Counted from the stretch's first letter, positions 1 to 64,000 are shown. The stretch is 64,000 nucleotides of DNA from Leptospirales bacterium (GCA_019694655.1 JAIBBN010000003.1:124001-188000); one strand, 5' to 3'. The notes: a model not told the origin generated them from the letters alone. A program made the numbers and translations.

Positions 1-853
1 CACTCTGACAGCGTCCCAGCGCCGCGCCCGCCGACCAGAAGGCCAGTGCGCTGTAGAGCGCCAGCGGAGCGGCATAGAGCCATTTCCAGAGAGGGGCTAC
101 AGGCAGGAGCATCGCCAGCGGAAGACTGAGCAGATAGAGTGCAAAGGCAAGCGGCGCCAGAAAAATCATCTCGAAGGCGTGCGGTTTGATCAAGAAGTGT
201 TCGACTCTGCTCTTGCCGTACTTTGCAATCTGGTTGCTGAACTGTCGAAGACTGCTGCGCTGGCTGCGGTACACCGGAATGTCCGGATCATAAATCAGGC
301 GATTGCCGTCGGCCGCAAGGCGGTTGATCAGCTCGTTTTCTTCGTTGCCTGAGTGAAAATTTGTATTGAAGCCGCCAGCCTTGCGTACCGCCGATGTGCG
401 CATGCTCTGATTGCAAAGGATCAATTCTCGCTCGTTGCTGTCGCGGCGTTCGCCAATGGACATGTAACGGGCGCGGATACCCGCTGTGGCAAAGCTCGAT
501 TGGAAGATCTGACCAAAGGCCCGCTGCAGGCGCGTGTCGCTGGCAGGGGTCAGCGATGGCCCGCCGATGGTCGCGATGCGCGGGTCCGCCGCGTACATGG
601 CCAGGTGCTTGCGAACATACTTCTCGTCCGGAATGATGACATCGTTATCCAGAAAAAAAATAAAATCGCCGCTGCAGCGATTCAATCCCTCATTGCGCTG
701 CACCGAGCGGTGGCGGCCAACGCACACTACGATTTCGATCTTCGCAGCGGGATAATCCTGGCGGCGAATGGAATCCAGACTCAGCTGGTATTCCCCGCCA
801 GGCGGAATCGGAATCAGGAAGCTAATTTTCGGTAGTTGCTTAGCGGAAGCCAT
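1..853 (-). CDS. Glycosyltransferase family 2 (partial, C-terminus beyond window)
   Basis: The reverse strand is open from an ATG at 853 to the window edge, giving 284 codons without a stop. The reading begins MASAKQLPKISFLIP, a typical GT-A opening strand. It contains FFLDNDVIIPDE at about residues 72-83, a DXD-type metal and nucleotide-sugar site, then a GGFNTNFHSGNEENEL segment at about 165-180 that matches the acceptor/catalytic-base region. A basic QIAKYGKSR stretch follows (about 215), and the protein ends in hydrophobic segments that look like membrane helices. This layout resembles ExoA-type membrane-associated glycosyltransferases that build exopolysaccharide or lipopolysaccharide. 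The acceptor and sugar cannot be told from sequence. No convincing Shine-Dalgarno precedes the ATG, so the start could lie slightly elsewhere. It diverges from the cyclase-family gene at 949. Confidence 0.85.
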   Translation of the reverse strand, partial: MASAKQLPKISFLIPIPPGGEYQLSLDSIRRQDYPAAKIEIVVCVGRHRSVQRNEGLNRCSGDFIFFLDNDVIIPDEKYVRKHLAMYAADPRIATIGGPSLTPASDTRLQRAFGQIFQSSFATAGIRARYMSIGERRDSNERELILCNQSMRTSAVRKAGGFNTNFHSGNEENELINRLAADGNRLIYDPDIPVYRSQRSSLRQFSNQIAKYGKSRVEHFLIKPHAFEMIFLAPLAFALYLLSLPLAMLLPVAPLWKWLYAAPLALYSALAFWSAGAALGRCQS

Positions 854-948
854 ATCGGGAAGCCGCCTCCGCCGCTTTTTCTGCTGGTCGGGCGGCGCTG
901 AGCTGGCGGTCTTGGGAGAGTCGAGTAAATCGGCCAGGCCCGTGTCCC

Positions 949-1587
949 ATGAAACTGTACGATATATCCATTGATTTGACGCAAAGTCTGCCACACTGGC
1001 CGGGCGAAAAGGGCTTTTCGATAGAAAAAACCCATCGCGGCGACGTCTGTGTAAGTGAAATCGCTATGGGGCTACATTGTGGGACGCACCTTGATGCGCC
1101 CTTTCACTTCTTGCCGCAGGGTCGTAAGCTGGACGCCATACCGCTTTCCAGTTTCATGGGGCCGGCGCGGCTGCTGCATATCCCGGATTCGCCGCGAATT
1201 GAACGCGCACACCTCGAAGGACAGGATTGGACCGGCGTGCGTCGCGTACTCTTTCGCACGCGGAATTCGGATCAGGATTGGCGCAAGGCGCCCTTTGACG
1301 AGGGCTTTGTCGGCCTCTCCGTCGAGGGGGCATCATTCCTCGCGGAGCGCGGAGTGGAGCTGATTGGCATCGATTATCTTTCCATTGAGCCCTTTGGCTC
1401 CGATGGAACCGTGCATAACATCCTGCTGGGCAAGGAAATCGTGATACTGGAAGGCCTGGTTCTTGGCGCCGTTCCGGCGGGCGATTACTTTCTGGTAGCG
1501 GCGCCGTTGAAGATGCCCGGCGCTGAAGCCTCGCCTACGCGCGCCTTCTTGTTGCAGAGTGATGCTCTACGCAACGCGGAGCTGTAA
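949..1587 (+). CDS. Cyclase/kynurenine formamidase family metal-dependent hydrolase
   Basis: This 212-residue protein carries the family signature HCGTHLDAPFHF at about residues 43-54, whose His and Asp residues bind the catalytic metal in kynurenine formamidase (KynB) and related cyclases. The opening YDISIDLTQSLPHWPG and the IGIDYLSIEPFGS segment (about 142) also fit the family and its usual length. The stop overlaps the ATG of the 6-phosphogluconate dehydrogenase by one base, so it is the first gene of a coupled three-gene operon. Given gnd and a sugar kinase downstream, tryptophan catabolism is not an obvious role; hydrolysis of a sugar-acid lactone or ester would fit the context better. 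That assignment is inference only. Confidence 0.85.
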   Translation: MKLYDISIDLTQSLPHWPGEKGFSIEKTHRGDVCVSEIAMGLHCGTHLDAPFHFLPQGRKLDAIPLSSFMGPARLLHIPDSPRIERAHLEGQDWTGVRRVLFRTRNSDQDWRKAPFDEGFVGLSVEGASFLAERGVELIGIDYLSIEPFGSDGTVHNILLGKEIVILEGLVLGAVPAGDYFLVAAPLKMPGAEASPTRAFLLQSDALRNAEL

Positions 1588-2495
1588 TGAAAGCAACGCG
1601 TCTGGCGCTTCTTGGTCTTGGCCGCATGGGCCTGCCGCTGCTGCAGCGCGCCGCAGAACTCGGCGTCGACTGTGCGGGTCTCGATCTGGATAAGTTCCGA
1701 CGAGAGCAGGCGTCGCAGCTCGGACTTAAGAATTTTGCCAGCCTGAAAGATTTGCGCGATTGGTCCAGGCGCGATGCCCTGACCGTCCTCTTGCTGCCCG
1801 CCGGTCCAATCATCGACCAGGCCCTCAGCGATCTGGACCTGGCTTCCGGGGAGCTGATTGCGGATTTTGGAAATTCAAACTTCAACGATTCCCGCCGGAG
1901 GCAATCGCAGCTGAAGGACGTCGGCGTTGATTTCCTGGATGTCGGTATGAGCGGCGGGGTGGAGGGCGCCCGGCATGGTCCATCCTTGAGCGTAGGCGGC
2001 GAGGCGGCTGCCTATGATCGTGCAGCAACTTTGCTTGCGGCGCTGGCTGCGCCACAGGGCCTCTGTTATGCTGGTCCGCCAGGCTATGGCCATCTGGTCA
2101 AAACGATTCACAATGGGATCGAATATGGCATCCTCCAAGCGCTGGGCGAGGGACTGCACGCGCTTTCGGCCTTTTACGAAAGCGAGGGTCGGTCGCCGGA
2201 ACTTCCGGCGATTCTGTCGGCCTGGAGTCATGGGAGCATCATAGCATCGCGTTTGTTGCAGGATGCGCAGCGAGCAATGGCGCGCGGCGCTCAGCTTGAG
2301 GCCAGCGGTATGATTGGCGGCGGCGAGACGGGCGGATGGGCGCGCGATGTTGGCCAGAAGCTTGGCGTCGCTATGCCGGCGCTTGATGCTGCGCTGGCTG
2401 CACGACAGCACTCCAGGTTACAGCCCGAGCTATCCGGTCGCATCATTGCAGCTATCCGCAACCAGTTTGGCGGTCATAATATTGGCGGGGACTGA
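1587..2495 (+). CDS. gnd: 6-phosphogluconate dehydrogenase, short (YqeC/GndA-like) form
   Basis: This 302-residue enzyme should oxidise and decarboxylate 6-phosphogluconate to ribulose 5-phosphate. It opens with a Rossmann nucleotide site LALLGLGRMG at about 6-15. The family motifs follow: FGNSNFNDS (about 93-101, the dGGNS loop), a VGMSGGVEGARHG stretch (about 118-130) and the catalytic-helix segment HLVKTIHNGIEYG (about 170-182) with the catalytic Lys. The roughly 300-residue length matches the short, often NAD-preferring branch rather than the 470-residue GndA. It sits between a cyclase-family gene and an FGGY kinase, with one-base overlaps on both sides. The pairing with a kinase suggests a gluconate or ketogluconate catabolic route into the pentose phosphate pathway. 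Confidence 0.9.
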   Translation: MKATRLALLGLGRMGLPLLQRAAELGVDCAGLDLDKFRREQASQLGLKNFASLKDLRDWSRRDALTVLLLPAGPIIDQALSDLDLASGELIADFGNSNFNDSRRRQSQLKDVGVDFLDVGMSGGVEGARHGPSLSVGGEAAAYDRAATLLAALAAPQGLCYAGPPGYGHLVKTIHNGIEYGILQALGEGLHALSAFYESEGRSPELPAILSAWSHGSIIASRLLQDAQRAMARGAQLEASGMIGGGETGGWARDVGQKLGVAMPALDAALAARQHSRLQPELSGRIIAAIRNQFGGHNIGGD

Positions 2496-3922
2496 TGGAC
2501 CGAATTCTGGCTCTGGATCTTGGTACCAGCCAGTTTTCGGCTTTTGTCTTCAAGCGTCACAACGAAAACCGTTATCAGCTGGAGCACAACCTTGCAGCCA
2601 CGCCGGGCCTCCGACTTCTGGAAGATGGCAACGCAGTCATCGCTCCACAGCAGGCTCTGCGTATTCTATGCGTTCTGCTGGCCAGAATACGTCGCGCAGG
2701 GCTTGGCCCAATCAACGCCGCTGTAGTTGCGGCAGCGATGCATTCCTACCTGGATTGTGATCGCGATGGCGCTCGACCGGGCCTGGCATCGCTCTGGCTC
2801 GATCAGCGCGCAGTCTCCTTTGCCCGACGGATTGCCGGAAGTGAAGAGGGACGGCAGTATCGTCGGCAAAGCGGCTGTCTCCCTTCGTCGACAATCCCCT
2901 ATCTGCGCCTTCGTGCAAGCGCGGAGCAGTGCAGTCCAAAACGCAGCTGGCGCAGCCTGAAGTCGTGGCTGCTGCTACGGCTTGGCGCAGTCGATTTTGA
3001 AGACGAGGCTCTGGCCGTCGCCAGCGGCCTCTGTCTGCGCGAGTCGCGGCAGTGGTCGCCAACCCTCTGCGACGAGGCCGGACTTGGCGTAGCGCAACTT
3101 CCGCCAATTGTATCCTGTCAGCAATCTCTGAAGCTTACGCCGAACGCGCCGCTTCGACGTTGGCTTGGCGTCGAGCAATTGCTGGGCGGCGGTTCTGATG
3201 GCGCAGCAGCTCACCTGGGCGCTTGCGGGAATGATGAAGATGGTCTCAGCGTCAGCGCCGGCACCAGTCTGGCAGTGCGCTGCTCTATGCCGCGACAGGT
3301 CCTCGATTGCTGGCCACAGCTGTTTCGTTATCCTTTAAACGATGATCGAGATTTGCTTGGTATTGCCGCTAACAATGGCGGTCATGCTATGCAGAGTCTT
3401 GCCCAGGACTGGAAGCTGACGGAACTTGCGCTAGAGCAACGACAGCAACTACGACCGCCGGCCGAGCAGGTCTTGCAGCTTTGTTCGCCCTTCGTGGTCG
3501 GTGAGCGTTCCTTTGACACTGCGGCGCTGCCGGCCGCCGGTCTGCTATCCGCTGCCGATGCTGCGCTGCCAGCAGACATTGATGACTTGCTGCGTTGGAA
3601 ATTGATACTAGAATCTATAGTATTTTTGCTCTGGCATTTGATCCAGCAGTTGCCGGCGACCGGGCCGCTGTATCTGAGCGGCGGCGTATTCAAGCATTGG
3701 CCGTGCGCGGCACGATGGCTGGCCGCTCTCAGCGGGCGTCGCGTTCTGGCCCCTGATCTGCGGCGCAGCATCGGCGCCGGCGCCTTGCGCTGGCCTGGTC
3801 TCGAATGTGAAGGGGGGGCGACGGAGGATGCGTGGCTTTCCGCTCAATCGCTGTCCGGCGAGGAGGGCGCTGCATTGCAGCGGCGCTGGCAGCGGTGGCG
3901 CCGCCAGATTCTCAGACTTTGA
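2495..3922 (+). CDS. FGGY-family carbohydrate kinase, probable gluconate kinase
   Basis: This 475-residue protein has the ASKHA fold. The first phosphate loop is LALDLGTSQFSAF at about 5-17; the second-half signature LGGGSDGAAAHLGA (about 229-242) is followed by LSVSAGTSLAV (about 250) and an adenosine-loop GIAANNGG (about 288). A YLSGGVFKHWP stretch near 390 completes the pattern. Length is normal for the FGGY family (gluconate, xylulose, glycerol kinases). Substrate cannot be read from these motifs, but direct coupling to gnd (TGATG overlap) points to gluconate phosphorylation feeding 6-phosphogluconate to the upstream enzyme. Its 3' end overlaps the convergent GH35 gene by 11 bases. Confidence 0.83.
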   Translation: MDRILALDLGTSQFSAFVFKRHNENRYQLEHNLAATPGLRLLEDGNAVIAPQQALRILCVLLARIRRAGLGPINAAVVAAAMHSYLDCDRDGARPGLASLWLDQRAVSFARRIAGSEEGRQYRRQSGCLPSSTIPYLRLRASAEQCSPKRSWRSLKSWLLLRLGAVDFEDEALAVASGLCLRESRQWSPTLCDEAGLGVAQLPPIVSCQQSLKLTPNAPLRRWLGVEQLLGGGSDGAAAHLGACGNDEDGLSVSAGTSLAVRCSMPRQVLDCWPQLFRYPLNDDRDLLGIAANNGGHAMQSLAQDWKLTELALEQRQQLRPPAEQVLQLCSPFVVGERSFDTAALPAAGLLSAADAALPADIDDLLRWKLILESIVFLLWHLIQQLPATGPLYLSGGVFKHWPCAARWLAALSGRRVLAPDLRRSIGAGALRWPGLECEGGATEDAWLSAQSLSGEEGAALQRRWQRWRRQILRL

Positions 3923-6656
3923 ATGCAATTCTGGAGCGAAGGGCGCGATATACCTGCCCCTGGGCCTTGAGATTGCCGCTTTCTGGGTCGATGACCCAGG
4001 GTCTGAGCTCAAGGTCCAATGCGCCATTTTTCAACGCATAGCCGCCAGCTAAGAGTTCGTTGTCCCCATGACGGAGCAGTCCGTCTGGGATGTAGAAGCG
4101 ACTCTGTGGTCCAAAGTCAGACCAGTAGCGCCCAATGTAGACATCGTTGACATAGAGATGCAGGACCTGCGGTCCGCTGACGATTGCCAGCAGCGGCTCT
4201 ACAAGTCCCCGCGGACGACGAAGCTTGAAGCGGGCGCGCAGCCAGATGATTCCATCGTCCGGGCGCAGCTGCGGCCATTCACGACTCTTTTCCCAGCGCA
4301 GGCCGTTCGCCACGCGCGCCAGCTCCTCGCCGGGCAGGGCTGAGAAGTTCCAGGGCGACTTATCCTCGCCCTGTGTCCGGCCGTAGACCCGCCAGTCAAT
4401 CTCCCGACCGCCGCGCAAACTGGCGGCAAGCAAGCCGCGGGCATTGCGAAAGTCATTGATGCCAAACGGACCGCGATTGTAGCCCAGGCTTTCCGTAAGT
4501 ATATATAAAGTATTTACGCCTGGCTGCAGGGCGTCGCTCAAATCGTAGCGTCGTCCGCCAAACATCGCAGGATCCGGACCGTTCTTGGCGCCGGGCCGAC
4601 CGGCGCGATCGCTGTAAGTAATATGGCCGCCGGGCGAGCGGTGGTTGATCCAGAGCCAGACGCGGTGTCTGACATTCAATCGAACGGAGGCATGATCTTT
4701 TGCTTCAAATCGCAAGGCATAGCAGACATGACCGCTGTGAAAGCCGTGTTCCATTGGATTGCGATCTTCCGGAAATTTGATGGAACGCCACGGCAGGTCA
4801 GCTTCCAGGTCAACTCTGGCCAGCTCTACATGACGCAGATGTAGCGGCAACGCCGGGCCCGACGGTCCGCGCAGGCGACTGCTGCTCCAGCGACTCTGGC
4901 GATAGCTATGCAGTTCGCAATCGTGATGCGCCTCAACTTCCAGCGCCCCTCCCGGCAGATAGGCCGCGCCGCGCGGACCTTGCCAGGCCAGGCCTTGCTC
5001 AGGTTCGGCGCCAAAGCTGCGCGCTTCGCGAGCCGAAAAGATCATCAGGCGCAGCCGGCGGTCGCCAACACGCAGGCGACACTCGCCCAGGCCGCTGAAA
5101 TTCACGCGCCAGAAACGCGTAGATCCAATGATCTCGCTCTTCACTCTCAGGGCGCCCTTCGTCTCCTTCGGTTCTTGATCGAAGATCAGCTCGCCGTTGT
5201 TCCACTCCAGAAACCAGCTTTCCTCGCCCGCCGACGGAAATCGCGCCAGCCAGGGCATGGTGCAAAGCAGCAGTCGGGCCGAACCTAGCGCAAGACCGGC
5301 CACGGCGACAAAGCTTTGCCGCGGGGGAAGGCCGCCGCTGCTGCGCATCGAACCAAGCCGCAATTCGAAATGGCTGCGCCGGCCGTTGGAGAAGTTGCGC
5401 AGAAAATAGAATTCCACGCCGGCTGGCGAACGGCGCGCGCCGGCCAGCATCTCCGACGCTTCCGCCTTGCTGAAAAAGGATTCGGAGGTGCAGAGCTCAT
5501 CGACGAAGCTCCGGGCGAAAAGAATGGCCTTGCGCAGTTGGTGCATGCGGCCCGAGAGGTAGCCATTTTCGCGAATAGCGGCGCTGTAGTCATAAGAACT
5601 GTAGACATCGGGATCGCCCAGCGTGCCCCAGTTGGTTCCTCCGTAGTACATATAAATGGAAAAGGCCGACATCCCCTGGGCCAGCATCGATTCCACCAGG
5701 GTCTTCTGGTAGTCCTCTCCATAGTAGTCGTAGATCTGATCGAAGCCGTGGCCATGGCCCCATTGATTGAACCAGCCGCCCTGCAGTTCAGCGATGAAAA
5801 AGGGCGAATTGGCGGCGACCGTTCCGGAGGAGCGCAGTTGCTTTTCTTCCTTACGTACTGCTCGATCAAAGTCGCTTTCCTTCCACCGCGCCGCTTGACC
5901 TGGCTTCGTTGTACGCGGATGCCAGATGATATAGCGGTCAAAGCTGTAGAGATCGACGCTTGCCCGGTCCTCGCCAGGATGCGCCCAGGAACCTTCGATC
6001 CAGGGGTCGTTGTGGAAAAGCGGCGCCGTAATGCCGCATTGTCGCGCCGTTCGCATCAGATCGAGCATGTAGGGGTTCAATCCGAGGTCGATGAACTTGC
6101 GCTGGATCAGCTCATTTTCAATCTGCAGGGCGATTAAGTTGCCGGAGGAATTCTCGGTGATTTGAAATTCACGAATTTGTGGCAGCAAAGCCTCGAACCA
6201 CTGACGGCAGGCGGCAGCATAGGCCTCATCGTAAGAAACGCGCAAATGGCTTTTGAGATGTCGCAGGCGAACGGCTCGATCTGCAAGCAGCCATCCGGGG
6301 AAGCCGCCGCCGCTGGTTTCAGCGCAGATGTAGGGACCGGGCGCGGCCAGCACATACAGACCAAGCTCCTGGCAGATGCGCAGCAGTGCGGCGACGTCGC
6401 GCGGTCCATCAAAGCGGTAGACTCCACGGCGCGGACTGTGAAATCCCCAGTGGAAATAGATGCGCACGCAATTCAGGCCGCCCATGCGATAGCGAATCAG
6501 GATTTCGCGCCAGCGCTGCCAGTCTGGCATTCGCCAGTAATGAAATTCGCCGCCGGCCAGCAGGACGCGGCGGCCGCGAATCTTGAAGCTGTGTCGATCC
6601 CAATCCAGAATAGGACCGTAGAGGTCGCGGCGATAGGCAAGCGATTGCGCCGTCAT
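3912..6656 (-). CDS. Glycoside hydrolase family 35 beta-galactosidase-like enzyme
   Basis: This 914-residue protein starts with a GH35 TIM barrel: the substrate-entry region LLAGGEFHYWRMP at about 32-44, then PGPYICAETSGGGFPGW (about 105-121). ALQIENE (about 171-177) carries the general acid/base Glu, and FFIAELQGGWFNQWG (about 287) supplies the nucleophile Glu. The remaining 450 residues are mostly beta-rich and include galactose-binding-like jelly-roll segments (for example near 640-760 and 800-900). No signal peptide is visible, so the enzyme is probably cytoplasmic and would act on imported galactosides. It is longer than typical bacterial GH35 enzymes. It lies 50 bases downstream of glutathione reductase and could be the last gene of that transcript. 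Confidence 0.87.
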   Translation of the reverse strand: MTAQSLAYRRDLYGPILDWDRHSFKIRGRRVLLAGGEFHYWRMPDWQRWREILIRYRMGGLNCVRIYFHWGFHSPRRGVYRFDGPRDVAALLRICQELGLYVLAAPGPYICAETSGGGFPGWLLADRAVRLRHLKSHLRVSYDEAYAAACRQWFEALLPQIREFQITENSSGNLIALQIENELIQRKFIDLGLNPYMLDLMRTARQCGITAPLFHNDPWIEGSWAHPGEDRASVDLYSFDRYIIWHPRTTKPGQAARWKESDFDRAVRKEEKQLRSSGTVAANSPFFIAELQGGWFNQWGHGHGFDQIYDYYGEDYQKTLVESMLAQGMSAFSIYMYYGGTNWGTLGDPDVYSSYDYSAAIRENGYLSGRMHQLRKAILFARSFVDELCTSESFFSKAEASEMLAGARRSPAGVEFYFLRNFSNGRRSHFELRLGSMRSSGGLPPRQSFVAVAGLALGSARLLLCTMPWLARFPSAGEESWFLEWNNGELIFDQEPKETKGALRVKSEIIGSTRFWRVNFSGLGECRLRVGDRRLRLMIFSAREARSFGAEPEQGLAWQGPRGAAYLPGGALEVEAHHDCELHSYRQSRWSSSRLRGPSGPALPLHLRHVELARVDLEADLPWRSIKFPEDRNPMEHGFHSGHVCYALRFEAKDHASVRLNVRHRVWLWINHRSPGGHITYSDRAGRPGAKNGPDPAMFGGRRYDLSDALQPGVNTLYILTESLGYNRGPFGINDFRNARGLLAASLRGGREIDWRVYGRTQGEDKSPWNFSALPGEELARVANGLRWEKSREWPQLRPDDGIIWLRARFKLRRPRGLVEPLLAIVSGPQVLHLYVNDVYIGRYWSDFGPQSRFYIPDGLLRHGDNELLAGGYALKNGALDLELRPWVIDPESGNLKAQGQVYRALRSRIAFKV

Positions 6657-6706
6657 AGATGCCTGAGCCTTTCCAAATGGCGCCGGGCGACAAGCGAAAG
6701 CAGCAT

Positions 6707-8065
6707 TCAGCTGCGGGCATTGCGCATGGTGACAAATTCCTCTGCCGCCGTAGGATGAATGGCAATGGTGCGGTCGAAGTCAACTTTGCGTGCGCCCATG
6801 CGCAGGGCGACGGCAAAACCTTGCGTCATTTCATCGGCGCCGCGGCCAATGACCTGCAGTCCGACAACGCGTTGTTCGTCTCCGCAGCAAATCAGTTTCA
6901 TTCGAGTAACCGGCTTTTCGCTCTGCAGGGCGTAGTACATGTTGATAAAGCGCGATTCGTAGACCGTCGCCGCCCCGTACTTTGCCAGCGCCTCTTGCTC
7001 GCTCAGGCCAACCGCGCCAATTGGCGGATCGCTGAATACAACTGTCGGAATCAGATCGTACTCCAGTCGTGCGTCGCTCTGGCCTCCAAAGAGTCGATCG
7101 GCAAGGCGGCGACCGGCGGCTATCGCCACCGGCGTCAGCGCGGGTCCGTTGGTTACATCGCCAACGGCGTAGACGCCAGCGCTTTGCGCGTTCTGGAAGG
7201 CATCGACAGCAATGCCGCCCTTTGGGTCGCACTGCAGGCCAATGGTTTCCAGCCCAAGGCCGGAGGTATTTGGCCGACGGCCAATGGCCCACAGCAATTT
7301 CTCTGCGCCATAGACCTTGCCTGAATTTGATTCGAGCCGCAGCTCGCCGCCGTCGCGCCAAAGCCGCAGCGGAGTAAAGGATCCCTCGAGCTGCATCCCT
7401 TTTCGGCGGTACTCGGCGGCCAGCTCGGCGCCAAGCATTGCATCAAAATGGCGCAGTGGAAATTCGCCGCGCGTCAGCAGCGTAACCTTTACGCCCAGCG
7501 CTTGCAGAGCGCCGGCAAGCTCTACGGCAATGTAGCCTGCGCCAACGACCATCAGCGATTTCGGCAATTCGGTCCAGGTAAAGAAGTCATCGGAGCTTTC
7601 GCCCAGTTCAGCGCCCTTCAGCTCCGGCCGCTCAGGCTTCGCGCCAACGGCAATCAGAATGTGCGGCGCTCGCAGCTGGCGCTGTCCAGCTTCCACAACG
7701 CCCGGAGCAACAAAGCGAGCGGAGGCCTCGACAATTTCGATGCCATCTTTCAACAGGTTGCTGCGGTAAATTTCATTCAAGCGCGCAACATAGGCATCGC
7801 GCGACTGCTTGAGGGCGGAGAAATCCAGCCACGGCTGCTGCAGCCGAAAGCCATAGGCTTGCGCTTCAATCATGGCCTCTTGCAGCTGAGCCGCATTCCA
7901 CATTACCTTCTTTGGAACACAGCCGACATTCACGCAGGTTCCGCCCAGGCGCTGTCTTTCAATCAAGGCCACACGCGCGCCATAGGAGGCTGCGCGGCGG
8001 GCGGCGGCAATTCCGCCGCTTCCGCCGCCCAGTACCAGAAAATCAAACTCGGTTTGCATTCCCAT
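6707..8065 (-). CDS. gor: Glutathione-disulfide reductase family enzyme
   Basis: This 452-residue flavoprotein has the FAD loop LVLGGGSGGIAAARRA at about 10-25 and the redox-active disulfide GGTCVNVGCVPKKVMW (about 41-56). The NAD(P) site is VVGAGYIAVELAG (about 172-184), the second FAD site is YAVGDVTNGPALTPVA (about 295), and the C-terminal catalytic pair is HPTAAEE (about 438-444). The PKKVMW after the second Cys and the HPT-EE ending are typical of glutathione reductases rather than dihydrolipoyl dehydrogenase, although the thiol substrate might be another low-molecular-weight disulfide. A GGAG Shine-Dalgarno sits 6 bases before the ATG. It follows the Cys-rich gene and the PDH operon in the same orientation, with a 42-base gap. 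Confidence 0.88.
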   Translation of the reverse strand: MGMQTEFDFLVLGGGSGGIAAARRAASYGARVALIERQRLGGTCVNVGCVPKKVMWNAAQLQEAMIEAQAYGFRLQQPWLDFSALKQSRDAYVARLNEIYRSNLLKDGIEIVEASARFVAPGVVEAGQRQLRAPHILIAVGAKPERPELKGAELGESSDDFFTWTELPKSLMVVGAGYIAVELAGALQALGVKVTLLTRGEFPLRHFDAMLGAELAAEYRRKGMQLEGSFTPLRLWRDGGELRLESNSGKVYGAEKLLWAIGRRPNTSGLGLETIGLQCDPKGGIAVDAFQNAQSAGVYAVGDVTNGPALTPVAIAAGRRLADRLFGGQSDARLEYDLIPTVVFSDPPIGAVGLSEQEALAKYGAATVYESRFINMYYALQSEKPVTRMKLICCGDEQRVVGLQVIGRGADEMTQGFAVALRMGARKVDFDRTIAIHPTAAEEFVTMRNARS

Positions 8066-8107
8066 AGGACTCCGCTGATGCAGCCAGAGCGCTATGCGAG
8101 CAATCGG

Positions 8108-8545
8108 TCAGTCTTCGCTTGGCTCAATTGGCTCCGGAATCGGATCGCTGGCGGGCGTGTTACGCGGCGCCAGAGCCTGCTTGCAGGCCGCGCTCAAGCT
8201 GGCCTCATTTTGCTTCAAGCACTGGAAGATACGTCCCTGACCGCGCTGGATGCCAGCACAGTGCGTCTGTATGTCCTGACGGCAGGCGCGATGAGCGCCC
8301 TGCACCCGAGAACGAATCTCGCTCATCCGCCGCTGAAGTCGTTGTTTGCATTGAGCGGAAAGCTGTCCCTGATGCTCGCGCAGGCAGGCAGCAATACGGC
8401 CTTGCCCGGGCTGTACATCGGCGCAGAATTGCTGCCGATCGGCAGCACAGGGACCCTGTCTTTGGCCCTGTCCGGGCTGGGCGCCCGCCGCAGCGACTGC
8501 CAGCAGCAGCAGCGCTGCAGAAAACCATAGATTTTTAGATTTCAT
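8108..8545 (-). CDS. Exported Cys-rich (GLG1-type) repeat protein
   Basis: I place the start at the ATG ending at 8545, preceded by GGAGAA, rather than at an upstream in-frame ATG at 8632. The resulting 145-residue protein opens MKSKNLWFS with a hydrophobic signal peptide ending near AAAGA (about residue 22). Two tandem repeats of about 36 residues follow, each with the pattern C-x3-D-x4-C, then GQGRI-x2-CL, then L-S-x2-C-K-x2-L, as in the Cys-rich GLG1 repeats of exported bacterial proteins. The eight repeat Cys residues probably form disulfides in the periplasm. The tail is Pro/Glu-rich. Function is unknown. The gene lies between lpd and glutathione reductase, two pyridine-nucleotide disulfide enzymes. 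Confidence 0.75.
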   Translation of the reverse strand: MKSKNLWFSAALLLLAVAAAGAQPGQGQRQGPCAADRQQFCADVQPGQGRIAACLREHQGQLSAQCKQRLQRRMSEIRSRVQGAHRACRQDIQTHCAGIQRGQGRIFQCLKQNEASLSAACKQALAPRNTPASDPIPEPIEPSED

Positions 8546-8588
8546 CCGTCTTTCTCCAGGTCGCCTGAATTGTGTGTGCGACGATTTG

Positions 8589-8617
8589 CATATGCCTTTA
8601 GCCGCAGGGTCTATCAA
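8589..8617 (-). promoter_or_regulatory. Candidate sigma-70-like promoter for the Cys-rich gene
   Basis: Read on the reverse strand, TTGATA (8617-8612) is separated by 17 bases from CATATG (8594-8589). The first box matches the -35 consensus at five of six positions; the second matches -10 at only three of six. It lies in the 83-base gap after lpd and would start a transcript shortly upstream of the Shine-Dalgarno at about 8550, allowing the Cys-rich protein and gor to be expressed apart from the PDH operon. Confidence 0.3.
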
Positions 8618-8628
8618 CTGAAAAATAC

Positions 8629-10068
8629 TCAAGCGCCGGACTTGGCCGGCGACGGAGCTTTGCGCGGCCGAAAGATATGCGTACTGTGCCCGAGAAATAC
8701 CTCGGCGCTCTCCATAATTGTTTCGGAAAGCGTAGGATGTGGATGAATGGTGAGCGCCAGATCCTCGGCGTTGGCGCCCATCTCGATCGCCAGCGTGATT
8801 TCTGCAATCATCTCGCCCGCGCCCGGTCCGACCAGGGCGCCGCCCAGGATGCGTCCATCGTCGGGATCCACCAGCAGCTTGGTGAAGCAGCCATCAATCT
8901 TGCCAAGGGTCAAAGCGCGGCCGGAGGCAGCCCAGGGAAAGCGAACCACTTCAACTTTGCGATCCAGCTCGCGGGCGCGATTTTCAGTCAGGCCGGTGTA
9001 GGCTATTTCCGGATCGGTAAAAACGACGGCGGGTATGGCCAGAGGCTCGAAGACCGACTTGCCGCCATGGATCACTTCCACGGCAACGCGGCCTTCGTGC
9101 GAGGCCTTGTGCGCAAGCATCGGCTGTCCAGCAACGTCGCCAATTGCAAAGATCGCCCGTTCTGTGGTGCGGCATTGCTCGTCGGTATGAATGAATCCGC
9201 GCTCCGTAACACGTACGGCGGTATTCTCCAAACCCAGGCCGTCTGTGACGGGTTTGCGACCGGCTGAAACCAGGATGCGATCAAAGCTCTGCGTCGGCTG
9301 TTCCACGTTGAGCCCTTCAAAACGAACCTGTAGCTTCTGTCCATCGACCTTGATCTCGGCGACCTTTGTACCAAGCAAAATCTGGCTCAGTTGAGTCTTG
9401 AGACGATCATGCAGCGGTCGAACCAGATCCTGATCTGTGCCGGGCAACAGCTGGTCGGCCATTTCGCAGACCACCACTTCACTGCCCAATGCCGCATAGA
9501 CCGAGCTCATTTCCAGGCCAATGTAGCCTCCGCCCAGCACCAGCAAGCGTTTGGGGATGTCGCGCAATTCCAGCGCGCCGGTCGAGTCCATGATACGATC
9601 GGACTGTGGAAAATGTCCAAAGCGTACCGGCTGCGATCCGGTGGCGATAATAGCATGATCGAATTGCAATTCGCTTTCGCCCGCATCACTCTTGACCAGC
9701 AGCGTAGACGCGTCCTTGAAGCGCGCTTCGCCGCGCAGATGACGCACCTTGCGCGATTTGGCCAGGCCTCCAAGGCCGCCGGTTAATTTTTCAACTACTT
9801 CGTTCTTCCAGGCGCGCAACCGATCGACATCGATCTTTGGCGCGCCAAAACTCAGGCCAAAGCTCTCGGCGTGCTTCGCTTCATGAATCACCGCTGCGGC
9901 GTGGAGCAGAGCCTTGGAGGGGATGCAGCCTTCATAGAGACAGACGCCGCCGGGATTGGCGCGTCGTTCGACCAGCGTTGTTTCGATGCCAAGGTCCGCC
10001 GCCAGGAAGGCCGCGGCATAGCCGCCAGGTCCGCCGCCAATCACTACCAGTTGAGTACGTTCCGCCAT
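8629..10068 (-). CDS. lpdA: Dihydrolipoyl dehydrogenase (E3 of pyruvate dehydrogenase)
   Basis: This 479-residue flavoprotein carries VVIGGGPGGYAAAFLAA (about 8-24) for FAD and the redox disulfide GGVCLYEGCIPSKALL (about 40-55), whose C-x4-C-IPSK pattern is diagnostic for lipoamide dehydrogenase. The NAD site is LVLGGGYIGLEMS (about 182), and the C-terminal catalytic HPHPTLSE (about 448-455) matches the family ending. Its role is reoxidation of the dihydrolipoyl arm of AceF with NAD+. It starts nine bases after the aceF stop, with a GAGG upstream, completing an aceE-aceF-lpd operon. Length is normal. Confidence 0.95.
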   Translation of the reverse strand: MAERTQLVVIGGGPGGYAAAFLAADLGIETTLVERRANPGGVCLYEGCIPSKALLHAAAVIHEAKHAESFGLSFGAPKIDVDRLRAWKNEVVEKLTGGLGGLAKSRKVRHLRGEARFKDASTLLVKSDAGESELQFDHAIIATGSQPVRFGHFPQSDRIMDSTGALELRDIPKRLLVLGGGYIGLEMSSVYAALGSEVVVCEMADQLLPGTDQDLVRPLHDRLKTQLSQILLGTKVAEIKVDGQKLQVRFEGLNVEQPTQSFDRILVSAGRKPVTDGLGLENTAVRVTERGFIHTDEQCRTTERAIFAIGDVAGQPMLAHKASHEGRVAVEVIHGGKSVFEPLAIPAVVFTDPEIAYTGLTENRARELDRKVEVVRFPWAASGRALTLGKIDGCFTKLLVDPDDGRILGGALVGPGAGEMIAEITLAIEMGANAEDLALTIHPHPTLSETIMESAEVFLGHSTHIFRPRKAPSPAKSGA

Positions 10069-10077
10069 GCCAGTGCC

Positions 10078-11394
10078 TCAGAGCGCCATGTGAATTGGTT
10101 GTTCCAGGGCTTCGCAGATCCAGCGCAAAAAGCGCGCCGCATCGGCGCCATCGATGATGCGGTGATCATAGGAAACGGAAAAGGGCATCATCATGCGCGG
10201 TCGAAACTCTTTGCCATTCCAGACCGGTTGCATTTTGGCCCGGCCTACGCCAAGCACGGCTACATCCGGCCAGTTTACGATCGGCGTGAAATAGGTGGTG
10301 CCCAGTCCGCCAAGGTTGGTCAGGCTGATGTTGCCGCCCATCAATTCCTCTGGCTTGATCTTACGATCGCGGGCGCGTTCGGCCAGCTCATTGAGTTCTC
10401 GTGAAATCTCCAGGACGCCCTTTTGATCGACATTGCGGATCACCGGCACCAGCAAGCCGCGTTCCGTGTCCACTGCGACGCCGATATGCACGTAGTCCTT
10501 GTATACAATCTCGTCGTTTTGAAGATCGAGGCAGGCGTTGAATTTCGGAAACATGCGCAAGGCCTGCGCCAGAGCCTTGAGCGTAATGGCCGTTACGGTG
10601 ATGCGCTGCCCGCTCTTTTCCAATTTCTTAGACTTTGCTTTGCGAAACTCTTCGATTTCGGTAATGTCTGCGTCGTCGTACTGGGTGACGTGCGGGATTG
10701 TATTCCAGGACAGCGCCATCTTCTCGGCGGTCTTGCGCCGGATGCCGCTCATCGCCTCGCGCCGAACGGCGCCGAAAGCGCTGAAGTCAGGAAGCGGCGG
10801 AGCGGACATTGCACCGCCGCCGCCGGCGGCCACGCCGCGTCGCTGCACCACATCTTTTACGTATTGCTTAACATCGGATTCGCGAATGCGTCCTCCCGGT
10901 CCGGAGCCCTGGATGCGCTGGATCTCGGCGCCCAATTCGCGGGCCAGTCGACGAACCGAGGGCGAGGCCGGGGCCGGATTGCCAATTTCGCCTGGTCTAC
11001 CGCGCTTCGATGGCGCGACTGGCGCGACTGGCGCGGCGGGCGATGCCGTCGTCACTGTCGCGGCTGGAGCAGAGGCCGGCGAGGAAGCTGCAGGCGACGC
11101 TGGCGCAGCAGCAGGCGGCGCTGCTGAAGCTGGCGCGCTTGCACTCTGCGCCGCGCTAGCTGTATCAATGGTGGCAATGACCTGACCGACCTTGATCTTC
11201 TGTCCAGCCTGGATGCGCAATTCGCGAACCACGCCGGCAAAAGGCGCCGGCACCTCCAGCGAGGCCTTGTCGCTTTCCACTTCCAGCAGGGCCTGTTCGG
11301 CCTGCACCGATTCGCCGACGGCAACCAGCACCGAAGTTACATCTGCGGTTTCAATGTTCTCGCCCAGCGAGGGGATGCGCACTTCTTGAATCAT
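10078..11394 (-). CDS. aceF: Dihydrolipoamide acetyltransferase (E2 of pyruvate dehydrogenase)
   Basis: I start at the ATG ending at 11394 (MIQEVRIPSLGE), preceded by a good AGGAAG; an upstream in-frame ATG would add 37 unrelated residues. The 438-residue protein has one lipoyl domain (about 1-78) with the lipoylated Lys in VESDKASLEV. An Ala/Pro-rich flexible linker (about 80-140) follows, then a peripheral subunit-binding domain (about 140-180, SPSVRRLARELGAE). The catalytic core ends with SYDHRIIDGADAARF (about 405), containing the H-x3-D-G active site. A single lipoyl domain is fewer than the three of E. coli AceF. It transfers acetyl groups to CoA in the cytoplasmic PDH complex and lies between aceE (25-base gap) and lpd (9-base gap). 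Confidence 0.94.
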   Translation of the reverse strand: MIQEVRIPSLGENIETADVTSVLVAVGESVQAEQALLEVESDKASLEVPAPFAGVVRELRIQAGQKIKVGQVIATIDTASAAQSASAPASAAPPAAAPASPAASSPASAPAATVTTASPAAPVAPVAPSKRGRPGEIGNPAPASPSVRRLARELGAEIQRIQGSGPGGRIRESDVKQYVKDVVQRRGVAAGGGGAMSAPPLPDFSAFGAVRREAMSGIRRKTAEKMALSWNTIPHVTQYDDADITEIEEFRKAKSKKLEKSGQRITVTAITLKALAQALRMFPKFNACLDLQNDEIVYKDYVHIGVAVDTERGLLVPVIRNVDQKGVLEISRELNELAERARDRKIKPEELMGGNISLTNLGGLGTTYFTPIVNWPDVAVLGVGRAKMQPVWNGKEFRPRMMMPFSVSYDHRIIDGADAARFLRWICEALEQPIHMAL

Positions 11395-11419
11395 GTAAAG
11401 CTTCCTGCTCGTTCTCCCA

Positions 11420-14113
11420 TCAAGCCCAGTGCAGTCGATGCGGATCGATTTTATCGCCAGCGATGCCAGAGCTCTGGCGCAGTTTCTGCGCCTGCGCGCG
11501 GTCAATCTTGCCGGCCTCGGCCAGCTTGTTCAGCGCTGCCAGGGCAATGTAGCGGCGATCAACCTCAAAGTAGTCGCGCAGCGATTGTCGACTTTCGCTG
11601 CGTCCAAAGCCGTCGGTGCCCAGGGCGTGGAAGGGCGCCTGGATCCAGCGGGCAATGGAGAGCGGCAGCGCCTTGGTATAGTCCGACGCGGCAATGACGA
11701 CGTCGCCCTTGCCCTTCAAAACTTCAACGATGTAGGGCGTGCGACTCGGCTCGCCCAGCAGCGCGGCGCGCTCGCAATCCATGGCGTCTTTCCAGAGTTC
11801 CTTGTAGGAAGTGACGCTCCAGACATCGGCGGCGACGCCAAAGTCTTTCTCCAGCAATTCAGCGGCCGCCAGCGTCTCGTTCATGATTGCGCCGCTGCCA
11901 AAAAGCTGAACGCGCGCCTTCGCCCCGGATAGGCCGCTTTTGCGAAAGAGGTAGATGCCGCGCAGAATTTCCTGCTTCAGCTTCTCGGCGGGACCTGGCG
12001 CCGGCGGATGTTCGTAGTTTTCATTGCCGGCCAGGATGTAGTAGATAACATTCTTCTGTTCTACAAACATCCGACGATAGCCTTCTTCAATGATGGCCGC
12101 CGCCTCGTAGGAGAAGGCTGGATCATAACAGAGCACGTGCGGGTAGGGGTAGCTCAGCAAGGGCGTATGACCGTCCTGATGCTGCAGTCCCTCGCCAGCC
12201 AGGGTAGTGCGACCGGCCGTGCCACCGATCAAGAAACCGCGGCAGCCCATGTCGCCGGCGGCCCAGATCAAATCGCCGATGCGCTGGAAGCCAAAGATCG
12301 AGTAAAAAAGAAAGAAGGGGACCATTTGCACGCCGTGCGAAGCGTAGCTGGTGCCGGCGGCAATGAAGGACGACATGGCGCCGGCCTCGGTGATGCCTTC
12401 TTCCAGAATCTGACCGTCCACTGCTTCCTTATAGTAAAGCAACGTGTCGCGGTCGACGGGCTCGTAGCGCTGGCCGACGTGCGAATAGATGCCCACCTGG
12501 CGAAACAGCGCTTCCATGCCAAAGGTGCGAGCCTCATCAGGGATGATGGGCGTGATGCTTTTGCCGCCTTCCTTGTCGCGCAATAGCTTGGAGAGGATGC
12601 GCACAATCACCATTGTTGTGGAGGCGTCGCGCCCTTCGCCCGCTTCGTAGAACTCCTTGAAGATCTCAAAGGACAGCGGTTTCAGCGGCGGAGAATCATT
12701 GCGTCGCGCCGGCAGCGGACCGCCCAGTTTTTCGCGCCGCTCGCGCAGGTATTTGACCTCCGGACTTTCGGCGCCCGGCGAATAGAAAGGCGCATCGCCA
12801 ACGCGATCGTCATCGATGGGGATGGCAAAACGCGAACGAAAACGCCGCAGTTCGTCGTCGTTCAGCTTCTTCTGGGAGTGCGTGATGTTCTTGCCTTCGC
12901 CAGCCTCGCCCAGGCCGTAGCCTTTGATGGTCTTGGCCAGAATAACCGTGGGCGCGCCATCGGCCTCCTGCACGGCGCGACGATAGGCGGCGTAGACTTT
13001 CTCTGGATCATGACCGCCGCGATTGAGCTTCATGATGTCTTCGTCGGTCATGTTCTCGACCATCTTCTTCAGTCGCGGATCGGCGCCAAAGAAGTGCTCG
13101 CGAATGTAGGCCCCGTCGGAGGCGCTGAATTTCTGGTACTCGCCATCGACCGCGCTTTCCATACGCTGTACCAGAGCGCCATCCTGGTCGCGCTCCAGCA
13201 GCGGATCCCAGGCCGCGCCCCAGATAACCTTGATCACATTCCAGCCGGCGCCGCGGAAAATTGCCTCCAGCTCTTGAATGATCTTGTAGTTGCCGCGCAC
13301 CGGTCCGTCCAGACGCTGCAAGTTGCAATTGATGACAAAGACAAGGTTATCCAGCTTCTCGCGCGAGGCCAGGGTGATTGCGCCCAGCGTTTCCGGTTCA
13401 TCGGTTTCGCCGTCGCCCAGGAAGGCCCAGACCTTGCCGGTGCGCTTGACGATGCCGCGATCCTCCAGGTAGCGATTGTAGCGAGCCTGGTAAATGGCCA
13501 TGATCGGCCCCAGTCCCATGGATACAGTAGGAAATTCCCAGAAGTCTGGCATGCAGTAGGGATGCGGATAGGAAGAAAGACCGCCGCCCTTGCCCAGCTC
13601 GCGGCGGTAGTTAGCCAATCGCGATTCATCAAGGCGCCCTTCGAGGAAGGCGCGCGCGTAAAGTCCAGGCGCACAATGCCCCTGGAAGTAAACCAGGTCG
13701 CCGCCGGACTCGTCTTGCTTGCCGCGCAGGAAATGATTGAAGGCTACTTCCAGCAGCGTCGCCGAAGAAGCGAAGCTGGAGATGTGGCCGCCAATGCCAT
13801 ACTCGACGCGATTGGCGCGCACCACAGTGGCCATTGCGTTCCAGCGAATCAGACTGCGCAGTCGCCATTCAATCTCATGATTGCCCGGGTAACGCGGTTG
13901 TGCATCGTGGGCGATGGTATTTACGTATGGAGTGTTCGCGGCGTACGGGAGATGGATGCCGAACTCTGCGGCGCGGTTCTGCAAATTTCGCAGCAGCCGT
14001 TTGACTCGCTCCGGGCCGCCGTGCTTGATGACGTAATCCAGCGATTCCAGCCACTCCTGTGTTTCAATCTGCTGTATTTCCAGATCTTCTTTGTTCAGGC
14101 CAGGATCGGACAT
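11420..14113 (-). CDS. aceE: Pyruvate dehydrogenase E1 component, homodimeric type
   Basis: This 897-residue protein is the thiamine-diphosphate-dependent decarboxylase of the PDH complex in its one-chain AceE form. Characteristic segments are YFQGHCAPGLYARAFLEGR (about 143-161) and the ThDP motif AFLGDGETDEPETLGA (about 229-244, GDG with later NCNLQRLDGPVRGN). IKGYGLG follows near 395, and the transketolase-like C-terminal half carries EGITEAGAMSSFIAAGTSYA (about 565). Length matches E. coli AceE (887). It is the promoter-proximal gene of aceE-aceF-lpd and diverges from sodC across 162 bases. No strong Shine-Dalgarno precedes the ATG. AceE makes acetyl-CoA from pyruvate under aerobic growth. 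Confidence 0.95.
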   Translation of the reverse strand: MSDPGLNKEDLEIQQIETQEWLESLDYVIKHGGPERVKRLLRNLQNRAAEFGIHLPYAANTPYVNTIAHDAQPRYPGNHEIEWRLRSLIRWNAMATVVRANRVEYGIGGHISSFASSATLLEVAFNHFLRGKQDESGGDLVYFQGHCAPGLYARAFLEGRLDESRLANYRRELGKGGGLSSYPHPYCMPDFWEFPTVSMGLGPIMAIYQARYNRYLEDRGIVKRTGKVWAFLGDGETDEPETLGAITLASREKLDNLVFVINCNLQRLDGPVRGNYKIIQELEAIFRGAGWNVIKVIWGAAWDPLLERDQDGALVQRMESAVDGEYQKFSASDGAYIREHFFGADPRLKKMVENMTDEDIMKLNRGGHDPEKVYAAYRRAVQEADGAPTVILAKTIKGYGLGEAGEGKNITHSQKKLNDDELRRFRSRFAIPIDDDRVGDAPFYSPGAESPEVKYLRERREKLGGPLPARRNDSPPLKPLSFEIFKEFYEAGEGRDASTTMVIVRILSKLLRDKEGGKSITPIIPDEARTFGMEALFRQVGIYSHVGQRYEPVDRDTLLYYKEAVDGQILEEGITEAGAMSSFIAAGTSYASHGVQMVPFFLFYSIFGFQRIGDLIWAAGDMGCRGFLIGGTAGRTTLAGEGLQHQDGHTPLLSYPYPHVLCYDPAFSYEAAAIIEEGYRRMFVEQKNVIYYILAGNENYEHPPAPGPAEKLKQEILRGIYLFRKSGLSGAKARVQLFGSGAIMNETLAAAELLEKDFGVAADVWSVTSYKELWKDAMDCERAALLGEPSRTPYIVEVLKGKGDVVIAASDYTKALPLSIARWIQAPFHALGTDGFGRSESRQSLRDYFEVDRRYIALAALNKLAEAGKIDRAQAQKLRQSSGIAGDKIDPHRLHWA

Positions 14114-14175
14114 AGAGCCCGAAGGCGACGCTAAACAGCGAGCCGGTCAATCAATTTCGCGGGCGCCGCCAGCTT

Positions 14176-14201
14176 CTTGCAGCTCGTCGCTCAGCTGCGA
14201 G
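14176..14201. promoter_or_regulatory. Dyad symmetry in the aceE/sodC intergenic region
   Basis: CTTGCAGCT and AGCTGCGAG form a nine-pair stem (one G-U) around an eight-base loop. It lies 62 bases before the aceE start and 74 before the sodC start, and no run of T follows on either strand, so it is not an intrinsic terminator. It could be a regulator-binding site for one or both divergent genes. No match to a known operator is claimed. Confidence 0.25.
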
Positions 14202-14275
14202 GCCAGTCAGGGGCGAGAATTCTGCGCGACAGCAATTGGCAAGGCCGCAGCAATCGAACCAGGAGAGTTTGATCG

Positions 14276-14794
14276 ATGCATCGCACCATAATTTTATCAT
14301 CCCTGCCAATACTGGCTGTGGCCTGCCTGGCGGGCTGTAGCGGCGCCGGCGGCCAAAGCGCCCGGGCTGATCTGCAGGCCAAAAGCGACAGCCACGTCAG
14401 CGGAACGGTTCAGTTCCATGAAACAGCCGATGGCGTGGAAGTGAGCTACCAGCTCAGCGGTCTGCCCGGCGCCGGACAGTATGGCTTCCATATCCATGAA
14501 AGCGGCGACTGCTCGGCTGCCGATGGCAGTTCGGCCAAAGGGCACTGGAATCCAGCTGGCGCCGACCATGGCGGTCCGGAAGGACCCGGTCATGCTGGCG
14601 ACCTTGGCAATATTGAGGCCGACCAGAGCGGCGCGGCCAACGGGTCAATTTCATCCTCGCGCTTTCACCTCGGCAGTGAGCCAAGTCCAATCGGCCTGGC
14701 GGTGATTGTGCACGGCAAGGCCGACGATTTGCATTCACAGCCTACGGGAAACGCCGGTCCGCGTATTGCATGCGGAGTGATTGTCGCCCGCTAA
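14276..14794 (+). CDS. sodC: Cu/Zn superoxide dismutase, predicted lipoprotein
   Basis: The 172-residue protein starts with a lipoprotein signal ending VACLAGC (lipobox LAGC, Cys about 21), so the mature enzyme is probably lipid-anchored and exported. The SodC metal-binding set is complete: GFHIHE (about 68-73) for copper, GHWNPAGADHGGP and GHAGDLGNI (about 87-113) for the bridging and zinc sites, and IVHGKADDLHSQPTGNAG (about 144-161) with the final copper His. The structural disulfide Cys are in SGDC and RIACGV. It detoxifies superoxide in the periplasm or at the cell surface. An AGGAG lies about 10 bases upstream. Its stop lies 14 bases before the start chosen for the following cyclase. 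Confidence 0.95.
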   Translation: MHRTIILSSLPILAVACLAGCSGAGGQSARADLQAKSDSHVSGTVQFHETADGVEVSYQLSGLPGAGQYGFHIHESGDCSAADGSSAKGHWNPAGADHGGPEGPGHAGDLGNIEADQSGAANGSISSSRFHLGSEPSPIGLAVIVHGKADDLHSQPTGNAGPRIACGVIVAR

Positions 14795-14807
14795 CTTGAA
14801 ACGAGAC

Positions 14808-16055
14808 ATGGCCGTCGAACTGGCAGAGCCAAGAGCGGAAGAGCGCATGCAGGCTTTGCTGGTCGAGCCTGACGATGCCGCATACTATCGCTACTCGGGT
14901 TTGCTTGGCATCTGGTTTGGCGAGTATCTGCAAATTGAACGAGCCGTTGACCTGACGGCCGGTCTGCAGCTGCTGTCCAGCGGCCGCTTCCAGATGGCGG
15001 TGCTGGAGGCTAACTATCCGGGGCGCAGCGACGGGCGAGCCGTGGTCAGCGAGATCATGTCCAATCCAGGCGCCAGCGATACGCCGATTGTCATTCTGAC
15101 CGTCGACAGCGATCCGGCTCTGGGACTCTACGCCATTCGCGAGGGCGTCAGTGAATTCTTTCAGAAGGCGGCGCTTGACAAACAGGTTTTTGAGTATCGC
15201 ATTCGCAATCTGTTGCAGCGCGAATTCCGTTCGCGCATTTTGCAGTCGGAAGTGAGCGAATCGATCGAACGCTTCCACCACGCGCAGGGTCATTCGCAAA
15301 GCGAGATCACCGAATTGAATCAGATCGTGGCCGCCATGAAGCGTGAACTGGAGGCCGAATACGAAAACAAGATTGCGCTGGAGAAGGATAAAAACCGCAT
15401 GCAGCAGGTCTTTGGCATGTACGTAGACCCCAAGCTGGTTGATGCAATCTTAAAGAATGAATACAGCGTTGATCAAAAGGGCATCGTGCAGCAGGTTACC
15501 GTACTGTTCGCCGATATTCGCGGCTACACCAGCCTCGCCGAAAAGATGAGTCCGGCGGACGTGATCGCCTTCCTGAATACCTACTTCACCGCCATGACCG
15601 AAGTTATCATGGGTTACGGCGGCATGATCGACAAGTACATTGGCGACGGCATCATGGCGCTCTTTGGCGCTCCCAGCGCTGATCCCGAGCAGACCGAAAA
15701 CGCTCTGCAGGCTGCTATGGAAATGCAGATGGTCTTTGAACTGTGGACGCCAAAATGGGAGGAAACCTTCGGCATTCGTCCAGCGATGGGCGTGGGCGTC
15801 GCCACCGGCGAGGCCGTCGTGGGCAACGTCGGCTCCTTTCAAAAGATCTCCTACACCGCAGTCGGCGATACGGTCAATCTGGCCTCGCGCCTTGAGAGTT
15901 TGGCCGGACCTGGCGAGGTCATCATTCCGCAGAGTCTCTACGATCGCCTGAGTGAAGAGCTGCGCCGCAAGTACACCTACACGGCGCGCGATCCAGTTTC
16001 GATCAAAGGCAAGAGCGGCCTGTACCAGAATTACCTGGTAAGCTATCCGGTCTGA
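14808..16055 (+). CDS. Class III adenylate/guanylate cyclase with receiver-like domain
   Basis: I use the ATG at 14808 (MAVELAEPRAEE); a TTG at 14781 would overlap sodC. The 415-residue protein has an N-terminal receiver-like domain (about 14-130) with an acidic pair EPDD, a Thr in VILTVDSD and a Lys in EFFQKAA. The position expected for the phospho-accepting Asp is Glu67 (MAVLEANYPG), so it may not be phosphorylated or may mimic phosphorylation. A charged helical linker (about 145-205) leads to the catalytic domain, with metal Asp residues in FADIRGYT and YIGDGIMALFG. The Lys of FQKISYTAVGDTVNLASR and its Asn/Arg complete an intact active site. It probably makes cAMP, but cGMP cannot be excluded. 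It is convergent with an HDOD gene. Confidence 0.9.
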   Translation: MAVELAEPRAEERMQALLVEPDDAAYYRYSGLLGIWFGEYLQIERAVDLTAGLQLLSSGRFQMAVLEANYPGRSDGRAVVSEIMSNPGASDTPIVILTVDSDPALGLYAIREGVSEFFQKAALDKQVFEYRIRNLLQREFRSRILQSEVSESIERFHHAQGHSQSEITELNQIVAAMKRELEAEYENKIALEKDKNRMQQVFGMYVDPKLVDAILKNEYSVDQKGIVQQVTVLFADIRGYTSLAEKMSPADVIAFLNTYFTAMTEVIMGYGGMIDKYIGDGIMALFGAPSADPEQTENALQAAMEMQMVFELWTPKWEETFGIRPAMGVGVATGEAVVGNVGSFQKISYTAVGDTVNLASRLESLAGPGEVIIPQSLYDRLSEELRRKYTYTARDPVSIKGKSGLYQNYLVSYPV

Positions 16056-16103
16056 GGGACCAGGCGGCGCGTCGCCGGCGGCAGAACCCCAGGCAGCGGC
16101 CGC

Positions 16104-16961
16104 TCAGAGCGCCATGGCAAAGCGGTACAGATCATGCTGTTGCATGCGTTGCTGGAATTCCAGTCGCGCCGCCGCCTCGCCTTCGCCGCCAAATCCAAAG
16201 AGCTGACAGTAGTTGTCGTAGCGCTCGTTCTCAGAGTCCAGCAATCGACCATAGCCCGATTTCTTGGCCATCAGCTCAGCCAGCGCCACAATCTGCACGC
16301 CCTGACCCTGTGTGGCCGGCGCGGCGTAGCGCTCGCCAATGGCGGCGACGATTTCTGGCGGAAGCTGCCACTGGACGGCCGCCGCCGCGCCAAGCTCGAT
16401 ATTGTCCACGCCAAAGTGCTGGCGTTCGATCTCGCGAATGTCGCGATTCTGTTCCAAAAAATCGGTGAGGGTTTGAACGTACTTTTTACGATCAATGGCG
16501 TTGAGCGCAATCTTTCCAAGGTCATGCATCAGACCGCCAAGCAGAGCCGCCTCCTCCAATTTTTGCAGTCGGCACTGAACGGCGATCAATTGCGCCAGAA
16601 CTCCGGCGGCGATGGAGTGTTCCCAGACTTCTTTGCGAAACTTGGCGTAGTTGCCGGCGCTGAAGATCGAATCGGCGAAAGCCAGCGTGACCATAGTGCG
16701 CACCGTGCGAAAGCCCAGGCGCATGATCGTCTGGTTGACGGATTGTACCTGCTGCCGCGCAGCGCGCGAGTAAAACGGCGAGTTGGCCAGGCGCAGCAGT
16801 CGCGTCACCAGCACCTGGTCGGATTCGATCATCAACTCCAGGCGCTTGATGTCGATGTCATTGTCATCGCGCGTAGCCAGGATGCTGACCAGTACCGGGG
16901 GCAGAATAGTCAGGCTGCGCGTTTTTTCCAGGTAGCCTTGTAGAGTTGCTGCGTCGCTCAT
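16104..16961 (-). CDS. HDOD-domain signalling protein
   Basis: I start at the ATG ending at 16961 (MSDAATLQGYLEK), not at the TTG six bases upstream; GGGAA precedes it. The 285-residue protein is one HDOD domain: LPPVLVSILATRDD (about 19-32), DQVLVTRLLRLANSPFYS (about 46-63), an NQTIMRLGFRTVRTM helix (about 75), and GLMHDLGKIALN (about 140) where HD-type proteins carry their metal site. HDOD proteins are non-catalytic relatives of HD phosphodiesterases and act as signalling adaptors. It faces a cyclase gene tail to tail, 48 bases apart, but the specific pathway is unknown. Confidence 0.87.
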   Translation of the reverse strand: MSDAATLQGYLEKTRSLTILPPVLVSILATRDDNDIDIKRLELMIESDQVLVTRLLRLANSPFYSRAARQQVQSVNQTIMRLGFRTVRTMVTLAFADSIFSAGNYAKFRKEVWEHSIAAGVLAQLIAVQCRLQKLEEAALLGGLMHDLGKIALNAIDRKKYVQTLTDFLEQNRDIREIERQHFGVDNIELGAAAAVQWQLPPEIVAAIGERYAAPATQGQGVQIVALAELMAKKSGYGRLLDSENERYDNYCQLFGFGGEGEAAARLEFQQRMQQHDLYRFAMAL

Positions 16962-17000
16962 CGCCAATGGTTCCCGCGCCTCGCCTGCGGACTGCGTACC

Positions 17001-17618
17001 TCAGGGATTGCCGGCAGGGGCGGGAGTCAGGCGCACTTTCATCTCCATGCGCTTGTGCGGCAGATCGCTTTGATTGCGCGGTTCCGCCACAATGCGATCG
17101 GCAACATCCATTCCCGAAACAACTTCTCCAAATACGGTGTACTGTCCGTCGAGAAAGGGACTGTCGGCCACGCAAATGAAGAACTGCGATCCGGCGCTGT
17201 TGGGATTCTGGCTGCGCGCCATGCTGACAATTCCGCGTTTGTGGCTGCGCGAGCTGAATTCGGCGCGAATCTGGTAGCCCGGTCCGCCCATGCCATAGCT
17301 CTGCACGGCATTGAGGTCTTTGGTGTTGGGATCGCCGCCCTGGATCATAAAGCCAGGAATCACGCGATGGAAAATCGTTCCATCGTAGAAGCCCTCGCGG
17401 GCCAGTTTCTTGAAGTTCTCCACATGGCCAGGGGCCAGGTCCGGAAAAAAACGAATTGTGATATCGCCATGCGGCGTACTGATAACTGCAACCTCGTCCA
17501 TTCCAGCTCCTGGGCCGCCCGCATGGCCGCTGGCGTCGCCAACTGGCGCGGTCTTTTCGCCGCAAGCCAGTAGCACGACTGCCGCAACGCAACACGCGAA
17601 TCGGGTCATTACTTTCAT
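17001..17618 (-). CDS. Cyclophilin-type peptidyl-prolyl isomerase, predicted lipoprotein
   Basis: The 205-residue protein begins MKVMTRFACCVAAVVLLAC; LLAC is a plausible lipobox, so it should be exported and lipid-anchored. The cyclophilin domain (about 40-200) shows FKKLAREGFYDGTIFHRVIPGF split over about 77-98, then MIQGGDPN (99-106), GIVSMAR, SAGSQFFICVAD and FTVFGEV-like YTVFGEVVSG. The FHRV Arg and the QFFI segment form the active site. It would catalyse cis-trans isomerisation of prolyl bonds in periplasmic protein folding. Other in-frame ATGs at 17627 and 17657 exist; none has a clear Shine-Dalgarno. It sits between HDOD and the desaturase genes, same strand. Confidence 0.9.
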   Translation of the reverse strand: MKVMTRFACCVAAVVLLACGEKTAPVGDASGHAGGPGAGMDEVAVISTPHGDITIRFFPDLAPGHVENFKKLAREGFYDGTIFHRVIPGFMIQGGDPNTKDLNAVQSYGMGGPGYQIRAEFSSRSHKRGIVSMARSQNPNSAGSQFFICVADSPFLDGQYTVFGEVVSGMDVADRIVAEPRNQSDLPHKRMEMKVRLTPAPAGNP

Positions 17619-17730
17619 GCCGGACATCAATGGCCGGGCCCGGCGAGGGGCAAGCATGAAAAAGCCGGCAGCATGGATGGTATCTCTGATCCCGGCGGCG
17701 GACCTGGCTGCAGCCCGAGGCCCTTGTTGC

Positions 17731-18681
17731 TCAGGCTTCTGCGAGGCCCGTGCGCCGGCCGCTGCGTTCAGGAAGCGGCGGCTTCCACTTCAAGCCCAGG
17801 CGACGGGCGCCACGGCGGGCGCGATCGTTGGCTCGCCCTTCATCGATGATCTTTTGCGGCGCCTGCTTCAGATCCCAGGCCAGACCGACCATACTCAGCA
17901 GTTTGATAAAGTAGAAGGAGAAGTCGACCTCCCACCAGTAGAAGCCGTTGCGTGCAGCAGCCTGGTACTTATGATGATTGTTATGCCAGCCCTCGCCCAG
18001 TAGCAGCAGCGCCAGAACGAAATTGTTGCGGCTGGTATCCTCGCTGTAGTAGCGTTGACGCCCCCAGACATGGCAGAGCGAATTAATCGAATACGTAAGA
18101 TTGGAAAGCAGGAAGGTGCTCACAAAAAATCCCCAGACCACGGCGTGCCAGCCGCCGGCGGCAAACAGACCCAGAGCCAGCAGAACCGGCGGCAAATACC
18201 ACAGGCGATCGATGAGGCGAATCTCCGGGTAGCGTGCAAAGTCGATGATCCTTTTCTGATCATAGTCGCGCGACTCGTCGTATAAGAACCAGAGCCAGTG
18301 TGAATGCCAGAAGCCGTGCCGGGGCGAGTGGTGATCCTCTTCGCGGTCGCTGTAGCCATGATGGTGGCGGTGTTTGGCAGCCCACCACAAGGGCCCCTTT
18401 TGAGCCGCTGATGCGCCAATCAGCGCCATCAAAAATTGTGCGGGTCGTCCCATTTTGTAAGTCTTGTGCGAGAAATAACGATGGTAGCCGGCGGTGATTG
18501 CCAGCTGGCGAACGAGCCACATTGCCAGACAAAGCGCCAGGCCCTGCCAGGAAAAATAGGTGGTAAACACGAACAATACGGAGAGCTGCAGCAGCAGGAA
18601 GGGCAAGGCGGCGAGACTGATTGTTCCTTTTCGGAGATGGATTGCAAAGCGCGAAGGGGCGCTGGCGGTTGCTTGAGACAT
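17731..18681 (-). CDS. Fatty acyl desaturase (delta-9 type)
   Basis: I start at the ATG ending at 18681 (MSQATASAPSRF), with GAGGAA eight bases upstream; a longer in-frame frame has 54 extra residues of no recognisable type. The 316-residue membrane protein has the three His boxes of di-iron acyl-CoA desaturases: HRYFSH (about 67-72), HRHHH (about 104-108) and HNNHH (about 241-245). Hydrophobic segments lie near 20-60 and 150-195. The enzyme introduces a cis double bond into saturated acyl chains using O2, so it should set membrane fluidity. A terminator-like hairpin and a second hairpin lie in its leader (18702-18781), suggesting control before or during early transcription. Confidence 0.92.
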   Translation of the reverse strand: MSQATASAPSRFAIHLRKGTISLAALPFLLLQLSVLFVFTTYFSWQGLALCLAMWLVRQLAITAGYHRYFSHKTYKMGRPAQFLMALIGASAAQKGPLWWAAKHRHHHGYSDREEDHHSPRHGFWHSHWLWFLYDESRDYDQKRIIDFARYPEIRLIDRLWYLPPVLLALGLFAAGGWHAVVWGFFVSTFLLSNLTYSINSLCHVWGRQRYYSEDTSRNNFVLALLLLGEGWHNNHHKYQAAARNGFYWWEVDFSFYFIKLLSMVGLAWDLKQAPQKIIDEGRANDRARRGARRLGLKWKPPLPERSGRRTGLAEA

Positions 18682-18701
18682 CAAGAGGTTCCTCGCGTTT
18701 G

Positions 18702-18718
18702 CGGTCCTGGCAGGACCG
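18702..18718 (-). promoter_or_regulatory. Leader hairpin next to the desaturase ribosome binding site
   Basis: CGGTCCT and AGGACCG form a perfect seven-pair inverted repeat with a three-base centre (or six pairs with a five-base loop). It ends about 20 bases upstream of the desaturase ATG, just before the GAGGAA site. It could be an operator dyad or an RNA hairpin that works with the terminator-like structure at 18756-18781. Confidence 0.35.
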
Positions 18719-18755
18719 GCAGCAAATGCGAACCACGGGGCGCGGCGGCGGTTGC

Positions 18756-18781
18756 AAAAAAGCGCGCCAGCAGCGGCGCGC
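18756..18781 (-). terminator. Intrinsic-terminator-like hairpin in the desaturase leader (possible attenuator)
   Basis: On the reverse strand a perfect seven-pair GC stem, GCGCGCC then loop GCTGCT then GGCGCGC, is followed immediately by TTTTTT. This is the classical intrinsic terminator layout, but it lies 74 bases upstream of the desaturase start and reads toward it. It would stop transcripts entering from the divergent glycerophosphodiesterase side, or attenuate the desaturase leader. Confidence 0.6.
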
Positions 18782-18841
18782 GGCCAGATCTTTTTGCTGC
18801 GCGGCTGCAGGGCGTGCGGCCTGGTGTCCGCGGCGACTGGC

Positions 18842-19789
18842 ATGGTTGAAAAAACGGTAAAATCGCGGCGTCGGCTGTTGCTGCTGGCCGGCGTTCTGGC
18901 CGCCCTTTTGGCCGCGGGATTCTTCAGCCTGCTGTCCTTTGCCTATCCACAGGATCGGCCGGTAACCTGGCAGCATCCCTATCTACGCGGGACGCCGCTG
19001 GTCTTCGGTCACCGCGGCGACCCTGCACATTACCCGGAGAATACCCTGGCCTCCTTTGCCGGCGCACTGGCGGCCGGCGCCGACATTCTGGAATTGGACG
19101 TACACTGTACGCGCGACGGCGTTGTTGTCGTCCACCACGACGAAAGCCTGGAGCGCAGCGCTGGCGACCCGCGCCTGATTCGTGATCTGAGCTTCAGCGA
19201 ACTGCGCCAGATCAATGTCGCCGCCAGGCTTTCTCCTTCCGCGCTCTTGCCGGAGTCGCGCGCGGTCTTGCAGGGCCGCAGCTTTCAGGCGCCGACCCTC
19301 GCCGAGGTTCTCGATGCCTTTCCTGCGGCGCGCATCAATATTGAAATCAAGCAGAAGGCCCCGCCGATGGAGCAACAGCTCTGGGCCGTGTTGCAGCAAA
19401 AGAAAGCGCTGCAGCGCGTGATGGTTGGCAGCGTTTCGGCCGACGCTTTGCAGCGATTGCGCCAGCTGAGCAATGGCGCCGTGCTGACTTCGGCGGCGAT
19501 GTCGGAGGTGGTTCGGTTTTATCTGGGCTGTCGTCTGGGTCGAAGGATGCGTGTTCCCTTTGCGGCGCTGCAGATTCCCGCGCAGCCTACGTTAGGAATT
19601 GATCTGGCCTCGCCGCAGATGATAGCCTGCGCTCACAGCAATGGCATACAGACGCACTACTGGACAGTCAATGATGCACCGCGCGCCGCTGCTCTGCTGG
19701 CGGCCGGCGCTGATGGCCTGATGAGCGACAATCCGCGTATGCTGGTTGAAGTCCGCAAACGGCATCGCAGGGAGCATCCGCGTCCCTGA
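18842..19789 (+). CDS. Glycerophosphodiester phosphodiesterase family protein, membrane-anchored
   Basis: I start at the ATG at 18842 (MVEKTVKSRRR). The 315-residue protein has a basic stretch and one hydrophobic segment (about 12-35), an uncleaved anchor or signal peptide. The GDPD TIM barrel follows: FGHRGDPAHYPENT (about 57-70) with the catalytic His and Arg, then LELDVHCTRDGVVVVHHD (about 88-105) with the metal-binding Glu-x-Asp and second His. INIEIKQK (about 165) and the terminal AGADGLMSDNP (about 292) complete the domain. It should release glycerol 3-phosphate from glycerophosphodiesters outside the inner membrane or at its surface. It diverges from the desaturase gene, another lipid-related enzyme. 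Confidence 0.9.
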   Translation: MVEKTVKSRRRLLLLAGVLAALLAAGFFSLLSFAYPQDRPVTWQHPYLRGTPLVFGHRGDPAHYPENTLASFAGALAAGADILELDVHCTRDGVVVVHHDESLERSAGDPRLIRDLSFSELRQINVAARLSPSALLPESRAVLQGRSFQAPTLAEVLDAFPAARINIEIKQKAPPMEQQLWAVLQQKKALQRVMVGSVSADALQRLRQLSNGAVLTSAAMSEVVRFYLGCRLGRRMRVPFAALQIPAQPTLGIDLASPQMIACAHSNGIQTHYWTVNDAPRAAALLAAGADGLMSDNPRMLVEVRKRHRREHPRP

Positions 19790-19883
19790 GCGCCATCTCT
19801 GGAAACGGACTCCGTCCCAAATTGATCAAGGCGCCGCGAAGGACATTTGACTGGCTATCTGGCACGCTTTCCGATGACCGAAC

Positions 19884-20543
19884 ATGAAAGCGATAGCCGT
19901 CATCCTGTCCATGCTCTTTGCGCTGGCAGCCCAGTGTTCGCCGGAGGCGCAGCCCGTGGCAGAGGCCGATGAACGGCCGGCCATACTCTTTCTGGGCGAC
20001 AGCTTGATTGCGGGCTACCGCCTGGAAGCCAATCAGGCGCCGCCGGCGCTCTTTGAACAAAAGCTGCTTGCCGCGGGGATGAATTACCGGGTCATCAATG
20101 GCGGTCGTTCCGGCGATACCAGCGCGGGCGGCCTGGCGCGCTTGAACTGGTACTTGCGCCCGGACTTAAAGCTCAAGATCATTGCTATTGAGCTTGGGTC
20201 AAACGACGCGATGCGCGGCCAGCCCGTGGCTGAAATAGAAAAAAACCTGATTGAAATTGTATCGCGCATTCGAGCTTTCGATCCATCAATTCAGGTATAT
20301 ATTTTTCAGATGCATACCTTTCCGAACATGGGCCCGGCTTATGTACGCGACTATGCGCGCATCTTTCCGCGCGCTGCGAAATCGAGCGGCGCTACGCTCT
20401 TGCCTTTTCCGCTGGCCGGTATTGCCGGTAAACCGGAGCTGAATCAGGACGATGGCATCCATCCAACGCCGCGCGGCGCCGAAATCATGGCGGAAAATAT
20501 CTGGCAGGCGCTCCGTCCGTATCTGCGGGATCAGAACACATGA
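19884..20543 (+). CDS. tesA: SGNH/GDSL hydrolase, TesA-like esterase
   Basis: The 219-residue protein has a signal sequence (MKAIAVILSMLFALAAQC) whose Cys could also be lipidated. All SGNH blocks are present: FLGDSLIAGY (about 36-45, Ser nucleophile), NGGRSGDTSAGG (about 72-83, oxyanion Gly), ELGSNDAMRG (about 103-112, Asn) and DDGIHPTPRGAEIMA (about 192-206, Asp/His). This matches TesA/multifunctional acyl-CoA thioesterase-lysophospholipase relatives. The ATGA overlap couples it to the downstream amine oxidase. A YbbA/YbbP-like ABC transporter lies just beyond; tesA and ybbAP are neighbours in E. coli, which supports the symbol. Confidence 0.85.
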   Translation: MKAIAVILSMLFALAAQCSPEAQPVAEADERPAILFLGDSLIAGYRLEANQAPPALFEQKLLAAGMNYRVINGGRSGDTSAGGLARLNWYLRPDLKLKIIAIELGSNDAMRGQPVAEIEKNLIEIVSRIRAFDPSIQVYIFQMHTFPNMGPAYVRDYARIFPRAAKSSGATLLPFPLAGIAGKPELNQDDGIHPTPRGAEIMAENIWQALRPYLRDQNT

Positions 20544-21913
20544 TTGAACAACAGCAAGCCTGGCAGCGCCCGATCCGCAGACGCGACTTTTTGCGATTGG
20601 CGGCGCTCTTTGGCGCCGCGGCGGCGGGCTGGCATCGTCCGCTGGCGGCACAGGCCGCCCCGCTGGCGGCAGTGATCGGCGCCGGGGCCGCGGGGCTTGC
20701 CGCGGCGCAGCGACTGAAGCGCGCTGGCGCGCGTGTTGTGGTGCTCGAGGCGCGCGCACGCGCCGGCGGACGGGTATGGAGCGAGTCCATCGATGGCGCC
20801 GCCTTCGACATGGGCGCCGCCTGGATCCACGGCGCCTCGACCGGCAATCCCTTCTATCGTCTGGCTTCCGCTGCCGGGCTGCGTCTTGCGCCCACAGATT
20901 TTGATTCCCTGGCCTTGTTTCGAGGTCGCCAGGAGTTAAGCGACGACGAGCTGGAGCAAGGCGAGGCGCTGGCAAGACGCATGCTGGCCGAGGCCAAAGA
21001 CAATGCCGGCGCGTCCTCGCTGGCAGCTGCGCTGCAGGGGCCCATCGCCGCCATCGCTGCAAACCGTCGCGATGTGGCGCGGTGGTTCATCTATTCTGAT
21101 GTGGAACTGGAGTACGCAGCCGAGGCCCATGACCTGTCGCCTGCAGAGGTCGACGAAGATTCCCAGTTTCCCGGAGAGCATATGCTCTTTCCCGGAGGCG
21201 CCTGGAGTGCGTTGCAAACGCTTGCTCAGGGCATCGAAATCCGTAAGTCCTGCGTGGTAAGGCGTCTGTCTCTGCGTCCCTCTGGCGTGGCCATCGAAAC
21301 CAATCAGGGAACTCTTGAGGCTGCGGTTTGCATCTCGACGCTGCCATTGCCCGTGCTGCTCAGTGGGCGCATAGATTTTCAGCCGACGCTGCCGGCATCG
21401 CTGCGCGCCGCTGCGGCGGGGATCCACAGCGGTCTAATGAATAAGGTGGCTATGCTTTTTCCGCGCAAATTCTGGCCGGATGTCACGCGCTTTGCTTCGC
21501 TCGACCATCGACTGCCCTTTGAATTCTGGAACTACAGCGCAGTCGTGGGCCGACCAGCGCTGGTCGCTCTGTGTTGCGGTCAATCGGCGCTAGAGATTGA
21601 TCGATCTTCGTCGACGCAGGCCGCGGCCCTGGCCATGGCCGCTCTGCGCAGCATGTTCCCAGGCGCTCCTGCGCCCGCAGCGGCGCGCTCCACCGCCTGG
21701 CGTTCCGATCCCTTTGCCGGCGGAAGCTACGTCCACGTAGCGCCTGGCGGACGCCTTAGCGACATCAGCAAACTGGCGGCTCCAATCGAGGATCGACTGT
21801 TCTTTGCCGGCGAACATACGCATGAGGAGTATCCCTCAACAGTTCACGGCGCCTTACTTTCCGGCGAGCGCGCCGCCGCCGAAGCCATCGAGGCAATGGA
21901 CCTGCAGAACTAG
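20540..21913 (+). CDS. Flavin-dependent amine oxidase with Tat signal
   Basis: The 457-residue protein begins with a twin-arginine signal, RRRDFLRLAALFG at about 13-25 followed by Ala-rich sequence, so a folded flavoprotein should be exported. The FAD-binding region is AVIGAGAAGLAAAQRL (about 44-59) with VVLEARARAGGRVWS (about 68-82), and the amine-oxidase signature is FDMGAAWIHGAS (about 90-101). The C-terminal flavin segment RLFFAGEHTHEEYPSTVHGA (about 420-439) is also typical. It oxidises amines with release of H2O2, but the substrate (polyamine, monoamine or amino acid) is not evident. It overlaps the tesA-like gene by four bases and is convergent with the ABC permease. Confidence 0.88.
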   Translation: MIEQQQAWQRPIRRRDFLRLAALFGAAAAGWHRPLAAQAAPLAAVIGAGAAGLAAAQRLKRAGARVVVLEARARAGGRVWSESIDGAAFDMGAAWIHGASTGNPFYRLASAAGLRLAPTDFDSLALFRGRQELSDDELEQGEALARRMLAEAKDNAGASSLAAALQGPIAAIAANRRDVARWFIYSDVELEYAAEAHDLSPAEVDEDSQFPGEHMLFPGGAWSALQTLAQGIEIRKSCVVRRLSLRPSGVAIETNQGTLEAAVCISTLPLPVLLSGRIDFQPTLPASLRAAAAGIHSGLMNKVAMLFPRKFWPDVTRFASLDHRLPFEFWNYSAVVGRPALVALCCGQSALEIDRSSSTQAAALAMAALRSMFPGAPAPAAARSTAWRSDPFAGGSYVHVAPGGRLSDISKLAAPIEDRLFFAGEHTHEEYPSTVHGALLSGERAAAEAIEAMDLQN

Positions 21914-21926
21914 CGCGCTGGCCAGG

Positions 21927-24512
21927 CTACTCCTCGCGCAGAATTTGCAGCGGCCGGGCGCGCGCTACGTCGCGACTGATCGCCAGGCCGGTCAGCGTGT
22001 TCAGGGCAATGATCGCCAGGCCCAACAGCAGCAGCGTTGCATAGGGCGGCGCTGCCGAGGCGTGAAACAGATAGCTCAACAGCGCGCGGTTGAGGCCCTC
22101 CGCCAGAATCCAACCGGCGAAGACTCCCAGCGTCGCCAGCAGCGCATACTCCGTCGCCAGGATGATGTTGAGATCGCGGAAGCTGGCCCCCAGCGTCTTG
22201 AGCAGCATCGACTCGCGCAATCGGGCAAAGCGTCCCGCTGCAATCGCGCCGGCCAGTATGACTACTCCGTTCAATGCGGTCAGCAAGGCCAGAAACTGGA
22301 GCACGGCCGAAATCGTGCCCAGGATGGCGCCCAGTTGATTGGCCGCTTCGGTTACATCGATGATCGTCAGATTTGGAAAGCGCCGCGCCGCCTCGGCCTG
22401 CAATCGAATCACGTCGCCAGGCGTGGCGGCGCGAAAGCTGGCCATATAAACGCGCGGCGCGTACTCGATTTCGCCGGGACTCAGCAGCACCATCGTATTG
22501 GGTTGCATCGACTGCCACTGCACGTCGCGCAGCGAGGTGATCTTCGCATCGAGGGGGAGACCCTGAATATCAAAAGTCAGTACATCGCCCAGATCGACGT
22601 CCATGGTTTTAGCCCATTGTTCGTCAAGGGAGACCTCCTGCGTCGGCGGACGGCCCGACCAGAAGCGCCCCGCAACCACCGTTTCGGAAGCAATCAACTG
22701 TTCGCGGTAGGACAAGAAATACTCGCGCGTGCGCGCTCGATCTTCCCACGAGCGTTGCACGCTGTCGCGCTCCACATGGACCACATCGATCGGGCGACCG
22801 TTGATCGCTTTGATGCGCGCCGTGACCATTGGCGCAATGGAGAAACGACTGACCGAGGGCTGTGCCGCACTCCAGCGCTCGAAGTTTTCTCGCTGGTCGG
22901 GCTGGATATCGATGACAAAAAGATTGGGTCGGTTCTGGTCGACGCTGAGCGCTATCTCTTTTTGAAAGCTAGCCTCAAAAATAAATACTGTCGCCAGCAA
23001 TAGCGCGCCCAGGCCGGTGGCGACAATCACCGCGCTGGTCTGGTTGCCAGGTCGATAGAGGTTGGCCGCCCCCTGCCGGATCAGGTAGGAGCGAATGCGC
23101 GGCAAAAAGAGCCGCGTGAGGCGCATCGCCGCCTGCGCCAGCGCAAAGAGCAGCGCCACCGCAGTCAGAACAGCGCCACAGAAGTAGAGCGAAGCCCACA
23201 GCGAGCGCGTTTGTGTGATGGTCAGCAGCGCCACCGCCGCCGTCAATCCGGCGCCGCCCAGGCCATAGACCAGCCAGTCGCGCCATTGCAGCGCAGTTTT
23301 TTCATCGGAGCGACGCAATACGCGCAGCGGTGAAACGGAACGAATGCGATAGACCGGCAATAGAGTGAAGACAAAGGTAGCAATCAATCCGGCCAGGGCG
23401 CCCTCGACGCAGGCGCGCCAGCTGAAAGAAGCGTGCAGTTCAATCGGCAACATGCCGCGCACCAATTCGCTCCGCGCAAGCCATTCCAGAGCGCCGGCAA
23501 AGAGCGCGCCGGGAATTACGCCAAGCAGGCTGCCAATCGCGCCCAGCATCATCGCCAGCAACAGATAGATACGAAAAACATCGCCGGGTCGGGCGCCCAT
23601 GCTGCGCAGAATGGCGGCGTGATCCAGGCGATCCTTGATAAAGACAGTCATAGCCGAGCCAATACCCAGACCGCCCAGCAGCAGTGTGATCATCCCGCTA
23701 ATCGACAGAAAGCTGGAAAGCCGCGCCAGAAAACGCTGCAATCCGGATACAGCCTCGCGATAGCTTTCAATTTCGATATAGGATTGCGAGGCCGCTTCCC
23801 AGTTTCGTTCCTTCCAATCAAGCACGTCCAGAGCCGCCGGGGCCAGAACCAGTTTGCGATAGCGGATGCGGCTGCCGGTTTGAACCAGACCGGTCTCGGC
23901 CAGATGAGCGCTAGCAATGTAGACCACTGGCGCAATGCCCACGCCGGAGGCCGGGCTGCCTGGCGTTTTGAGAAAACTGCCCAGGTAGACAAACTCGGCC
24001 TTGCCGAGCATCAATTTCTGGCCGGGGCGCAGCGACAGCGCTGCTTCCAGCTGCGGATCGGCAATCAAGCCGCGCTCGCTGCGGCGCTGCAGGGCCTGCC
24101 AGGCGCCGGCCGGCCTGGTTTCAATCCTTCCATAGAAAGGGAAGGCATCGGAAATGGCGCGCACCCGCGCCAGTCGCGCCAGGTCCGCGCCTGCTCCGGA
24201 CCGCGCGGGGGCCAGGAGCATTGAATTGAATTCGATCAAATCTGCAAAGCGTGCGCCGCGCGATTGTAAATCGCGCAACATAGATGCGCCGCTGGCTGTG
24301 GACTGCAACGGAGCATTGGATTCCAGGCTCAGATCGGCGCCCATCAAGCTGCGCGACTGACGGGCGACAGCTTCCTCCAGACTTTCAATCGCCGTTCGCA
24401 CCGCGGTCAGCGCCGCAACGCCAACGGCAATGGCAAAAATACAGAAGGCCAGCTTGCCGCCGGAGCGGCGCATTTCGGCAAGAGCCAGGCGCAAGGCGCT
24501 CTGCCAGTTCAT
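21927..24512 (-). CDS. FtsX-family ABC transporter permease (YbbP-like)
   Basis: The 861-residue membrane protein begins with a cytosolic helix and first transmembrane helix (about 22-40). A large periplasmic domain (about 45-250) precedes three helices (about 260-410), and a second FtsX-type unit follows with a second periplasmic domain (about 490-730) and three C-terminal helices (about 735-845). This two-unit organisation with two extracytoplasmic domains is that of YbbP/LolC-like mechanotransmission transporters. It overlaps its ATPase gene by ATGA. With the TesA-like esterase nearby it probably forms a YbbAP-type exporter or extractor of lipids or other hydrophobic compounds; that role is inferred from context. 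Confidence 0.85.
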   Translation of the reverse strand: MNWQSALRLALAEMRRSGGKLAFCIFAIAVGVAALTAVRTAIESLEEAVARQSRSLMGADLSLESNAPLQSTASGASMLRDLQSRGARFADLIEFNSMLLAPARSGAGADLARLARVRAISDAFPFYGRIETRPAGAWQALQRRSERGLIADPQLEAALSLRPGQKLMLGKAEFVYLGSFLKTPGSPASGVGIAPVVYIASAHLAETGLVQTGSRIRYRKLVLAPAALDVLDWKERNWEAASQSYIEIESYREAVSGLQRFLARLSSFLSISGMITLLLGGLGIGSAMTVFIKDRLDHAAILRSMGARPGDVFRIYLLLAMMLGAIGSLLGVIPGALFAGALEWLARSELVRGMLPIELHASFSWRACVEGALAGLIATFVFTLLPVYRIRSVSPLRVLRRSDEKTALQWRDWLVYGLGGAGLTAAVALLTITQTRSLWASLYFCGAVLTAVALLFALAQAAMRLTRLFLPRIRSYLIRQGAANLYRPGNQTSAVIVATGLGALLLATVFIFEASFQKEIALSVDQNRPNLFVIDIQPDQRENFERWSAAQPSVSRFSIAPMVTARIKAINGRPIDVVHVERDSVQRSWEDRARTREYFLSYREQLIASETVVAGRFWSGRPPTQEVSLDEQWAKTMDVDLGDVLTFDIQGLPLDAKITSLRDVQWQSMQPNTMVLLSPGEIEYAPRVYMASFRAATPGDVIRLQAEAARRFPNLTIIDVTEAANQLGAILGTISAVLQFLALLTALNGVVILAGAIAAGRFARLRESMLLKTLGASFRDLNIILATEYALLATLGVFAGWILAEGLNRALLSYLFHASAAPPYATLLLLGLAIIALNTLTGLAISRDVARARPLQILREE

Positions 24513-25291
24513 GGGCGAGATTTTCCACTCTTCACGGCGCGCGCACGGCCGGCGCTCGATCGCTTTGGGATGCCTTTGCTTCGTGCGGCTGCCTTGCTGT
24601 GGACGGCGGCGCCCTTGCCGCGACGGCCATGTTCAATGATGCGGTGGATGCGGCCATCGCGCAACTGGATCTCGCGAGCGGCCAGGGCGGCCAATTGTGG
24701 ATTGTGCGTCACCAGCACCAGCGTGGAGCGCCGGTTGGTTTCCAGCAGGATATCCATTACGATCTGTCCATTTTGCGAGTCCAGATTGCCGGTTGGTTCA
24801 TCGGCAAACAGGATTCGCGGATGTGTAATCGAGGCGCGGGCAATGGCCACCCGTTGCATCTCGCCGCCGCTCAATTGCGCCGGGTAGTGCGCGGCGCGGT
24901 CGCCCAGCCCCACGCGCTGCAGCCATTCAGCGGCCCGCGCTGCGGCCGCGGCATCGCGCAGCAACTCTGCCGGCACGCGCACATTTTCCAGAGCGGTCAG
25001 CGTCTGGATCAAGTGAAAGGACTGGAAGACAAAGCCCATCTTTCTGGCGCGCAAATCCGAGAGCCGGTCCTCGCTGAGTGCGGTGATGTCGATGCCATCC
25101 ACAACAATCTGACCGCGGCTGGGTCGATCCAGGCCGGCCAGCAAGCCGAGCAAGGTGGACTTGCCGCTGCCGGAGGGGCCGGTGATTGCCACAAACTCCC
25201 GTTCCTTGATGTTCAGGGCGACGCCATCGAGTACTGTCAGGACGCTGTCGCCGCGCCGATAATCGCGGCCAAGATTTTCTACATACAACAT
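24509..25291 (-). CDS. ABC transporter ATPase (YbbA/LolD-like) with basic C-terminal tail
   Basis: The 260-residue protein has all ATPase motifs: Walker A GPSGSGKST (about 38-46), Q-loop VFQSFHL (about 88), signature LSGGEMQR (about 140-147), Walker B ILFADEPTGNLDS (about 158-170) and the H-loop VTHN (about 195). The sequence fits the MacB/LolD/YbbA branch, which energises FtsX-type permeases. After about residue 222 comes an unusual Lys/Arg/Ser/Ala-rich tail of nearly 40 residues not typical for this branch. It is transcribed first and overlaps the permease by four bases. The gene diverges from ubiD across 107 bases. Confidence 0.92.
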   Translation of the reverse strand: MLYVENLGRDYRRGDSVLTVLDGVALNIKEREFVAITGPSGSGKSTLLGLLAGLDRPSRGQIVVDGIDITALSEDRLSDLRARKMGFVFQSFHLIQTLTALENVRVPAELLRDAAAAARAAEWLQRVGLGDRAAHYPAQLSGGEMQRVAIARASITHPRILFADEPTGNLDSQNGQIVMDILLETNRRSTLVLVTHNPQLAALAAREIQLRDGRIHRIIEHGRRGKGAAVHSKAAARSKGIPKRSSAGRARAVKSGKSRP

Positions 25292-25398
25292 AGGGTATCT
25301 CGAAATAGTAATGCCCGCGCCGCCTGTCGCCGCCGTTTTTCACAAAGCTTTACAAATTTGGTCGCAGCGCAACGAAGCAATGGCTTTCTGTCGGATCT

Positions 25399-27228
25399 AT
25401 GGCCATCCAAAGCCAGAGCGATCTGGCGCGCGAGCTGGAGTCTGTCGGCATGCTGCGCCGCGTCTCCGAAGAACTTGATCCACGTCTGGAACTGGCGGCC
25501 GTGCAGCGGCGCGTCTTCGCCGCCGGCGGACCGGCGCTGCTCTTTACTAATGTAAAGGGAACGGAATTTCCCGTTCTGGCCAACGCCTTTGGGCAGATCG
25601 ATCGCGCCCGCTACATCTTCCGCCGCACGCTGTCTGGCGTCAGCGCTCTGGTCGGGGCGCGCGCCAATCCACAGCAGCTGTTGCAAAATCCAATGCAACT
25701 GTTGCGCGCCGTACGGGCTGCAGCGCATGCCTTCCCCCTGCCGGCCTGGCGCGCGCCGGCCTTACAGCGTCGTCTGCGGATCAGCGATCTGCCGATGATC
25801 GTCGGCTGGCCGCGCGATGGCGGCGCCTTCATCACGCTGCCGCAGGCGCTCAGCGAGCACCCTCGCTTGCCTGGCTGGCGCCATTCCAATCTCGGCATGT
25901 ATCGCGTGCAGTTGAACGGCAATCGTTACCAGCGCGATGAAGAAATTGGACTGCACTATCAGATTCGCCGCGGAATTGGCGTGCACCACAGCCTGGCCCT
26001 CGAACAGGGCCAGCGGCTTAAGGTTTGTATTGCAGTAGGCGGTCCGCCAGCACATGCTTTTGCAGCGGTGATGCCGCTGCCCGAGTCGATGCCAGAGCTG
26101 GCCTTTGCCGGAGCGCTGGCCGGACGCAACCTGCGATGGCGACGGGTAGACGGCGTGCTGGCGCCAGTCGACGCCGACTTCCTGATTACCGGCGAAATAG
26201 CCGACGAATTGAAGCCGGAAGGGCCCTTTGGCGATCACCTTGGCTACTATTCTCTCCGCCATCCTTTCCCGGTGTTGCGCGTGCGCGGCGTTTACGCCCG
26301 AAGCAATGCCGTCTGGCCGATGACGACGGTTGGCCGACCGCCGCAGGAAGATACCATCTTTGGAAAATTGATCCACGAGATTGCTGCGCCGATGGCGCCG
26401 GTGATGATTCCGGGACTGCGCCAGATGCATGCTGTGGATGCGGCCGGCGTGCATCCGCTGCTGCTGGCCGTTGGCAGCGAACGTTTTGCTCCCTACCAGG
26501 CGCGTCAGCCCATGGAACTGCTGACGATTGCCAATGCTGTGCTGGGATTCAATCAGGCTTCGCTGGCCAAGTACCTCTGGATTGCGGCCGGCGAAGATGA
26601 TCCACAGCTTGATGCCCACAATATTCCGTCATTTCTGCAACACATGCTGCAACGCGTCGACTGGCGGCGCGATTTGCATTTTCAAACGGCGACGACCATC
26701 GATACCCTGGATTATTCTGGCCAGGGTTTGAATCAGGGATCCAAATTGGTGATTGCCGCCGCCGGCGCGCCACGGCGTCGGCTGCAGGCGCGCGTTCCTG
26801 ACATTCGACTGCCGCGCGGTTTCTCCGGGCTGCAGGCGGCGATGCCCGGCATTCTACTGCTCGCTGGGCCGCGCTTTCGAAGCTATAGGCTAAATGACGG
26901 GCAACTTGCGCCTTTGTTGCGCTGTCTGGAGCGTTGTGCTGACGAATTGCAAGGTTTCCCACTGGCGGCGCTGGTCGACGACGTCGGCTTTGCAGCGGCG
27001 ACGCTGAACAACCTGCTCTGGACGCTTTTTACCAGATCGAATCCCTCGCACGACATACATGGCGCCGGACAGGAGATTCGACACAAGCACTGGGGCTGCA
27101 AGGGAACGCTGCTGATTGACGCCAGATCGAAGCCGCATCATGCCCCGCCCTTGATCGAGGATCCGCGCACACTGAAGCGGATCGATCGATTATTTGCTGC
27201 CGGCGGCAGTCTGGCGGGCATCGACTGA
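25399..27228 (+). CDS. ubiD: UbiD-family prenylated-FMN-dependent decarboxylase
   Basis: The 609-residue protein matches the UbiD family along its length. Visible features are LGMYRVQLNGNRY (about 171-183), GIGVHHSLALEQG (about 195), and AVGGPPAHAFAA (about 212-223). ELKPEGPFGDHLGYYS (about 270-285) contains the family Glu residues next to the flavin, and TVGRPPQEDTIFGKLIHE (about 308-325) follows. UbiD enzymes decarboxylate aromatic or alpha,beta-unsaturated acids using prFMN made by UbiX; the best known role is in quinone biosynthesis. No ubiX or other quinone gene is in the window. Length is somewhat above E. coli UbiD (497). It may be a menaquinone- or ubiquinone-pathway paralogue; the substrate is not resolved. 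Confidence 0.85.
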   Translation: MAIQSQSDLARELESVGMLRRVSEELDPRLELAAVQRRVFAAGGPALLFTNVKGTEFPVLANAFGQIDRARYIFRRTLSGVSALVGARANPQQLLQNPMQLLRAVRAAAHAFPLPAWRAPALQRRLRISDLPMIVGWPRDGGAFITLPQALSEHPRLPGWRHSNLGMYRVQLNGNRYQRDEEIGLHYQIRRGIGVHHSLALEQGQRLKVCIAVGGPPAHAFAAVMPLPESMPELAFAGALAGRNLRWRRVDGVLAPVDADFLITGEIADELKPEGPFGDHLGYYSLRHPFPVLRVRGVYARSNAVWPMTTVGRPPQEDTIFGKLIHEIAAPMAPVMIPGLRQMHAVDAAGVHPLLLAVGSERFAPYQARQPMELLTIANAVLGFNQASLAKYLWIAAGEDDPQLDAHNIPSFLQHMLQRVDWRRDLHFQTATTIDTLDYSGQGLNQGSKLVIAAAGAPRRRLQARVPDIRLPRGFSGLQAAMPGILLLAGPRFRSYRLNDGQLAPLLRCLERCADELQGFPLAALVDDVGFAAATLNNLLWTLFTRSNPSHDIHGAGQEIRHKHWGCKGTLLIDARSKPHHAPPLIEDPRTLKRIDRLFAAGGSLAGID

Positions 27229-27297
27229 GCAGCGCTCCACGGCGATGATGGAAACGGCTGGCCCTCAGGCGCAGCAGGCTGCAGATTGCCAGCGTAC

Positions 27298-28404
27298 ATG
27301 TCGCTCTTGACGATCTTTCTTTTTCTCTGCGGTATTGCATTACTGGTTATTGGCGCCGAGTGGCTGGTGCGCGGGGCCTCGCGCCTGGCTCTGGCCTTTC
27401 AAGTATCGCCGCTGGTGATTGGCCTGACAGTAGTTGCCTACGGCACCAGTAGCCCGGAATTTGCAGTCAGCCTTAACTCGGCGCTGCAGGCGCAGCCCGA
27501 CATTGCCGTCGGCAACGTGGTCGGATCCAATATCTTCAACAACCTTGTCGTCCTTGGGCTGTCTGCTGCCATCGCTCCGCTGGTTATCGCTCGCCAGCTG
27601 GTGCGCGTCGATGTGCCAATCTTGATTGGAGTCTCGCTCTTGACCTGGCTCTTTGCGCTGGACGGCGTGATTGGACGCCTGGAGGGGGCGACGCTATTTG
27701 CAGGCGCGGTAGTTTACACGATCTTGCTGGTCTGGATCAGCCGACGGCAGAGCAGGGCGCTGGCTCTGGAAAAAACCGAGGCCGCAGAACTCATCGACGA
27801 AAGTGAAAGGCCTCGCGGCGCCAGACAGATCCTGTGGCAGATTGGCCTCTTGTTTTCCGGCCTGGTTCTCCTTGGAATCGGATCGCGATGGCTGGTGGAT
27901 GGCGCTGTGGCCCTGGCGCGCTATGCCGGACTCAGCGAGCTGGTAATTGGTCTGACCATTGTTGCCGCCGGCACTTCGTTGCCGGAAGTTGCCGCCTCGG
28001 TCGCCGCAGCAATCAAAGGCGAGCGTGAAATTGCTGTCGGAAATGTGATCGGCTCCAGCATCTTTAACCTGCTGTTCGTGCTGGGCGCCAGCAGCGCCAT
28101 TTCGGCGCGCGGCGTGGCCGTCTCGCCAGATGTCTTAGGCCTTGATCTGCCGGTGATGCTGGCTACGGCTCTGCTCTTTGTGCCGGTCTTTCTGCGCGGC
28201 TTCAGCGTGGAGCGCTGGGAGGGCGGCCTTTTTCTCTCTTACTATGTAGTCTACGCTGCTTACCTGGCCTTGAAGGGCGAACACAGCGCCAACGCCGCGC
28301 TCTTTGGGCAGGCGGCGCTCTATGGTTTGCTGCCGATCACCGGCGCCACGCTGTTGGTCTTGCTGATTGTACATTTGCGACGATCGCGCCGCAGCGCTCC
28401 TTAG
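27298..28404 (+). CDS. Na+/Ca2+ exchanger family antiporter (YrbG-like), copy 1
   Basis: I start at the ATG at 27298 (MSLLTIFLFLCG) rather than at a TTG 12 bases before. The 368-residue protein has about ten membrane helices in two inverted halves. The alpha-1 repeat is AYGTSSPEFAVS with GNVVGSNIFN (about 46-82), and the alpha-2 repeat is AAGTSLPEVAAS with GNVIGSSIFN (about 222-258); the Ser/Thr-Pro-Glu residues bind the cation. A charged loop (about 150-175) separates the halves. It should exchange Ca2+ for Na+ or H+ across the inner membrane. A close paralogue follows at 28507. Confidence 0.93.
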   Translation: MSLLTIFLFLCGIALLVIGAEWLVRGASRLALAFQVSPLVIGLTVVAYGTSSPEFAVSLNSALQAQPDIAVGNVVGSNIFNNLVVLGLSAAIAPLVIARQLVRVDVPILIGVSLLTWLFALDGVIGRLEGATLFAGAVVYTILLVWISRRQSRALALEKTEAAELIDESERPRGARQILWQIGLLFSGLVLLGIGSRWLVDGAVALARYAGLSELVIGLTIVAAGTSLPEVAASVAAAIKGEREIAVGNVIGSSIFNLLFVLGASSAISARGVAVSPDVLGLDLPVMLATALLFVPVFLRGFSVERWEGGLFLSYYVVYAAYLALKGEHSANAALFGQAALYGLLPITGATLLVLLIVHLRRSRRSAP

Positions 28405-28448
28405 AGCTCAGTGCAGCCGGAGGCGGAAATTTTCCAGACTTAGAGGCA

Positions 28449-28475
28449 TTGGCCAGCCTGCATCGGGCTGGCCAA
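28449..28475. promoter_or_regulatory. Strong intergenic hairpin between the two antiporter genes
   Basis: TTGGCCAGCC and GGCTGGCCAA form a perfect ten-pair stem with a seven-base loop, ending 31 bases before the second antiporter start. No T-run follows on either strand, so it does not look like an intrinsic terminator. It may stabilise or process the transcript between the paralogues, or bind a regulator as DNA. Confidence 0.5.
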
Positions 28476-28506
28476 CGGCAAAGCCTGAAGCCGAAGTGGC
28501 GCCGCT

Positions 28507-29601
28507 ATGGATTGGATTACGCTGCTGCTTTTCATTGTTGGTATCGTATTGCTGGTCGCCGGCGCCGAATTGCTGGTTCGCGGCGCTTCCCGACTGGCCC
28601 TTGCGCTGCGCGTATCGCCGCTGGTGATCGGTCTGACCATCGTCGCTTACGGAACCAGCAGCCCGGAGCTGGCCGTCAGCACCGTTGCCGCGCTGCATAA
28701 TCAAGCCGACATAGCCCTGGGCAATGTGGTGGGCTCCAACATTTTCAATGTACTGGTCATCCTTGGAATTTCAGCGGCAATCACGCCGTTGATCATTCAT
28801 CAGCAGATCATTCGCCTTGATGTGCCGGTGATGATTGGCGTATCTGCGTTGACCTTTGTATTTGCCCTGGATGGGCGCATCCAGCGCTGGGAGGGCCTTG
28901 TGCTGGTCATCGGCGCAGTCGCTTATACGATCCTGGTGGTCTGGCTCAGTCGACGCGAAACAAAAAGCGTGCAGGAAGAATACTCCGGAGAATTTGGCGA
29001 AAGCGAAGCGCCTGGCGGCGCAAAGTCGATTCTCTGGCAGCTGCTGCTCATTGCCATCGGGCTGGGCATGCTGGGTTTGGGTTCGCGCTGGCTGGTAGAC
29101 GGCGCCATCTCTCTGGCGCGCTACCTTGGCGTCAGCGAGCTGGTCATCGGTTTGACAATTGTTGCGACGGGCACCTCCTTGCCAGAGGTCGCTGCTTCGG
29201 TTGCGGCGGCCTTGAAAGGCGAGCGTGACATCGCTGTTGGCAATGTGGTCGGCTCGAATATCTTCAATCTCTTGCTGGTGCTGGGCGCCGCCGCCGGCAT
29301 CTCCAATCAAGGCATAGTTATATCGCAGACTGCTTTGCATTTTGATTTGCCGGTGATGATTGCGGTGGCGGCGGTCTGCCTGCCCGTTTTCATGCGCGGC
29401 TTCAACATGCAGCGCTGGGAAGGATTGCTCTTTCTGGCTTACTACATTGCCTACGTGAGCTTTCTGGCGCTCAAGGGACAGAACAATCCGCGTCTGGAGT
29501 TGTTCAGTAACGCAATGCTCTATGCAGTGCTGCCCTTGAGCGGCCTGACTGTATTGATCTCGTTTGTTGTCTGGAGAGCGCGGCAGCGGCGCGCTTCTTG
29601 A
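28507..29601 (+). CDS. Na+/Ca2+ exchanger family antiporter (YrbG-like), copy 2
   Basis: The 364-residue protein has the same two-half architecture as the upstream copy: alpha-1 AYGTSSPELAVS with GNVVGSNIFN (about 46-82) and alpha-2 ATGTSLPEVAAS with GNVVGSNIFN (about 219-255), again with all cation-site residues. The most divergent part is the central loop, which here is more acidic (ETKSVQEEYSGEFGESE, about 152-168). Copy 2 may differ in ion preference or regulation, or the two may assemble together. It lies 102 bases downstream of copy 1 with a perfect hairpin between them and only a weak Shine-Dalgarno. Confidence 0.93.
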   Translation: MDWITLLLFIVGIVLLVAGAELLVRGASRLALALRVSPLVIGLTIVAYGTSSPELAVSTVAALHNQADIALGNVVGSNIFNVLVILGISAAITPLIIHQQIIRLDVPVMIGVSALTFVFALDGRIQRWEGLVLVIGAVAYTILVVWLSRRETKSVQEEYSGEFGESEAPGGAKSILWQLLLIAIGLGMLGLGSRWLVDGAISLARYLGVSELVIGLTIVATGTSLPEVAASVAAALKGERDIAVGNVVGSNIFNLLLVLGAAAGISNQGIVISQTALHFDLPVMIAVAAVCLPVFMRGFNMQRWEGLLFLAYYIAYVSFLALKGQNNPRLELFSNAMLYAVLPLSGLTVLISFVVWRARQRRAS

Positions 29602-29607
29602 TGGCTC

Positions 29608-30213
29608 TCAATGGAATTGAACCGGCTGGCCTTTGATGAACAGTCGCCGCAACGCGCCTTCGCCGCTTTCCGGATCAACGGCAATTTCCACGTAGGCGGC
29701 CGGCGGTTCGGCATTGCGCCCCTGTTCGATGCTGGCTGCAGCCACAGCCTCTTCGATGCGCGCGGCCTCGCTTTGCGGCGTGAAGTATTCCTCGATGCCG
29801 TAATTCAAGACGAGGCGCTGCTCCCAGCTTTCGACAACGCGCCCGCGCAGCACGATGGCGCCCGGGGTTGTCAGCAAACGCCGATCGCGGCTGATAGCTG
29901 ATACATGGCGTACGGTGCGGCCCTCTTCTTTGCTGAGTTGAACAAAGACCGTTTCTCCTTGCTTCCACTGCGCGGTGTCCGTGGCCGGCAGGCGCGGTAC
30001 ACTCGCTTCAATACGACTCGCCGCCAGGTCCAGACGCACGTAGTAGCCGGAGAGCAAACTGCGCGGGTCCAGCGGCTGCACGGCAAGCAAGGCCGGCAGC
30101 CCGCTGTCGAGCAAATGCTGACGCGCAAATACCATCTGACCAAGCGCTGCCAGCTGCAGGATGATCAGCGCAACGAATCCGGGAAATCGCAACCGGTTCC
30201 AGAGCTTATCCAT
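29608..30213 (-). CDS. GDYXXLXY-domain membrane-anchored protein
   Basis: The 201-residue protein has one N-terminal membrane helix (about 12-32) and then an extracytoplasmic domain. LLSGYYVRLDLAASRI (about 53-68) corresponds to the GDYXXLXY motif, although the Asp is Tyr here. The rest is consistent with the family, including VLRGRVVES (about 122) and a terminal YVEIAVDPESGEGALRRLFI (about 173-192). It overlaps the preceding DUF2157 gene by eight bases; GDYXXLXY proteins are commonly encoded next to DUF2157 membrane proteins, which supports the call. Biochemical function is unknown. It is the last gene of its operon and convergent with the antiporter gene, six bases apart. Confidence 0.75.
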   Translation of the reverse strand: MDKLWNRLRFPGFVALIILQLAALGQMVFARQHLLDSGLPALLAVQPLDPRSLLSGYYVRLDLAASRIEASVPRLPATDTAQWKQGETVFVQLSKEEGRTVRHVSAISRDRRLLTTPGAIVLRGRVVESWEQRLVLNYGIEEYFTPQSEAARIEEAVAAASIEQGRNAEPPAAYVEIAVDPESGEGALRRLFIKGQPVQFH

Positions 30214-32113
30214 GCTTTGCTTCTCCTTGTTCCATTTGCGCCAGCAGGCGGCGTCGCTGTCGCTCCAGGATCATACCGAGCGCAAACAGAAGGACGCCGC
30301 AGGTTATAAAAAGCAGCGAACCGCTGAGCAAATCCCAGAAGGTATCGATGACGCGCGTGGCGGCGTGCAGCGCAAAGGCGCCAATTGCGGCATTGGCCAG
30401 CGCCGCCGAATTGATGCGTACGCTGTAGAGCAGGGCCAGGCCGCTGAAGGCCAGCAGCATGAAATTGAAAATCAGCTGGTAGACAATGACCGGCGTGTGC
30501 GGTCCGCTCACAAACAACATCAACAGCGTGAGGGCAAAGATGCCAAAGGCCATGCCGGCCGGCAGCCGCTCTTTGACTTTGTAGTAAGCGGCGCCAAAGA
30601 GCGCCAGCGCCACGCCGGCAAAAAGGGCGATCAAGGCCAGCACGACGCCGCCGGCCTGCTGGATGGAGTCCTGAATGCCAGGCTTGAAGGAGATCGCGTA
30701 AAGAAACAGAAATACTGCGGCGCCAATGATGGCGCGCAGCACGCCGCCAGGATAGCTGCGTCCCGGCCGCTCTGGCAGCCAGGTCGCCGTCAGTTCATTG
30801 ATCATAAACGCCACCGAGGCAAAAAGCAAGAAGCCCAGGTTGTAGGCGATGTAGAAGACGCCGCCTTCTCCGGCGGAGCTGGAGCTGACAGCCAGTGCAA
30901 ATAGCCCGATGGCTTTACTGAACAGTGCTACGATCGCAATCAAGAAGGCCGCGGCGCGATCCACGCCGCTGGCGCCTTCTTCAAAGTAGGATAGAAAGAG
31001 CAAACCAGCCAGTAGCGCCAGCAATGCCGTGTGCATCACGGCGACCAGCGCTGCCTGGTTTTGAATCGGAAAACTGAGCGGCAAGAGCGCCAGAAGCAAG
31101 GCCAGGATTTGCAGGTAGACAGCGCCGCTGCGCCTCTGCCAGAGCGTGAGTCCAAGGGCGCTCAGCCAGAAGGCCGCCAGCAGCAGGCGGGGAACCAGCG
31201 GCGCAGCATCGACAAGGGCAAAGCCGCCCTCCAATTTAAGCGGCCAGGCCAATAGCATGGCTGGCAGCGAACAGAATACCCAGCCAAGCAGGCGCGCGGT
31301 CTGTTGACTGAGCGCCGTTATCTCGTCGCCCGGCAGACGGGCGACGGACAGAAGTAACGCGCCGCCGGCGGCCAGAGCTGCGATCAGGATAACGCCGCTG
31401 GCATCGCTGTCGCTCCAGTAGGCCAGACTGAAGAGCGCGTAGAGCGGCAGCGTCAGCGAACACAACCACAGTCCGATTCGATCGCGAATCTTCCAGAAGG
31501 CGAAACCAAGCAGCAGCGGGAAGATCAGAAAATGCGGGCTCAGATGATCGTATTCGCCCCGTTCCCAGGCGTACCAGATGATAGACAGCAGCAAGCTGGC
31601 GTAGAGCCCCCAGCGTTCCAGAAGCAGGAGCGAAAGCAGCGCGCTGACCGCCAGCCAGAGCAGCAGTCCGTTGGTCGGATGAGCGCTGATATGATAGATC
31701 TGGGCAACCAGTCCAATGGCCGCGCCAAAGGCCAGGAGACCAATCAGCAACAGACCGCGCGCCGCCAGCGGATGCGGTCGAACAAAGTAAAAGACAAAGG
31801 TTGCGCTGTGGATTGCAACCAGCGCCGCGAGAATCTGGATCAGCCGCGATGTTGGCGACATAGCTGCCCAGTTCGCTGAGTAGAACAGGATCAATCCCAG
31901 GCCAATGAGCAGCGCCGCCATTCCAATCAAAATGGCCGGCAGTCGGATGCGAACGCCGCCTCCCGATCGGGCTTTGGCCGCTGCCTGCAACTGCTGCAAC
32001 TCGCTGCGATATTCTGCGGCAATGCGCTCGCTCTGCTGGCCATCGATCAGGCCGCGCTGTGGCCAGCGTGTTAGCTCGACCAGCAGCGTCTCAATCCACT
32101 GAATGCGGTTCAT
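30206..32113 (-). CDS. DUF2157 multi-pass membrane protein
   Basis: The 635-residue protein has a short cytosolic N-terminal region (about 1-55, with IDGQQSERIAAEYRSEL typical of DUF2157) and then roughly 18-20 hydrophobic helices to residue 620. Its last residues are basic and Glu-rich. A GAGGAAG site precedes the ATG. It is longer than many DUF2157 proteins, which are often 300-450 residues, and appears to include the additional DUF4401-like membrane region that sometimes accompanies GDYXXLXY partners. No catalytic residues are evident. It lies between the DTW gene (16-base gap) and the GDYXXLXY gene (8-base overlap), so the membrane pair likely works as one complex of unknown role. Confidence 0.75.
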   Translation of the reverse strand: MNRIQWIETLLVELTRWPQRGLIDGQQSERIAAEYRSELQQLQAAAKARSGGGVRIRLPAILIGMAALLIGLGLILFYSANWAAMSPTSRLIQILAALVAIHSATFVFYFVRPHPLAARGLLLIGLLAFGAAIGLVAQIYHISAHPTNGLLLWLAVSALLSLLLLERWGLYASLLLSIIWYAWERGEYDHLSPHFLIFPLLLGFAFWKIRDRIGLWLCSLTLPLYALFSLAYWSDSDASGVILIAALAAGGALLLSVARLPGDEITALSQQTARLLGWVFCSLPAMLLAWPLKLEGGFALVDAAPLVPRLLLAAFWLSALGLTLWQRRSGAVYLQILALLLALLPLSFPIQNQAALVAVMHTALLALLAGLLFLSYFEEGASGVDRAAAFLIAIVALFSKAIGLFALAVSSSSAGEGGVFYIAYNLGFLLFASVAFMINELTATWLPERPGRSYPGGVLRAIIGAAVFLFLYAISFKPGIQDSIQQAGGVVLALIALFAGVALALFGAAYYKVKERLPAGMAFGIFALTLLMLFVSGPHTPVIVYQLIFNFMLLAFSGLALLYSVRINSAALANAAIGAFALHAATRVIDTFWDLLSGSLLFITCGVLLFALGMILERQRRRLLAQMEQGEAKHG

Positions 32114-32129
32114 TTCTTCCTCGCCAGGT

Positions 32130-32771
32130 TTAGACGGCGCCGTGCAGCGCCTGGTGCGATGGCAGACGCGCTATTTTCCCGCGACGCTGCATCATCTCCG
32201 ATAGTATGCCATACAGAAAATCTTCCAGCGCCGACTGCACAGCCGGCCCCTCCAGCGCGCCCAGGGCGAGAGCGATGGCCTCGCCGCTGGACAGCCCCTC
32301 TTGCAGGTGCTGACGGCGCAAGGCGAATCGCTGCCGTACGCCTTCGGGCAAGCGCACGCTGCTGACGTTTTCCATGCCCGGCAGCCGTCGGAAAAACTTT
32401 CGCGTCTGACCCCACGCTCCGTCGGGCACAATCAACTGCAGCGGCCCTTTCCACTGCGCTGCCCATTGCGCCGTGAGCTCCGGGGCGCCCGCCGATGGAT
32501 AGAGGTAGAGTCTTTTGGCGCCCGCTTGCCGCGGCGCCAGGTCTTCGCTGCGCAATGGCCCCTCGGGATTGCCATGCAGGACGATGCGCGCCCCGGGCAA
32601 TGCCAGGCAGGCCAGACGCGCTGTATTGCTGGTCCACTTGCGCATCGAGGCATGCATGACTACCAGGAGCTCGCAACGGGCGGCAATCTGCGGCAAGCGT
32701 GCGCAGGGACACAGGCTGCGTCGTAAAAAACAGCTGGGACATCGTTCCGATAGCGGTGGGCGCCGGGCCAT
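32130..32771 (-). CDS. DTW-domain tRNA-uridine aminocarboxypropyltransferase (TapT-like)
   Basis: The 213-residue protein begins with a Cys cluster ERCPSCFLRRSLCPC (about 9-23), as in DTW proteins. LLVVMHASMRKWTSNTARL (about 35-53) replaces the usual H-x2-E-x3-T-N-T region, and the signature is VPDGAWGQTRKF (about 114-125). Family members such as E. coli TapT transfer the 3-amino-3-carboxypropyl group of S-adenosylmethionine to a tRNA uridine (acp3U). The namesake Asp-x-Thr-Trp is Asp-Gly-Ala-Trp here, so the Thr is lost; whether activity is kept is unclear. It heads the operon with DUF2157 and diverges from the helicase gene with only 22 bases between starts. Confidence 0.8.
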   Translation of the reverse strand: MARRPPLSERCPSCFLRRSLCPCARLPQIAARCELLVVMHASMRKWTSNTARLACLALPGARIVLHGNPEGPLRSEDLAPRQAGAKRLYLYPSAGAPELTAQWAAQWKGPLQLIVPDGAWGQTRKFFRRLPGMENVSSVRLPEGVRQRFALRRQHLQEGLSSGEAIALALGALEGPAVQSALEDFLYGILSEMMQRRGKIARLPSHQALHGAV

Positions 32772-32793
32772 CGCCGCGGAAAGTGTCGCGCCA

Positions 32794-34731
32794 ATGAGTC
32801 CTGTAAAGCCGGAAAGCCCCGCCTGGCCCGACGCGGCTCATGAATTGCAACATCTGCTGGCCTTGCTTGAAATCGAGCAAGAGGCAGATCGTAAGCGTTT
32901 TGAGGAAGAACTGGAAGCAAAGAGTTTGGCCGAGCGCGTTGCCAGCGGCGCAGCGCTCGATCGGCTCAGCTTCAGCGAATTGCGCAGTATTGTCGGCGGC
33001 CGCTATCGCCTGCGCCTTTCGCATGCCAGCGCTGTGCGTCGTCGCGTATTCCAGAGCGGCCAGCCGGCAATGCTGGCCTGGCGTCGCGACGAGGCGCAGT
33101 GGCAGCGTCTGGCTGCCATCGTTGTCTGGGCCAGCGAGCGCGAGCTTGAGGCAGTTGTAGAAGAATTTCCAGAGTTTGATGAGAGCTGTGAACTGGCTCT
33201 GTGGCGACGCTTTGATCAAAGCGCCTACGAGGACATGCGCCGCGCTTTGCAACTGGCGATTGCGGCAAAAGATGCCGACTTTCGCTGGCTGCGCGATGGC
33301 CTGCTTGGCTATCGATCGACCTCGGGGGTCTCAAGCGAGATTCCGCCGGCGGCCTCCGCGGCAATTGACAGAGCGGCGCTCAATTCCTCGCAGCGCAGTG
33401 CAGCGCGCCTGGCGCTTGGCGCAAATCCGGCAGCGCTGATTCACGGCCCGCCAGGTACGGGCAAGACTACGGCAACCACTGCGGCGATCGCCGCCTGTCT
33501 GGCGGCCGGTCAAAGCGTGCTGGCCGTTGCGCCCTCCAATCGCGCCGTCGATTTGCTCAGCGAACGCTTGCATGCCGCCGGTCTGGCAGTACTTCGTCTG
33601 GGACATCCGGCGCGCGTGGATGAGACGCTGCACGGTCTGACCCTTGACGGATGGCTGGAGCGCAGTCCAGAGGCGCCTGCGCTGGCTCGGGCGCGTCGCG
33701 AACTGGAGCGGACATTGCAGGAGGCGCGGAGATTTCGCCGGAACTTTGGACCGCGAGAACGCAGCGAGCGAGCCGCTCTGCGCGAGCAGGCCCGTCAGTT
33801 GCGTACGCAATTGCAGCAAATGGAACACGCGCAGCTGCAGGCGCTGCTCAGCGGCGCACGATTGGTCTGTTGCACGCTGGGCGCGCTCAGTGCTGCACTG
33901 CCGATCGATCGGCGCTTTGACGTTGTTTTTCTGGATGAGGCGGCCCAGGCCCTTGAGCCGCAAGCGTGGATTGCTTTGCTACGCGCTCCTCGTCTGGTGA
34001 TGGCGGGCGATCATTGTCAGCTGGCGCCGACCGTCCTTTGCGGCGAGCCGCAGCTGGCCGAAACGCTATTCGAAAAGGCGATGAAGCGTCAAAGCGTTCC
34101 GGCGCAGCTTTTAACCGTTCAGTATCGCATGCGCCATGCGATTGCGCTTCCTTCTAATGAGGAGTTCTACGGCGGCCAATTGCAAACCGACCCCGCAGCA
34201 GAGGCGCGCCTTTCGCCCGCGGCGCAGATTTTTCAATCGCCGCTGATTTTCATCGATACCGCCGGGGCCGAACTGGAGGAGGAGCAGGACGAGCATAGCA
34301 AGAGCCGTCGCAATCCCGGCGAAGCGCAGTTGCTGCTTTCGCTGCTGCAGCTTTTTGCTCCAGAAATTCAGGCGGCGGGTTTGAGCGCCGGCCTCCTGAC
34401 GCCCTATGCCGCCCAGGCACAACTTTTGCGCGACGGTTTACGCCAGCGTCATGCTGACTGGAAGTGGATCAGCGCCGATACCATTGACGCTTTTCAAGGC
34501 GGCGAACGCGACTGGATTGCCTTAAGTCTGGTGCGCAGCAATGATCGCAGAGAGACCGGGTTTCTGGCGGACGTGCGGCGAATGAACGTAGCGATGACCC
34601 GCGCCCGTCGTCTGCTCCTGGTCGTAGGCGACAGCGGCACGCTGGCGGCGCATCCTTTCTACCAGCGCTTGCTGGAGCGCATCCAGCGCTACGGCGACTA
34701 CCGCAGCGCATTTGAGTTTATCGACTGGTAA
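32794..34731 (+). CDS. Upf1/SMUBP-2-like superfamily 1B helicase
   Basis: The ATG at 32794 (MSPVKPESPAW) is the likely start: the open frame extends 93 codons upstream, but that part is antisense to the DTW gene. The 645-residue protein has an N-terminal beta-barrel and stalk region (about 1-185), then helicase motifs. These are I GPPGTGKTT (about 222-230), II VFLDEAAQ (about 380-387), III MAGDHCQLAPT (about 405-415), IV QYRMRHA (about 445), V TIDAFQGGERDW (about 565) and VI MNVAMTRARR (about 597-606). This is the IGHMBP2/Upf1-like branch, with 5' to 3' RNA or DNA unwinding activity. Its cellular role in bacteria is poorly defined. Confidence 0.9.
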   Translation: MSPVKPESPAWPDAAHELQHLLALLEIEQEADRKRFEEELEAKSLAERVASGAALDRLSFSELRSIVGGRYRLRLSHASAVRRRVFQSGQPAMLAWRRDEAQWQRLAAIVVWASERELEAVVEEFPEFDESCELALWRRFDQSAYEDMRRALQLAIAAKDADFRWLRDGLLGYRSTSGVSSEIPPAASAAIDRAALNSSQRSAARLALGANPAALIHGPPGTGKTTATTAAIAACLAAGQSVLAVAPSNRAVDLLSERLHAAGLAVLRLGHPARVDETLHGLTLDGWLERSPEAPALARARRELERTLQEARRFRRNFGPRERSERAALREQARQLRTQLQQMEHAQLQALLSGARLVCCTLGALSAALPIDRRFDVVFLDEAAQALEPQAWIALLRAPRLVMAGDHCQLAPTVLCGEPQLAETLFEKAMKRQSVPAQLLTVQYRMRHAIALPSNEEFYGGQLQTDPAAEARLSPAAQIFQSPLIFIDTAGAELEEEQDEHSKSRRNPGEAQLLLSLLQLFAPEIQAAGLSAGLLTPYAAQAQLLRDGLRQRHADWKWISADTIDAFQGGERDWIALSLVRSNDRRETGFLADVRRMNVAMTRARRLLLVVGDSGTLAAHPFYQRLLERIQRYGDYRSAFEFIDW

Positions 34732-34740
34732 TCTCCTGGC

Positions 34741-37281
34741 TCAGCGCTTGCGTTTTGCGCCGCGCACCGCCGACGCCGTCCACGGGTCTTCCGGCCAGTG
34801 GTGCTTCGGATAGCGGCCGCGAAGTTCCTTGCGCACTTCGGCGTAGGTTTGATTCCAGAAATTGCGCAGGTCGCGCGTTATCTGAATCGGTCGCATAGCG
34901 GGGCTGAGCAGTTCCAGAGTCAGCGCCACGCGACCGAAGGCGATCCGCGGCGACTCGGCGAGGCCAAAGACTTCCTGCAAACGGACCGCCAGCCGCGCCT
35001 CGCCGCCGACGTATTCCACAGCAATCTGCGAACCGCTTGGAACGGCAAGGCGCTCCGGCGCTCCTGCTTCCAGTCGTTGCAGCTGCTGGCGATTGAGCCT
35101 GGCGCGCAGCGCGCCAGTAAGATCGACGCGCTGCAGTTCGCGGAGCGAAGCGGCGTCGAGTGCAAAGGGCGCCAGCCAGATTTCTAATTCGGCAAGCAGA
35201 CTGTTTTCATCGCAGGGCGGCAGATCTTCGCCGTGGCTGCGCAAGAACTCAATGCGGCGACGCAAGAGTTCCGCCTCCTCCGGCATCTTCAGCGCCGCCA
35301 GACCGCGCAGGCGAAGTTGCGACCAGATCAATTCATGGGCGCGCTCCGCGGAGAGCGGAGCGCTGCGTGATTCCAGCGCCAGCGCCCCCAGACGCAATTC
35401 GTGAATTTCCTCGCCGCGAGCTCCTTCGCCGGTCAAGCGCGCCGCAATCGTAGTTGCTAAGTCATTCTTAAATATCGAGCGTAGCTCGTTTTCCGGAAGA
35501 GCGGCCGCGATGCGCACGCGCGCCCCGGCCTCGTTCGCCTCAAGATCGGCTATTGCCAGAAAGGGAGAAGCTGCCAGCGGATCGCTCTCTGGCGCGGAGG
35601 CGCCGCCGCCGTTGGCCAGCAGATAGCCGCCGCCTGCCCGCCGTTTTGCAACGCGATCGGGATAGGCGAGGGCGACCAATCCGCCGGCGCTGCTGGCTGG
35701 CGCTTGAAATGCCGCAGACTGCGTTGTGCTGAGCGCTCGACGGGCCTGACGCTGCAAGGCCGCCGCCGTGCGCAGCAGATGGGCGAAGGCCCCCTGTCCG
35801 CGGGCTGAGGAATGGCGTTCAGCGAGAAGACCCAGGCGGCGCGTTAGATCAATGCTGGTGCGGCCTTCTGTTGAATCGTTGATCATAATATCGCGCTCCG
35901 AGAGCAAGACGGCGATGCGACAGGCCTCGTCCTGCATCGATGCGTTGGGCGCACATAGTATCATACGGGCCAGTCGCGGATGGACGCTGAGCGAAGCCAT
36001 GGCCCTGCCCAGGCTCTGGATCGCGCCCTGCCCATCAATGGCGCCAAGCTTCGTCAGCAGACTGCGCGCTTCAGCAAGGGCGGCGGGCGGCGGAGCATCC
36101 AGCCAGCGCGGCGCCTGCGCTCCCCACAGGGCAAGCTCCAGCGCCAGCGGGCAAAGATCGCTGTGCAAAATCTCGGCCTCGTTATGGGCCACAAGCAGCG
36201 CATCATCGCGGCGGCTCCAATGGCGGAAGGCTACGCCGGCGGTCAGACGGCCGGCGCGCCCGGCGCGCTGTGTGGCGGAAGCTTGCGAAATTGCTTCGGT
36301 GTGCAGCGCGGCGAGCCCGCGCGCCGGCGCCAGGCGACTGACGCGAGCCAGGCCGCTGTCAATCACCACGCGAATGCCGGCGATGGTCAACGATGTCTCC
36401 GCAATATTGGTGCTCAGTGTGACCTTGCGACGACCTTGCGCATCGGGCTGCAAGGCGCGTTGTTGGTCGGACAGTGTCAGATCGCCATAGAGCGCCGCCA
36501 GCGTCGCTTCGCCTGAAAGCATCGTTTCCAGCCGGGCCCTCACGCGACGAATCTCCCCCTGTCCCGGTAGAAATACCAGCGCATCGCCTGCGCTCTGACG
36601 CAATGCGCGCAACGTGAAACGTGCAAAGCGATCGGCAAAGACCGCTGGCTGTTGTGCGCACTGGCGAGCCGCGCTTTGCAGCGAAGGCGCCTCCTCCTCG
36701 TAGTTTAATTTAACATCAAATTGTTTGCCGCTGGCCTGGATTTGCGGGGCGTCGCCGAGGTAGCGCGCGGTCGCTGCCATATCCAGCGTTGCGCTCATCA
36801 CCAGAATTCGCAGATCGGGTCGCAGGGCCTCGCGCGCCTCCAGGGCCAGGGCCAGGGCCAGGTCGGCATGGATGCTGCGCTCATGAAATTCATCAAAGAT
36901 CAAGAGTCCCACGCCGGGCAGTTCGGGATCGCGTTGCAGGCGTCGTGTGAGGACGCCCTCGGTAGCGACCTCGATTCGCGTTGCGGCGCTGGTCCGACTC
37001 TCCAGACGAACGCTGTAGCCCACCGTATCGCCCAGTCGGCATCCCAGCAGCTCGGCCAGGCGCGCGGCGGTCAGCCGCGCTGCAATCCGGCGCGGCGAAA
37101 GTAGAATCATGCGTTGCCCTTCGCCAAGCAGCTCCAGTAGAGCCAGCGGCAGCGCTGTACTCTTGCCGGCGCCCGGCGGCGCCGAGAGCGTCGCCACTCC
37201 GCTTCGACCCAAAGCGTGGCGCAATTCTGCTGCGCACTGGACGGCCGGAAACTGTTCAACGGACAGTGCGGGCAGCTTCAT
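34741..37281 (-). CDS. hrpB: ATP-dependent DEAH-type helicase HrpB
   Basis: The 846-residue protein shows helicase motifs I SAPPGAGKSTALPLAL (about 33-48), Ia LLSPRRIAARL (about 60), Ib ATEGVLTRRL, II LIFDEFHERS (about 130-139) and III VMSATLD. Motifs V TNIAETSLTIAG (about 285) and VI QRAGRAGR (about 330) follow. The C-terminal region with YPDRVAKRRAGGGYLLANG (about 538) and the ending motif RPIQITRDLRNFWNQTY (about 800) is characteristic of HrpB, a DEAH/RHA-type helicase of unclear substrate. Length matches the family (about 810-850). It begins four bases after the stop of the dioxygenase-like gene, so the two are co-transcribed. Confidence 0.95.
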   Translation of the reverse strand: MKLPALSVEQFPAVQCAAELRHALGRSGVATLSAPPGAGKSTALPLALLELLGEGQRMILLSPRRIAARLTAARLAELLGCRLGDTVGYSVRLESRTSAATRIEVATEGVLTRRLQRDPELPGVGLLIFDEFHERSIHADLALALALEAREALRPDLRILVMSATLDMAATARYLGDAPQIQASGKQFDVKLNYEEEAPSLQSAARQCAQQPAVFADRFARFTLRALRQSAGDALVFLPGQGEIRRVRARLETMLSGEATLAALYGDLTLSDQQRALQPDAQGRRKVTLSTNIAETSLTIAGIRVVIDSGLARVSRLAPARGLAALHTEAISQASATQRAGRAGRLTAGVAFRHWSRRDDALLVAHNEAEILHSDLCPLALELALWGAQAPRWLDAPPPAALAEARSLLTKLGAIDGQGAIQSLGRAMASLSVHPRLARMILCAPNASMQDEACRIAVLLSERDIMINDSTEGRTSIDLTRRLGLLAERHSSARGQGAFAHLLRTAAALQRQARRALSTTQSAAFQAPASSAGGLVALAYPDRVAKRRAGGGYLLANGGGASAPESDPLAASPFLAIADLEANEAGARVRIAAALPENELRSIFKNDLATTIAARLTGEGARGEEIHELRLGALALESRSAPLSAERAHELIWSQLRLRGLAALKMPEEAELLRRRIEFLRSHGEDLPPCDENSLLAELEIWLAPFALDAASLRELQRVDLTGALRARLNRQQLQRLEAGAPERLAVPSGSQIAVEYVGGEARLAVRLQEVFGLAESPRIAFGRVALTLELLSPAMRPIQITRDLRNFWNQTYAEVRKELRGRYPKHHWPEDPWTASAVRGAKRKR

Positions 37282-37285
37282 TGAA

Positions 37286-38476
37286 TCAGGCGCCGCTGCC
37301 AGTGGGCGGTTGCGGCGGCGCCGCTGCCGTCTCCAGAGCGCGTTGCAGCAAGCGCAGACTGCGCCAGCGCCAGGGCTCCTCTGGATTCCACGAACGGAAT
37401 AGCAGACCCAGAGCGCTCACGCCGCCGCTGAAGAAATGTTCCGGCGGCCGCGGACCCCACAACTGGAAGGCGTCGCCAGCGGCGAGCGAACTGTAAGAAG
37501 CCGGGAATCGGCCGTTGACGCGATCGCCGTCGCAGACGTGGGCAAAGGGCATGTCCCCCGGGCCGGCAAAGCAATCGTAAAGCGCGCTGCCAGCGCGACG
37601 CCGCACCGGTCCCCAGATGCGGCGCCATCCGCGCTCGATCAGGTATTCTCCGCCCATGGCCAGATCGTCCAGATGCTCGCATTCGAAGTTCAGGGAGATA
37701 AGTCCAGGTCGCGCCGATTTGTAAAGCGCCAGGCAATGGTGGTCGACTGCCTTGCGACCGCTGTTCGGTCGCAGAAAAACGGCCGCTGGTTCCTGGTCCT
37801 CTTCGGGAAGAAACAAAAATTCGGAAGCGCAGAGGCCAAGCGTATCCTGGTACCAGCGGCTGACGCCGACGATATCGCCGACGCCCAGCTCTACGGAGTG
37901 CAATCGATAGATATGCGTCGGCTGAGGCCGCAGGCGAATCGGTTCATTGCGACGATCGTGCTCGCGTACCGTATTGCGCGGCAAGCGCGGCGCAAGTTCC
38001 AGGCTCTCTACATGATTGGGATGGGCGCATACCTCGATGAGGCGGCCCTCGGGATCGACGAACTCCAGCGCCGGCTTGCCAAACAGACCGCCGCTGCGGC
38101 GTTCGCCAGAGCGCTTGCGCGCAAGGTTTTCCAGATCGCGTTCGCGCGCGGCCAGAAACGCCAGGCGAAGAAGGGACGGAGGTCCTTGCTCAACATGCAG
38201 CGCCGGGTCCGAAGGCGCAGCGCCGCGCAGGCTGAGTGCTGCAGCGTCGCGGTGCGAAACAATGAGGCCAAAATCCCTGGCAAATCGCTGCCCCTCTTCC
38301 AGCTCCGGAAGTCGCAACCCGGCGCCAAGCAGCCGCGAAACCGGCGCCGGGCAGGCGCGTGTACGCTCTGGAACCAGCGAACTTTCTTGCCATCGAGCGG
38401 CGCGCACAATTGCAGAGCCTCCGCTGGCCTGCCTCCGGCAAGCGCTTTCGCTGGTGAAAGAGCTTGCCCCGGACAT
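37286..38476 (-). CDS. Two-domain VOC protein related to extradiol dioxygenases
   Basis: The 396-residue frame has an N-terminal VOC half (about 48-155, including ALEFVDPEGRLIEVCAHP at 137-153) and a C-terminal half (about 185-325). In type I extradiol dioxygenases the second half binds Fe(II) by two His and one Glu. His193 (YRLHSVELG) and His246/247 (AVDHHCLAL) fit the two His. The Glu position near PGDMPFAHVCDG (about 306-317) is Ala312, followed by His313, so the metal site is lost or altered. About 45 N-terminal residues match no domain and the ATG lies six bases from the divergent gene, so the start could be further in. It precedes hrpB by four bases. Confidence 0.65.
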   Translation of the reverse strand: MSGASSFTSESACRRQASGGSAIVRAARWQESSLVPERTRACPAPVSRLLGAGLRLPELEEGQRFARDFGLIVSHRDAAALSLRGAAPSDPALHVEQGPPSLLRLAFLAARERDLENLARKRSGERRSGGLFGKPALEFVDPEGRLIEVCAHPNHVESLELAPRLPRNTVREHDRRNEPIRLRPQPTHIYRLHSVELGVGDIVGVSRWYQDTLGLCASEFLFLPEEDQEPAAVFLRPNSGRKAVDHHCLALYKSARPGLISLNFECEHLDDLAMGGEYLIERGWRRIWGPVRRRAGSALYDCFAGPGDMPFAHVCDGDRVNGRFPASYSSLAAGDAFQLWGPRPPEHFFSGGVSALGLLFRSWNPEEPWRWRSLRLLQRALETAAAPPQPPTGSGA

Positions 38477-38482
38477 TCTTGA

Positions 38483-39622
38483 ATGGGAAGCTGGGGAGTG
38501 CCTGCCTTCTCGCCGCCGGAAGTGTTGTTGCTGGGTCCAGGCCCTTCCAATCCAGATCCGCGGACGCTACTGGCCCTGGCGCGGCCCACCATTGGCCACC
38601 TTGACCCGCGCTTCGTCCAGATGATGGACCAAACGCGATCGCTATTGCGCTTTGCGTTCCAGTGCAAGCATTCCATGACTTTGCCGCTGAGCGCTCCGGC
38701 CTCCGCCGCCATGGAGTTTGCCTTTGTCAATTTGCTGGCAGCGGGTGATCGAGCGCTGATCTGCACCAACGGCGTCTTCGGTCAGAGGATGGCCGAGATT
38801 GCCAGACGCCGGGGAGCAATCGTGCAATGCCTGGATTTCGAATGGGGGCGGGCCATAGATCCGGAGGCAGTGCAAAAGGCGCTGCAAATCGGCGCGCCGC
38901 CGCGCCTACTGGCCTTTGTGCAGGCGGAAACTTCGACCGGGGCCCAGAGCGATGCCGCCACACTGTGCCGGCTGGCACATCAGGCCGGGGCCCTGACAAT
39001 TGTCGATAGCGTGACGGCTCTTGGCGGGACGCCAGTGGAGGCGGGCATGTGGGAGGCCGATCTATGTTATGCCGGTTCGCAGAAATGCCTCAGTGCGCCG
39101 CCCGGTCTGGCGCCCTTGAGTATTGCTCCGCGAGCCCTGGAACAGATCCAGATGCGAACCGATAGCTGCGCCAGCTGGTTTTTTGATGCCGGTTTGCTTG
39201 ATGCCTACTGGAGCGAATCGCGCCAGTCCCGTAGCTACCACCACACCGCGCCCGTGAACCAGCTCTATGCTCTCCATCAGAGCCTGCAACTGCTAGAAGA
39301 AGAGGGCCTGGAAGAGGCCTGGCAGCGGCATCGCCGCGTCCATAAACAGTTGCTGGAAGGACTGGGAACTCTTGGCCTGCAACTGCTGCCGCCGGAAGAA
39401 GAACGCCTGCCACAGCTGAATGCCGTGCTGGTCCCGGAGGGCGTCGATGAAGCGGCAATTCGTCGCCGTTTGTTGCTGGAACACGATATTGAAATTGGCG
39501 GCGGCCTCGGCCCGCTGGCCGGAAAAGTCTGGCGCATCGGACTGATGGGCTACAACGCACGCCCGGCGTGTGTAGAGCGCGTCTTGCTTGCTCTCTCGCG
39601 CGTGCTGGAGCGCAGCCTGTGA
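38483..39622 (+). CDS. Class V aminotransferase (alanine-glyoxylate / serine-pyruvate type)
   Basis: The 379-residue PLP enzyme opens with EVLLLGPGPSNPDPR (about 13-27), a signature of the alanine-glyoxylate/serine-glyoxylate aminotransferase branch, followed by IGHLDPRF (about 36). LICTNGVFGQRM (about 91-102) binds the cofactor phosphate, DSVTALGG (about 175-182) holds the PLP-binding Asp, and CYAGSQKCLSAPPG (about 194-207) contains the Schiff-base Lys. It probably interconverts alanine or serine and glyoxylate, linking glyoxylate and amino acid metabolism. Its stop overlaps the GTG start of the GAF-SpoIIE phosphatase, a surprising partner. The start lies only six bases from the divergent VOC gene. 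Confidence 0.9.
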   Translation: MGSWGVPAFSPPEVLLLGPGPSNPDPRTLLALARPTIGHLDPRFVQMMDQTRSLLRFAFQCKHSMTLPLSAPASAAMEFAFVNLLAAGDRALICTNGVFGQRMAEIARRRGAIVQCLDFEWGRAIDPEAVQKALQIGAPPRLLAFVQAETSTGAQSDAATLCRLAHQAGALTIVDSVTALGGTPVEAGMWEADLCYAGSQKCLSAPPGLAPLSIAPRALEQIQMRTDSCASWFFDAGLLDAYWSESRQSRSYHHTAPVNQLYALHQSLQLLEEEGLEEAWQRHRRVHKQLLEGLGTLGLQLLPPEEERLPQLNAVLVPEGVDEAAIRRRLLLEHDIEIGGGLGPLAGKVWRIGLMGYNARPACVERVLLALSRVLERSL

Positions 39623-42327
39623 ATTTGCAAAGGCAATTGAAGCCCCTGCTGGCGCTTTCCGCTTTCGGCGCTGCCAGCGGCGTTCTTTGCGGCCTGGCCT
39701 GGCCAGCGCCGGAAGCAATCATCCTCGGCGGGGCCAGCGCTGCGGCGCTGTTCTTTGCTTATCTCTACTACCGGCGGGCGCCGGCCATTGTCGCCGATGC
39801 ACCCGGCGCAAAGGCCGAAGTAAACGAAAGCCAGCGCAAACTGCAACAGCGACTGGAAGCGGCCGAGCTGGAACTGGTAATGTCCGAGCGGCGACGCTTT
39901 CAGATGGACGCTTACCAGGCCTTTTCACGACGCCTGCTCAGCAATGGTCGCTTCGATGAATTGATCGACGAGATCTTTGACTACGTCTCTTCCAACTTTG
40001 GCATTGAGGCAAGCTTGCTCTATTTGCATGACCGCGAGCGAGGCGATTTACGACACGCCCGTTCACGATTCCCGGACTTCCTCGATGAGGAACGGCGGCG
40101 GTATGCCATCAATCTGCGATTACCGCTGGCCGCTCATGCTTCGGTGCACGCCGCCGCCGTGCGTCGTCGCAAGCCCTTTTACATGCCGCACGTTCGCGGG
40201 GCGCCATCGGATTTTGATCTACAGGGCATCGCTCATATGAAGCTGGCATCGCTGCTGGTTGTTCCTCTCTACGTGGAAGAAGAACTGCTTGGCGTGATCG
40301 ACTTTACCAACCACGAACGGCCGCTGCGCTTGAGCCGCGATGACTTGCACAGCATAACAACATTCTGCGAACAGATTGCGACGGCAGTGAAAAGCATGTT
40401 GCTTGTGGAGGAGGCCGAAAGCGCCCGCCTGCGCGCGGAGAGCCTGCGTCTGGAGGCCGAGCGCCGGGAGATTGAATTGGAGCGGCACGCCGCTGTTAAC
40501 CGTCAGGTGAATGCCGAAACCAACCTTGATGCGGCTCTCGATGTGATCTTCGATTTTATCCGCAGCCACTACAATGCAGACGGCATCTGGCTGCAGTTCC
40601 TGGACGACCAGGCCAATGAGCTTTATACCTATCGGGCAGCGCGTCCGGAGTCGGTTAGCGAAGAACACTATCGCTTCATACTCGGGCTGCGCATTCCCTT
40701 GAGCGCGGAGGGCGGCATCGCCAGTCGCGTCTATCAGCGTCGCCGGCCATTCTATATGCCGCGACCGCCGCGCGATATTGTTGCCGAAATTGACAGACGC
40801 ATCTTCGATATGCTTCACCTGCAGTCGGCATTTTGCGCTCCGCTGGTGATTGGCGGAGAGCCGATTGGCGTTATCATTGTGACGCGCTTTGGCGGCAGGC
40901 TGAGCCTAAACCGCAATGACCTGCGCAGCATCGGCCGCTTCTGCGATCAGATAGCCGGCGCCATAAACAAGGCGCGCATCCATACCAGTTCTGAGATCTC
41001 GCGGCTGATGGCCGAACAGCGTCTGGAGGAAGTGCAGTTGCTCAAGCAACAGCAGGACCTTGACTACTACCTGACTGCCAATCTACTTCCGCCGCTCACG
41101 CAGATCATCGGCGGGCGCAACGTTGCCATCGAAAGCTTTGTCCGTCAGAAGAAGCGTTTTCCATTCAAGCGCTGGATTTGTGAAATCGGCGGCGATCTGA
41201 ACATGGCGCGGCCGATCCAGGTCGGCGCACAGAGCGCACAATTTTTCCTGAACGCCGACTCCATGGGCAAGTCCATTCAGGGCGCGGGCGGCGCGCTGGT
41301 GCTGGCCTCAGCTATCCGCACTTTGCTGGAGCGAGAACCTGAACCGGAGGATTCTCCGGAGCAGTGGCTGTCGCAGGCCTACAGCGAACTGGATGCGGTC
41401 TTTCAGAACTTCGACGGCTCGATGTACGTAACCTTTTGCATGGGCCTGATCGATGAACAAAATGGCTGGGCCTACTGGCTCAACGGCGAACACCCTGCGC
41501 CGCTCCTGCTGCGCGACGGGCGGGCGCAGCTGTTGCGCGGCCATTCAATGCACAAGCTTGGATTTCGCCTTGGAGTCAGACCGCGCGCCGTCAACCTGCT
41601 GCGCTTGCATCCAGGCGATGCACTGATCCTTGGATCTGACGGTCGCGACGATATCATGGTCTATTCTGGCGGAGCGCAGGTCATGAACGATCGGGAAGAG
41701 CTCTTTGTTGAAACCCTGCAGGCTGCAGGGCCGGATCTGGAATCGGTCTACAAGGGGCTGCGTGAGCGCGGCAGCGTAACCGACGATGTATCGCTGCTGC
41801 GCATTGACTATGCAGGCGTTGCAGCGGAGGCGATTCATGAGTGGCGGGAGGAGGAGTTGATGAGCGTTCTGCGCAGCTTCGGCGCCGGCGAAGCCTTGCC
41901 GCCCGAGCGCTTTGAGGCGGCCGCCACCCGAGCGCTGGAAATAGGTCCGCCGCCGGAAGATGAAGACCTGTTGACCCTGGACCGGTTGATGGCCCGTTAT
42001 GTGCAGGGCTTTCTCAACGCCAACCGAGCCGATCGGGCGCGGACCATCGCACTGCACTGGCTGAACTGGAATCCAGGGGCCAGCGAGCAGCTGACCCTTG
42101 CGGCGCGCGCCGCGCTGTTGCTGGGCCGCGCGGAAGAAAGCGTCGCACTTGCGAGCCGCGCCAGCCTGCGCGATCCAGAGAATGCCCTGGCCTTCCAGTT
42201 ACTTGCCGAAGCGCGTCTGGAAAACGGCGAGCGTCAACTGGCGCGAAGCGCATTTGAGCAATTGCGCAGTCTCAAGCCGGCCTTCACCGACGCACTGGCC
42301 AGCCTTGCTCGACGTCTGGAGCCCTGA
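39619..42327 (+). CDS. Membrane-anchored GAF-GAF-SpoIIE protein phosphatase with TPR-like tail
   Basis: I place the start at the GTG at 39619 (VNLQRQLKPLL), which overlaps the aminotransferase stop as GTGA and has GGAG upstream. The 902-residue protein has two hydrophobic helices (about 8-50), a coiled region, a GAF domain (about 95-260), a second coiled linker, a second GAF domain (about 290-455) and another coil. A PP2C/SpoIIE phosphatase (about 490-735) follows, with metal Asp residues in EIGGDLNMA, NADSMGKSIQGAGGA, GSDGRDDI and VTDDVSLL. The last 110 residues are helical repeats resembling TPRs (LALAARAAL-type pattern). Such proteins dephosphorylate anti-sigma-factor antagonists in partner-switching systems; the GAF ligands are unknown and no partner gene is nearby. 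Confidence 0.88.
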   Translation: MNLQRQLKPLLALSAFGAASGVLCGLAWPAPEAIILGGASAAALFFAYLYYRRAPAIVADAPGAKAEVNESQRKLQQRLEAAELELVMSERRRFQMDAYQAFSRRLLSNGRFDELIDEIFDYVSSNFGIEASLLYLHDRERGDLRHARSRFPDFLDEERRRYAINLRLPLAAHASVHAAAVRRRKPFYMPHVRGAPSDFDLQGIAHMKLASLLVVPLYVEEELLGVIDFTNHERPLRLSRDDLHSITTFCEQIATAVKSMLLVEEAESARLRAESLRLEAERREIELERHAAVNRQVNAETNLDAALDVIFDFIRSHYNADGIWLQFLDDQANELYTYRAARPESVSEEHYRFILGLRIPLSAEGGIASRVYQRRRPFYMPRPPRDIVAEIDRRIFDMLHLQSAFCAPLVIGGEPIGVIIVTRFGGRLSLNRNDLRSIGRFCDQIAGAINKARIHTSSEISRLMAEQRLEEVQLLKQQQDLDYYLTANLLPPLTQIIGGRNVAIESFVRQKKRFPFKRWICEIGGDLNMARPIQVGAQSAQFFLNADSMGKSIQGAGGALVLASAIRTLLEREPEPEDSPEQWLSQAYSELDAVFQNFDGSMYVTFCMGLIDEQNGWAYWLNGEHPAPLLLRDGRAQLLRGHSMHKLGFRLGVRPRAVNLLRLHPGDALILGSDGRDDIMVYSGGAQVMNDREELFVETLQAAGPDLESVYKGLRERGSVTDDVSLLRIDYAGVAAEAIHEWREEELMSVLRSFGAGEALPPERFEAAATRALEIGPPPEDEDLLTLDRLMARYVQGFLNANRADRARTIALHWLNWNPGASEQLTLAARAALLLGRAEESVALASRASLRDPENALAFQLLAEARLENGERQLARSAFEQLRSLKPAFTDALASLARRLEP

Positions 42328-42356
42328 CCTCAATCCAGACCACTTGCCGGGGGCTT

Positions 42357-43058
42357 TCAGTGCTCGTCCAGGAACGCCTTCAGTCGTTGTCGGCTATCGC
42401 CGTCCGAGCGGCGAAAAGCAATGCCCACGCCATTTTCGTCGATGCGCACCACTCCTCCCTCCAGTTCTATCTGCCCTTGATCCAGACTGAGTACAATCTG
42501 CACGCTCTGGTTGGTCTCCAGCGGACAGTTCGGCCAATCACAATAGAGGCCGGTCAGACTGAGGTCGCGCGTGCGTAGCGGTCGATCATCCAGGCGTACC
42601 GCCGTCTCTACTGGCTTACGACGCTGGTAGCGCCAGCCGCGCGGGTATGTTTTCAGGTAGGGCGCCGAAATATCCTGACGGGCAAAAAAAATCAAGAGCG
42701 CCGCGCCAAGCGCCGTGGCCAGCAGCGCCGCCAGATTGTAGCCTTCTGGCTGCACCAGCAAGGTAGCAAGATTGTGCAGGAGCAGCAAGAGAGTATACAA
42801 CAGGAATGCGTACCATGCCCAGCGGCGGACCAGCAGCAGGCCAATGCCAATCGGTATGGGCGCCAGAATCAAAAACAGAGCGTAAGGATGCAGACGACCA
42901 AGCGCTGCGCGCCAGGCGGCAAGCGGCAAGCCATGGTAGACCGCCAGGAGAATGTAGTTGCTGGCCGGGATCGCCAGGAAGGCAAGGCCGGCCAGCAGCA
43001 ACGACCAGGGCCGAGCCAGCCGGCGGCGACGAAGTCTTGCCAGAAAGTTTACGGACAT
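42357..43058 (-). CDS. Multi-pass membrane protein with C-terminal PilZ domain
   Basis: I favour the ATG ending at 43058 (MSVNFLARLRRRR), which has AGGAG upstream; another in-frame ATG ends at 43133. The 233-residue protein has about four membrane helices (about 18-125), then a cytosolic PilZ domain (about 140-230). The c-di-GMP-binding residues appear intact: RYQRRKPVE (about 142, R-x3-R region) and RTRDLSLTGLYC (about 160-171, D-x-S-x2-G). It should sense c-di-GMP at the membrane. No diguanylate cyclase or phosphodiesterase is in the window, so its source signal comes from elsewhere. It diverges from the sulfatase-fold gene. Confidence 0.82.
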   Translation of the reverse strand: MSVNFLARLRRRRLARPWSLLLAGLAFLAIPASNYILLAVYHGLPLAAWRAALGRLHPYALFLILAPIPIGIGLLLVRRWAWYAFLLYTLLLLLHNLATLLVQPEGYNLAALLATALGAALLIFFARQDISAPYLKTYPRGWRYQRRKPVETAVRLDDRPLRTRDLSLTGLYCDWPNCPLETNQSVQIVLSLDQGQIELEGGVVRIDENGVGIAFRRSDGDSRQRLKAFLDEH

Positions 43059-43190
43059 GGTCGACGCTGGCTCCTGCCAGAGCTGGCCCCCGGGCTGCGT
43101 TTGCTTCAACGAATTTTCATAGCTCAAGCTCATTTCGCAGCTTCGCGAATCGCATGACGGCGCGCCTCCGGCAGCAAGTGCTGGCAAACG

Positions 43191-45206
43191 ATGCCGCTTC
43201 CATCGCCACGCTGGTTCCGAGAATTTGCAGCCCACGCCGCCGCCCGCTACAGCCTGGGGCTGGCGGCGGCGCCGGCGGCGCTGGCCGCGCTGGCCTGGGC
43301 GCTGGAGTCTCTGCTATTTGCAATCCGTCCCGGAGACCAGGCCTGGCCAGGCCGGCTGGGACGCAGCTTGATCGAGAGCGTCTATCTGCTGGCGCCCCTG
43401 CTGAGCATGGCCGGTATCTATCTCTCTGGCGTCGCCGCATCCACACTTTCTTTTCACAGCCGGCGCCTCGCCTGGCTGCGCGCGGCGCCGCCGCTGATCG
43501 GCTCGCTGGCGATTTTCTGGTCCTTTATTCGCGTTACTGTGTACTACTATATGAATTTGAAGATCGACGCCGGTCTTGCATTCTATGCCCTGCTTGAATT
43601 GCGCCAGTTGATCGCCAGCGAAACAGCCATCGCCGTTTCCAGCGTCCCATTGCATCTCCCCTTGCTCTATCTCCTGCTTATGACAGGATGTGCGGGCTGG
43701 CCCTGGATCTACGGCCGCTGGCGGCGCACCCGCTTTGGTCAGGCGCAGGAATCGCGCGGCGGCCGCATGCTGGCGCTGGCCGCAACTTTGATGCTGATCT
43801 GTGGAGCGGCGGCGCCGGCCCTCGCCCTGGGCGCTTCGCGGGCCGCGCAGGCGGCGCAAGCCGGCGAGCTGCTGGGCGGCCGCGCCCGCATTCGCATGAT
43901 CACTCTCAACCGCCCCGAGGATTTTCCAGCCTTCGAACTGAAGCCGCCGCTCCATCGTCCGCAACGTTTTGCGGCGGCGCGCTTTGGCCTACAACTGCCG
44001 GAGGGTACGAACGTCGTCTTTATCGTTCTGGAAAGCGCACGCGATAGCTTCGTAGAGTTTGACCGTACACAGCATTTCCGCAGCGACGCTGATACCCTGA
44101 GCGTCGATCGTTTCTTTGTTCCTGTCCCGCACAGTTCCAATTCACACTATTCGCTGTTTACGGGCATGCACAGCGGTCGAGACTTTCTGGAAAAATACCG
44201 CAGCCTGCGTCCCGAACCGACCCTGGTTGCGCAGCTGATGCAGCGCGGATATCGTTCTTACTACATTTATACGGACCACACTTCGTTTGAGAACGAAACA
44301 GTCTTCCTGCAGCGCCTGAATTTTCAAATCACCGAAAAACGCGACTTCCTCAATCGCATCAATCCCCAGACCGGCCGCGCCTACATCAGCTTTCCTTTTG
44401 GCCTGGATGATATGGCTCTGCTACATGGCGCCATGGAGGCGCTGGACCGAGATCAAGGTCCCTTTGTGATGAGCCTGGTGATGACCAACAGCCACTACCC
44501 TTATTTCAATCCGGATCCGCAACATTTCCAGCGCTTCGACGATGCCACTTCTCTCGGTCGGCATCGAAATGGCGTCGACTATGCCCTGCATGTTGCTGAT
44601 CGAGTCTACGAAGAATTTCAGAAACGCGGATTGGACAAGAATACGCTTTTCGTTCTGTTTTCCGACCACGGGGAATCCTTTGGCGAGCACGGCTTCTATC
44701 GACACTCCTTCAGCGTATTCAATGAAGAGGTTCGCGCGCCGATCATATTCAAACATCCAGCGCTGGCCAGATTGCCGATGCATCGCCTGGAACGCGGGAC
44801 GATTCTGGATGTCTATCCGACAGTATTCGATCTGCTGGGTTTGGACTGGCCGGAGTCGTTACACGGCCGTTCGCTCCTGGATCCGGCCTACGAGTTTTTC
44901 CTCCCGCTCTGGGTGTGGCGCCTGGACGACTATCGCGGTTTGATATATCAGGATGTGAAATGGGTATACAATGCCCTTGAGGATACTCTGGTTTCTTACG
45001 ACCTTGATGATCAAAAATTGCAGGCCTGGGAAATGGATGAGTATGCGCGGCGATTTGTCAGCGCGCTGCGCGATCTGGATTACGGCAAGGCGGTTGGCGT
45101 CCATGCCGCAGCCGGCTCGCGTCGCGCGCCTGCCGCGCCCGAGTCTCCAACGATAGGCGGCGGAGGCTTTGTCTCCGGCGGCGGTCGCTTTCGGCGCGGC
45201 GAATAG
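43191..45206 (+). CDS. LtaS/OpgB-type sulfatase-fold membrane transferase
   Basis: The 671-residue protein has five hydrophobic helices in its first 225 residues (for example about 20-42, 60-85, 95-120, 140-165, 190-215). An extracytoplasmic sulfatase-like domain follows (about 270-600). The domain opens NVVFIVLESARDSF (about 275-288, metal-binding Glu) and has a Ser-rich nucleophile region PHSSNSHYSLFTG (about 310-322), SLVMTNSHYPYF (about 428) and VLFSDHGESFGEHG (about 488-501) with metal-binding Asp-His. This layout matches lipoteichoic-acid synthase, phosphoglycerol transferase OpgB and related enzymes that decorate surface glycans. In a Gram-negative, glucan or LPS modification is the better guess. 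The C-terminus ends in a Gly/Arg-rich tail. Confidence 0.85.
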   Translation: MPLPSPRWFREFAAHAAARYSLGLAAAPAALAALAWALESLLFAIRPGDQAWPGRLGRSLIESVYLLAPLLSMAGIYLSGVAASTLSFHSRRLAWLRAAPPLIGSLAIFWSFIRVTVYYYMNLKIDAGLAFYALLELRQLIASETAIAVSSVPLHLPLLYLLLMTGCAGWPWIYGRWRRTRFGQAQESRGGRMLALAATLMLICGAAAPALALGASRAAQAAQAGELLGGRARIRMITLNRPEDFPAFELKPPLHRPQRFAAARFGLQLPEGTNVVFIVLESARDSFVEFDRTQHFRSDADTLSVDRFFVPVPHSSNSHYSLFTGMHSGRDFLEKYRSLRPEPTLVAQLMQRGYRSYYIYTDHTSFENETVFLQRLNFQITEKRDFLNRINPQTGRAYISFPFGLDDMALLHGAMEALDRDQGPFVMSLVMTNSHYPYFNPDPQHFQRFDDATSLGRHRNGVDYALHVADRVYEEFQKRGLDKNTLFVLFSDHGESFGEHGFYRHSFSVFNEEVRAPIIFKHPALARLPMHRLERGTILDVYPTVFDLLGLDWPESLHGRSLLDPAYEFFLPLWVWRLDDYRGLIYQDVKWVYNALEDTLVSYDLDDQKLQAWEMDEYARRFVSALRDLDYGKAVGVHAAAGSRRAPAAPESPTIGGGGFVSGGGRFRRGE

Positions 45207-45220
45207 CGTCCGGCGACGCT
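45205..45220. terminator. Short GC hairpin between convergent genes
   Basis: AGCGTC and GACGCT pair perfectly around a four-base CGGC loop, starting inside the TAG stop of the sulfatase-fold gene and ending one base before the stop of the convergent small exported protein. No U-tract follows on either strand, so it would be a weak bidirectional terminator or an mRNA 3'-end stabiliser. Confidence 0.3.
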
Positions 45221-45595
45221 TCAGTAGCCGCGGTCGTACCAGGTGAAGATAACGCGCGGCGATTTGCCGCCCTGGCGATGGCACTCGCTCAAGGCGCGAC
45301 TGGCAGCGCTGGCGTGATCGGGAAATCCCAGGGCGACTCCCAGGATGTTGCCGTCTGCGGCCAGGGCGCCATGACCTTCGCCGGCCGAAGAGGCAAGAAT
45401 TCGCACGTTTGTGGCGCAGCCATTGCTGTTACAAGCCTGCATCGCCAGGCGCTCCGCCTCTTCCACGGTGCGCACATTGTAAGCGTAGCCATAGGCCTCT
45501 TCGCTCCAGGCTACAGCCGAGGCGGCGCCCAGCGAGGCAGCCGCGACCATAGCCGTCAGCATTAACAGGCAGCGCAGCAAACGATTCAAGGGCAT
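45221..45595 (-). CDS. Small exported protein, DUF4189-like
   Basis: I start at the ATG ending at 45595 (MPLNRLLRCLLML). The 124-residue protein has a clear signal peptide ending near SAVA (about 29). The mature part holds two A-x3-A-x3-C half-repeats: EAERLAMQACNSNGCATN (about 44-61) and AASRALSECHRQGGKSPR (about 94-111), with GEGHGALAADGNILGVA between. This pattern, with Ala-spaced helices and Cys pairs, resembles DUF4189 proteins that are secreted and of unknown function. It ends WYDRGY. It is convergent with the sulfatase-fold gene and divergent from the putative glycoside hydrolase. Confidence 0.6.
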   Translation of the reverse strand: MPLNRLLRCLLMLTAMVAAASLGAASAVAWSEEAYGYAYNVRTVEEAERLAMQACNSNGCATNVRILASSAGEGHGALAADGNILGVALGFPDHASAASRALSECHRQGGKSPRVIFTWYDRGY

Positions 45596-45728
45596 GGTCC
45601 AGGCTTGGCGCGGGCGATGAGCGCGCAATCAATTCGCCGACGCAGCCGCTCGAAGGGCCGGCCAAGCCTATGCCTCCTTTGCTGCACGCGGCCTTGACTC
45701 TGGGCGGCAGCGCCGCAGCCTGGCGGCC

Positions 45729-46838
45729 ATGCAGCGCCCGAGGCCCATCTATCGTCGCTGGCAGTGCAATGCGCTCCTGGCTCTATTGTTTCTTGGGTGT
45801 CAGAGCGTTGATCGCGCCGGCGAGGCGCAGGAAGAGCGCGCTCGCAGTATACTGTCGCGCAGCGCGGGCGGCGGCCTGCGCGGACTGTACCTTCCGGTAA
45901 CCCGTTCGCGCAATCTGGCCTACGTAAAGCGGCTCGATGCTCGCGCCAGCGACTACGGGGTCAATCAGTACGTCCTGGATTTGCAGGGCTATCAGGGACT
46001 GCGCGCTTTGATCGATCCGGAGGTGGTGCAGTTCTTGCGCAGCAGGGGACGGCGCGTCGTAGCCCGGATGGTTTGCTTTGAAGGCGGTCTGAGAGAACTG
46101 CCGCCTGCGGAGCGACATATGCAGGCGCTGCGGACGATGATGCGCCAGTCTGCACAGGCGGGCTTTCAGGAGATTCAACTGGACTACATACGCTTCAGCG
46201 ATGGCCGGCTGCCGTATTCTGCCGTTGTCCGCCAGAAATTCCTGGATGAACTGCTTGGACAATTGCGCGCCGAGGCGGACGGACTGGGTTTGAGTCTTTC
46301 AGCCGATGTCTTCGGTCGCGTAGCATTCAATCGCCATGATCACATTGGACAGGATCTGGAGGCCTTTGGCAAGCACCTCCATCGCATCTATCCGATGCTC
46401 TATCCAAGCCACTTCTACGGTCAGCGCGCTCGGCTGAGCAATCCTTACGGCGCAGTTCGCGACGGCTTGAGTTCAGCGCACCGCAGACTGGCGCCGCTGG
46501 GAGTGGAAAGCGCCGCCTACATTCAGGTCTTTTCGATTGGTTTGGGCTACGCCAACATGACCTTGCCACAGTACGTCGCCGCCCAGGTGCGCGGCGCAGA
46601 GGATACGCAGGCTCTGGGCTGGATCGCCTGGAATCCAAACGGCGTTTATGAGGATCTTTTTCGCGGCCTCAATCTGCTGGCAGCGGAGCGCGAAGCCTCA
46701 GGATCGCGTGAAGATCGTCCAGATGCCGATGACGATGAAGAGAAAACCGGCAATCAGCTTAATTGTTGCCGGGCTGACCAGGCTGGAAATTCGATCGCCA
46801 GCCAGCACGCCAATGCCCGCGGCCAGCGTCAGCGCTGA
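45729..46838 (+). CDS. Putative glycoside hydrolase (DUF4015-like) lipoprotein
   Basis: The 369-residue frame starts with a lipoprotein signal ending LLFLGCQS (Cys about 24). The domain (about 50-320) has LRGLYLPVTRSRN (about 50-62), YVLDLQGYQG (about 81), VVARMVCFEGG (about 109) and FQEIQLDYIRFSDG (about 145-158). LSADVFGRVAF (about 190), HRIYPMLYPSHF (about 217) and ALGWIAWNPNGVYED (about 297) complete it. These match TIM-barrel proteins annotated as putative glycoside hydrolases (DUF4015); the Asp of LDYIRF and of SADVFG are likely active-site residues. The last 50 residues after RGLNLLAAE read antisense through the convergent cation-transporter gene and look non-homologous, so the original stop may have been lost. 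Confidence 0.78.
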   Translation: MQRPRPIYRRWQCNALLALLFLGCQSVDRAGEAQEERARSILSRSAGGGLRGLYLPVTRSRNLAYVKRLDARASDYGVNQYVLDLQGYQGLRALIDPEVVQFLRSRGRRVVARMVCFEGGLRELPPAERHMQALRTMMRQSAQAGFQEIQLDYIRFSDGRLPYSAVVRQKFLDELLGQLRAEADGLGLSLSADVFGRVAFNRHDHIGQDLEAFGKHLHRIYPMLYPSHFYGQRARLSNPYGAVRDGLSSAHRRLAPLGVESAAYIQVFSIGLGYANMTLPQYVAAQVRGAEDTQALGWIAWNPNGVYEDLFRGLNLLAAEREASGSREDRPDADDDEEKTGNQLNCCRADQAGNSIASQHANARGQRQR

Positions 46839-46973
46839 GGCGCTGCCCAGAAAGACAGCCCACGGCGAACGGCCATCTTCCGCCGCAAAACTCATAGTTG
46901 CCAGCTGCGTTTTATCGCCCAGCTCCGCCAGAAAAACGCTGATGAAAACCGCGCCGAAACTTTTCCAGAACAT
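46698..46973 (-). CDS. GDT1/TMEM165-type cation transporter, single-repeat form
   Basis: This 91-residue membrane protein carries the family motif E-x-G-D-K-T (FLAELGDKTQLATMSFA, about 14-30) and three hydrophobic helices. Full-length GDT1/UPF0016 proteins contain two such halves; this gene encodes one, so it would have to dimerise or pair with another half-size protein. None is visible nearby. The family exports Mn2+ or exchanges Ca2+ for H+. It begins three bases after the stop of the upstream lipoprotein gene (same strand), and its 3' part is overlapped by the read-through end of the convergent putative hydrolase. Confidence 0.82.
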   Translation of the reverse strand: MFWKSFGAVFISVFLAELGDKTQLATMSFAAEDGRSPWAVFLGSASALTLAAGIGVLAGDRISSLVSPATIKLIAGFLFIVIGIWTIFTRS

Positions 46974-46976
46974 CGC

Positions 46977-47486
46977 CTACTCCAGTATGAATTCTTGCTC
47001 AACGTGTGCTGTTCGCTGGCCTTCGCGAAATTCGGCGATCGCGCGGTAGCGTCCCTCTGGGCCGCGTTGAAAGTCGTAGGCCCAGTGGTGCATTCCTTCG
47101 CCGTGCATGACGTAAGCGTCGCCGGCGGTACTTTGCCCATCCGGGGCCAGCACCGTTAGCGTCAATTCCGCCTGATCTACCTGCCGACCGCTGGCGGCTT
47201 CGACAATCGTCAGGCTCAGGTGATCGCTGTAACGCGCCGCTGGCCGCGGCGGGAGGCCCATCATACGCAGCATGGCATTGCGCTCGCGCAATCCTTGCAG
47301 ATCAAAGACAAACTGATAACCTCCGGCCTTCTGCAGATGGGCGCCGCGCCCCTGCAACGCAGCGGAGGATTCTTTCTTGCAGGAAGCGATTGCGACACAC
47401 ATCAGCAGCGCCAGCACGAGCGGCTGACAGATTGCTGACCGCCGCGTTGTGATTGGACTTGAATGCCTGTCGATTCGGGACGCCAT
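46977..47486 (-). CDS. Lipoprotein with YtkA/FixH-like beta domain
   Basis: The 169-residue protein has an N-terminal signal with lipobox VAIASC (Cys about 36), preceded by an atypically long polar stretch, so the true start may be further in. The mature domain is beta-rich: FVFDLQG (about 59), HLSLTIVEAASGRQVDQAELTLTV split over about 89-111, and VMHGEGMHHWAYDF (about 124-137). A closing GRYRAIAEF resembles YtkA-like/FixH domains, in which a conserved Met/His-rich strand is sometimes linked to metal handling. No firm function. It precedes the GDT1-type transporter by three bases, which suggests a joint role in cation homeostasis. Confidence 0.6.
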   Translation of the reverse strand: MASRIDRHSSPITTRRSAICQPLVLALLMCVAIASCKKESSAALQGRGAHLQKAGGYQFVFDLQGLRERNAMLRMMGLPPRPAARYSDHLSLTIVEAASGRQVDQAELTLTVLAPDGQSTAGDAYVMHGEGMHHWAYDFQRGPEGRYRAIAEFREGQRTAHVEQEFILE

Positions 47487-47563
47487 GGACCAACTCTGCC
47501 GAGGACCGCTCTGGCGCCAAGGGCGACGCGCCGTCGATGCCCTCAGCCCGCCAATTTTTCAGC

Positions 47564-47588
47564 AAGCGGCGCGCAGGCCGAGCCGCTT
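47564..47588 (-). terminator. Hairpin just after the membrane cyclase stop
   Basis: AAGCGGC and GCCGCTT form a perfect seven-pair stem with an 11-base loop, starting at the stop codon of the cyclase read on the reverse strand. No U-run follows, so it is at best a weak or factor-assisted terminator before the lipoprotein/GDT1 pair; it could also protect the 3' end of the mRNA. Confidence 0.35.
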
Positions 47589-48871
47589 TATACCACCAGC
47601 CGCGCCCGCTCTTTTTGAAATGCCTCGTTGATCGTCAGGCCATCCGCAGAACAATAAGCAGGCTTGATGCCGCTCAAGAAATACATGTCGATCTCGCCTT
47701 TGTTTTTGGCGCCAATGCGACCGCGATATTCGAAATCAAACAGATGCTTGGTGCGTTCATAAACCGATGCACTGACATTGATACGACCGGGCATGCCGCT
47801 GGACTCCAGGCGGCTGGCGGTATTGACCGTGTCGCCCCAGACATCATAGGCAAATTTCTTTTCGCCAATGACCCCGGCGACCAGATCTCCGCAATGTAGA
47901 CCGAGTCTCAATTCCCAGTAGGGCTGGCCCTGCGCTTCGCGTTCGGTCTTCATACTCTGCATGAAACGCTGGATATCCAGCGCCGCCAAACAGGCATCGA
48001 TCGCATGCGTGGCATTGGATTGCGGAATGCCGCCTACGGCCATATAAGCGTCGCCAATTGTTTTGATCTTTTCCAATCCCCGTTCGCGCATGATCTGATC
48101 GAATGTGCGAAAGCAGGAATCCAATTCGGAAATCAGGTTTTCCGGACTGAGCCGCTCGGCAATGCGTGTGAAGCCCACGAAATCTGTGAACAACACGGTG
48201 GCGCTGGCGTATTGCTTTGGCGTGACGTGGTCCTCGCGTTTGAGTTCCTCGGCGATGCTCTCCGGTAAGACATTGAGCAAGAGGCGGTCGGACTTGTTTC
48301 TTTCTACCGTGAAGTTTCGCGAAAGAATCACAACCAGCATGCCCGTAAAAAATTGAACAAAGACATAGTTGCCGGCTACGTCCGGCAGACGATTGGCGGC
48401 GTCGGTATAGGGGCGAATGTAGCCTGGCGCCATAGTTTCAATGGCAAACAGCGCAGCCGTGGCCGAAAGAAAGAGCAGGCTGACCAGAATACGCTGCGCC
48501 AGGCTGCGCCCCAGAATATAGCCGATGGCCAGACCGGGAATCATGAAGTACTGCGCGCCGCCCTGCGAACCGGCATTGGCCAGGATGTTGAAAAACAGGT
48601 AGCCGCAGATGGTTAGCATCATCGGCCAGTAGAGCGAGTAGTAGATGCTGTGTACGCGAGAGAAGTAGTAGTAGACCAGAAATAAGATGCCTGAACCCAG
48701 GCTAAGGAAAAAGGAGATCTTGTCCGGGGCGCCGGGCAGTCCGCCCAGATTGGCCGCTGCACTGAACAATGCCAGGCTGTTAAAAATTCGGTGCTCCAGC
48801 GAATTTCTTCGCGGATCGCCAGTTACCCTGTGCAAGATCCGGAACCAGGCGTTCGTTATTTTGTGCATCAT
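47588..48871 (-). CDS. Class III nucleotide cyclase with six-helix membrane domain
   Basis: The 427-residue protein starts MMHKITNAW with GAGGAC upstream. About six membrane helices occupy residues 30-190, followed by a short linker (LLLNVLPESIAEELKRE, about 196-212) of the kind that joins membrane and catalytic parts of this cyclase class. In the catalytic domain (about 220-405) the metal Asp residues are in LFTDFVGFTR and KTIGDAYMAVGG. The substrate-site Lys and Asp are in KKFAYDVWGDTVN, and TASRLES supplies the transition-state residues. All catalytic residues appear present; cAMP is the likely product. The gene ends at a hairpin and lies downstream of the fusion-protein gene, same strand. 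Confidence 0.92.
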   Translation of the reverse strand: MMHKITNAWFRILHRVTGDPRRNSLEHRIFNSLALFSAAANLGGLPGAPDKISFFLSLGSGILFLVYYYFSRVHSIYYSLYWPMMLTICGYLFFNILANAGSQGGAQYFMIPGLAIGYILGRSLAQRILVSLLFLSATAALFAIETMAPGYIRPYTDAANRLPDVAGNYVFVQFFTGMLVVILSRNFTVERNKSDRLLLNVLPESIAEELKREDHVTPKQYASATVLFTDFVGFTRIAERLSPENLISELDSCFRTFDQIMRERGLEKIKTIGDAYMAVGGIPQSNATHAIDACLAALDIQRFMQSMKTEREAQGQPYWELRLGLHCGDLVAGVIGEKKFAYDVWGDTVNTASRLESSGMPGRINVSASVYERTKHLFDFEYRGRIGAKNKGEIDMYFLSGIKPAYCSADGLTINEAFQKERARLVV

Positions 48872-48929
48872 GTCCTCTGCTCCTGTTTCGCCTGCACCTG
48901 CGGCGGGCGCCCCTCATTCAGTCGCCGGC

Positions 48930-48945
48930 GCAAGGCCGACCTTGC
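48930..48945. promoter_or_regulatory. Small perfect hairpin in the gap before the membrane cyclase
   Basis: GCAAGG and CCTTGC pair around a four-base loop within the 80-base gap between the end of the three-domain fusion gene and the cyclase start. On the reverse strand a six-T run precedes rather than follows the stem, so it does not have standard terminator geometry. It may be a 3'-end structure of the upstream gene. Confidence 0.25.
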
Positions 48946-48951
48946 AAAAAA

Positions 48952-51516
48952 TCAGGCGCCAATCGGCGGCGGCCTATCCTCTCTCAAACGCTGCAAGAGC
49001 GCACCCAGAATTTGCAGATTGCCCATCGGCTGCGCCCCTCGCTTTCGATTGGCGGCGCCAATCTCGAACAGAATGCGCCACTGCCGAAAGAGCATGCGGT
49101 AGATCTGGCCGATGGTATAATCCGGATCGTAAATCACGGTCGCTTCGGCAGTCGCGCCGTTGAGTTCCAGCAGCGCCAGGTCTTCGCCGCGTCGAAAGGC
49201 CTCGCGATCGCTGTAGCGCACGTCGAAGCGTCCAAAGTAAAAGCCGTCAATCTGGTCGGCGATCTCATCGAAGCGACGACACAGGGATTCGTTGATTAGA
49301 GCAGCGCCATCGCGAAAGATACAGCCCTGGAAATGATTGCCGGTGCGGGTCAGGACAATTTCTTCGCCGTCTGCTGGCGTCTCTTCCAGTCGATCGGCAA
49401 AGCGCTTTAGATAGACGCGCCATTGCATTCGGTAGCGCGGATGGTCCAGAATCAGACGCTGTAGATTGCGCTTTCCGTCGCCGCGTAAAATAGGAAAAAC
49501 CTTCTCCGTGATGGCCAGAATTTCGCCCCTTTGCTGGTCCGGATAACGATAGTAGAATACGCCGGCCTCGCCGGGTCCGGCGTGGTAGCGCTGCAGCACA
49601 AGCGGCAACGGATTTTCCTGAAGAGCAAGTTGCAGTTGTGCGCGGTCATGGACGATGCGCAGACCGACGCCCTTTTCGCCGACATTCGGCTTGGAGGCCA
49701 GCGGAAAGCTAAGCCCTGCTGCACGCATCGCCTGCAACGCTGCGGACATCCGTTCTTCCAGCGGCGCAGGAGAGGCCAGGACATGTTGCAGTCGCCAGCG
49801 CAGCGGCAATTGATCCAGAATGCGCGCCTTGGATTCGCCAATGAATCCGCTGTTCTCCATGCCCGGATTAGAGGCGGTTACAGTTTTGAATCCGCCGTAG
49901 CGAATCGAGAGCCAGGCGCACCACGGGACCAGCGGCGCGTAGAAGATCCAGGGCGGCCAGAATTCGGGTCGTCGCATGCGGCCCAGACGGGCCAGCAACC
50001 TGGAGCGACCCTCGCGGCTGAGCAGGCCCATCAACAAGCGCAATAATAAGTAAATACTAATTATTGCCAGAGCCACGCCTGTCCACGCGCTGCCAGTGAG
50101 ACCCTGAAACCAGGCGGCCAGTCCGGCGCCAAAACGCGCTGTGGATAGCACCAGCAGGGGCGTCCAGATCAGCCCGGCAAGCAGCGCCGCTCCGGCCAGA
50201 ACGCCGGCGCGCCCGCCCAGCAGCCCGGCGCCCACGTAGGTTGGAAAACGCAGGCCCGGAACAAATCGACTGAAGAGGACCAGCTTCCAGCCTTCGCGAT
50301 CAAAGCGCCGACGAAGTTCCTCGAGTTTCTTCTGCGGCAGGCGATTGCGCAGGAAGCCCAGCGATTGCAGACCCGCTCCTGCAAGTCGCCCCAGGCCGTA
50401 GAGACCAAGGTCGCCCAGAAAAATCCCGATAAAGCAGGCAAAGACGGCGCTGATCGCGTCCAGCTTGCCGGCCTGAACCAGCAGGCCAGCGGAGATGCAG
50501 GTCAAATCCTCCGAAACAAACGTAGCGCTGATGATAGCCAGCAGTCGGCCCCAGGCGCTGAGCGTCGGATCCAGGCGCAGATCGACCGGCAGTTGCGGTT
50601 GTTGCAGATGCGACAGGCTTTCGCGTACTGCATTCCCGCTGCTTGCGCCGCGGTTGGTGCGTTCGATGAAGTCTTCAATCAATCGCGCCAGCCGCTGCGA
50701 TCCGCTCGCACTGAAGACCATAAAATGGCTTTCTTTCAGTATGACCAGATCGCTGTGCGCAACCAGACGATGGTGTTCCTCCGCCGCCCAGGCCGGAACC
50801 AGCGGATCGCGATCGCCGTGGACAAAAAGCGCCGGCACAGGAAGGTTGCTTAACTTCTGTCGCAGACTTCGCTGGTCGAGATCCATAAACTGCTTCAGGA
50901 AACCGTGGCGCATGGATGCGGAGCCAAGCAGTCCAAAATGTGGAAGTAGTTCGAGGCCTACAGCGAGGAAGGCGTAGCCCAGGTTGTACTTGAAGTGTTC
51001 AAAGGAATAGTCGCCGCTGCCTTCCGCTTCCTGAACGCCCAGGGCGCCGTAGGCAATGACACCCTGCACCCGCCGCGGCGCAAGAGAGGCCAGTTCAATG
51101 GCTACGGCGCCAGAGAAACTATGGGCAAAGATCCAGGCTGAATTCAGATGCAAGTGGTCCATCAGCCTGAGCACTGCCTGCGACTGGGCCGCAGCGCCAC
51201 AATCCGGCGCGTAGGCATCGGAATAGCCAGCGCACAAGAGGTCCGGGCTGATCACATGGAAGCGCCCGGCAAGAGCAGCGCTGATCCGCGACAGGTCGGA
51301 GGCAGTACCGGGGCTGCCGTGCAGAAGCAAGATCGCCGGCGCTCCCTGGCGCCCTTCTTCGCGATAGGCCATCCAGCTGCGTCGCTGGCCGGCGGCATTC
51401 AGCGCTACGAGCCGACGATCGGCGGGCAGCGATTCAGGGAAACCCTGAACAATTTGAGAGGCCAGCAGGGCCAGCAGGTAGAGAACAGCCGCTGGAAAGG
51501 CGCGACCGGACTTCAC
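48952..51516 (-). CDS. Three-domain fusion: alpha/beta hydrolase, DedA/VTT membrane domain, ATP-grasp
   Basis: The 854-residue protein starts at a GTG that overlaps the DinB stop. After a hydrophobic signal or anchor (about 8-25) comes an alpha/beta hydrolase (about 45-285) with oxyanion LLLHGSPG, Ser133 in FAHSFSGA, Asp235 in HGDRD and His264 in ESHF. Residues 325-500 form a DedA/SNARE-associated (VTT) domain with FVSEDLTCISAG, FLGDLGLYGLGRL and FSRFVPGLRFPTYVGAG. The last part (about 515-835) opens PEFWPPWIFY and NPGMENSGFIGESK, then an ATP-grasp fold with Lys609 (SKPNVGEKGVG) and Glu784/Asn786 (LLELNGAT). DedA proteins move lipids; ATP-grasp enzymes ligate carboxylates to amines or thiols. 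A lipid-linked synthesis/hydrolysis role is plausible but inferred. Confidence 0.85.
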   Translation of the reverse strand: MKSGRAFPAAVLYLLALLASQIVQGFPESLPADRRLVALNAAGQRRSWMAYREEGRQGAPAILLLHGSPGTASDLSRISAALAGRFHVISPDLLCAGYSDAYAPDCGAAAQSQAVLRLMDHLHLNSAWIFAHSFSGAVAIELASLAPRRVQGVIAYGALGVQEAEGSGDYSFEHFKYNLGYAFLAVGLELLPHFGLLGSASMRHGFLKQFMDLDQRSLRQKLSNLPVPALFVHGDRDPLVPAWAAEEHHRLVAHSDLVILKESHFMVFSASGSQRLARLIEDFIERTNRGASSGNAVRESLSHLQQPQLPVDLRLDPTLSAWGRLLAIISATFVSEDLTCISAGLLVQAGKLDAISAVFACFIGIFLGDLGLYGLGRLAGAGLQSLGFLRNRLPQKKLEELRRRFDREGWKLVLFSRFVPGLRFPTYVGAGLLGGRAGVLAGAALLAGLIWTPLLVLSTARFGAGLAAWFQGLTGSAWTGVALAIISIYLLLRLLMGLLSREGRSRLLARLGRMRRPEFWPPWIFYAPLVPWCAWLSIRYGGFKTVTASNPGMENSGFIGESKARILDQLPLRWRLQHVLASPAPLEERMSAALQAMRAAGLSFPLASKPNVGEKGVGLRIVHDRAQLQLALQENPLPLVLQRYHAGPGEAGVFYYRYPDQQRGEILAITEKVFPILRGDGKRNLQRLILDHPRYRMQWRVYLKRFADRLEETPADGEEIVLTRTGNHFQGCIFRDGAALINESLCRRFDEIADQIDGFYFGRFDVRYSDREAFRRGEDLALLELNGATAEATVIYDPDYTIGQIYRMLFRQWRILFEIGAANRKRGAQPMGNLQILGALLQRLREDRPPPIGA

Positions 51517-52049
51517 TGACGGTAGTAGGCCAGCGTAGCCGGCGCGACGCCCAGCTCAGGCGTCGGCGAGAGGCCGAAGGCGCGCATCTGGACGGCGATC
51601 ATTGCGGCGTGGTGTACGCCGTGGTGGTGAACAAATGCAATTTCGCGGAGCAGTGTGCTTGGAATCCAGATTGGCGCCTGGTCCGGATCAACATACATTT
51701 CAATCAAGAGATCGCGATCGTTCTGCAGCGAGGCGTTGCCATCGAGGTGCACCAGCAGTCGACGCAAGCGTTCGTGACCGGCATCGCGCTGGCTTTCTTC
51801 CGGTCGACCGCGTTGCCGGCGGTCATACTGTACGCGACCCTCGGACAAACCGTCCAGCAGGGCCTCGATATGGTCCAGCAGGTGGCGCAGGTGCGCGCCT
51901 ACAGTAGAAGGAAATGCCGGCAATTGAGTCCAGGCGTATGCGACGTCGCTCATCCTTTGCCAGATGTTGGCATCCACTTCCTCCAGAAAGCGTCCGAGAC
52001 TGCTCAGCGCTTCCTGCAGATCCGTTGCCTGACCCTGGTTTTCTTGCAT
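51513..52049 (-). CDS. DinB/YfiT-like four-helix metal-binding protein
   Basis: The 178-residue protein fits the DinB superfamily: a helical bundle with the metal-ligand pattern HLLDH (about 56-60) and HHHGVHHAAMIAVQM (about 141-155), where one His from the first and two from the second segment coordinate a divalent metal. GGGAG lies ten bases before the ATG. DinB relatives include bacillithiol-dependent and mycothiol-dependent transferases, and many are of unknown function. It is transcribed first and overlaps the three-domain fusion by GTGA, so the two products should be made together. A terminator-like hairpin lies in its leader. Confidence 0.82.
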   Translation of the reverse strand: MQENQGQATDLQEALSSLGRFLEEVDANIWQRMSDVAYAWTQLPAFPSTVGAHLRHLLDHIEALLDGLSEGRVQYDRRQRGRPEESQRDAGHERLRRLLVHLDGNASLQNDRDLLIEMYVDPDQAPIWIPSTLLREIAFVHHHGVHHAAMIAVQMRAFGLSPTPELGVAPATLAYYRQ

Positions 52050-52119
52050 CTACTGCTTGCTCCCTTGCCTTCTCACTGTTCTGAGTCCCGGTCCAGCGCT
52101 CTGGTTACGCCGCGATTAC

Positions 52120-52142
52120 AAAAAAGCGGCCCGGTCTGGGCC
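52120..52142 (-). terminator. Intrinsic-terminator-like hairpin in the DinB leader (possible attenuator)
   Basis: On the reverse strand GGCCC, loop AGACC and GGGCC form a five-pair GC stem followed by GC and TTTTTT. It points toward the DinB gene, ending 70 bases before its ATG, and lies in the divergent gap shared with the MoxR gene. Either it attenuates the DinB-fusion operon or it blocks antisense transcription arriving from the right. Confidence 0.5.
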
Positions 52143-52214
52143 TGCAAACAAATTCCATGGTCGCTCTGGTCTTGCTGGACTTGACTGGCCTGAAGCTTTG
52201 CGATCCCGTTTGCC

Positions 52215-53051
52215 ATGGAATTTCGCAGTACCGAGCGCTACTATTTGAGCCCCGAACTGGGCGCCATCGTCAATATGGCAATGGTCATGGAGCGGCCGCT
52301 GCTGCTGACAGGCGAGCCCGGCACCGGTAAGACGCAACTGGCATTTGAAATCAGTCGCAGTCTCGGAATGCCGCTGGAGGTACTGCGCGCCAAATCCACG
52401 ATTCGTGGCGAAGAAGCCTGCTATGTGCAGGACACTGTACTTCGACTGAATGATGCTCGCTTTGGCCCAGGCGCCAGCGGCAGGGACGTCAATCGCTTCT
52501 ACGACTATGTGATCTGGGGCCCGATTGGCCGCGCCTTTCGCTGCGCACAGCGCTCCGTGCTGTTGCTCGATGAAATCGACAAGACTGAGTCGGATGTACA
52601 GGACAACCTTCTGGATGTGCTGGAGTCGGCGGAGTTTACCATCCGGGAAGTCAACGAAACGATCCGCGCCAATCATCCGCCGCTGATCTTGATTACTTCC
52701 AACGCCAAGCGCGAGCTATCCGATCCCTTCCTGCGGCGCTGTTTTGCTCACCACATCGCTTTCCCAACGCCCGACGAAATGCGCGCCATTCTGCGGCTGC
52801 ATTTTTCAAACCTTGATACGGATCTGGCCGAGACGGCGCTGCGTCTGTTTTACGAATTACGTCAGCGCGGCTACGAAAAGGCCCCGGCCACCAGCGAACT
52901 GCTCAACTGGGTGGAGGCGCTGCAACGCAGCGCTACAGAGGCGTCAGCGCTTCATTCGGCGCGCGAGTTGCCCTTCATTGGCGCGCTGCTCAAGCGCAGC
53001 CAGGATTTGCTCAGCTACCGCGGCAATCCGCAGCACAGCGATGTTCGTTGA
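52215..53051 (+). CDS. MoxR-family AAA+ ATPase
   Basis: The 278-residue protein has Walker A LLTGEPGTGKTQLA (about 30-43), Walker B SVLLLDEIDKTE (about 114-125), sensor 1 ILITSNAKRELSDPFLRRC (about 155-173) with the Arg finger, and a small helical lid domain (about 190-270). This is the MoxR group, ATP-driven chaperones that usually act with a von Willebrand A protein on a metal enzyme or membrane complex. The next gene, overlapping by 11 bases, encodes exactly such a VWA partner. The target is unknown; the downstream cyclase and FecR genes may belong to the same transcript. Confidence 0.9.
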   Translation: MEFRSTERYYLSPELGAIVNMAMVMERPLLLTGEPGTGKTQLAFEISRSLGMPLEVLRAKSTIRGEEACYVQDTVLRLNDARFGPGASGRDVNRFYDYVIWGPIGRAFRCAQRSVLLLDEIDKTESDVQDNLLDVLESAEFTIREVNETIRANHPPLILITSNAKRELSDPFLRRCFAHHIAFPTPDEMRAILRLHFSNLDTDLAETALRLFYELRQRGYEKAPATSELLNWVEALQRSATEASALHSARELPFIGALLKRSQDLLSYRGNPQHSDVR

Positions 53052-54225
53052 TTTCGTCTACTTGCTGCGCCGCTACGGGGTTCCAGCTGGCCTAGACCAG
53101 AGTCTGGATTTTGTGCGCGGACTGCGCCGCGGATTGGCCGAGGACCTGGATTCGATCTTCCTGTTTGCTCGACTGTGTTTTGTGCGGCGGCCAGAACATC
53201 TCGATAGTTTTGAACGCGCCTTTGTATTCTATTTCATGGGCGTCGATTTGCCGGCGATGGCGGAGGGCGACCCAGAACTGCTGGAGAGCAAACAGTTTCG
53301 CGAATGGCTGCGCGCCGCAATCCAGCGCGGCGAGCTGCAGCCGATTACTCAGAACTTGAGCGCCGAGGAGCTGATGCGTCGCTTCTGGGAAACGGTGCGC
53401 CAGCAAATGGAAGCTCATCACGGAGGCTCGCGCTGGGTCGGCGTTGGCGGCGTGTCGCCTTTTGGACACAGCGGATTCGCCCGGCGCGGCGTGCGAGTGG
53501 GAGGTTCCAGCGGCCGGCAGAGCGCACTCCGCGTTTTCGGCGATCGCCGCTATGTCGACTATTCAGATGATCGATCGCTGGCCGGCGCAGGTTTGCGTCA
53601 AGCTCTGGGGGAACTGCGCAAGCTGGAAGCAGTTGGCGCCGAAAGCGAGCTGGATGCTCCTGAAACCATTCGCCGATCGGCGCTCAATGGCGGAGAAATC
53701 GAATTGGTTTTTCGCCGCGAACGCCGCGACCGTATCAAAGTAATTGCCCTGATCGATAACGGCGGCACATCGATGACGCCCTATGCCGCCCGTACGCGCC
53801 TGCTTTTTCAGAAACTGCGCGATCGCTTCCACGACTGCTCCATCTATTTTTTTCACAATACTATATATGAAACCATTTACCGCGATCCTCAGCGTAGCAA
53901 GGCCTGGGCCATCGAGCAACTCTTGCGCGAAGACCCAGAAGCGCGGATCATCATCATTGGCGACGCCAGCATGGCGCCAGAGGAGCTCTACTCGGCGTGG
54001 GGCGCGTCGGCCTGGAATGATGCCAGCGCCGTTCCATCGATTCAGATCCTGCGCCAGATCAAGCAACGGTTCCCGCGGACGGTATGGCTGAACCCGATGG
54101 CCGCCCATGTCTGGCAGGGCGGCCGCGGCGTCTGGAGCCTGGAGCGAATTCGCGAACTGTTTCGGATGGAGGAGCTGAGTTTGCGCGGTTTGAAGCGCGC
54201 CGTTCATTTCCTGAACGGAAAATGA
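53041..54225 (+). CDS. VWA-domain protein (CoxE-like), partner of the MoxR ATPase
   Basis: I start at the ATG at 53041 (MFVDFVYLLRRYGVP), overlapping the ATPase stop; a longer frame upstream is out of phase with the real MoxR gene and is not coding. The 394-residue protein has a helical N-terminal half (about 1-210), including a Gly/Ser-rich stretch around 130-165, and a VWA domain (about 225-390). Its metal-ion-dependent adhesion site reads LIDNGGTSM (about 240), a DxGGxS variant of DxSxS; IIIIGDASMAPEE (about 301) holds a later Asp. This resembles the CoxE group, which works with MoxR-type ATPases in enzyme maturation. Confidence 0.82.
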   Translation: MFVDFVYLLRRYGVPAGLDQSLDFVRGLRRGLAEDLDSIFLFARLCFVRRPEHLDSFERAFVFYFMGVDLPAMAEGDPELLESKQFREWLRAAIQRGELQPITQNLSAEELMRRFWETVRQQMEAHHGGSRWVGVGGVSPFGHSGFARRGVRVGGSSGRQSALRVFGDRRYVDYSDDRSLAGAGLRQALGELRKLEAVGAESELDAPETIRRSALNGGEIELVFRRERRDRIKVIALIDNGGTSMTPYAARTRLLFQKLRDRFHDCSIYFFHNTIYETIYRDPQRSKAWAIEQLLREDPEARIIIIGDASMAPEELYSAWGASAWNDASAVPSIQILRQIKQRFPRTVWLNPMAAHVWQGGRGVWSLERIRELFRMEELSLRGLKRAVHFLNGK

Positions 54226-54289
54226 TTGCCGCAGCGCGATTCGCCGCAACACTCAGCGCGCCGCGACAGCAGTCGCTGGCGGGAGTGGC

Positions 54290-56149
54290 ATGCAGGCTGG
54301 CGCATTCTTGCGGGAACTGATTCGCGGAGAGGAAGAGGGCGACGTTGGCGGCGCATCGCTCTCCGTCTGGACCTTGCGCGCTAAGTTGATGGTCATGATC
54401 ACTGCCGTCATTGCCCTGGCGCTGGTGCTGATGATCATACTGACCAACTATTTTTCGCAGCGCGATGGGCGCATTCGCGTGGAAGAAGCCAACACTCGCG
54501 TCACTCAGACATCCGCGGCCAGCGTCAGTACGATACTGGAGTCCACTCAAACTGCTGCGCGCATCGCCGCCGAGGGTCTGGCACACAGTCCGAATGCGCG
54601 CGCTGCTGTAGCGCGCACGCTCTTTGGCGCAGATTCTAACTGGCTCTACTTTGGAACCTATCGCAAGAGCGCAGGCGGGCTCATCGCCGGCGAGAATCTC
54701 AGCAACAGCGCATTCCTGTCGGCCAGCGAGTTGAGCGCCCAGGATCTGCAAGCGGCAGTGCTTGGTCGGCAGCGGGAGCTGGCGCGGGTCTCGGCCAGCG
54801 GAAGCGCCATGGTCAATCTCAGTCCGGCCTTGCGCCGGCCAGTGGCGGCGCTGTCCTTTACCAACGAACACGGCAACGAAACGCTGGTGGTGCTGCTCAA
54901 GATGGAGGCCTTCCTGGAGGCCTTTCAGTCGCGGGGCATTGCTGTGACCTTTCTGGTTTCGGACGATGGCGTGGCCATTGCTCATCCCGATCGTCGCGTT
55001 GCACTGGCGGCCACCAACATGGCCGAAGAACCGGCGGTGAAAGCCATGCGCGAGAGCCAGATCGACAACGGCCTTGGCCGTTTTCGCGGGCTGGACCAGA
55101 ACTTCTATCTGGCTTCCTTTCAGCGCCTGCCCTTTGGCGGCGGCGTAATCACCCAGGTGGCCGAAGACAGCGCCTTCGAAGAAATCTACAGCATCCGTCG
55201 GCGCAATATCTACCTGATGCTGATGATTGTCGCGGCTGCAGTGCTGGTAATCTATTTCTTCGCCCGCAGCATTTCCCGTCCGGTCAAGCGGCTGACCCGG
55301 GCCGCCGGCATGATTGAGGCCGGCAACTATGAGTTGCAGCTGCAGCCGGAAACGCGCGACGAAATCGGAACCTTAACGCAATCCTTCAATTCTATGGCTC
55401 GCGGCCTGCGCGAACGAGAAAACCTGAAGACCTCCTTTGGGCGCTTCGTCAATAAGGAGCTGGCTGAGCTCTCTCTTTCCGGCCAGTTGCGCGCCGGCGG
55501 GGAACGGAAGGACTGTGCCATATTCTTCTCCGATATTCGCGGCTTTACTGGCATCTCCGAAAAGCTGCGTCCGGAGGAAGTGGTGGAAATGCTCAATGGC
55601 TATTTCTCCGAAATGGTGGCCTGTGTGAATGCCAACCACGGCGTGGTTGATAAGTTCATGGGCGATGCTATCATGGCGGTCTGGGGCGCACTGCGCCAGC
55701 AAGGCAATCCAGTAGAAAACGCCTTCAACGCAGCGCTGATGATGCGTCAGCGCCTGCGTCAATTCAATCAGCGCCGCGGCAGCGCACGCAAACCGATTCT
55801 GCGCATTGGCGCCGGAATCAATGCTGGATCGGTGATCGCCGGGCAAATTGGCTCCGATCAAAAGATGGAATACACCGTAATTGGCGACGCCGTCAACACC
55901 GCATCGCGCGTTGAGGGCTTGAGCAAGGTGCATAAGCTGGATATCCTGGTGACCCAGGAAGCGCTCGATCGGGTACGCGGAATGTACCGCACCGAGCTGG
56001 TGGACGAAACGCAGGTCAAGGGACGCAACAAGCCGGTGCGCATCTACGCATTGCTTGGGAAAATTGGCGATGCCGACGCTCCCGAATCAACGTCAGAGCT
56101 GCGCAAGCTGCTGGGCATTGAAGCGCCCAGAGGGAGCAAGAAGCGCTGA
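54290..56149 (+). CDS. Transmembrane sensor class III cyclase with HAMP domain
   Basis: The 619-residue protein has a GGGAG site six bases upstream. A membrane helix (about 33-52) is followed by an extracytoplasmic sensor domain (about 55-300; dCache-like, with FLVSDDGVAIAHPDRRVA near 220) and a second helix (about 310-328). A HAMP domain (about 330-385, SISRPVKRLTRAAGMIEAG) connects to the catalytic domain (about 400-595). Metal Asp residues are in FFSDIRGFTG and KFMGDAIMAVWG, the purine-site Lys is in SDQKMEYTVIGDAVN, and TASRVEG completes the set. It should convert an external signal into cAMP. Its stop overlaps the ATG of the FecR gene by one base, a pairing that suggests joint sensing. 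Confidence 0.92.
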   Translation: MQAGAFLRELIRGEEEGDVGGASLSVWTLRAKLMVMITAVIALALVLMIILTNYFSQRDGRIRVEEANTRVTQTSAASVSTILESTQTAARIAAEGLAHSPNARAAVARTLFGADSNWLYFGTYRKSAGGLIAGENLSNSAFLSASELSAQDLQAAVLGRQRELARVSASGSAMVNLSPALRRPVAALSFTNEHGNETLVVLLKMEAFLEAFQSRGIAVTFLVSDDGVAIAHPDRRVALAATNMAEEPAVKAMRESQIDNGLGRFRGLDQNFYLASFQRLPFGGGVITQVAEDSAFEEIYSIRRRNIYLMLMIVAAAVLVIYFFARSISRPVKRLTRAAGMIEAGNYELQLQPETRDEIGTLTQSFNSMARGLRERENLKTSFGRFVNKELAELSLSGQLRAGGERKDCAIFFSDIRGFTGISEKLRPEEVVEMLNGYFSEMVACVNANHGVVDKFMGDAIMAVWGALRQQGNPVENAFNAALMMRQRLRQFNQRRGSARKPILRIGAGINAGSVIAGQIGSDQKMEYTVIGDAVNTASRVEGLSKVHKLDILVTQEALDRVRGMYRTELVDETQVKGRNKPVRIYALLGKIGDADAPESTSELRKLLGIEAPRGSKKR

Positions 56150-58383
56150 TGTTTCGGCTGCGGAATCTAGAGCGCTTCCTGCCGCCAGCGCTGCTGTTTT
56201 TGATCATCGGAGCCGGCCTGGCATTCTATCTGGACTACAATCGCAGCGTCGACCTTGGTTCGCGCGAAGTCATTGGTTATATTACCTATAAGTACAATCT
56301 TGTGCAGCGCAAATTCGATGATCAAGTAGTCTGGGCCAATTTGCAGAACAACAGCATGCTGGCCAACCGCGACACGGTGCGCAGCGAAGACTACAGCGAG
56401 GCCCGTATTCATCTGCGCGATGGCACCGTCATCAATGTCGATGCCAACACAATGATCTATCTGGAACTCACCGACGATCGCGCGCGGATCCATTTTCGAT
56501 CCGGCGCCATTCGCATTGACCAGTCCGAAAATGGCAATAGCGTCGAAGTGCAGGCCGGCGAACGCCAGATCAGGGCCGAGGGCGCCGATTTCAGTCTGGG
56601 CGATGGCGAAGGCGGATTGCACGTAGCGGTGGAACGCGGCCAGGCCGAATTGCGCAGCGGCAATTCGCTGCAGAGCGCCGGCGCCAATCAATCGGCGGTG
56701 CTGGGCGACAGCAACGTCGCGGTCCGCGATCAGCCGGTTCGGGCGCAATCGCCGGCGAACCTTTCGGTAACGCCGGGCGGTCCGGATGGCGCCAACGTAT
56801 CCTTCCGCTGGGAATTGGTCAAACCGCTCAAGGACCTGCACCTGCAAATCAGTGCGCATCGCGACTTTCGTCGCCTCGAGCGCAATCAGCCAGTAAGCGG
56901 CGGCGCCGCCGTAGTGCACCTTTCGCCGGGCGGTTGGTACTGGCGCCTGCAGGGAGTCAACGAACAGGGACGCCTGGAAAGTACCGAGCCGCGTAAGGTA
57001 GCAGTAGTGAGCAATACGGCGCTGCGTCTGTTTGCGCCGGCCGACAACGAGCGTCTCAGCTTTTTGCGTCAGTCGCCAACCATTCAGTTCAGCTGGTCGC
57101 CGCAGCCCCTGGCCCGTGAATTTGAACTGCAACTGGCCAGCGATCCAGGCTTTCAGAATATTGTGCGCAGCGAGCGCAGCCAGTCCGCCGGGATTGGCCT
57201 CAGCGGCCTGGCTGCAGGACAGTACTACTGGCGGGTGCGAAGCATCCCGGCGCTGGAAAACGTGGCGCCAGCGCTCAGCGTGGCGCGGCGCCTTCAGCTG
57301 CGCCAGAGCGATCGTGCGGCTGCGCCAAGCGCCGCGACGCCTGGCAACAATGCAGAAGTGCCGGCAAATCAGGCGGCGCTCTTGACCTGGAACAATGTTC
57401 CCGAAGCGCGACGCTATCGCGTCATCGTTTCCCCGCGGCCTGATCTCTCGGCGCCCGTGCTCGACGCCACCACGTCCCAGAACTTCATCGAAAGTCCGCC
57501 GGCGCCGCCCGGCGCCTACTACTGGCGGGTTGAAGCAGAGACGCCGGCCGGAACGGCGTCCTCTCCACTGTCGCGTTTCAATCGACGTACGTCCGAAGCT
57601 CAGGGCGATCCTGAAGCAACGCCGGCGGCGGACGCTGCAGGCAGCGAGACTGCTGCCGAAGTCGGCGATCAGGACGGCCAGGGGCCGCCGGCGGCGCCGG
57701 ACAATTTCGTTTTCCAGTCGCCCGCATCGGTTCGCTGGCGTGCAATTCCGGGCGCGCGAAGCTATCGCTTTCAGCTGCGCAATTCTGGCGGACGCATTCT
57801 TGTCGATCAACGCGTCAGCACAGCGCACAGCGAGCTGCAGATTCCCGACGGCGCTTATCAGGTGCGCGCCGGCGCACTGGACGGGCGCGGGCAGGTAGCG
57901 CAATGGTCGGCCTGGCGCGCTCTGCAGGTGACTGCGCGCAGCGCTCCACAGTCCGCCGATGCAGCGTCGGCTTCTACGCCGCCGGAACAGAGCCCCGAAC
58001 CATCGCCAGCCGCGGAGCGCAGCGACTGGGAAAACAGCAGCTTTGCAGAGTATCTGGCCTATGTGCAACGCCTCGATCGCCGCTGCGGTCCGCGTGAAAC
58101 GCCCGATCTGCTCATCGACCATTGCCAGGATAGCTATGTAACGCTGCGCCTGGCCAATCGCGAGCGACGTGACGTATTCTTTTTCATTCGACTGATCGGC
58201 GGCAATCTGTATCGCCGCATGGACGCCTACCGTTACTTTGGTTCGCGTTGCCCGCCCGTCTTTCAGCCGGCGCGCGAGTTCATGCTCCGACGACAGGCCG
58301 ACCTGGCAAACACGCCGGAGTTTGACGAGAAGCGTTCGCTGTCCAATGCGCTGACGGAACTCTCCCGATGCCAGGCGCGATGA
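56149..58383 (+). CDS. FecR-domain protein with fibronectin-like repeats
   Basis: The 744-residue protein has one N-terminal membrane helix (about 10-28), so most of it is extracytoplasmic. A FecR-type domain follows (about 60-190: ARIHLRDGTVINVDANTMIY, IHFRSGAIRID). Three or four beta-sandwich repeats come next, each marked by a closing YYWRV or WYWRLQ motif (at about 264, 359 and 462). A Gln/Ala/Pro-rich spacer (about 485-515) and a fourth repeat precede a Cys-containing C-terminal domain (about 630-744). FecR classically transduces iron-siderophore signals to a sigma factor; no sigma gene is here and the neighbour is a cyclase, so the output may differ. A 739-codon frame on the opposite strand is a composition artefact. 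Confidence 0.85.
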   Translation: MFRLRNLERFLPPALLFLIIGAGLAFYLDYNRSVDLGSREVIGYITYKYNLVQRKFDDQVVWANLQNNSMLANRDTVRSEDYSEARIHLRDGTVINVDANTMIYLELTDDRARIHFRSGAIRIDQSENGNSVEVQAGERQIRAEGADFSLGDGEGGLHVAVERGQAELRSGNSLQSAGANQSAVLGDSNVAVRDQPVRAQSPANLSVTPGGPDGANVSFRWELVKPLKDLHLQISAHRDFRRLERNQPVSGGAAVVHLSPGGWYWRLQGVNEQGRLESTEPRKVAVVSNTALRLFAPADNERLSFLRQSPTIQFSWSPQPLAREFELQLASDPGFQNIVRSERSQSAGIGLSGLAAGQYYWRVRSIPALENVAPALSVARRLQLRQSDRAAAPSAATPGNNAEVPANQAALLTWNNVPEARRYRVIVSPRPDLSAPVLDATTSQNFIESPPAPPGAYYWRVEAETPAGTASSPLSRFNRRTSEAQGDPEATPAADAAGSETAAEVGDQDGQGPPAAPDNFVFQSPASVRWRAIPGARSYRFQLRNSGGRILVDQRVSTAHSELQIPDGAYQVRAGALDGRGQVAQWSAWRALQVTARSAPQSADAASASTPPEQSPEPSPAAERSDWENSSFAEYLAYVQRLDRRCGPRETPDLLIDHCQDSYVTLRLANRERRDVFFFIRLIGGNLYRRMDAYRYFGSRCPPVFQPAREFMLRRQADLANTPEFDEKRSLSNALTELSRCQAR

Positions 58384-59645
58384 CACGCAGCTGGCAATGG
58401 ACCGTAGCTGCGGCCCTGACTGCGGGCTACGCTGGCTTTTACTTCTGTCGCAGCAACTTTGCGGTGGCCGAAGGCTTGATGAGCGCGGAGTTCGGACAAA
58501 GCGGAATTTCGCAGAGTCAGATTGGCTGGATTGCCAGCCTCGGTATTGCCTTTTACTTCGTTGGCAAATTTCTTTCAGGCATCGTCGCCGATTTTCTTGG
58601 CGGACGCGCGGTCTTCTTTCTGGCCATGGCTCTTTCGGTCTTCTTCACCGTGCTGGGCGGCGTCGCCGCCACGCCGCTGGTCTTTGCCGTATTCTGGTCC
58701 GCCAACCGTCTGGTGCAATCCGCCGGCTGGCCCTCATTGGTCAAAATTGCCTCGCGCTCTTTTGCCCACAGCTGGCAGGGCAGCGCGCTGGGCTTCATTT
58801 CAGTTAGCTATCTGGCCGGCGATGCTATCGCTCGCGCCTACTTCGGCAGCTTGATCGCCGGCGGCATGGGCTGGCGCGGCATATTTTTCTCCGCCGCTAT
58901 CGCTCTGGCGATCATTGCCGCACTCTGCGCCCTTGCTATTCTGCCGGCGCCTGAGATGACTCTGGAAGAGCAGGGCGAGCTGGCCGAGGAACATCTCTTC
59001 GGTCATCACCACGGAGAGCATCAGGGGGTGCGCGCCGTCCTGGCTCATCTGCGTCCCTACATGCTCAGCCCTCGTTTCTGGCTGGTAGCGGCGATGAGTT
59101 TTGCACTGACCTTTGTGCGCGAGACATTCAACTTCTGGAGCGTGGCGCTGCTGCGCGACGTCGGCGGTCTCGATCAGGCCAGTGCTGTGCTCGGCAGCGC
59201 AATTTTTCCGGCGGCCGGAGCGCTGTCCACCATTGGCGCTGGTCTGCTCTCCGATCACCTGGCGCGACGTCGAAGGGTATTGATCATTTTGCCGGGCATT
59301 GCCCTTGGAGCGACGACGCTGCTGGCGCTGTATTGGGGCGGCGCTGCCTTACCGCTCTGGTCGCTGCTGCTATTTACTGCACTTTCGGCGCTCTTTCTCA
59401 TCGGTCCCTATTCGCTGCTTAGCGGCGCAATGGCTGTCGATCTTGGCGGCCGGCACGGCAGTTCTACTGCCGCCGGCCTGATTGATGGCATTGGCTATGT
59501 TGGCGCGCTATTTTCCGGCTGGGGAGTGGCAATGCTCGCGGCGCACAGCGGCTGGCAGTCAGTTTTTGGCTTGCTGGCAGGCGCCTGCGTGATGGCCTTC
59601 CTCGCCGCCCTGAGCTACTATCTGTTGCGACGCCACGGATCATAA
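58368..59645 (+). CDS. MFS transporter, organophosphate:phosphate antiporter (GlpT/UhpC) family
   Basis: The 425-residue protein has 12 hydrophobic helices with the family opening AGFYFCRSNFAVA (about 20-32) and a loop GKFLSGIVADFLGGR (about 66-80) matching the MFS cytosolic motif. A His-rich central loop (EEHLFGHHHGEHQG, about 205-218) separates the halves. ADLGGRHGSSTAAGLIDG-like sequence near 360-378 matches the second half of OPA carriers. Substrates in this family are phosphorylated C3 or sugar compounds or the UhpC-type sensor role; the exact one is unclear. Start alternatives are ATG at 58368 and ATG at 58380, the latter overlapping the FecR stop as ATGA. It ends the five-gene run from the MoxR gene. 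Confidence 0.88.
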   Translation: MPGAMTRSWQWTVAAALTAGYAGFYFCRSNFAVAEGLMSAEFGQSGISQSQIGWIASLGIAFYFVGKFLSGIVADFLGGRAVFFLAMALSVFFTVLGGVAATPLVFAVFWSANRLVQSAGWPSLVKIASRSFAHSWQGSALGFISVSYLAGDAIARAYFGSLIAGGMGWRGIFFSAAIALAIIAALCALAILPAPEMTLEEQGELAEEHLFGHHHGEHQGVRAVLAHLRPYMLSPRFWLVAAMSFALTFVRETFNFWSVALLRDVGGLDQASAVLGSAIFPAAGALSTIGAGLLSDHLARRRRVLIILPGIALGATTLLALYWGGAALPLWSLLLFTALSALFLIGPYSLLSGAMAVDLGGRHGSSTAAGLIDGIGYVGALFSGWGVAMLAAHSGWQSVFGLLAGACVMAFLAALSYYLLRRHGS

Positions 59646-59652
59646 GGCCTTA
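59643..59652. promoter_or_regulatory. Perfect 10-base palindrome at the transporter stop
   Basis: TAAGGCCTTA begins at the stop codon of the MFS gene, 112 bases before the beta-helix lipoprotein start. Without a loop it cannot form a normal RNA hairpin, but it could be a dimeric regulator site for the downstream receptor operon. It may also be chance. Confidence 0.2.
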
Positions 59653-59705
59653 AAGCCAGCGACACACCGCTGTCACATTGCCAGGCGAAAACTCCTTCAT
59701 CAAAC

Positions 59706-59758
59706 AGCGCGTTCTCGTCTCCGGGACGGAGCGCTTGCTGGATCTGTTGAAACAGGAG
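59706..59758 (+). promoter_or_regulatory. Structured leader before the lipoprotein/TonB receptor genes
   Basis: An interrupted stem pairs AGCGC with GCGCT (59706-59710, 59731-59735) around an inner CGTC-GACG stem. Eight bases later CTGT-TGAA-ACAG (59744-59755) forms a small hairpin whose right arm runs into the AGGAG ribosome site at 59754-59758. The second hairpin could limit translation of the lipoprotein. No promoter sequence is convincing in this 118-base gap. Confidence 0.3.
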
Positions 59759-59763
59759 TCAAC

Positions 59764-61113
59764 ATGCACGCATCAATCGCAAGGCTGTCGCGCGTCCTGG
59801 CGGCGGCAGCGGCGGCCGTCGCCCTTGGCGCCACAAGCTGTACACAATTTCTTCAAGAACTCGGTCTTAAAGACAACGACCCGCTGAGCTACGAATTGCT
59901 GGGACTCCTGGCGCCCTGCGGCAACCTGCCGGTTCTGGCTGGCGCGCTGGGCACGCAAACCGTTCCAGCCAGCGGCGCCTGTCTGGTTGGCAACGTATTT
60001 GTGCCAGGCGGCGCCACGCTTACAGTCAACGCCGGTACAACAATCTACGGCACTTCTGGCTCGGCGCTTTTCGTCCTCGCTGGCGGCAAGCTGAACGCAG
60101 TCGGCTCAGCTTCGCAGCCAGTGGTATTCACTTCGGCGCAGCCGGCCGGACAGCGCACCTCGGGCGACTGGGGCGGGATCGTGATGATCGGCCGCGCCTC
60201 GACCAACGCTGGCGTGCGGCGGACCGAAGGAACAGATCCACAGAACTATGGCGGAAGCACTTCGAACAATGACGCCGACAGCTCCGGAACGCTGCAATAC
60301 GTGCGCATCGAGTTTGGCGGATTCCCGGTTACGGTGGGCAATGAACTCAATGGCCTTTCACTCTATGCGGTAGGAACGGGCACCACCATCGACCATATCC
60401 AGGTGCACATGGCGAAAGATGATGGCATCGAATTCTTTGGCGGCGCTGTAAACGTCAGCCGCGCCCTGGTCACTGGCGAATCCGACGACGGCTTCGACAT
60501 TGACTACGGCTATCACGGTAAAATGCAGTTCTTGATCGGTCAGAAATACAGCGACGGATCAGCAGGCCTGGGTTCAACCGATCCGCGCGGTCTGGAATGG
60601 AACGGACGCGGTCAGAATGGCGATGCGCTGCAGCCGCCCTATGCACAAAACGGAACGGTTGCTGTAGCAAATGTTACCATCATCGGCCCGCAGCCGGCGC
60701 TACCGGCCGGCTTACAAGTATCACGTTTTCGCGTGGGCATGGCCGGAACGCTGGCGCACTTTATCGCCTGGGATTATGGCGGCGGCGCGGCGGCAAGTTG
60801 CATCGACCCGGATTCATCGATCGGTTTTCGCCAGGGCTATGTGCAGTCGGCAAGCTGGCCTACCTGTCCGGCGGGTCCGGCAAGTGTAAACGTGCTCGTC
60901 GGTCAGACGACGCAGCCCTATGTAACGGCGGCCACGTCCTCCGGCGGCGTCGCTAACTACCAGCCGGTCGGCGGCTTGCCAGCGACTGGCGCCACGCTGA
61001 AATCTGCAGCGCCCTTTGCGGGAGATTCGTTTTTCACAGATAACTCGACCTTTGGCGGCATGCTGAGCGGCGACAACTGGACCAGCGGTTGGACTAACTT
61101 CTCCGATCGCTGA
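59764..61113 (+). CDS. Beta-helix lipoprotein associated with a TonB-dependent receptor
   Basis: The 449-residue protein starts with a lipoprotein signal ending LGATSC (Cys about 26) and has AGGAG upstream. The mature part is Gly-, Ser- and Asn-rich with repeated short strands: VFVPGGATLTVNAGTTIYG (about 79-97), WGGIVMIGRAS (about 136), LQYVRIEFGG (about 177) and DDGIEFFGGAVNVSRALVTG (about 220-239). DDGFDIDYGYHGKMQFLIG (about 242-260) follows. This pattern is typical of surface lipoproteins with a right-handed beta-helix fold that are often encoded beside TonB-dependent receptors in spirochaetes and Bacteroidetes. Here the receptor is two genes downstream. The likely role is capture or presentation of a ligand at the surface; the ligand is unknown. 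Confidence 0.8.
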   Translation: MHASIARLSRVLAAAAAAVALGATSCTQFLQELGLKDNDPLSYELLGLLAPCGNLPVLAGALGTQTVPASGACLVGNVFVPGGATLTVNAGTTIYGTSGSALFVLAGGKLNAVGSASQPVVFTSAQPAGQRTSGDWGGIVMIGRASTNAGVRRTEGTDPQNYGGSTSNNDADSSGTLQYVRIEFGGFPVTVGNELNGLSLYAVGTGTTIDHIQVHMAKDDGIEFFGGAVNVSRALVTGESDDGFDIDYGYHGKMQFLIGQKYSDGSAGLGSTDPRGLEWNGRGQNGDALQPPYAQNGTVAVANVTIIGPQPALPAGLQVSRFRVGMAGTLAHFIAWDYGGGAAASCIDPDSSIGFRQGYVQSASWPTCPAGPASVNVLVGQTTQPYVTAATSSGGVANYQPVGGLPATGATLKSAAPFAGDSFFTDNSTFGGMLSGDNWTSGWTNFSDR

Positions 61114-61132
61114 AAAGGTATCGAGGTCTGGC

Positions 61133-61732
61133 ATGAACGCGTGCGCAAAGATTCCGGCGCCGATTGGCGGCGTCTTGCGTCCTTCAGCGACGCTGCTGCT
61201 GGCTGCTGTTGTCCTTCTCGCCGCCGGTTTCTGCCGGCGAGGCGACGATTGGCGCAGCGCTGAGTACCGTCGGCGCTATATCGCGGATCGTCGGGCGGCG
61301 CCGCTGGAATTTCAGGGATTGCAGCCCACTGCTGAACAAGCGGCGCTCACGCTGGCCCGCCAGCTTGCCGCTGGCGGCGCGCCGGGCGGCGCTCTGTTGA
61401 GCGAGCAAGAATACACGGACTGCTACTGGCCCAATCTGCCGGCAAGCTACACGGACCGGCCAGAACTCAGCCCGGCCAGCGCGCTGGCTGCCTACGTCAG
61501 CATGCGCGACGTGATTCTGTCCGTCGAAGGCCCAGAGTTCGCCGGCGCGGACTGGGTCAAGGCCAGCATCAGCTGGCGGCGTCCGCCTGATACTTTCGGC
61601 GTCATCCGCCTTCACTATCCGGATGTGATCCAGTTTACTGCGGGCAATGGCAGGAAGCATCAAACGCGCAGCTTCAACGTAATACTTGAATATAAACAAC
61701 AATTTAAGGTGGCCGGACTTTCGCCCGGGTGA
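61133..61732 (+). CDS. Small lipoprotein of unknown family in the receptor operon
   Basis: The 199-residue protein has a signal region with hydrophobic core (about 18-33) and lipobox LAAGFC (Cys about 34). The mature part is mixed charge with YRRRYIADRR (about 45-54), two Cys-free helices around 68-85, TDCYWPNLPASYTDRPELSP (about 99-118) and a beta-strand C-terminal region (for example FGVIRLHYPDVIQF, about 165-178). I recognise no family. It begins 19 bases after the beta-helix lipoprotein and ends 40 bases before the receptor, so it is probably a co-expressed accessory of the uptake system, with GAGG upstream. Confidence 0.7.
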   Translation: MNACAKIPAPIGGVLRPSATLLLAAVVLLAAGFCRRGDDWRSAEYRRRYIADRRAAPLEFQGLQPTAEQAALTLARQLAAGGAPGGALLSEQEYTDCYWPNLPASYTDRPELSPASALAAYVSMRDVILSVEGPEFAGADWVKASISWRRPPDTFGVIRLHYPDVIQFTAGNGRKHQTRSFNVILEYKQQFKVAGLSPG

Positions 61733-61772
61733 GCGTCCGCGCTGATGGCAAATCAAAAAGCAGGAAAGTAGA

Positions 61773-64000
61773 ATGAGAATCCTCAAGAAATACTGGCTGA
61801 GAGCGGCGGCGCTGGCGCTGATCGCATGGACGCCATTGCTTTATGCACAGGCTACCGGCCGCATTGTCGGTCGTATTGTCGATCAACAGGGCGAAGCCGC
61901 TTTTGGAACAGCGGTCACAGTCCAGGGAGTCCCTGGCGCCGCAGCGACCGTCGATTTTGATGGCAGGTTTTCGCTCAGCGTTCCGCCAGGCCAGTACAAC
62001 CTGTTGATACAGGGCGTTGGCGTGGCCCCGCAAAGCGTGGCGGTCACGGTCGTTGCCGGACAGACGGCGACGGTCAACCGCGTGGTTTCTCCGCCGGTGG
62101 CCCAGGAGGCGACAGTCGCGGGGCGCGCCATCAATAACACGGAGGCGTCGCAACTGGCGCTGCAGCGTCGCGCTTCCACGGTCTCTGACGGCATCAGTCA
62201 GGAGGCCATCCGTCGCACGCCGGATAGCTCGGCAGGCGACGCACTGCGTCGCGTCACCGGCGTAACCCTGGTGGGCGGCAAGTACGTCTTTGTGCGCGGC
62301 CTTGGCGAACGCTACTCCAACACCGAACTGAACGGCGCACTCGTCTCCTCTCCTGAACCGGACCGCCGCGTGGTGCCGTTGGACCTTTTCCCCGCTTCAC
62401 TGATTAAGAACATGCAGGTCATTAAGACCTTCATTCCAGAGATGTCCGGCGACTTTTCTGGCGGCATCGTGCGCATCGAAACGCAGGAATTTCCGGATGA
62501 ATTCACGATGACCCTTGGCCTCGGCAGCGGCGGCGTTCTTAACGAAACCGGCGGCCGATTTCTCACCTACCGCGGCAGCGCAACTGACTGGGCCGGACGT
62601 GATGACGGCTTTCGTGATCGTCCCGAGGTGCTGGAGCTATTTCCAAACAACGTGCCCTGGATTCGCGGTTCGTCGCTGGGCGGTCTGCCGGCCGATCTGG
62701 TACAGGGTTCCGCATATCTATTTCCAGATACGCTGAACGCGGAAGAAATCAAGGCGCCCTTCGATCGCAATTTCAGCTTTTCGATCGGCGATTCCCTGGA
62801 CACCGGATTCATCGGCCGCTTTGGTTATCTCTTTGGAACGTCTTACCAGCGTCGCTGGCGCCGTCAGGAAGTCACCGACAACCAGTGGCGCGCCGAAAAT
62901 CCCATTGCCAATGGCACGGAGGAAACGGCCTATCTCCTGCCGCTGCAATCAGCGACGACTCGCAACTACAACGAAGAGGTGCTCTGGGGCAACAACCTGA
63001 ACCTCAGCCTCGAACCGAATTCCAACCACCGCATTTCATCGCGCACCTTCCTGTCGCGAAATTCAGATAAGTCCGTTGAGGAATCCAGAGGGATTCTGGT
63101 CCCCGCCGCGGAAAACCCGCTAGATTTCAACACGCTTGAGACCAGCTGGATCCAGCGCCAGGTGTTGCACGAAGTGCTCAGCGGCGAACATGCGCTGACG
63201 CTGCTTGGCGACCGCGCCCAGAAGCTGAGCTGGAATCTGAGCACTTCGCGCGCCACGCGCGAGCAGCCCAACACGGCCGTCCAGGCATGGACCAAGAACG
63301 CCGGCGAGTTGCGCTTGCCCGAGCGCCGCACTGGAACCGGCAACTTCCGCTTCTATTCGGATACCGAAGATGTGACCGACAGTTTGCAGGCGGACTACGA
63401 GATTCCCTTTGAACAATGGAGCGGTCTGATTGCTAAGTTCAAGCTGGGCGGCTATGCTATGCGCCGTCACAAGGACTACAACCAGGATGTTTACAACTAC
63501 CTGCAACTTGGTCAGACCACGATCAATGAACTTTACGTTCCGGGCCTGAATCCGGCCTACGGCCTGACCAGCTCGCTCTTACAAGATGTAACTCGTTTCC
63601 AGGAACAAACCGGTCTGTTTGACGAATACCGCGCCAATCAGAGACAACAGGCCTACTACGGTCAGGTGGATCTGCCGCTGCTGGCTAAACTGCGGCTGAT
63701 TGCCGGCGCGCGTTACGAGGACAATTACCAATTCGTACGCACCTACAATAGTTCGCAGCCTTACGGCCAGGAATACGACATCCGCAGACCTGGCATTGGC
63801 GAGCTGCGCAACAAAGATACCTTGCCTTCCGCCAATCTGGTCTGGGAATTCTTGCAGGATATGAACCTGCGCTTCGCCTATACCGAAACTTTGAACCGTC
63901 CCGACTTTCGCGATCTTTCCAGCGCCGGATTTCAGACCTCCTTCACCGGCGAGCGCGTCTTTGGCAATCCGTCCCTGCGTCGCGCCTACCTGCACAACTA
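61773..64000 (+). CDS. TonB-dependent outer membrane receptor (partial, C-terminus beyond window)
   Basis: The reading frame is open from ATG 61773 (AGGAAAG seven bases upstream) to the window end, 742 codons. It has a signal peptide ending LLYAQA (about 25) and a carboxypeptidase-regulatory-like beta domain (about 26-95: GRIVGRIVDQQGEAAFG, SVPPGQYNLLIQGVG). The plug domain (about 115-235) shows DALRRVTGVTLVGGKYVFVRG-type sequence (split about 148-168), LGERYSNTELNG and MSGDFSGGIVRIET. Alternating beta-strands of the barrel follow, including RLIAGARYEDNYQF near 650 and NLRFAYTETLNRPDFRDL near 703. It should import a bulky ligand through the outer membrane with TonB energy. The two lipoprotein genes upstream are its likely partners. 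Confidence 0.93.
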   Translation, partial: MRILKKYWLRAAALALIAWTPLLYAQATGRIVGRIVDQQGEAAFGTAVTVQGVPGAAATVDFDGRFSLSVPPGQYNLLIQGVGVAPQSVAVTVVAGQTATVNRVVSPPVAQEATVAGRAINNTEASQLALQRRASTVSDGISQEAIRRTPDSSAGDALRRVTGVTLVGGKYVFVRGLGERYSNTELNGALVSSPEPDRRVVPLDLFPASLIKNMQVIKTFIPEMSGDFSGGIVRIETQEFPDEFTMTLGLGSGGVLNETGGRFLTYRGSATDWAGRDDGFRDRPEVLELFPNNVPWIRGSSLGGLPADLVQGSAYLFPDTLNAEEIKAPFDRNFSFSIGDSLDTGFIGRFGYLFGTSYQRRWRRQEVTDNQWRAENPIANGTEETAYLLPLQSATTRNYNEEVLWGNNLNLSLEPNSNHRISSRTFLSRNSDKSVEESRGILVPAAENPLDFNTLETSWIQRQVLHEVLSGEHALTLLGDRAQKLSWNLSTSRATREQPNTAVQAWTKNAGELRLPERRTGTGNFRFYSDTEDVTDSLQADYEIPFEQWSGLIAKFKLGGYAMRRHKDYNQDVYNYLQLGQTTINELYVPGLNPAYGLTSSLLQDVTRFQEQTGLFDEYRANQRQQAYYGQVDLPLLAKLRLIAGARYEDNYQFVRTYNSSQPYGQEYDIRRPGIGELRNKDTLPSANLVWEFLQDMNLRFAYTETLNRPDFRDLSSAGFQTSFTGERVFGNPSLRRAYLHN

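Follow-up and report, generated by a model that had tools for sequence, protein, structure and literature searches.

A hydrolase–VTT–ATP-grasp fusion protein linked by gene order to aminolipid synthesis

What might a bacterium accomplish with a hydrolase, a lipid-moving membrane domain and an ATP-dependent ligase joined in one polypeptide chain? The question is raised by a gene (48952..51516, minus strand) in the window, a 64,000-nucleotide stretch of Leptospirales DNA, whose 854-codon frame lies exactly where the original prediction had placed it and encodes, from a GTG start, a membrane anchor, an alpha/beta hydrolase, a VTT/DedA domain and an ATP-grasp domain. Each of these domain families is already known. 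The best explanation that we can offer, with a probability of about 0.55, is that the fusion serves as a tailoring-and-translocation enzyme of an aminolipid pathway of the ornithine-lipid type. The domains, the conserved catalytic residues, the conserved linkage and the co-occurrence with aminolipid genes are established, and the connection with the pathway is well supported; the substrate, the product, the topology and the order and direction of the steps are what we infer.

Domains of the fusion protein

All three domains of the predicted fusion are supported, by Pfam or by profile and fold comparisons. Ahead of them lies a hydrophobic helix (residues 6-24; 51445..51501, minus strand) which is preceded by positive residues and, judged by hydropathy and charge, is predicted to be a signal anchor; the relatives at loci L022 and L119 have the same pattern. 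A likeness exists here to PlaF, a phospholipase A that is anchored in the membrane by its N-terminal helix. Positive residues also come after the last VTT helix, and the anchor helix together with these flanks suggests a topology in which the hydrolase faces the periplasm and the ligase the cytoplasm.

The alpha/beta hydrolase (residues 45-290; 50647..51384, minus strand) is recognized by Pfam Abhydrolase_1 over residues 60-175, scoring 57.9 bits where the cut-off is 25.8. Its catalytic triad had been proposed as Ser133-Asp235-His264, of which the nucleophile Ser133 (51118-51120, minus strand) and His264 (50725-50727, minus strand) are invariant in the alignment of 34 fused relatives (34/34); Asp235 is variable, and the acid is instead Asp237 (50806-50808, minus strand), equally present in 34/34. 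The nucleophile elbow has the family consensus G-F-S-M-G-G, from which A-H-S-F-S-G in the window protein is a divergent form when compared with the G-x-S-x-G pattern. By profile, the solved enzymes nearest to it include 6i8w, a membrane phospholipase A, along with lipases and PHB depolymerase, in agreement with the alignment of the hydrolase model to esterases and to 6i8w. The latter enzyme, PlaF from Pseudomonas aeruginosa (PMC9132575), is likewise an alpha/beta hydrolase, matched by the profile over the whole domain (E 2e-22), but, unlike the window protein, is fused to neither a transporter nor a ligase.

The membrane domain (residues 320-500; 50017..50559, minus strand) belongs to the DedA family, with lipid translocation as its putative function. 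Pfam VTT covers residues 344-458 at 47.0 bits (cut-off 33.9), and the R-x-x-P-G motif, here S-R417-F-x-P420-G-x-R423, is retained among the 34 fused relatives (R417 and P420 33/34 each, R423 34/34). The motif is shared with the DedA/VTT lipid transporters of the UptA family, from which the window protein differs by having enzymes fused on both sides of its VTT domain. The AlphaFold model of the fusion reaches a moderate mean pLDDT of 61.7. When the whole chain was compared by Foldseek, hydrolase matches alone were listed, the ATP-grasp match appearing only in the VIA list; since the ATP-grasp domain is thus likewise missing from the Foldseek list, the absence of VTT folds from it is meaningless.

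An ATP-grasp ligase domain makes up the C-terminal third (residues 518-830; 49027..49965, minus strand), closest to the C-N peptide ligases CphA1 and RimK and with a predicted activity of that kind. The original prediction had staked itself on an ATP-grasp match in this region. Pfam matched no family to the fusion's C-terminal 340 residues alone. An ATP-grasp match was obtained from an alignment of 24 relatives with conserved N-P, G-E-S-K, K-P, G-D-G, R-x-D and E-x-N-G motifs, whose profile picks out, among solved structures, cyanophycin synthetases and ligases of the RimK type with E values of 6e-9 (8fxh) to 1.4e-8 (7txv); single relatives match the cyanophycin synthetase and RimK models, and Pfam RimK is found in 14 of the 24. 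The fold agrees, in that residues 521-819 of the AlphaFold model superimpose on CphA1 (7wae) with Z 14.2 and an rmsd of 4.3 over 263 residues. Residues marking the domain are E518-F-W-P, N550-P551, G-E-S-K560-563, K609, GDG679-681, R763, D765, E784, N786 and E791. The residues singled out beforehand, Lys609 and Glu784/Asn786, were correctly chosen, for they are invariant wherever aligned (K609 68/68; E784 and N786, like D765, 67/67). CphA1 (7wae, 7txv) is among the closest solved enzymes by profile (~1e-8) and the closest by fold, with KP..G..G, GDG..t..eLi and E-x-N motifs in common; the likeness is confined to the ATP-grasp part at 16% identity, and the window ligase differs in being membrane-linked and in its own signature of EFWP, NPG and GESK. 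A search of the window for RNA families and tRNA returned none.

Recurrence of the fusion and its gene neighbours

The possibility that the gene was a frame-shift-like join peculiar to one genome was raised with the original prediction. Among 65 loci collected from the window's relatives, Acidobacteriota and Gemmatimonadota (a few cut by contig ends), 32 show the hydrolase-VTT-ATP-grasp arrangement, 26 show VTT-ATP-grasp, 5 have ATP-grasp only and 2 combine hydrolase and ATP-grasp, a form carried by the Phycisphaerales locus L023. The fusion occurs in more than 30 genomes, and a frame-shift or assembly join is rejected by the 32 full fusions and the conserved gene order. On the tree of the ATP-grasp domain at least 8 hydrolase gains or losses are needed, a count inflated by L124, L126 and L130, which are scored as hydrolase-less and are cut by contig ends. 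In a Balneolaceae relative, hydrolase and VTT follow a PlsC gene and the ligase is missing.

The fused parts also exist as separate genes side by side in Vibrionaceae and Paracoccus. Vibrio sp. THAF191d has a row of VTT (204 aa), ATP-grasp (376), DinB (184), TANGO2 (248), a 158-aa frame, a DoxX-like gene and an OlsF-like synthase (E 5e-128), and in Paracoccus denitrificans PD1222 the ATP-grasp gene PDEN_RS24485 adjoins a separate alpha/beta hydrolase gene, PDEN_RS25810, and a VTT gene, PDEN_RS24475. Variovorax has the ATP-grasp gene followed by an OlsB-like gene. The row in Salinivibrio consists of VTT, ATP-grasp, DinB and NRDE, and one record calls its ATP-grasp protein a D-alanine--D-alanine ligase. 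That assignment, given to relatives in some records, was rejected because profile and fold lie nearer to CphA/RimK; genes annotated as 'D-alanine--D-alanine ligase' or 'hypothetical' here form one undescribed ligase family.

Immediately upstream of the fusion lies a DinB-like gene of 178 aa (51513..52049, minus strand). The four-base overlap reported for the two genes is present as GTGA (51513..51516, minus strand), in which the TGA stop of DinB meets the GTG start of the fusion, and translational coupling is likely from this arrangement. The linkage is found in many genomes: in the window's class, DinB is directly upstream on the same strand at 15 of the 18 loci with enough sequence. Because fusion and DinB linkage both recur so widely, neither is attributable to chance or to assembly. 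The window's DinB protein scores 19.7 bits with the Pfam model, below the cut-off of 23, and that of the relative L037 exceeds it (30.5). The histidines H53, H56, H143, H146 and H147 of the window protein are conserved (H143, H146 and H147 in 34/34 linked relatives, H56 in 33/33 aligned), and H56, H143, H146 and H147 are likely ligands of a predicted metal site. The original prediction saw in DinB a possible thiol or metal transferase. A structure prediction for DinB from two sequences (pLDDT 47.2) was unusable.

Acidobacteriota and Gemmatimonadota reveal the full gene order, GNAT(OlsB-like)-PlsC(OlsA-like)-DinB-TANGO2-fusion, on one strand and often with short overlaps. The GNAT gene is upstream on the same strand at 26 of the 38 loci from these phyla with enough upstream sequence. 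The 29 acidobacterial loci have the OlsB-family GNAT upstream in 17, PlsC in 16 and DinB in 16, with a TANGO2-family gene near in 9 (4 upstream, 5 downstream); all 9 usable loci of Gemmatimonadota have GNAT and PlsC upstream, and 4 have DinB and TANGO2 upstream. The best NCBIfam matches (E 1e-35 to 1e-47) are OlsB for GNAT and OlsA for PlsC, yet both fall below the equivalog cut-offs (124-175 bits vs 320-350 for OlsB-like, 128-142 vs 300 for OlsA-like proteins), and the amino acid of the aminolipid hence need not be ornithine. DinB is next door to about 21 of 23 hydrolase-less VTT-ATP-grasp forms compared to about 14 of 30 full fusions, a hand count confounded by relatedness. Some loci lack the hydrolase, VTT, DinB or TANGO2, and each can therefore be dispensed with as a neighbour, at least in places.

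In the window no N- or O-acyltransferase genes adjoin the fusion; the genome's one OlsB homologue (PF13444) is on another contig, its one TANGO2-family gene is also elsewhere, and at most loci of the window's class the OlsB gene lies apart from the fusion. Co-occurrence is strong at the genome level. PF13444 enzymes, the archetypal aminolipid N-acyltransferases of OlsB type (PMC11631085), are present in 76 of 82 genomes with this ATP-grasp. Across the three groups compared, genomes with and without it have PF13444 in 32/36 vs 28/211 (Fisher p 2e-19), 18/19 vs 13/181 (p 2e-16) and 26/27 vs 14/34 (p 3e-6), with kinship ignored in each p value. The two genes are 1.4-5.0 kb apart in 40 genomes.

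Aminolipid tailoring and the competing explanations

In the mechanism that we propose, OlsB-like and OlsA-like (or OlsF-like) acyltransferases would produce an acyloxyacyl amino acid whose carboxylate is free, and this carboxylate the cytoplasmic ATP-grasp domain would activate with ATP for formation of a peptide-type bond. The bond would most likely connect the aminolipid headgroup to a second amine, an amino acid or a taurine-like donor, so that the headgroup comes to have two units. The VTT domain may then carry the product across the inner membrane, where the helix-anchored periplasmic hydrolase could act on an acyl ester or a headgroup bond, by hydrolysis or by acyl or headgroup transfer. 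DinB, through its metal site, and the TANGO2-family Ntn hydrolase, where present, might perform accessory steps of the same pathway. Support for aminolipid tailoring comes from the conserved gene order, the OlsB/OlsA best matches and the PF13444 co-occurrence, from the separate-gene rows in Vibrio, Salinivibrio, Variovorax and P. denitrificans, from the proximity of the ATP-grasp domain to peptide ligases and of the hydrolase to phospholipase A 6i8w and lipases, and from the presence of an OlsB homologue in the window genome. Against it count that this homologue is not adjacent, that the neighbours of relatives are sub-cut-off, that one or another of the partner genes is missing at some loci, that the co-occurrence statistics take no account of kinship, that the structural models are moderate or unusable and that linkage does not fix a reaction. 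Acyloxyacyl aminolipids with two-unit headgroups (serine-glycine, taurine-ornithine) are known, as is OlsI, an alpha/beta hydrolase that is an aminolipid O-acyltransferase (PMC12493201), so that the main steps of the mechanism have precedents.

The original prediction envisaged a route that cuts, carries and reconjugates a lipid- or peptide-linked substrate. Its lipid-linked substrate is supported, and made more specific, by the OlsB/OlsA neighbours; the ordered route is conjectural. For a reading as salvage or recycling, with the hydrolase cutting outside, VTT importing and ATP-grasp reconjugating inside, the same suggested topology would speak, VTT/DedA proteins elsewhere return lipid carriers inward, and the UptA model yields a match of E 5e-6 in the window protein, albeit far under the cut-off (26.7 bits vs 250). 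We consider salvage unlikely, given that the relatives' neighbours are biosynthetic acyltransferases and that many members lack the hydrolase (the VTT-ATP-grasp forms, 26/65, a few of the loci being cut by contig ends). Quite unlikely, too, is a shared membrane-stress module, with the fusion maintaining or scrambling phospholipids and having no more than its regulation in common with aminolipid synthesis: aminolipids are induced by stress (PMC12186959, PMC12493201), the likeness of the hydrolase is to a phospholipase A and the OlsB gene is mostly remote in the window's class, but the tight, overlapping gene order in Acidobacteriota, Gemmatimonadota and parts of Pseudomonadota speaks against it, and a role on phospholipids would leave the peptide-type ligase unexplained.

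N-acyl amino acids made from fatty acids that an ATP-grasp enzyme activates have been described (PMC11631085), and the ligase could itself form the first amide, between fatty acid and amino acid, as an alternative or helper to OlsB and as proposed for acyl-histidine in Legionella. That step is already covered by the OlsB-like N-acyltransferases in the same operons and by PF13444 in most ATP-grasp genomes, and the closest ligases form peptide bonds, which makes the first-amide role very doubtful. The recurrence together of a ligase, DinB and an Ntn hydrolase also resembles the set of enzymes EgtA, EgtB and EgtC, which are a ligase, a DinB-containing enzyme and an Ntn amidohydrolase. By analogy one might picture a protect-transfer-deprotect route with a lipid-bound intermediate; it appears far-fetched when the DinB proteins here are single-domain (170-180 aa), no signature of thiol chemistry was seen and several operons are without both DinB and TANGO2.

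The proposed aminolipid tailoring has a close parallel in planctomycete OlsH/OlsI (PMC12493201), where aminolipids are likewise worked on by an alpha/beta hydrolase and by an ATP-dependent enzyme that forms amides; the differences are that OlsH is GH3-like rather than ATP-grasp, that no VTT domain is reported and that the genes are separate. The known OlsBA and OlsF pathways of ornithine-lipid synthesis, to whose OlsB and OlsA (OlsF in Vibrio) the relatives' neighbours are closest, are described in the searchable literature without any partner of the ATP-grasp, VTT, DinB or TANGO2 kind. A search of that literature, made up largely of papers outside subscription, found no description joining ATP-grasp with VTT/DedA, DinB, TANGO2 or ornithine lipid, and the review PMC11631085 alone touched on the subject in a relevant way.

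More tentatively, and short of even odds, the locus may represent an aminolipid system that is widespread and so far undescribed: a single trans-membrane chain would assemble a headgroup of two units (peptide- or taurine-like) inside, flip the lipid and process it on the outer side, and both DinB and the bacterial TANGO2-family Ntn hydrolase would be enzymes dedicated to the pathway. The class of product, too, could realistically be new. Gene order across phyla ties five protein families to aminolipid synthesis, several of them obscure (VTT-ATP-grasp, DinB, bacterial TANGO2). If the proposal is true, it predicts new membrane lipids, supplies a cargo for a DedA-type domain and gives a relative of the human disease gene TANGO2 a concrete lipid-pathway context; Paracoccus denitrificans PD1222, Salinivibrio and Azospirillum are culturable organisms for its testing.

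Directly downstream of the fusion, a class III adenylate/guanylate cyclase gene (47588..48871, minus strand; Pfam Guanylate_cyc 7.7e-52) is probably co-transcribed with it. Elsewhere in the window's class, close relatives of the cyclase adjoin the fusion or the VTT-ATP-grasp form, on either strand.

DoxX-like and hydrophobic proteins encoded near the ATP-grasp, DinB and OlsB-like genes

The ATP-grasp/DinB genes are adjoined at 15 loci from several phyla, and also in Vibrio, by a gene for a DoxX-like membrane protein of ∼130 aa, which is possibly a further component of the system. Examples, in the coordinates of each locus, include L040 (2597–2986), L032 (6797–7189), L103 (7708–8109), L097 (10483–10878) and L161 (9808–10260), among others. 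A hydrophobic protein of ∼350 aa is encoded, together with a companion, upstream of the gene for the OlsB-like N-acyltransferase at about ten loci in two phyla (e.g., L110, 1953–2708; L116, 7164–9091; L118, 3057–4127; L127, 12949–13995; and others). The companion carries the motif FE[FY]GT.R.[FY]EG, and Pfam gave no clear match for it.

Exceptional relatives and an unsupported annotation

Within the window's class, G007 (locus L027; assembly 81% complete) is the only genome in which the ATP-grasp ligase is present and a PF13444 (OlsB-type) gene was not detected. The Balneolaceae relative at L025 (3154–4737) comprises hydrolase and VTT parts only; its hydrolase shows a degenerate catalytic serine region, AHGYGG, and the gene is preceded by one for PlsC. 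ATP-grasp relatives in Komagataeibacter and Salinivibrio records (L162, 5920–7005; L163, 5917–7029) are annotated as 'D-alanine--D-alanine ligase', a label unsupported by profile and fold evidence.

Genes divergent from the DinB-fusion pair

Divergent from the DinB-like gene and its overlapping fusion gene, the forward strand of the window encodes a MoxR-type AAA ATPase, a vWA/CoxE-like protein and a second cyclase, together with a protein of 744 aa (52215–54225 and 54290–58383), a group found again, likewise divergent from the pair, in relatives L028 and L029. Across almost its full length, a 739-aa open frame on the reverse strand (56167–58386) lies antisense to the 744-aa frame (56149–58383, forward) and is probably an effect of composition.
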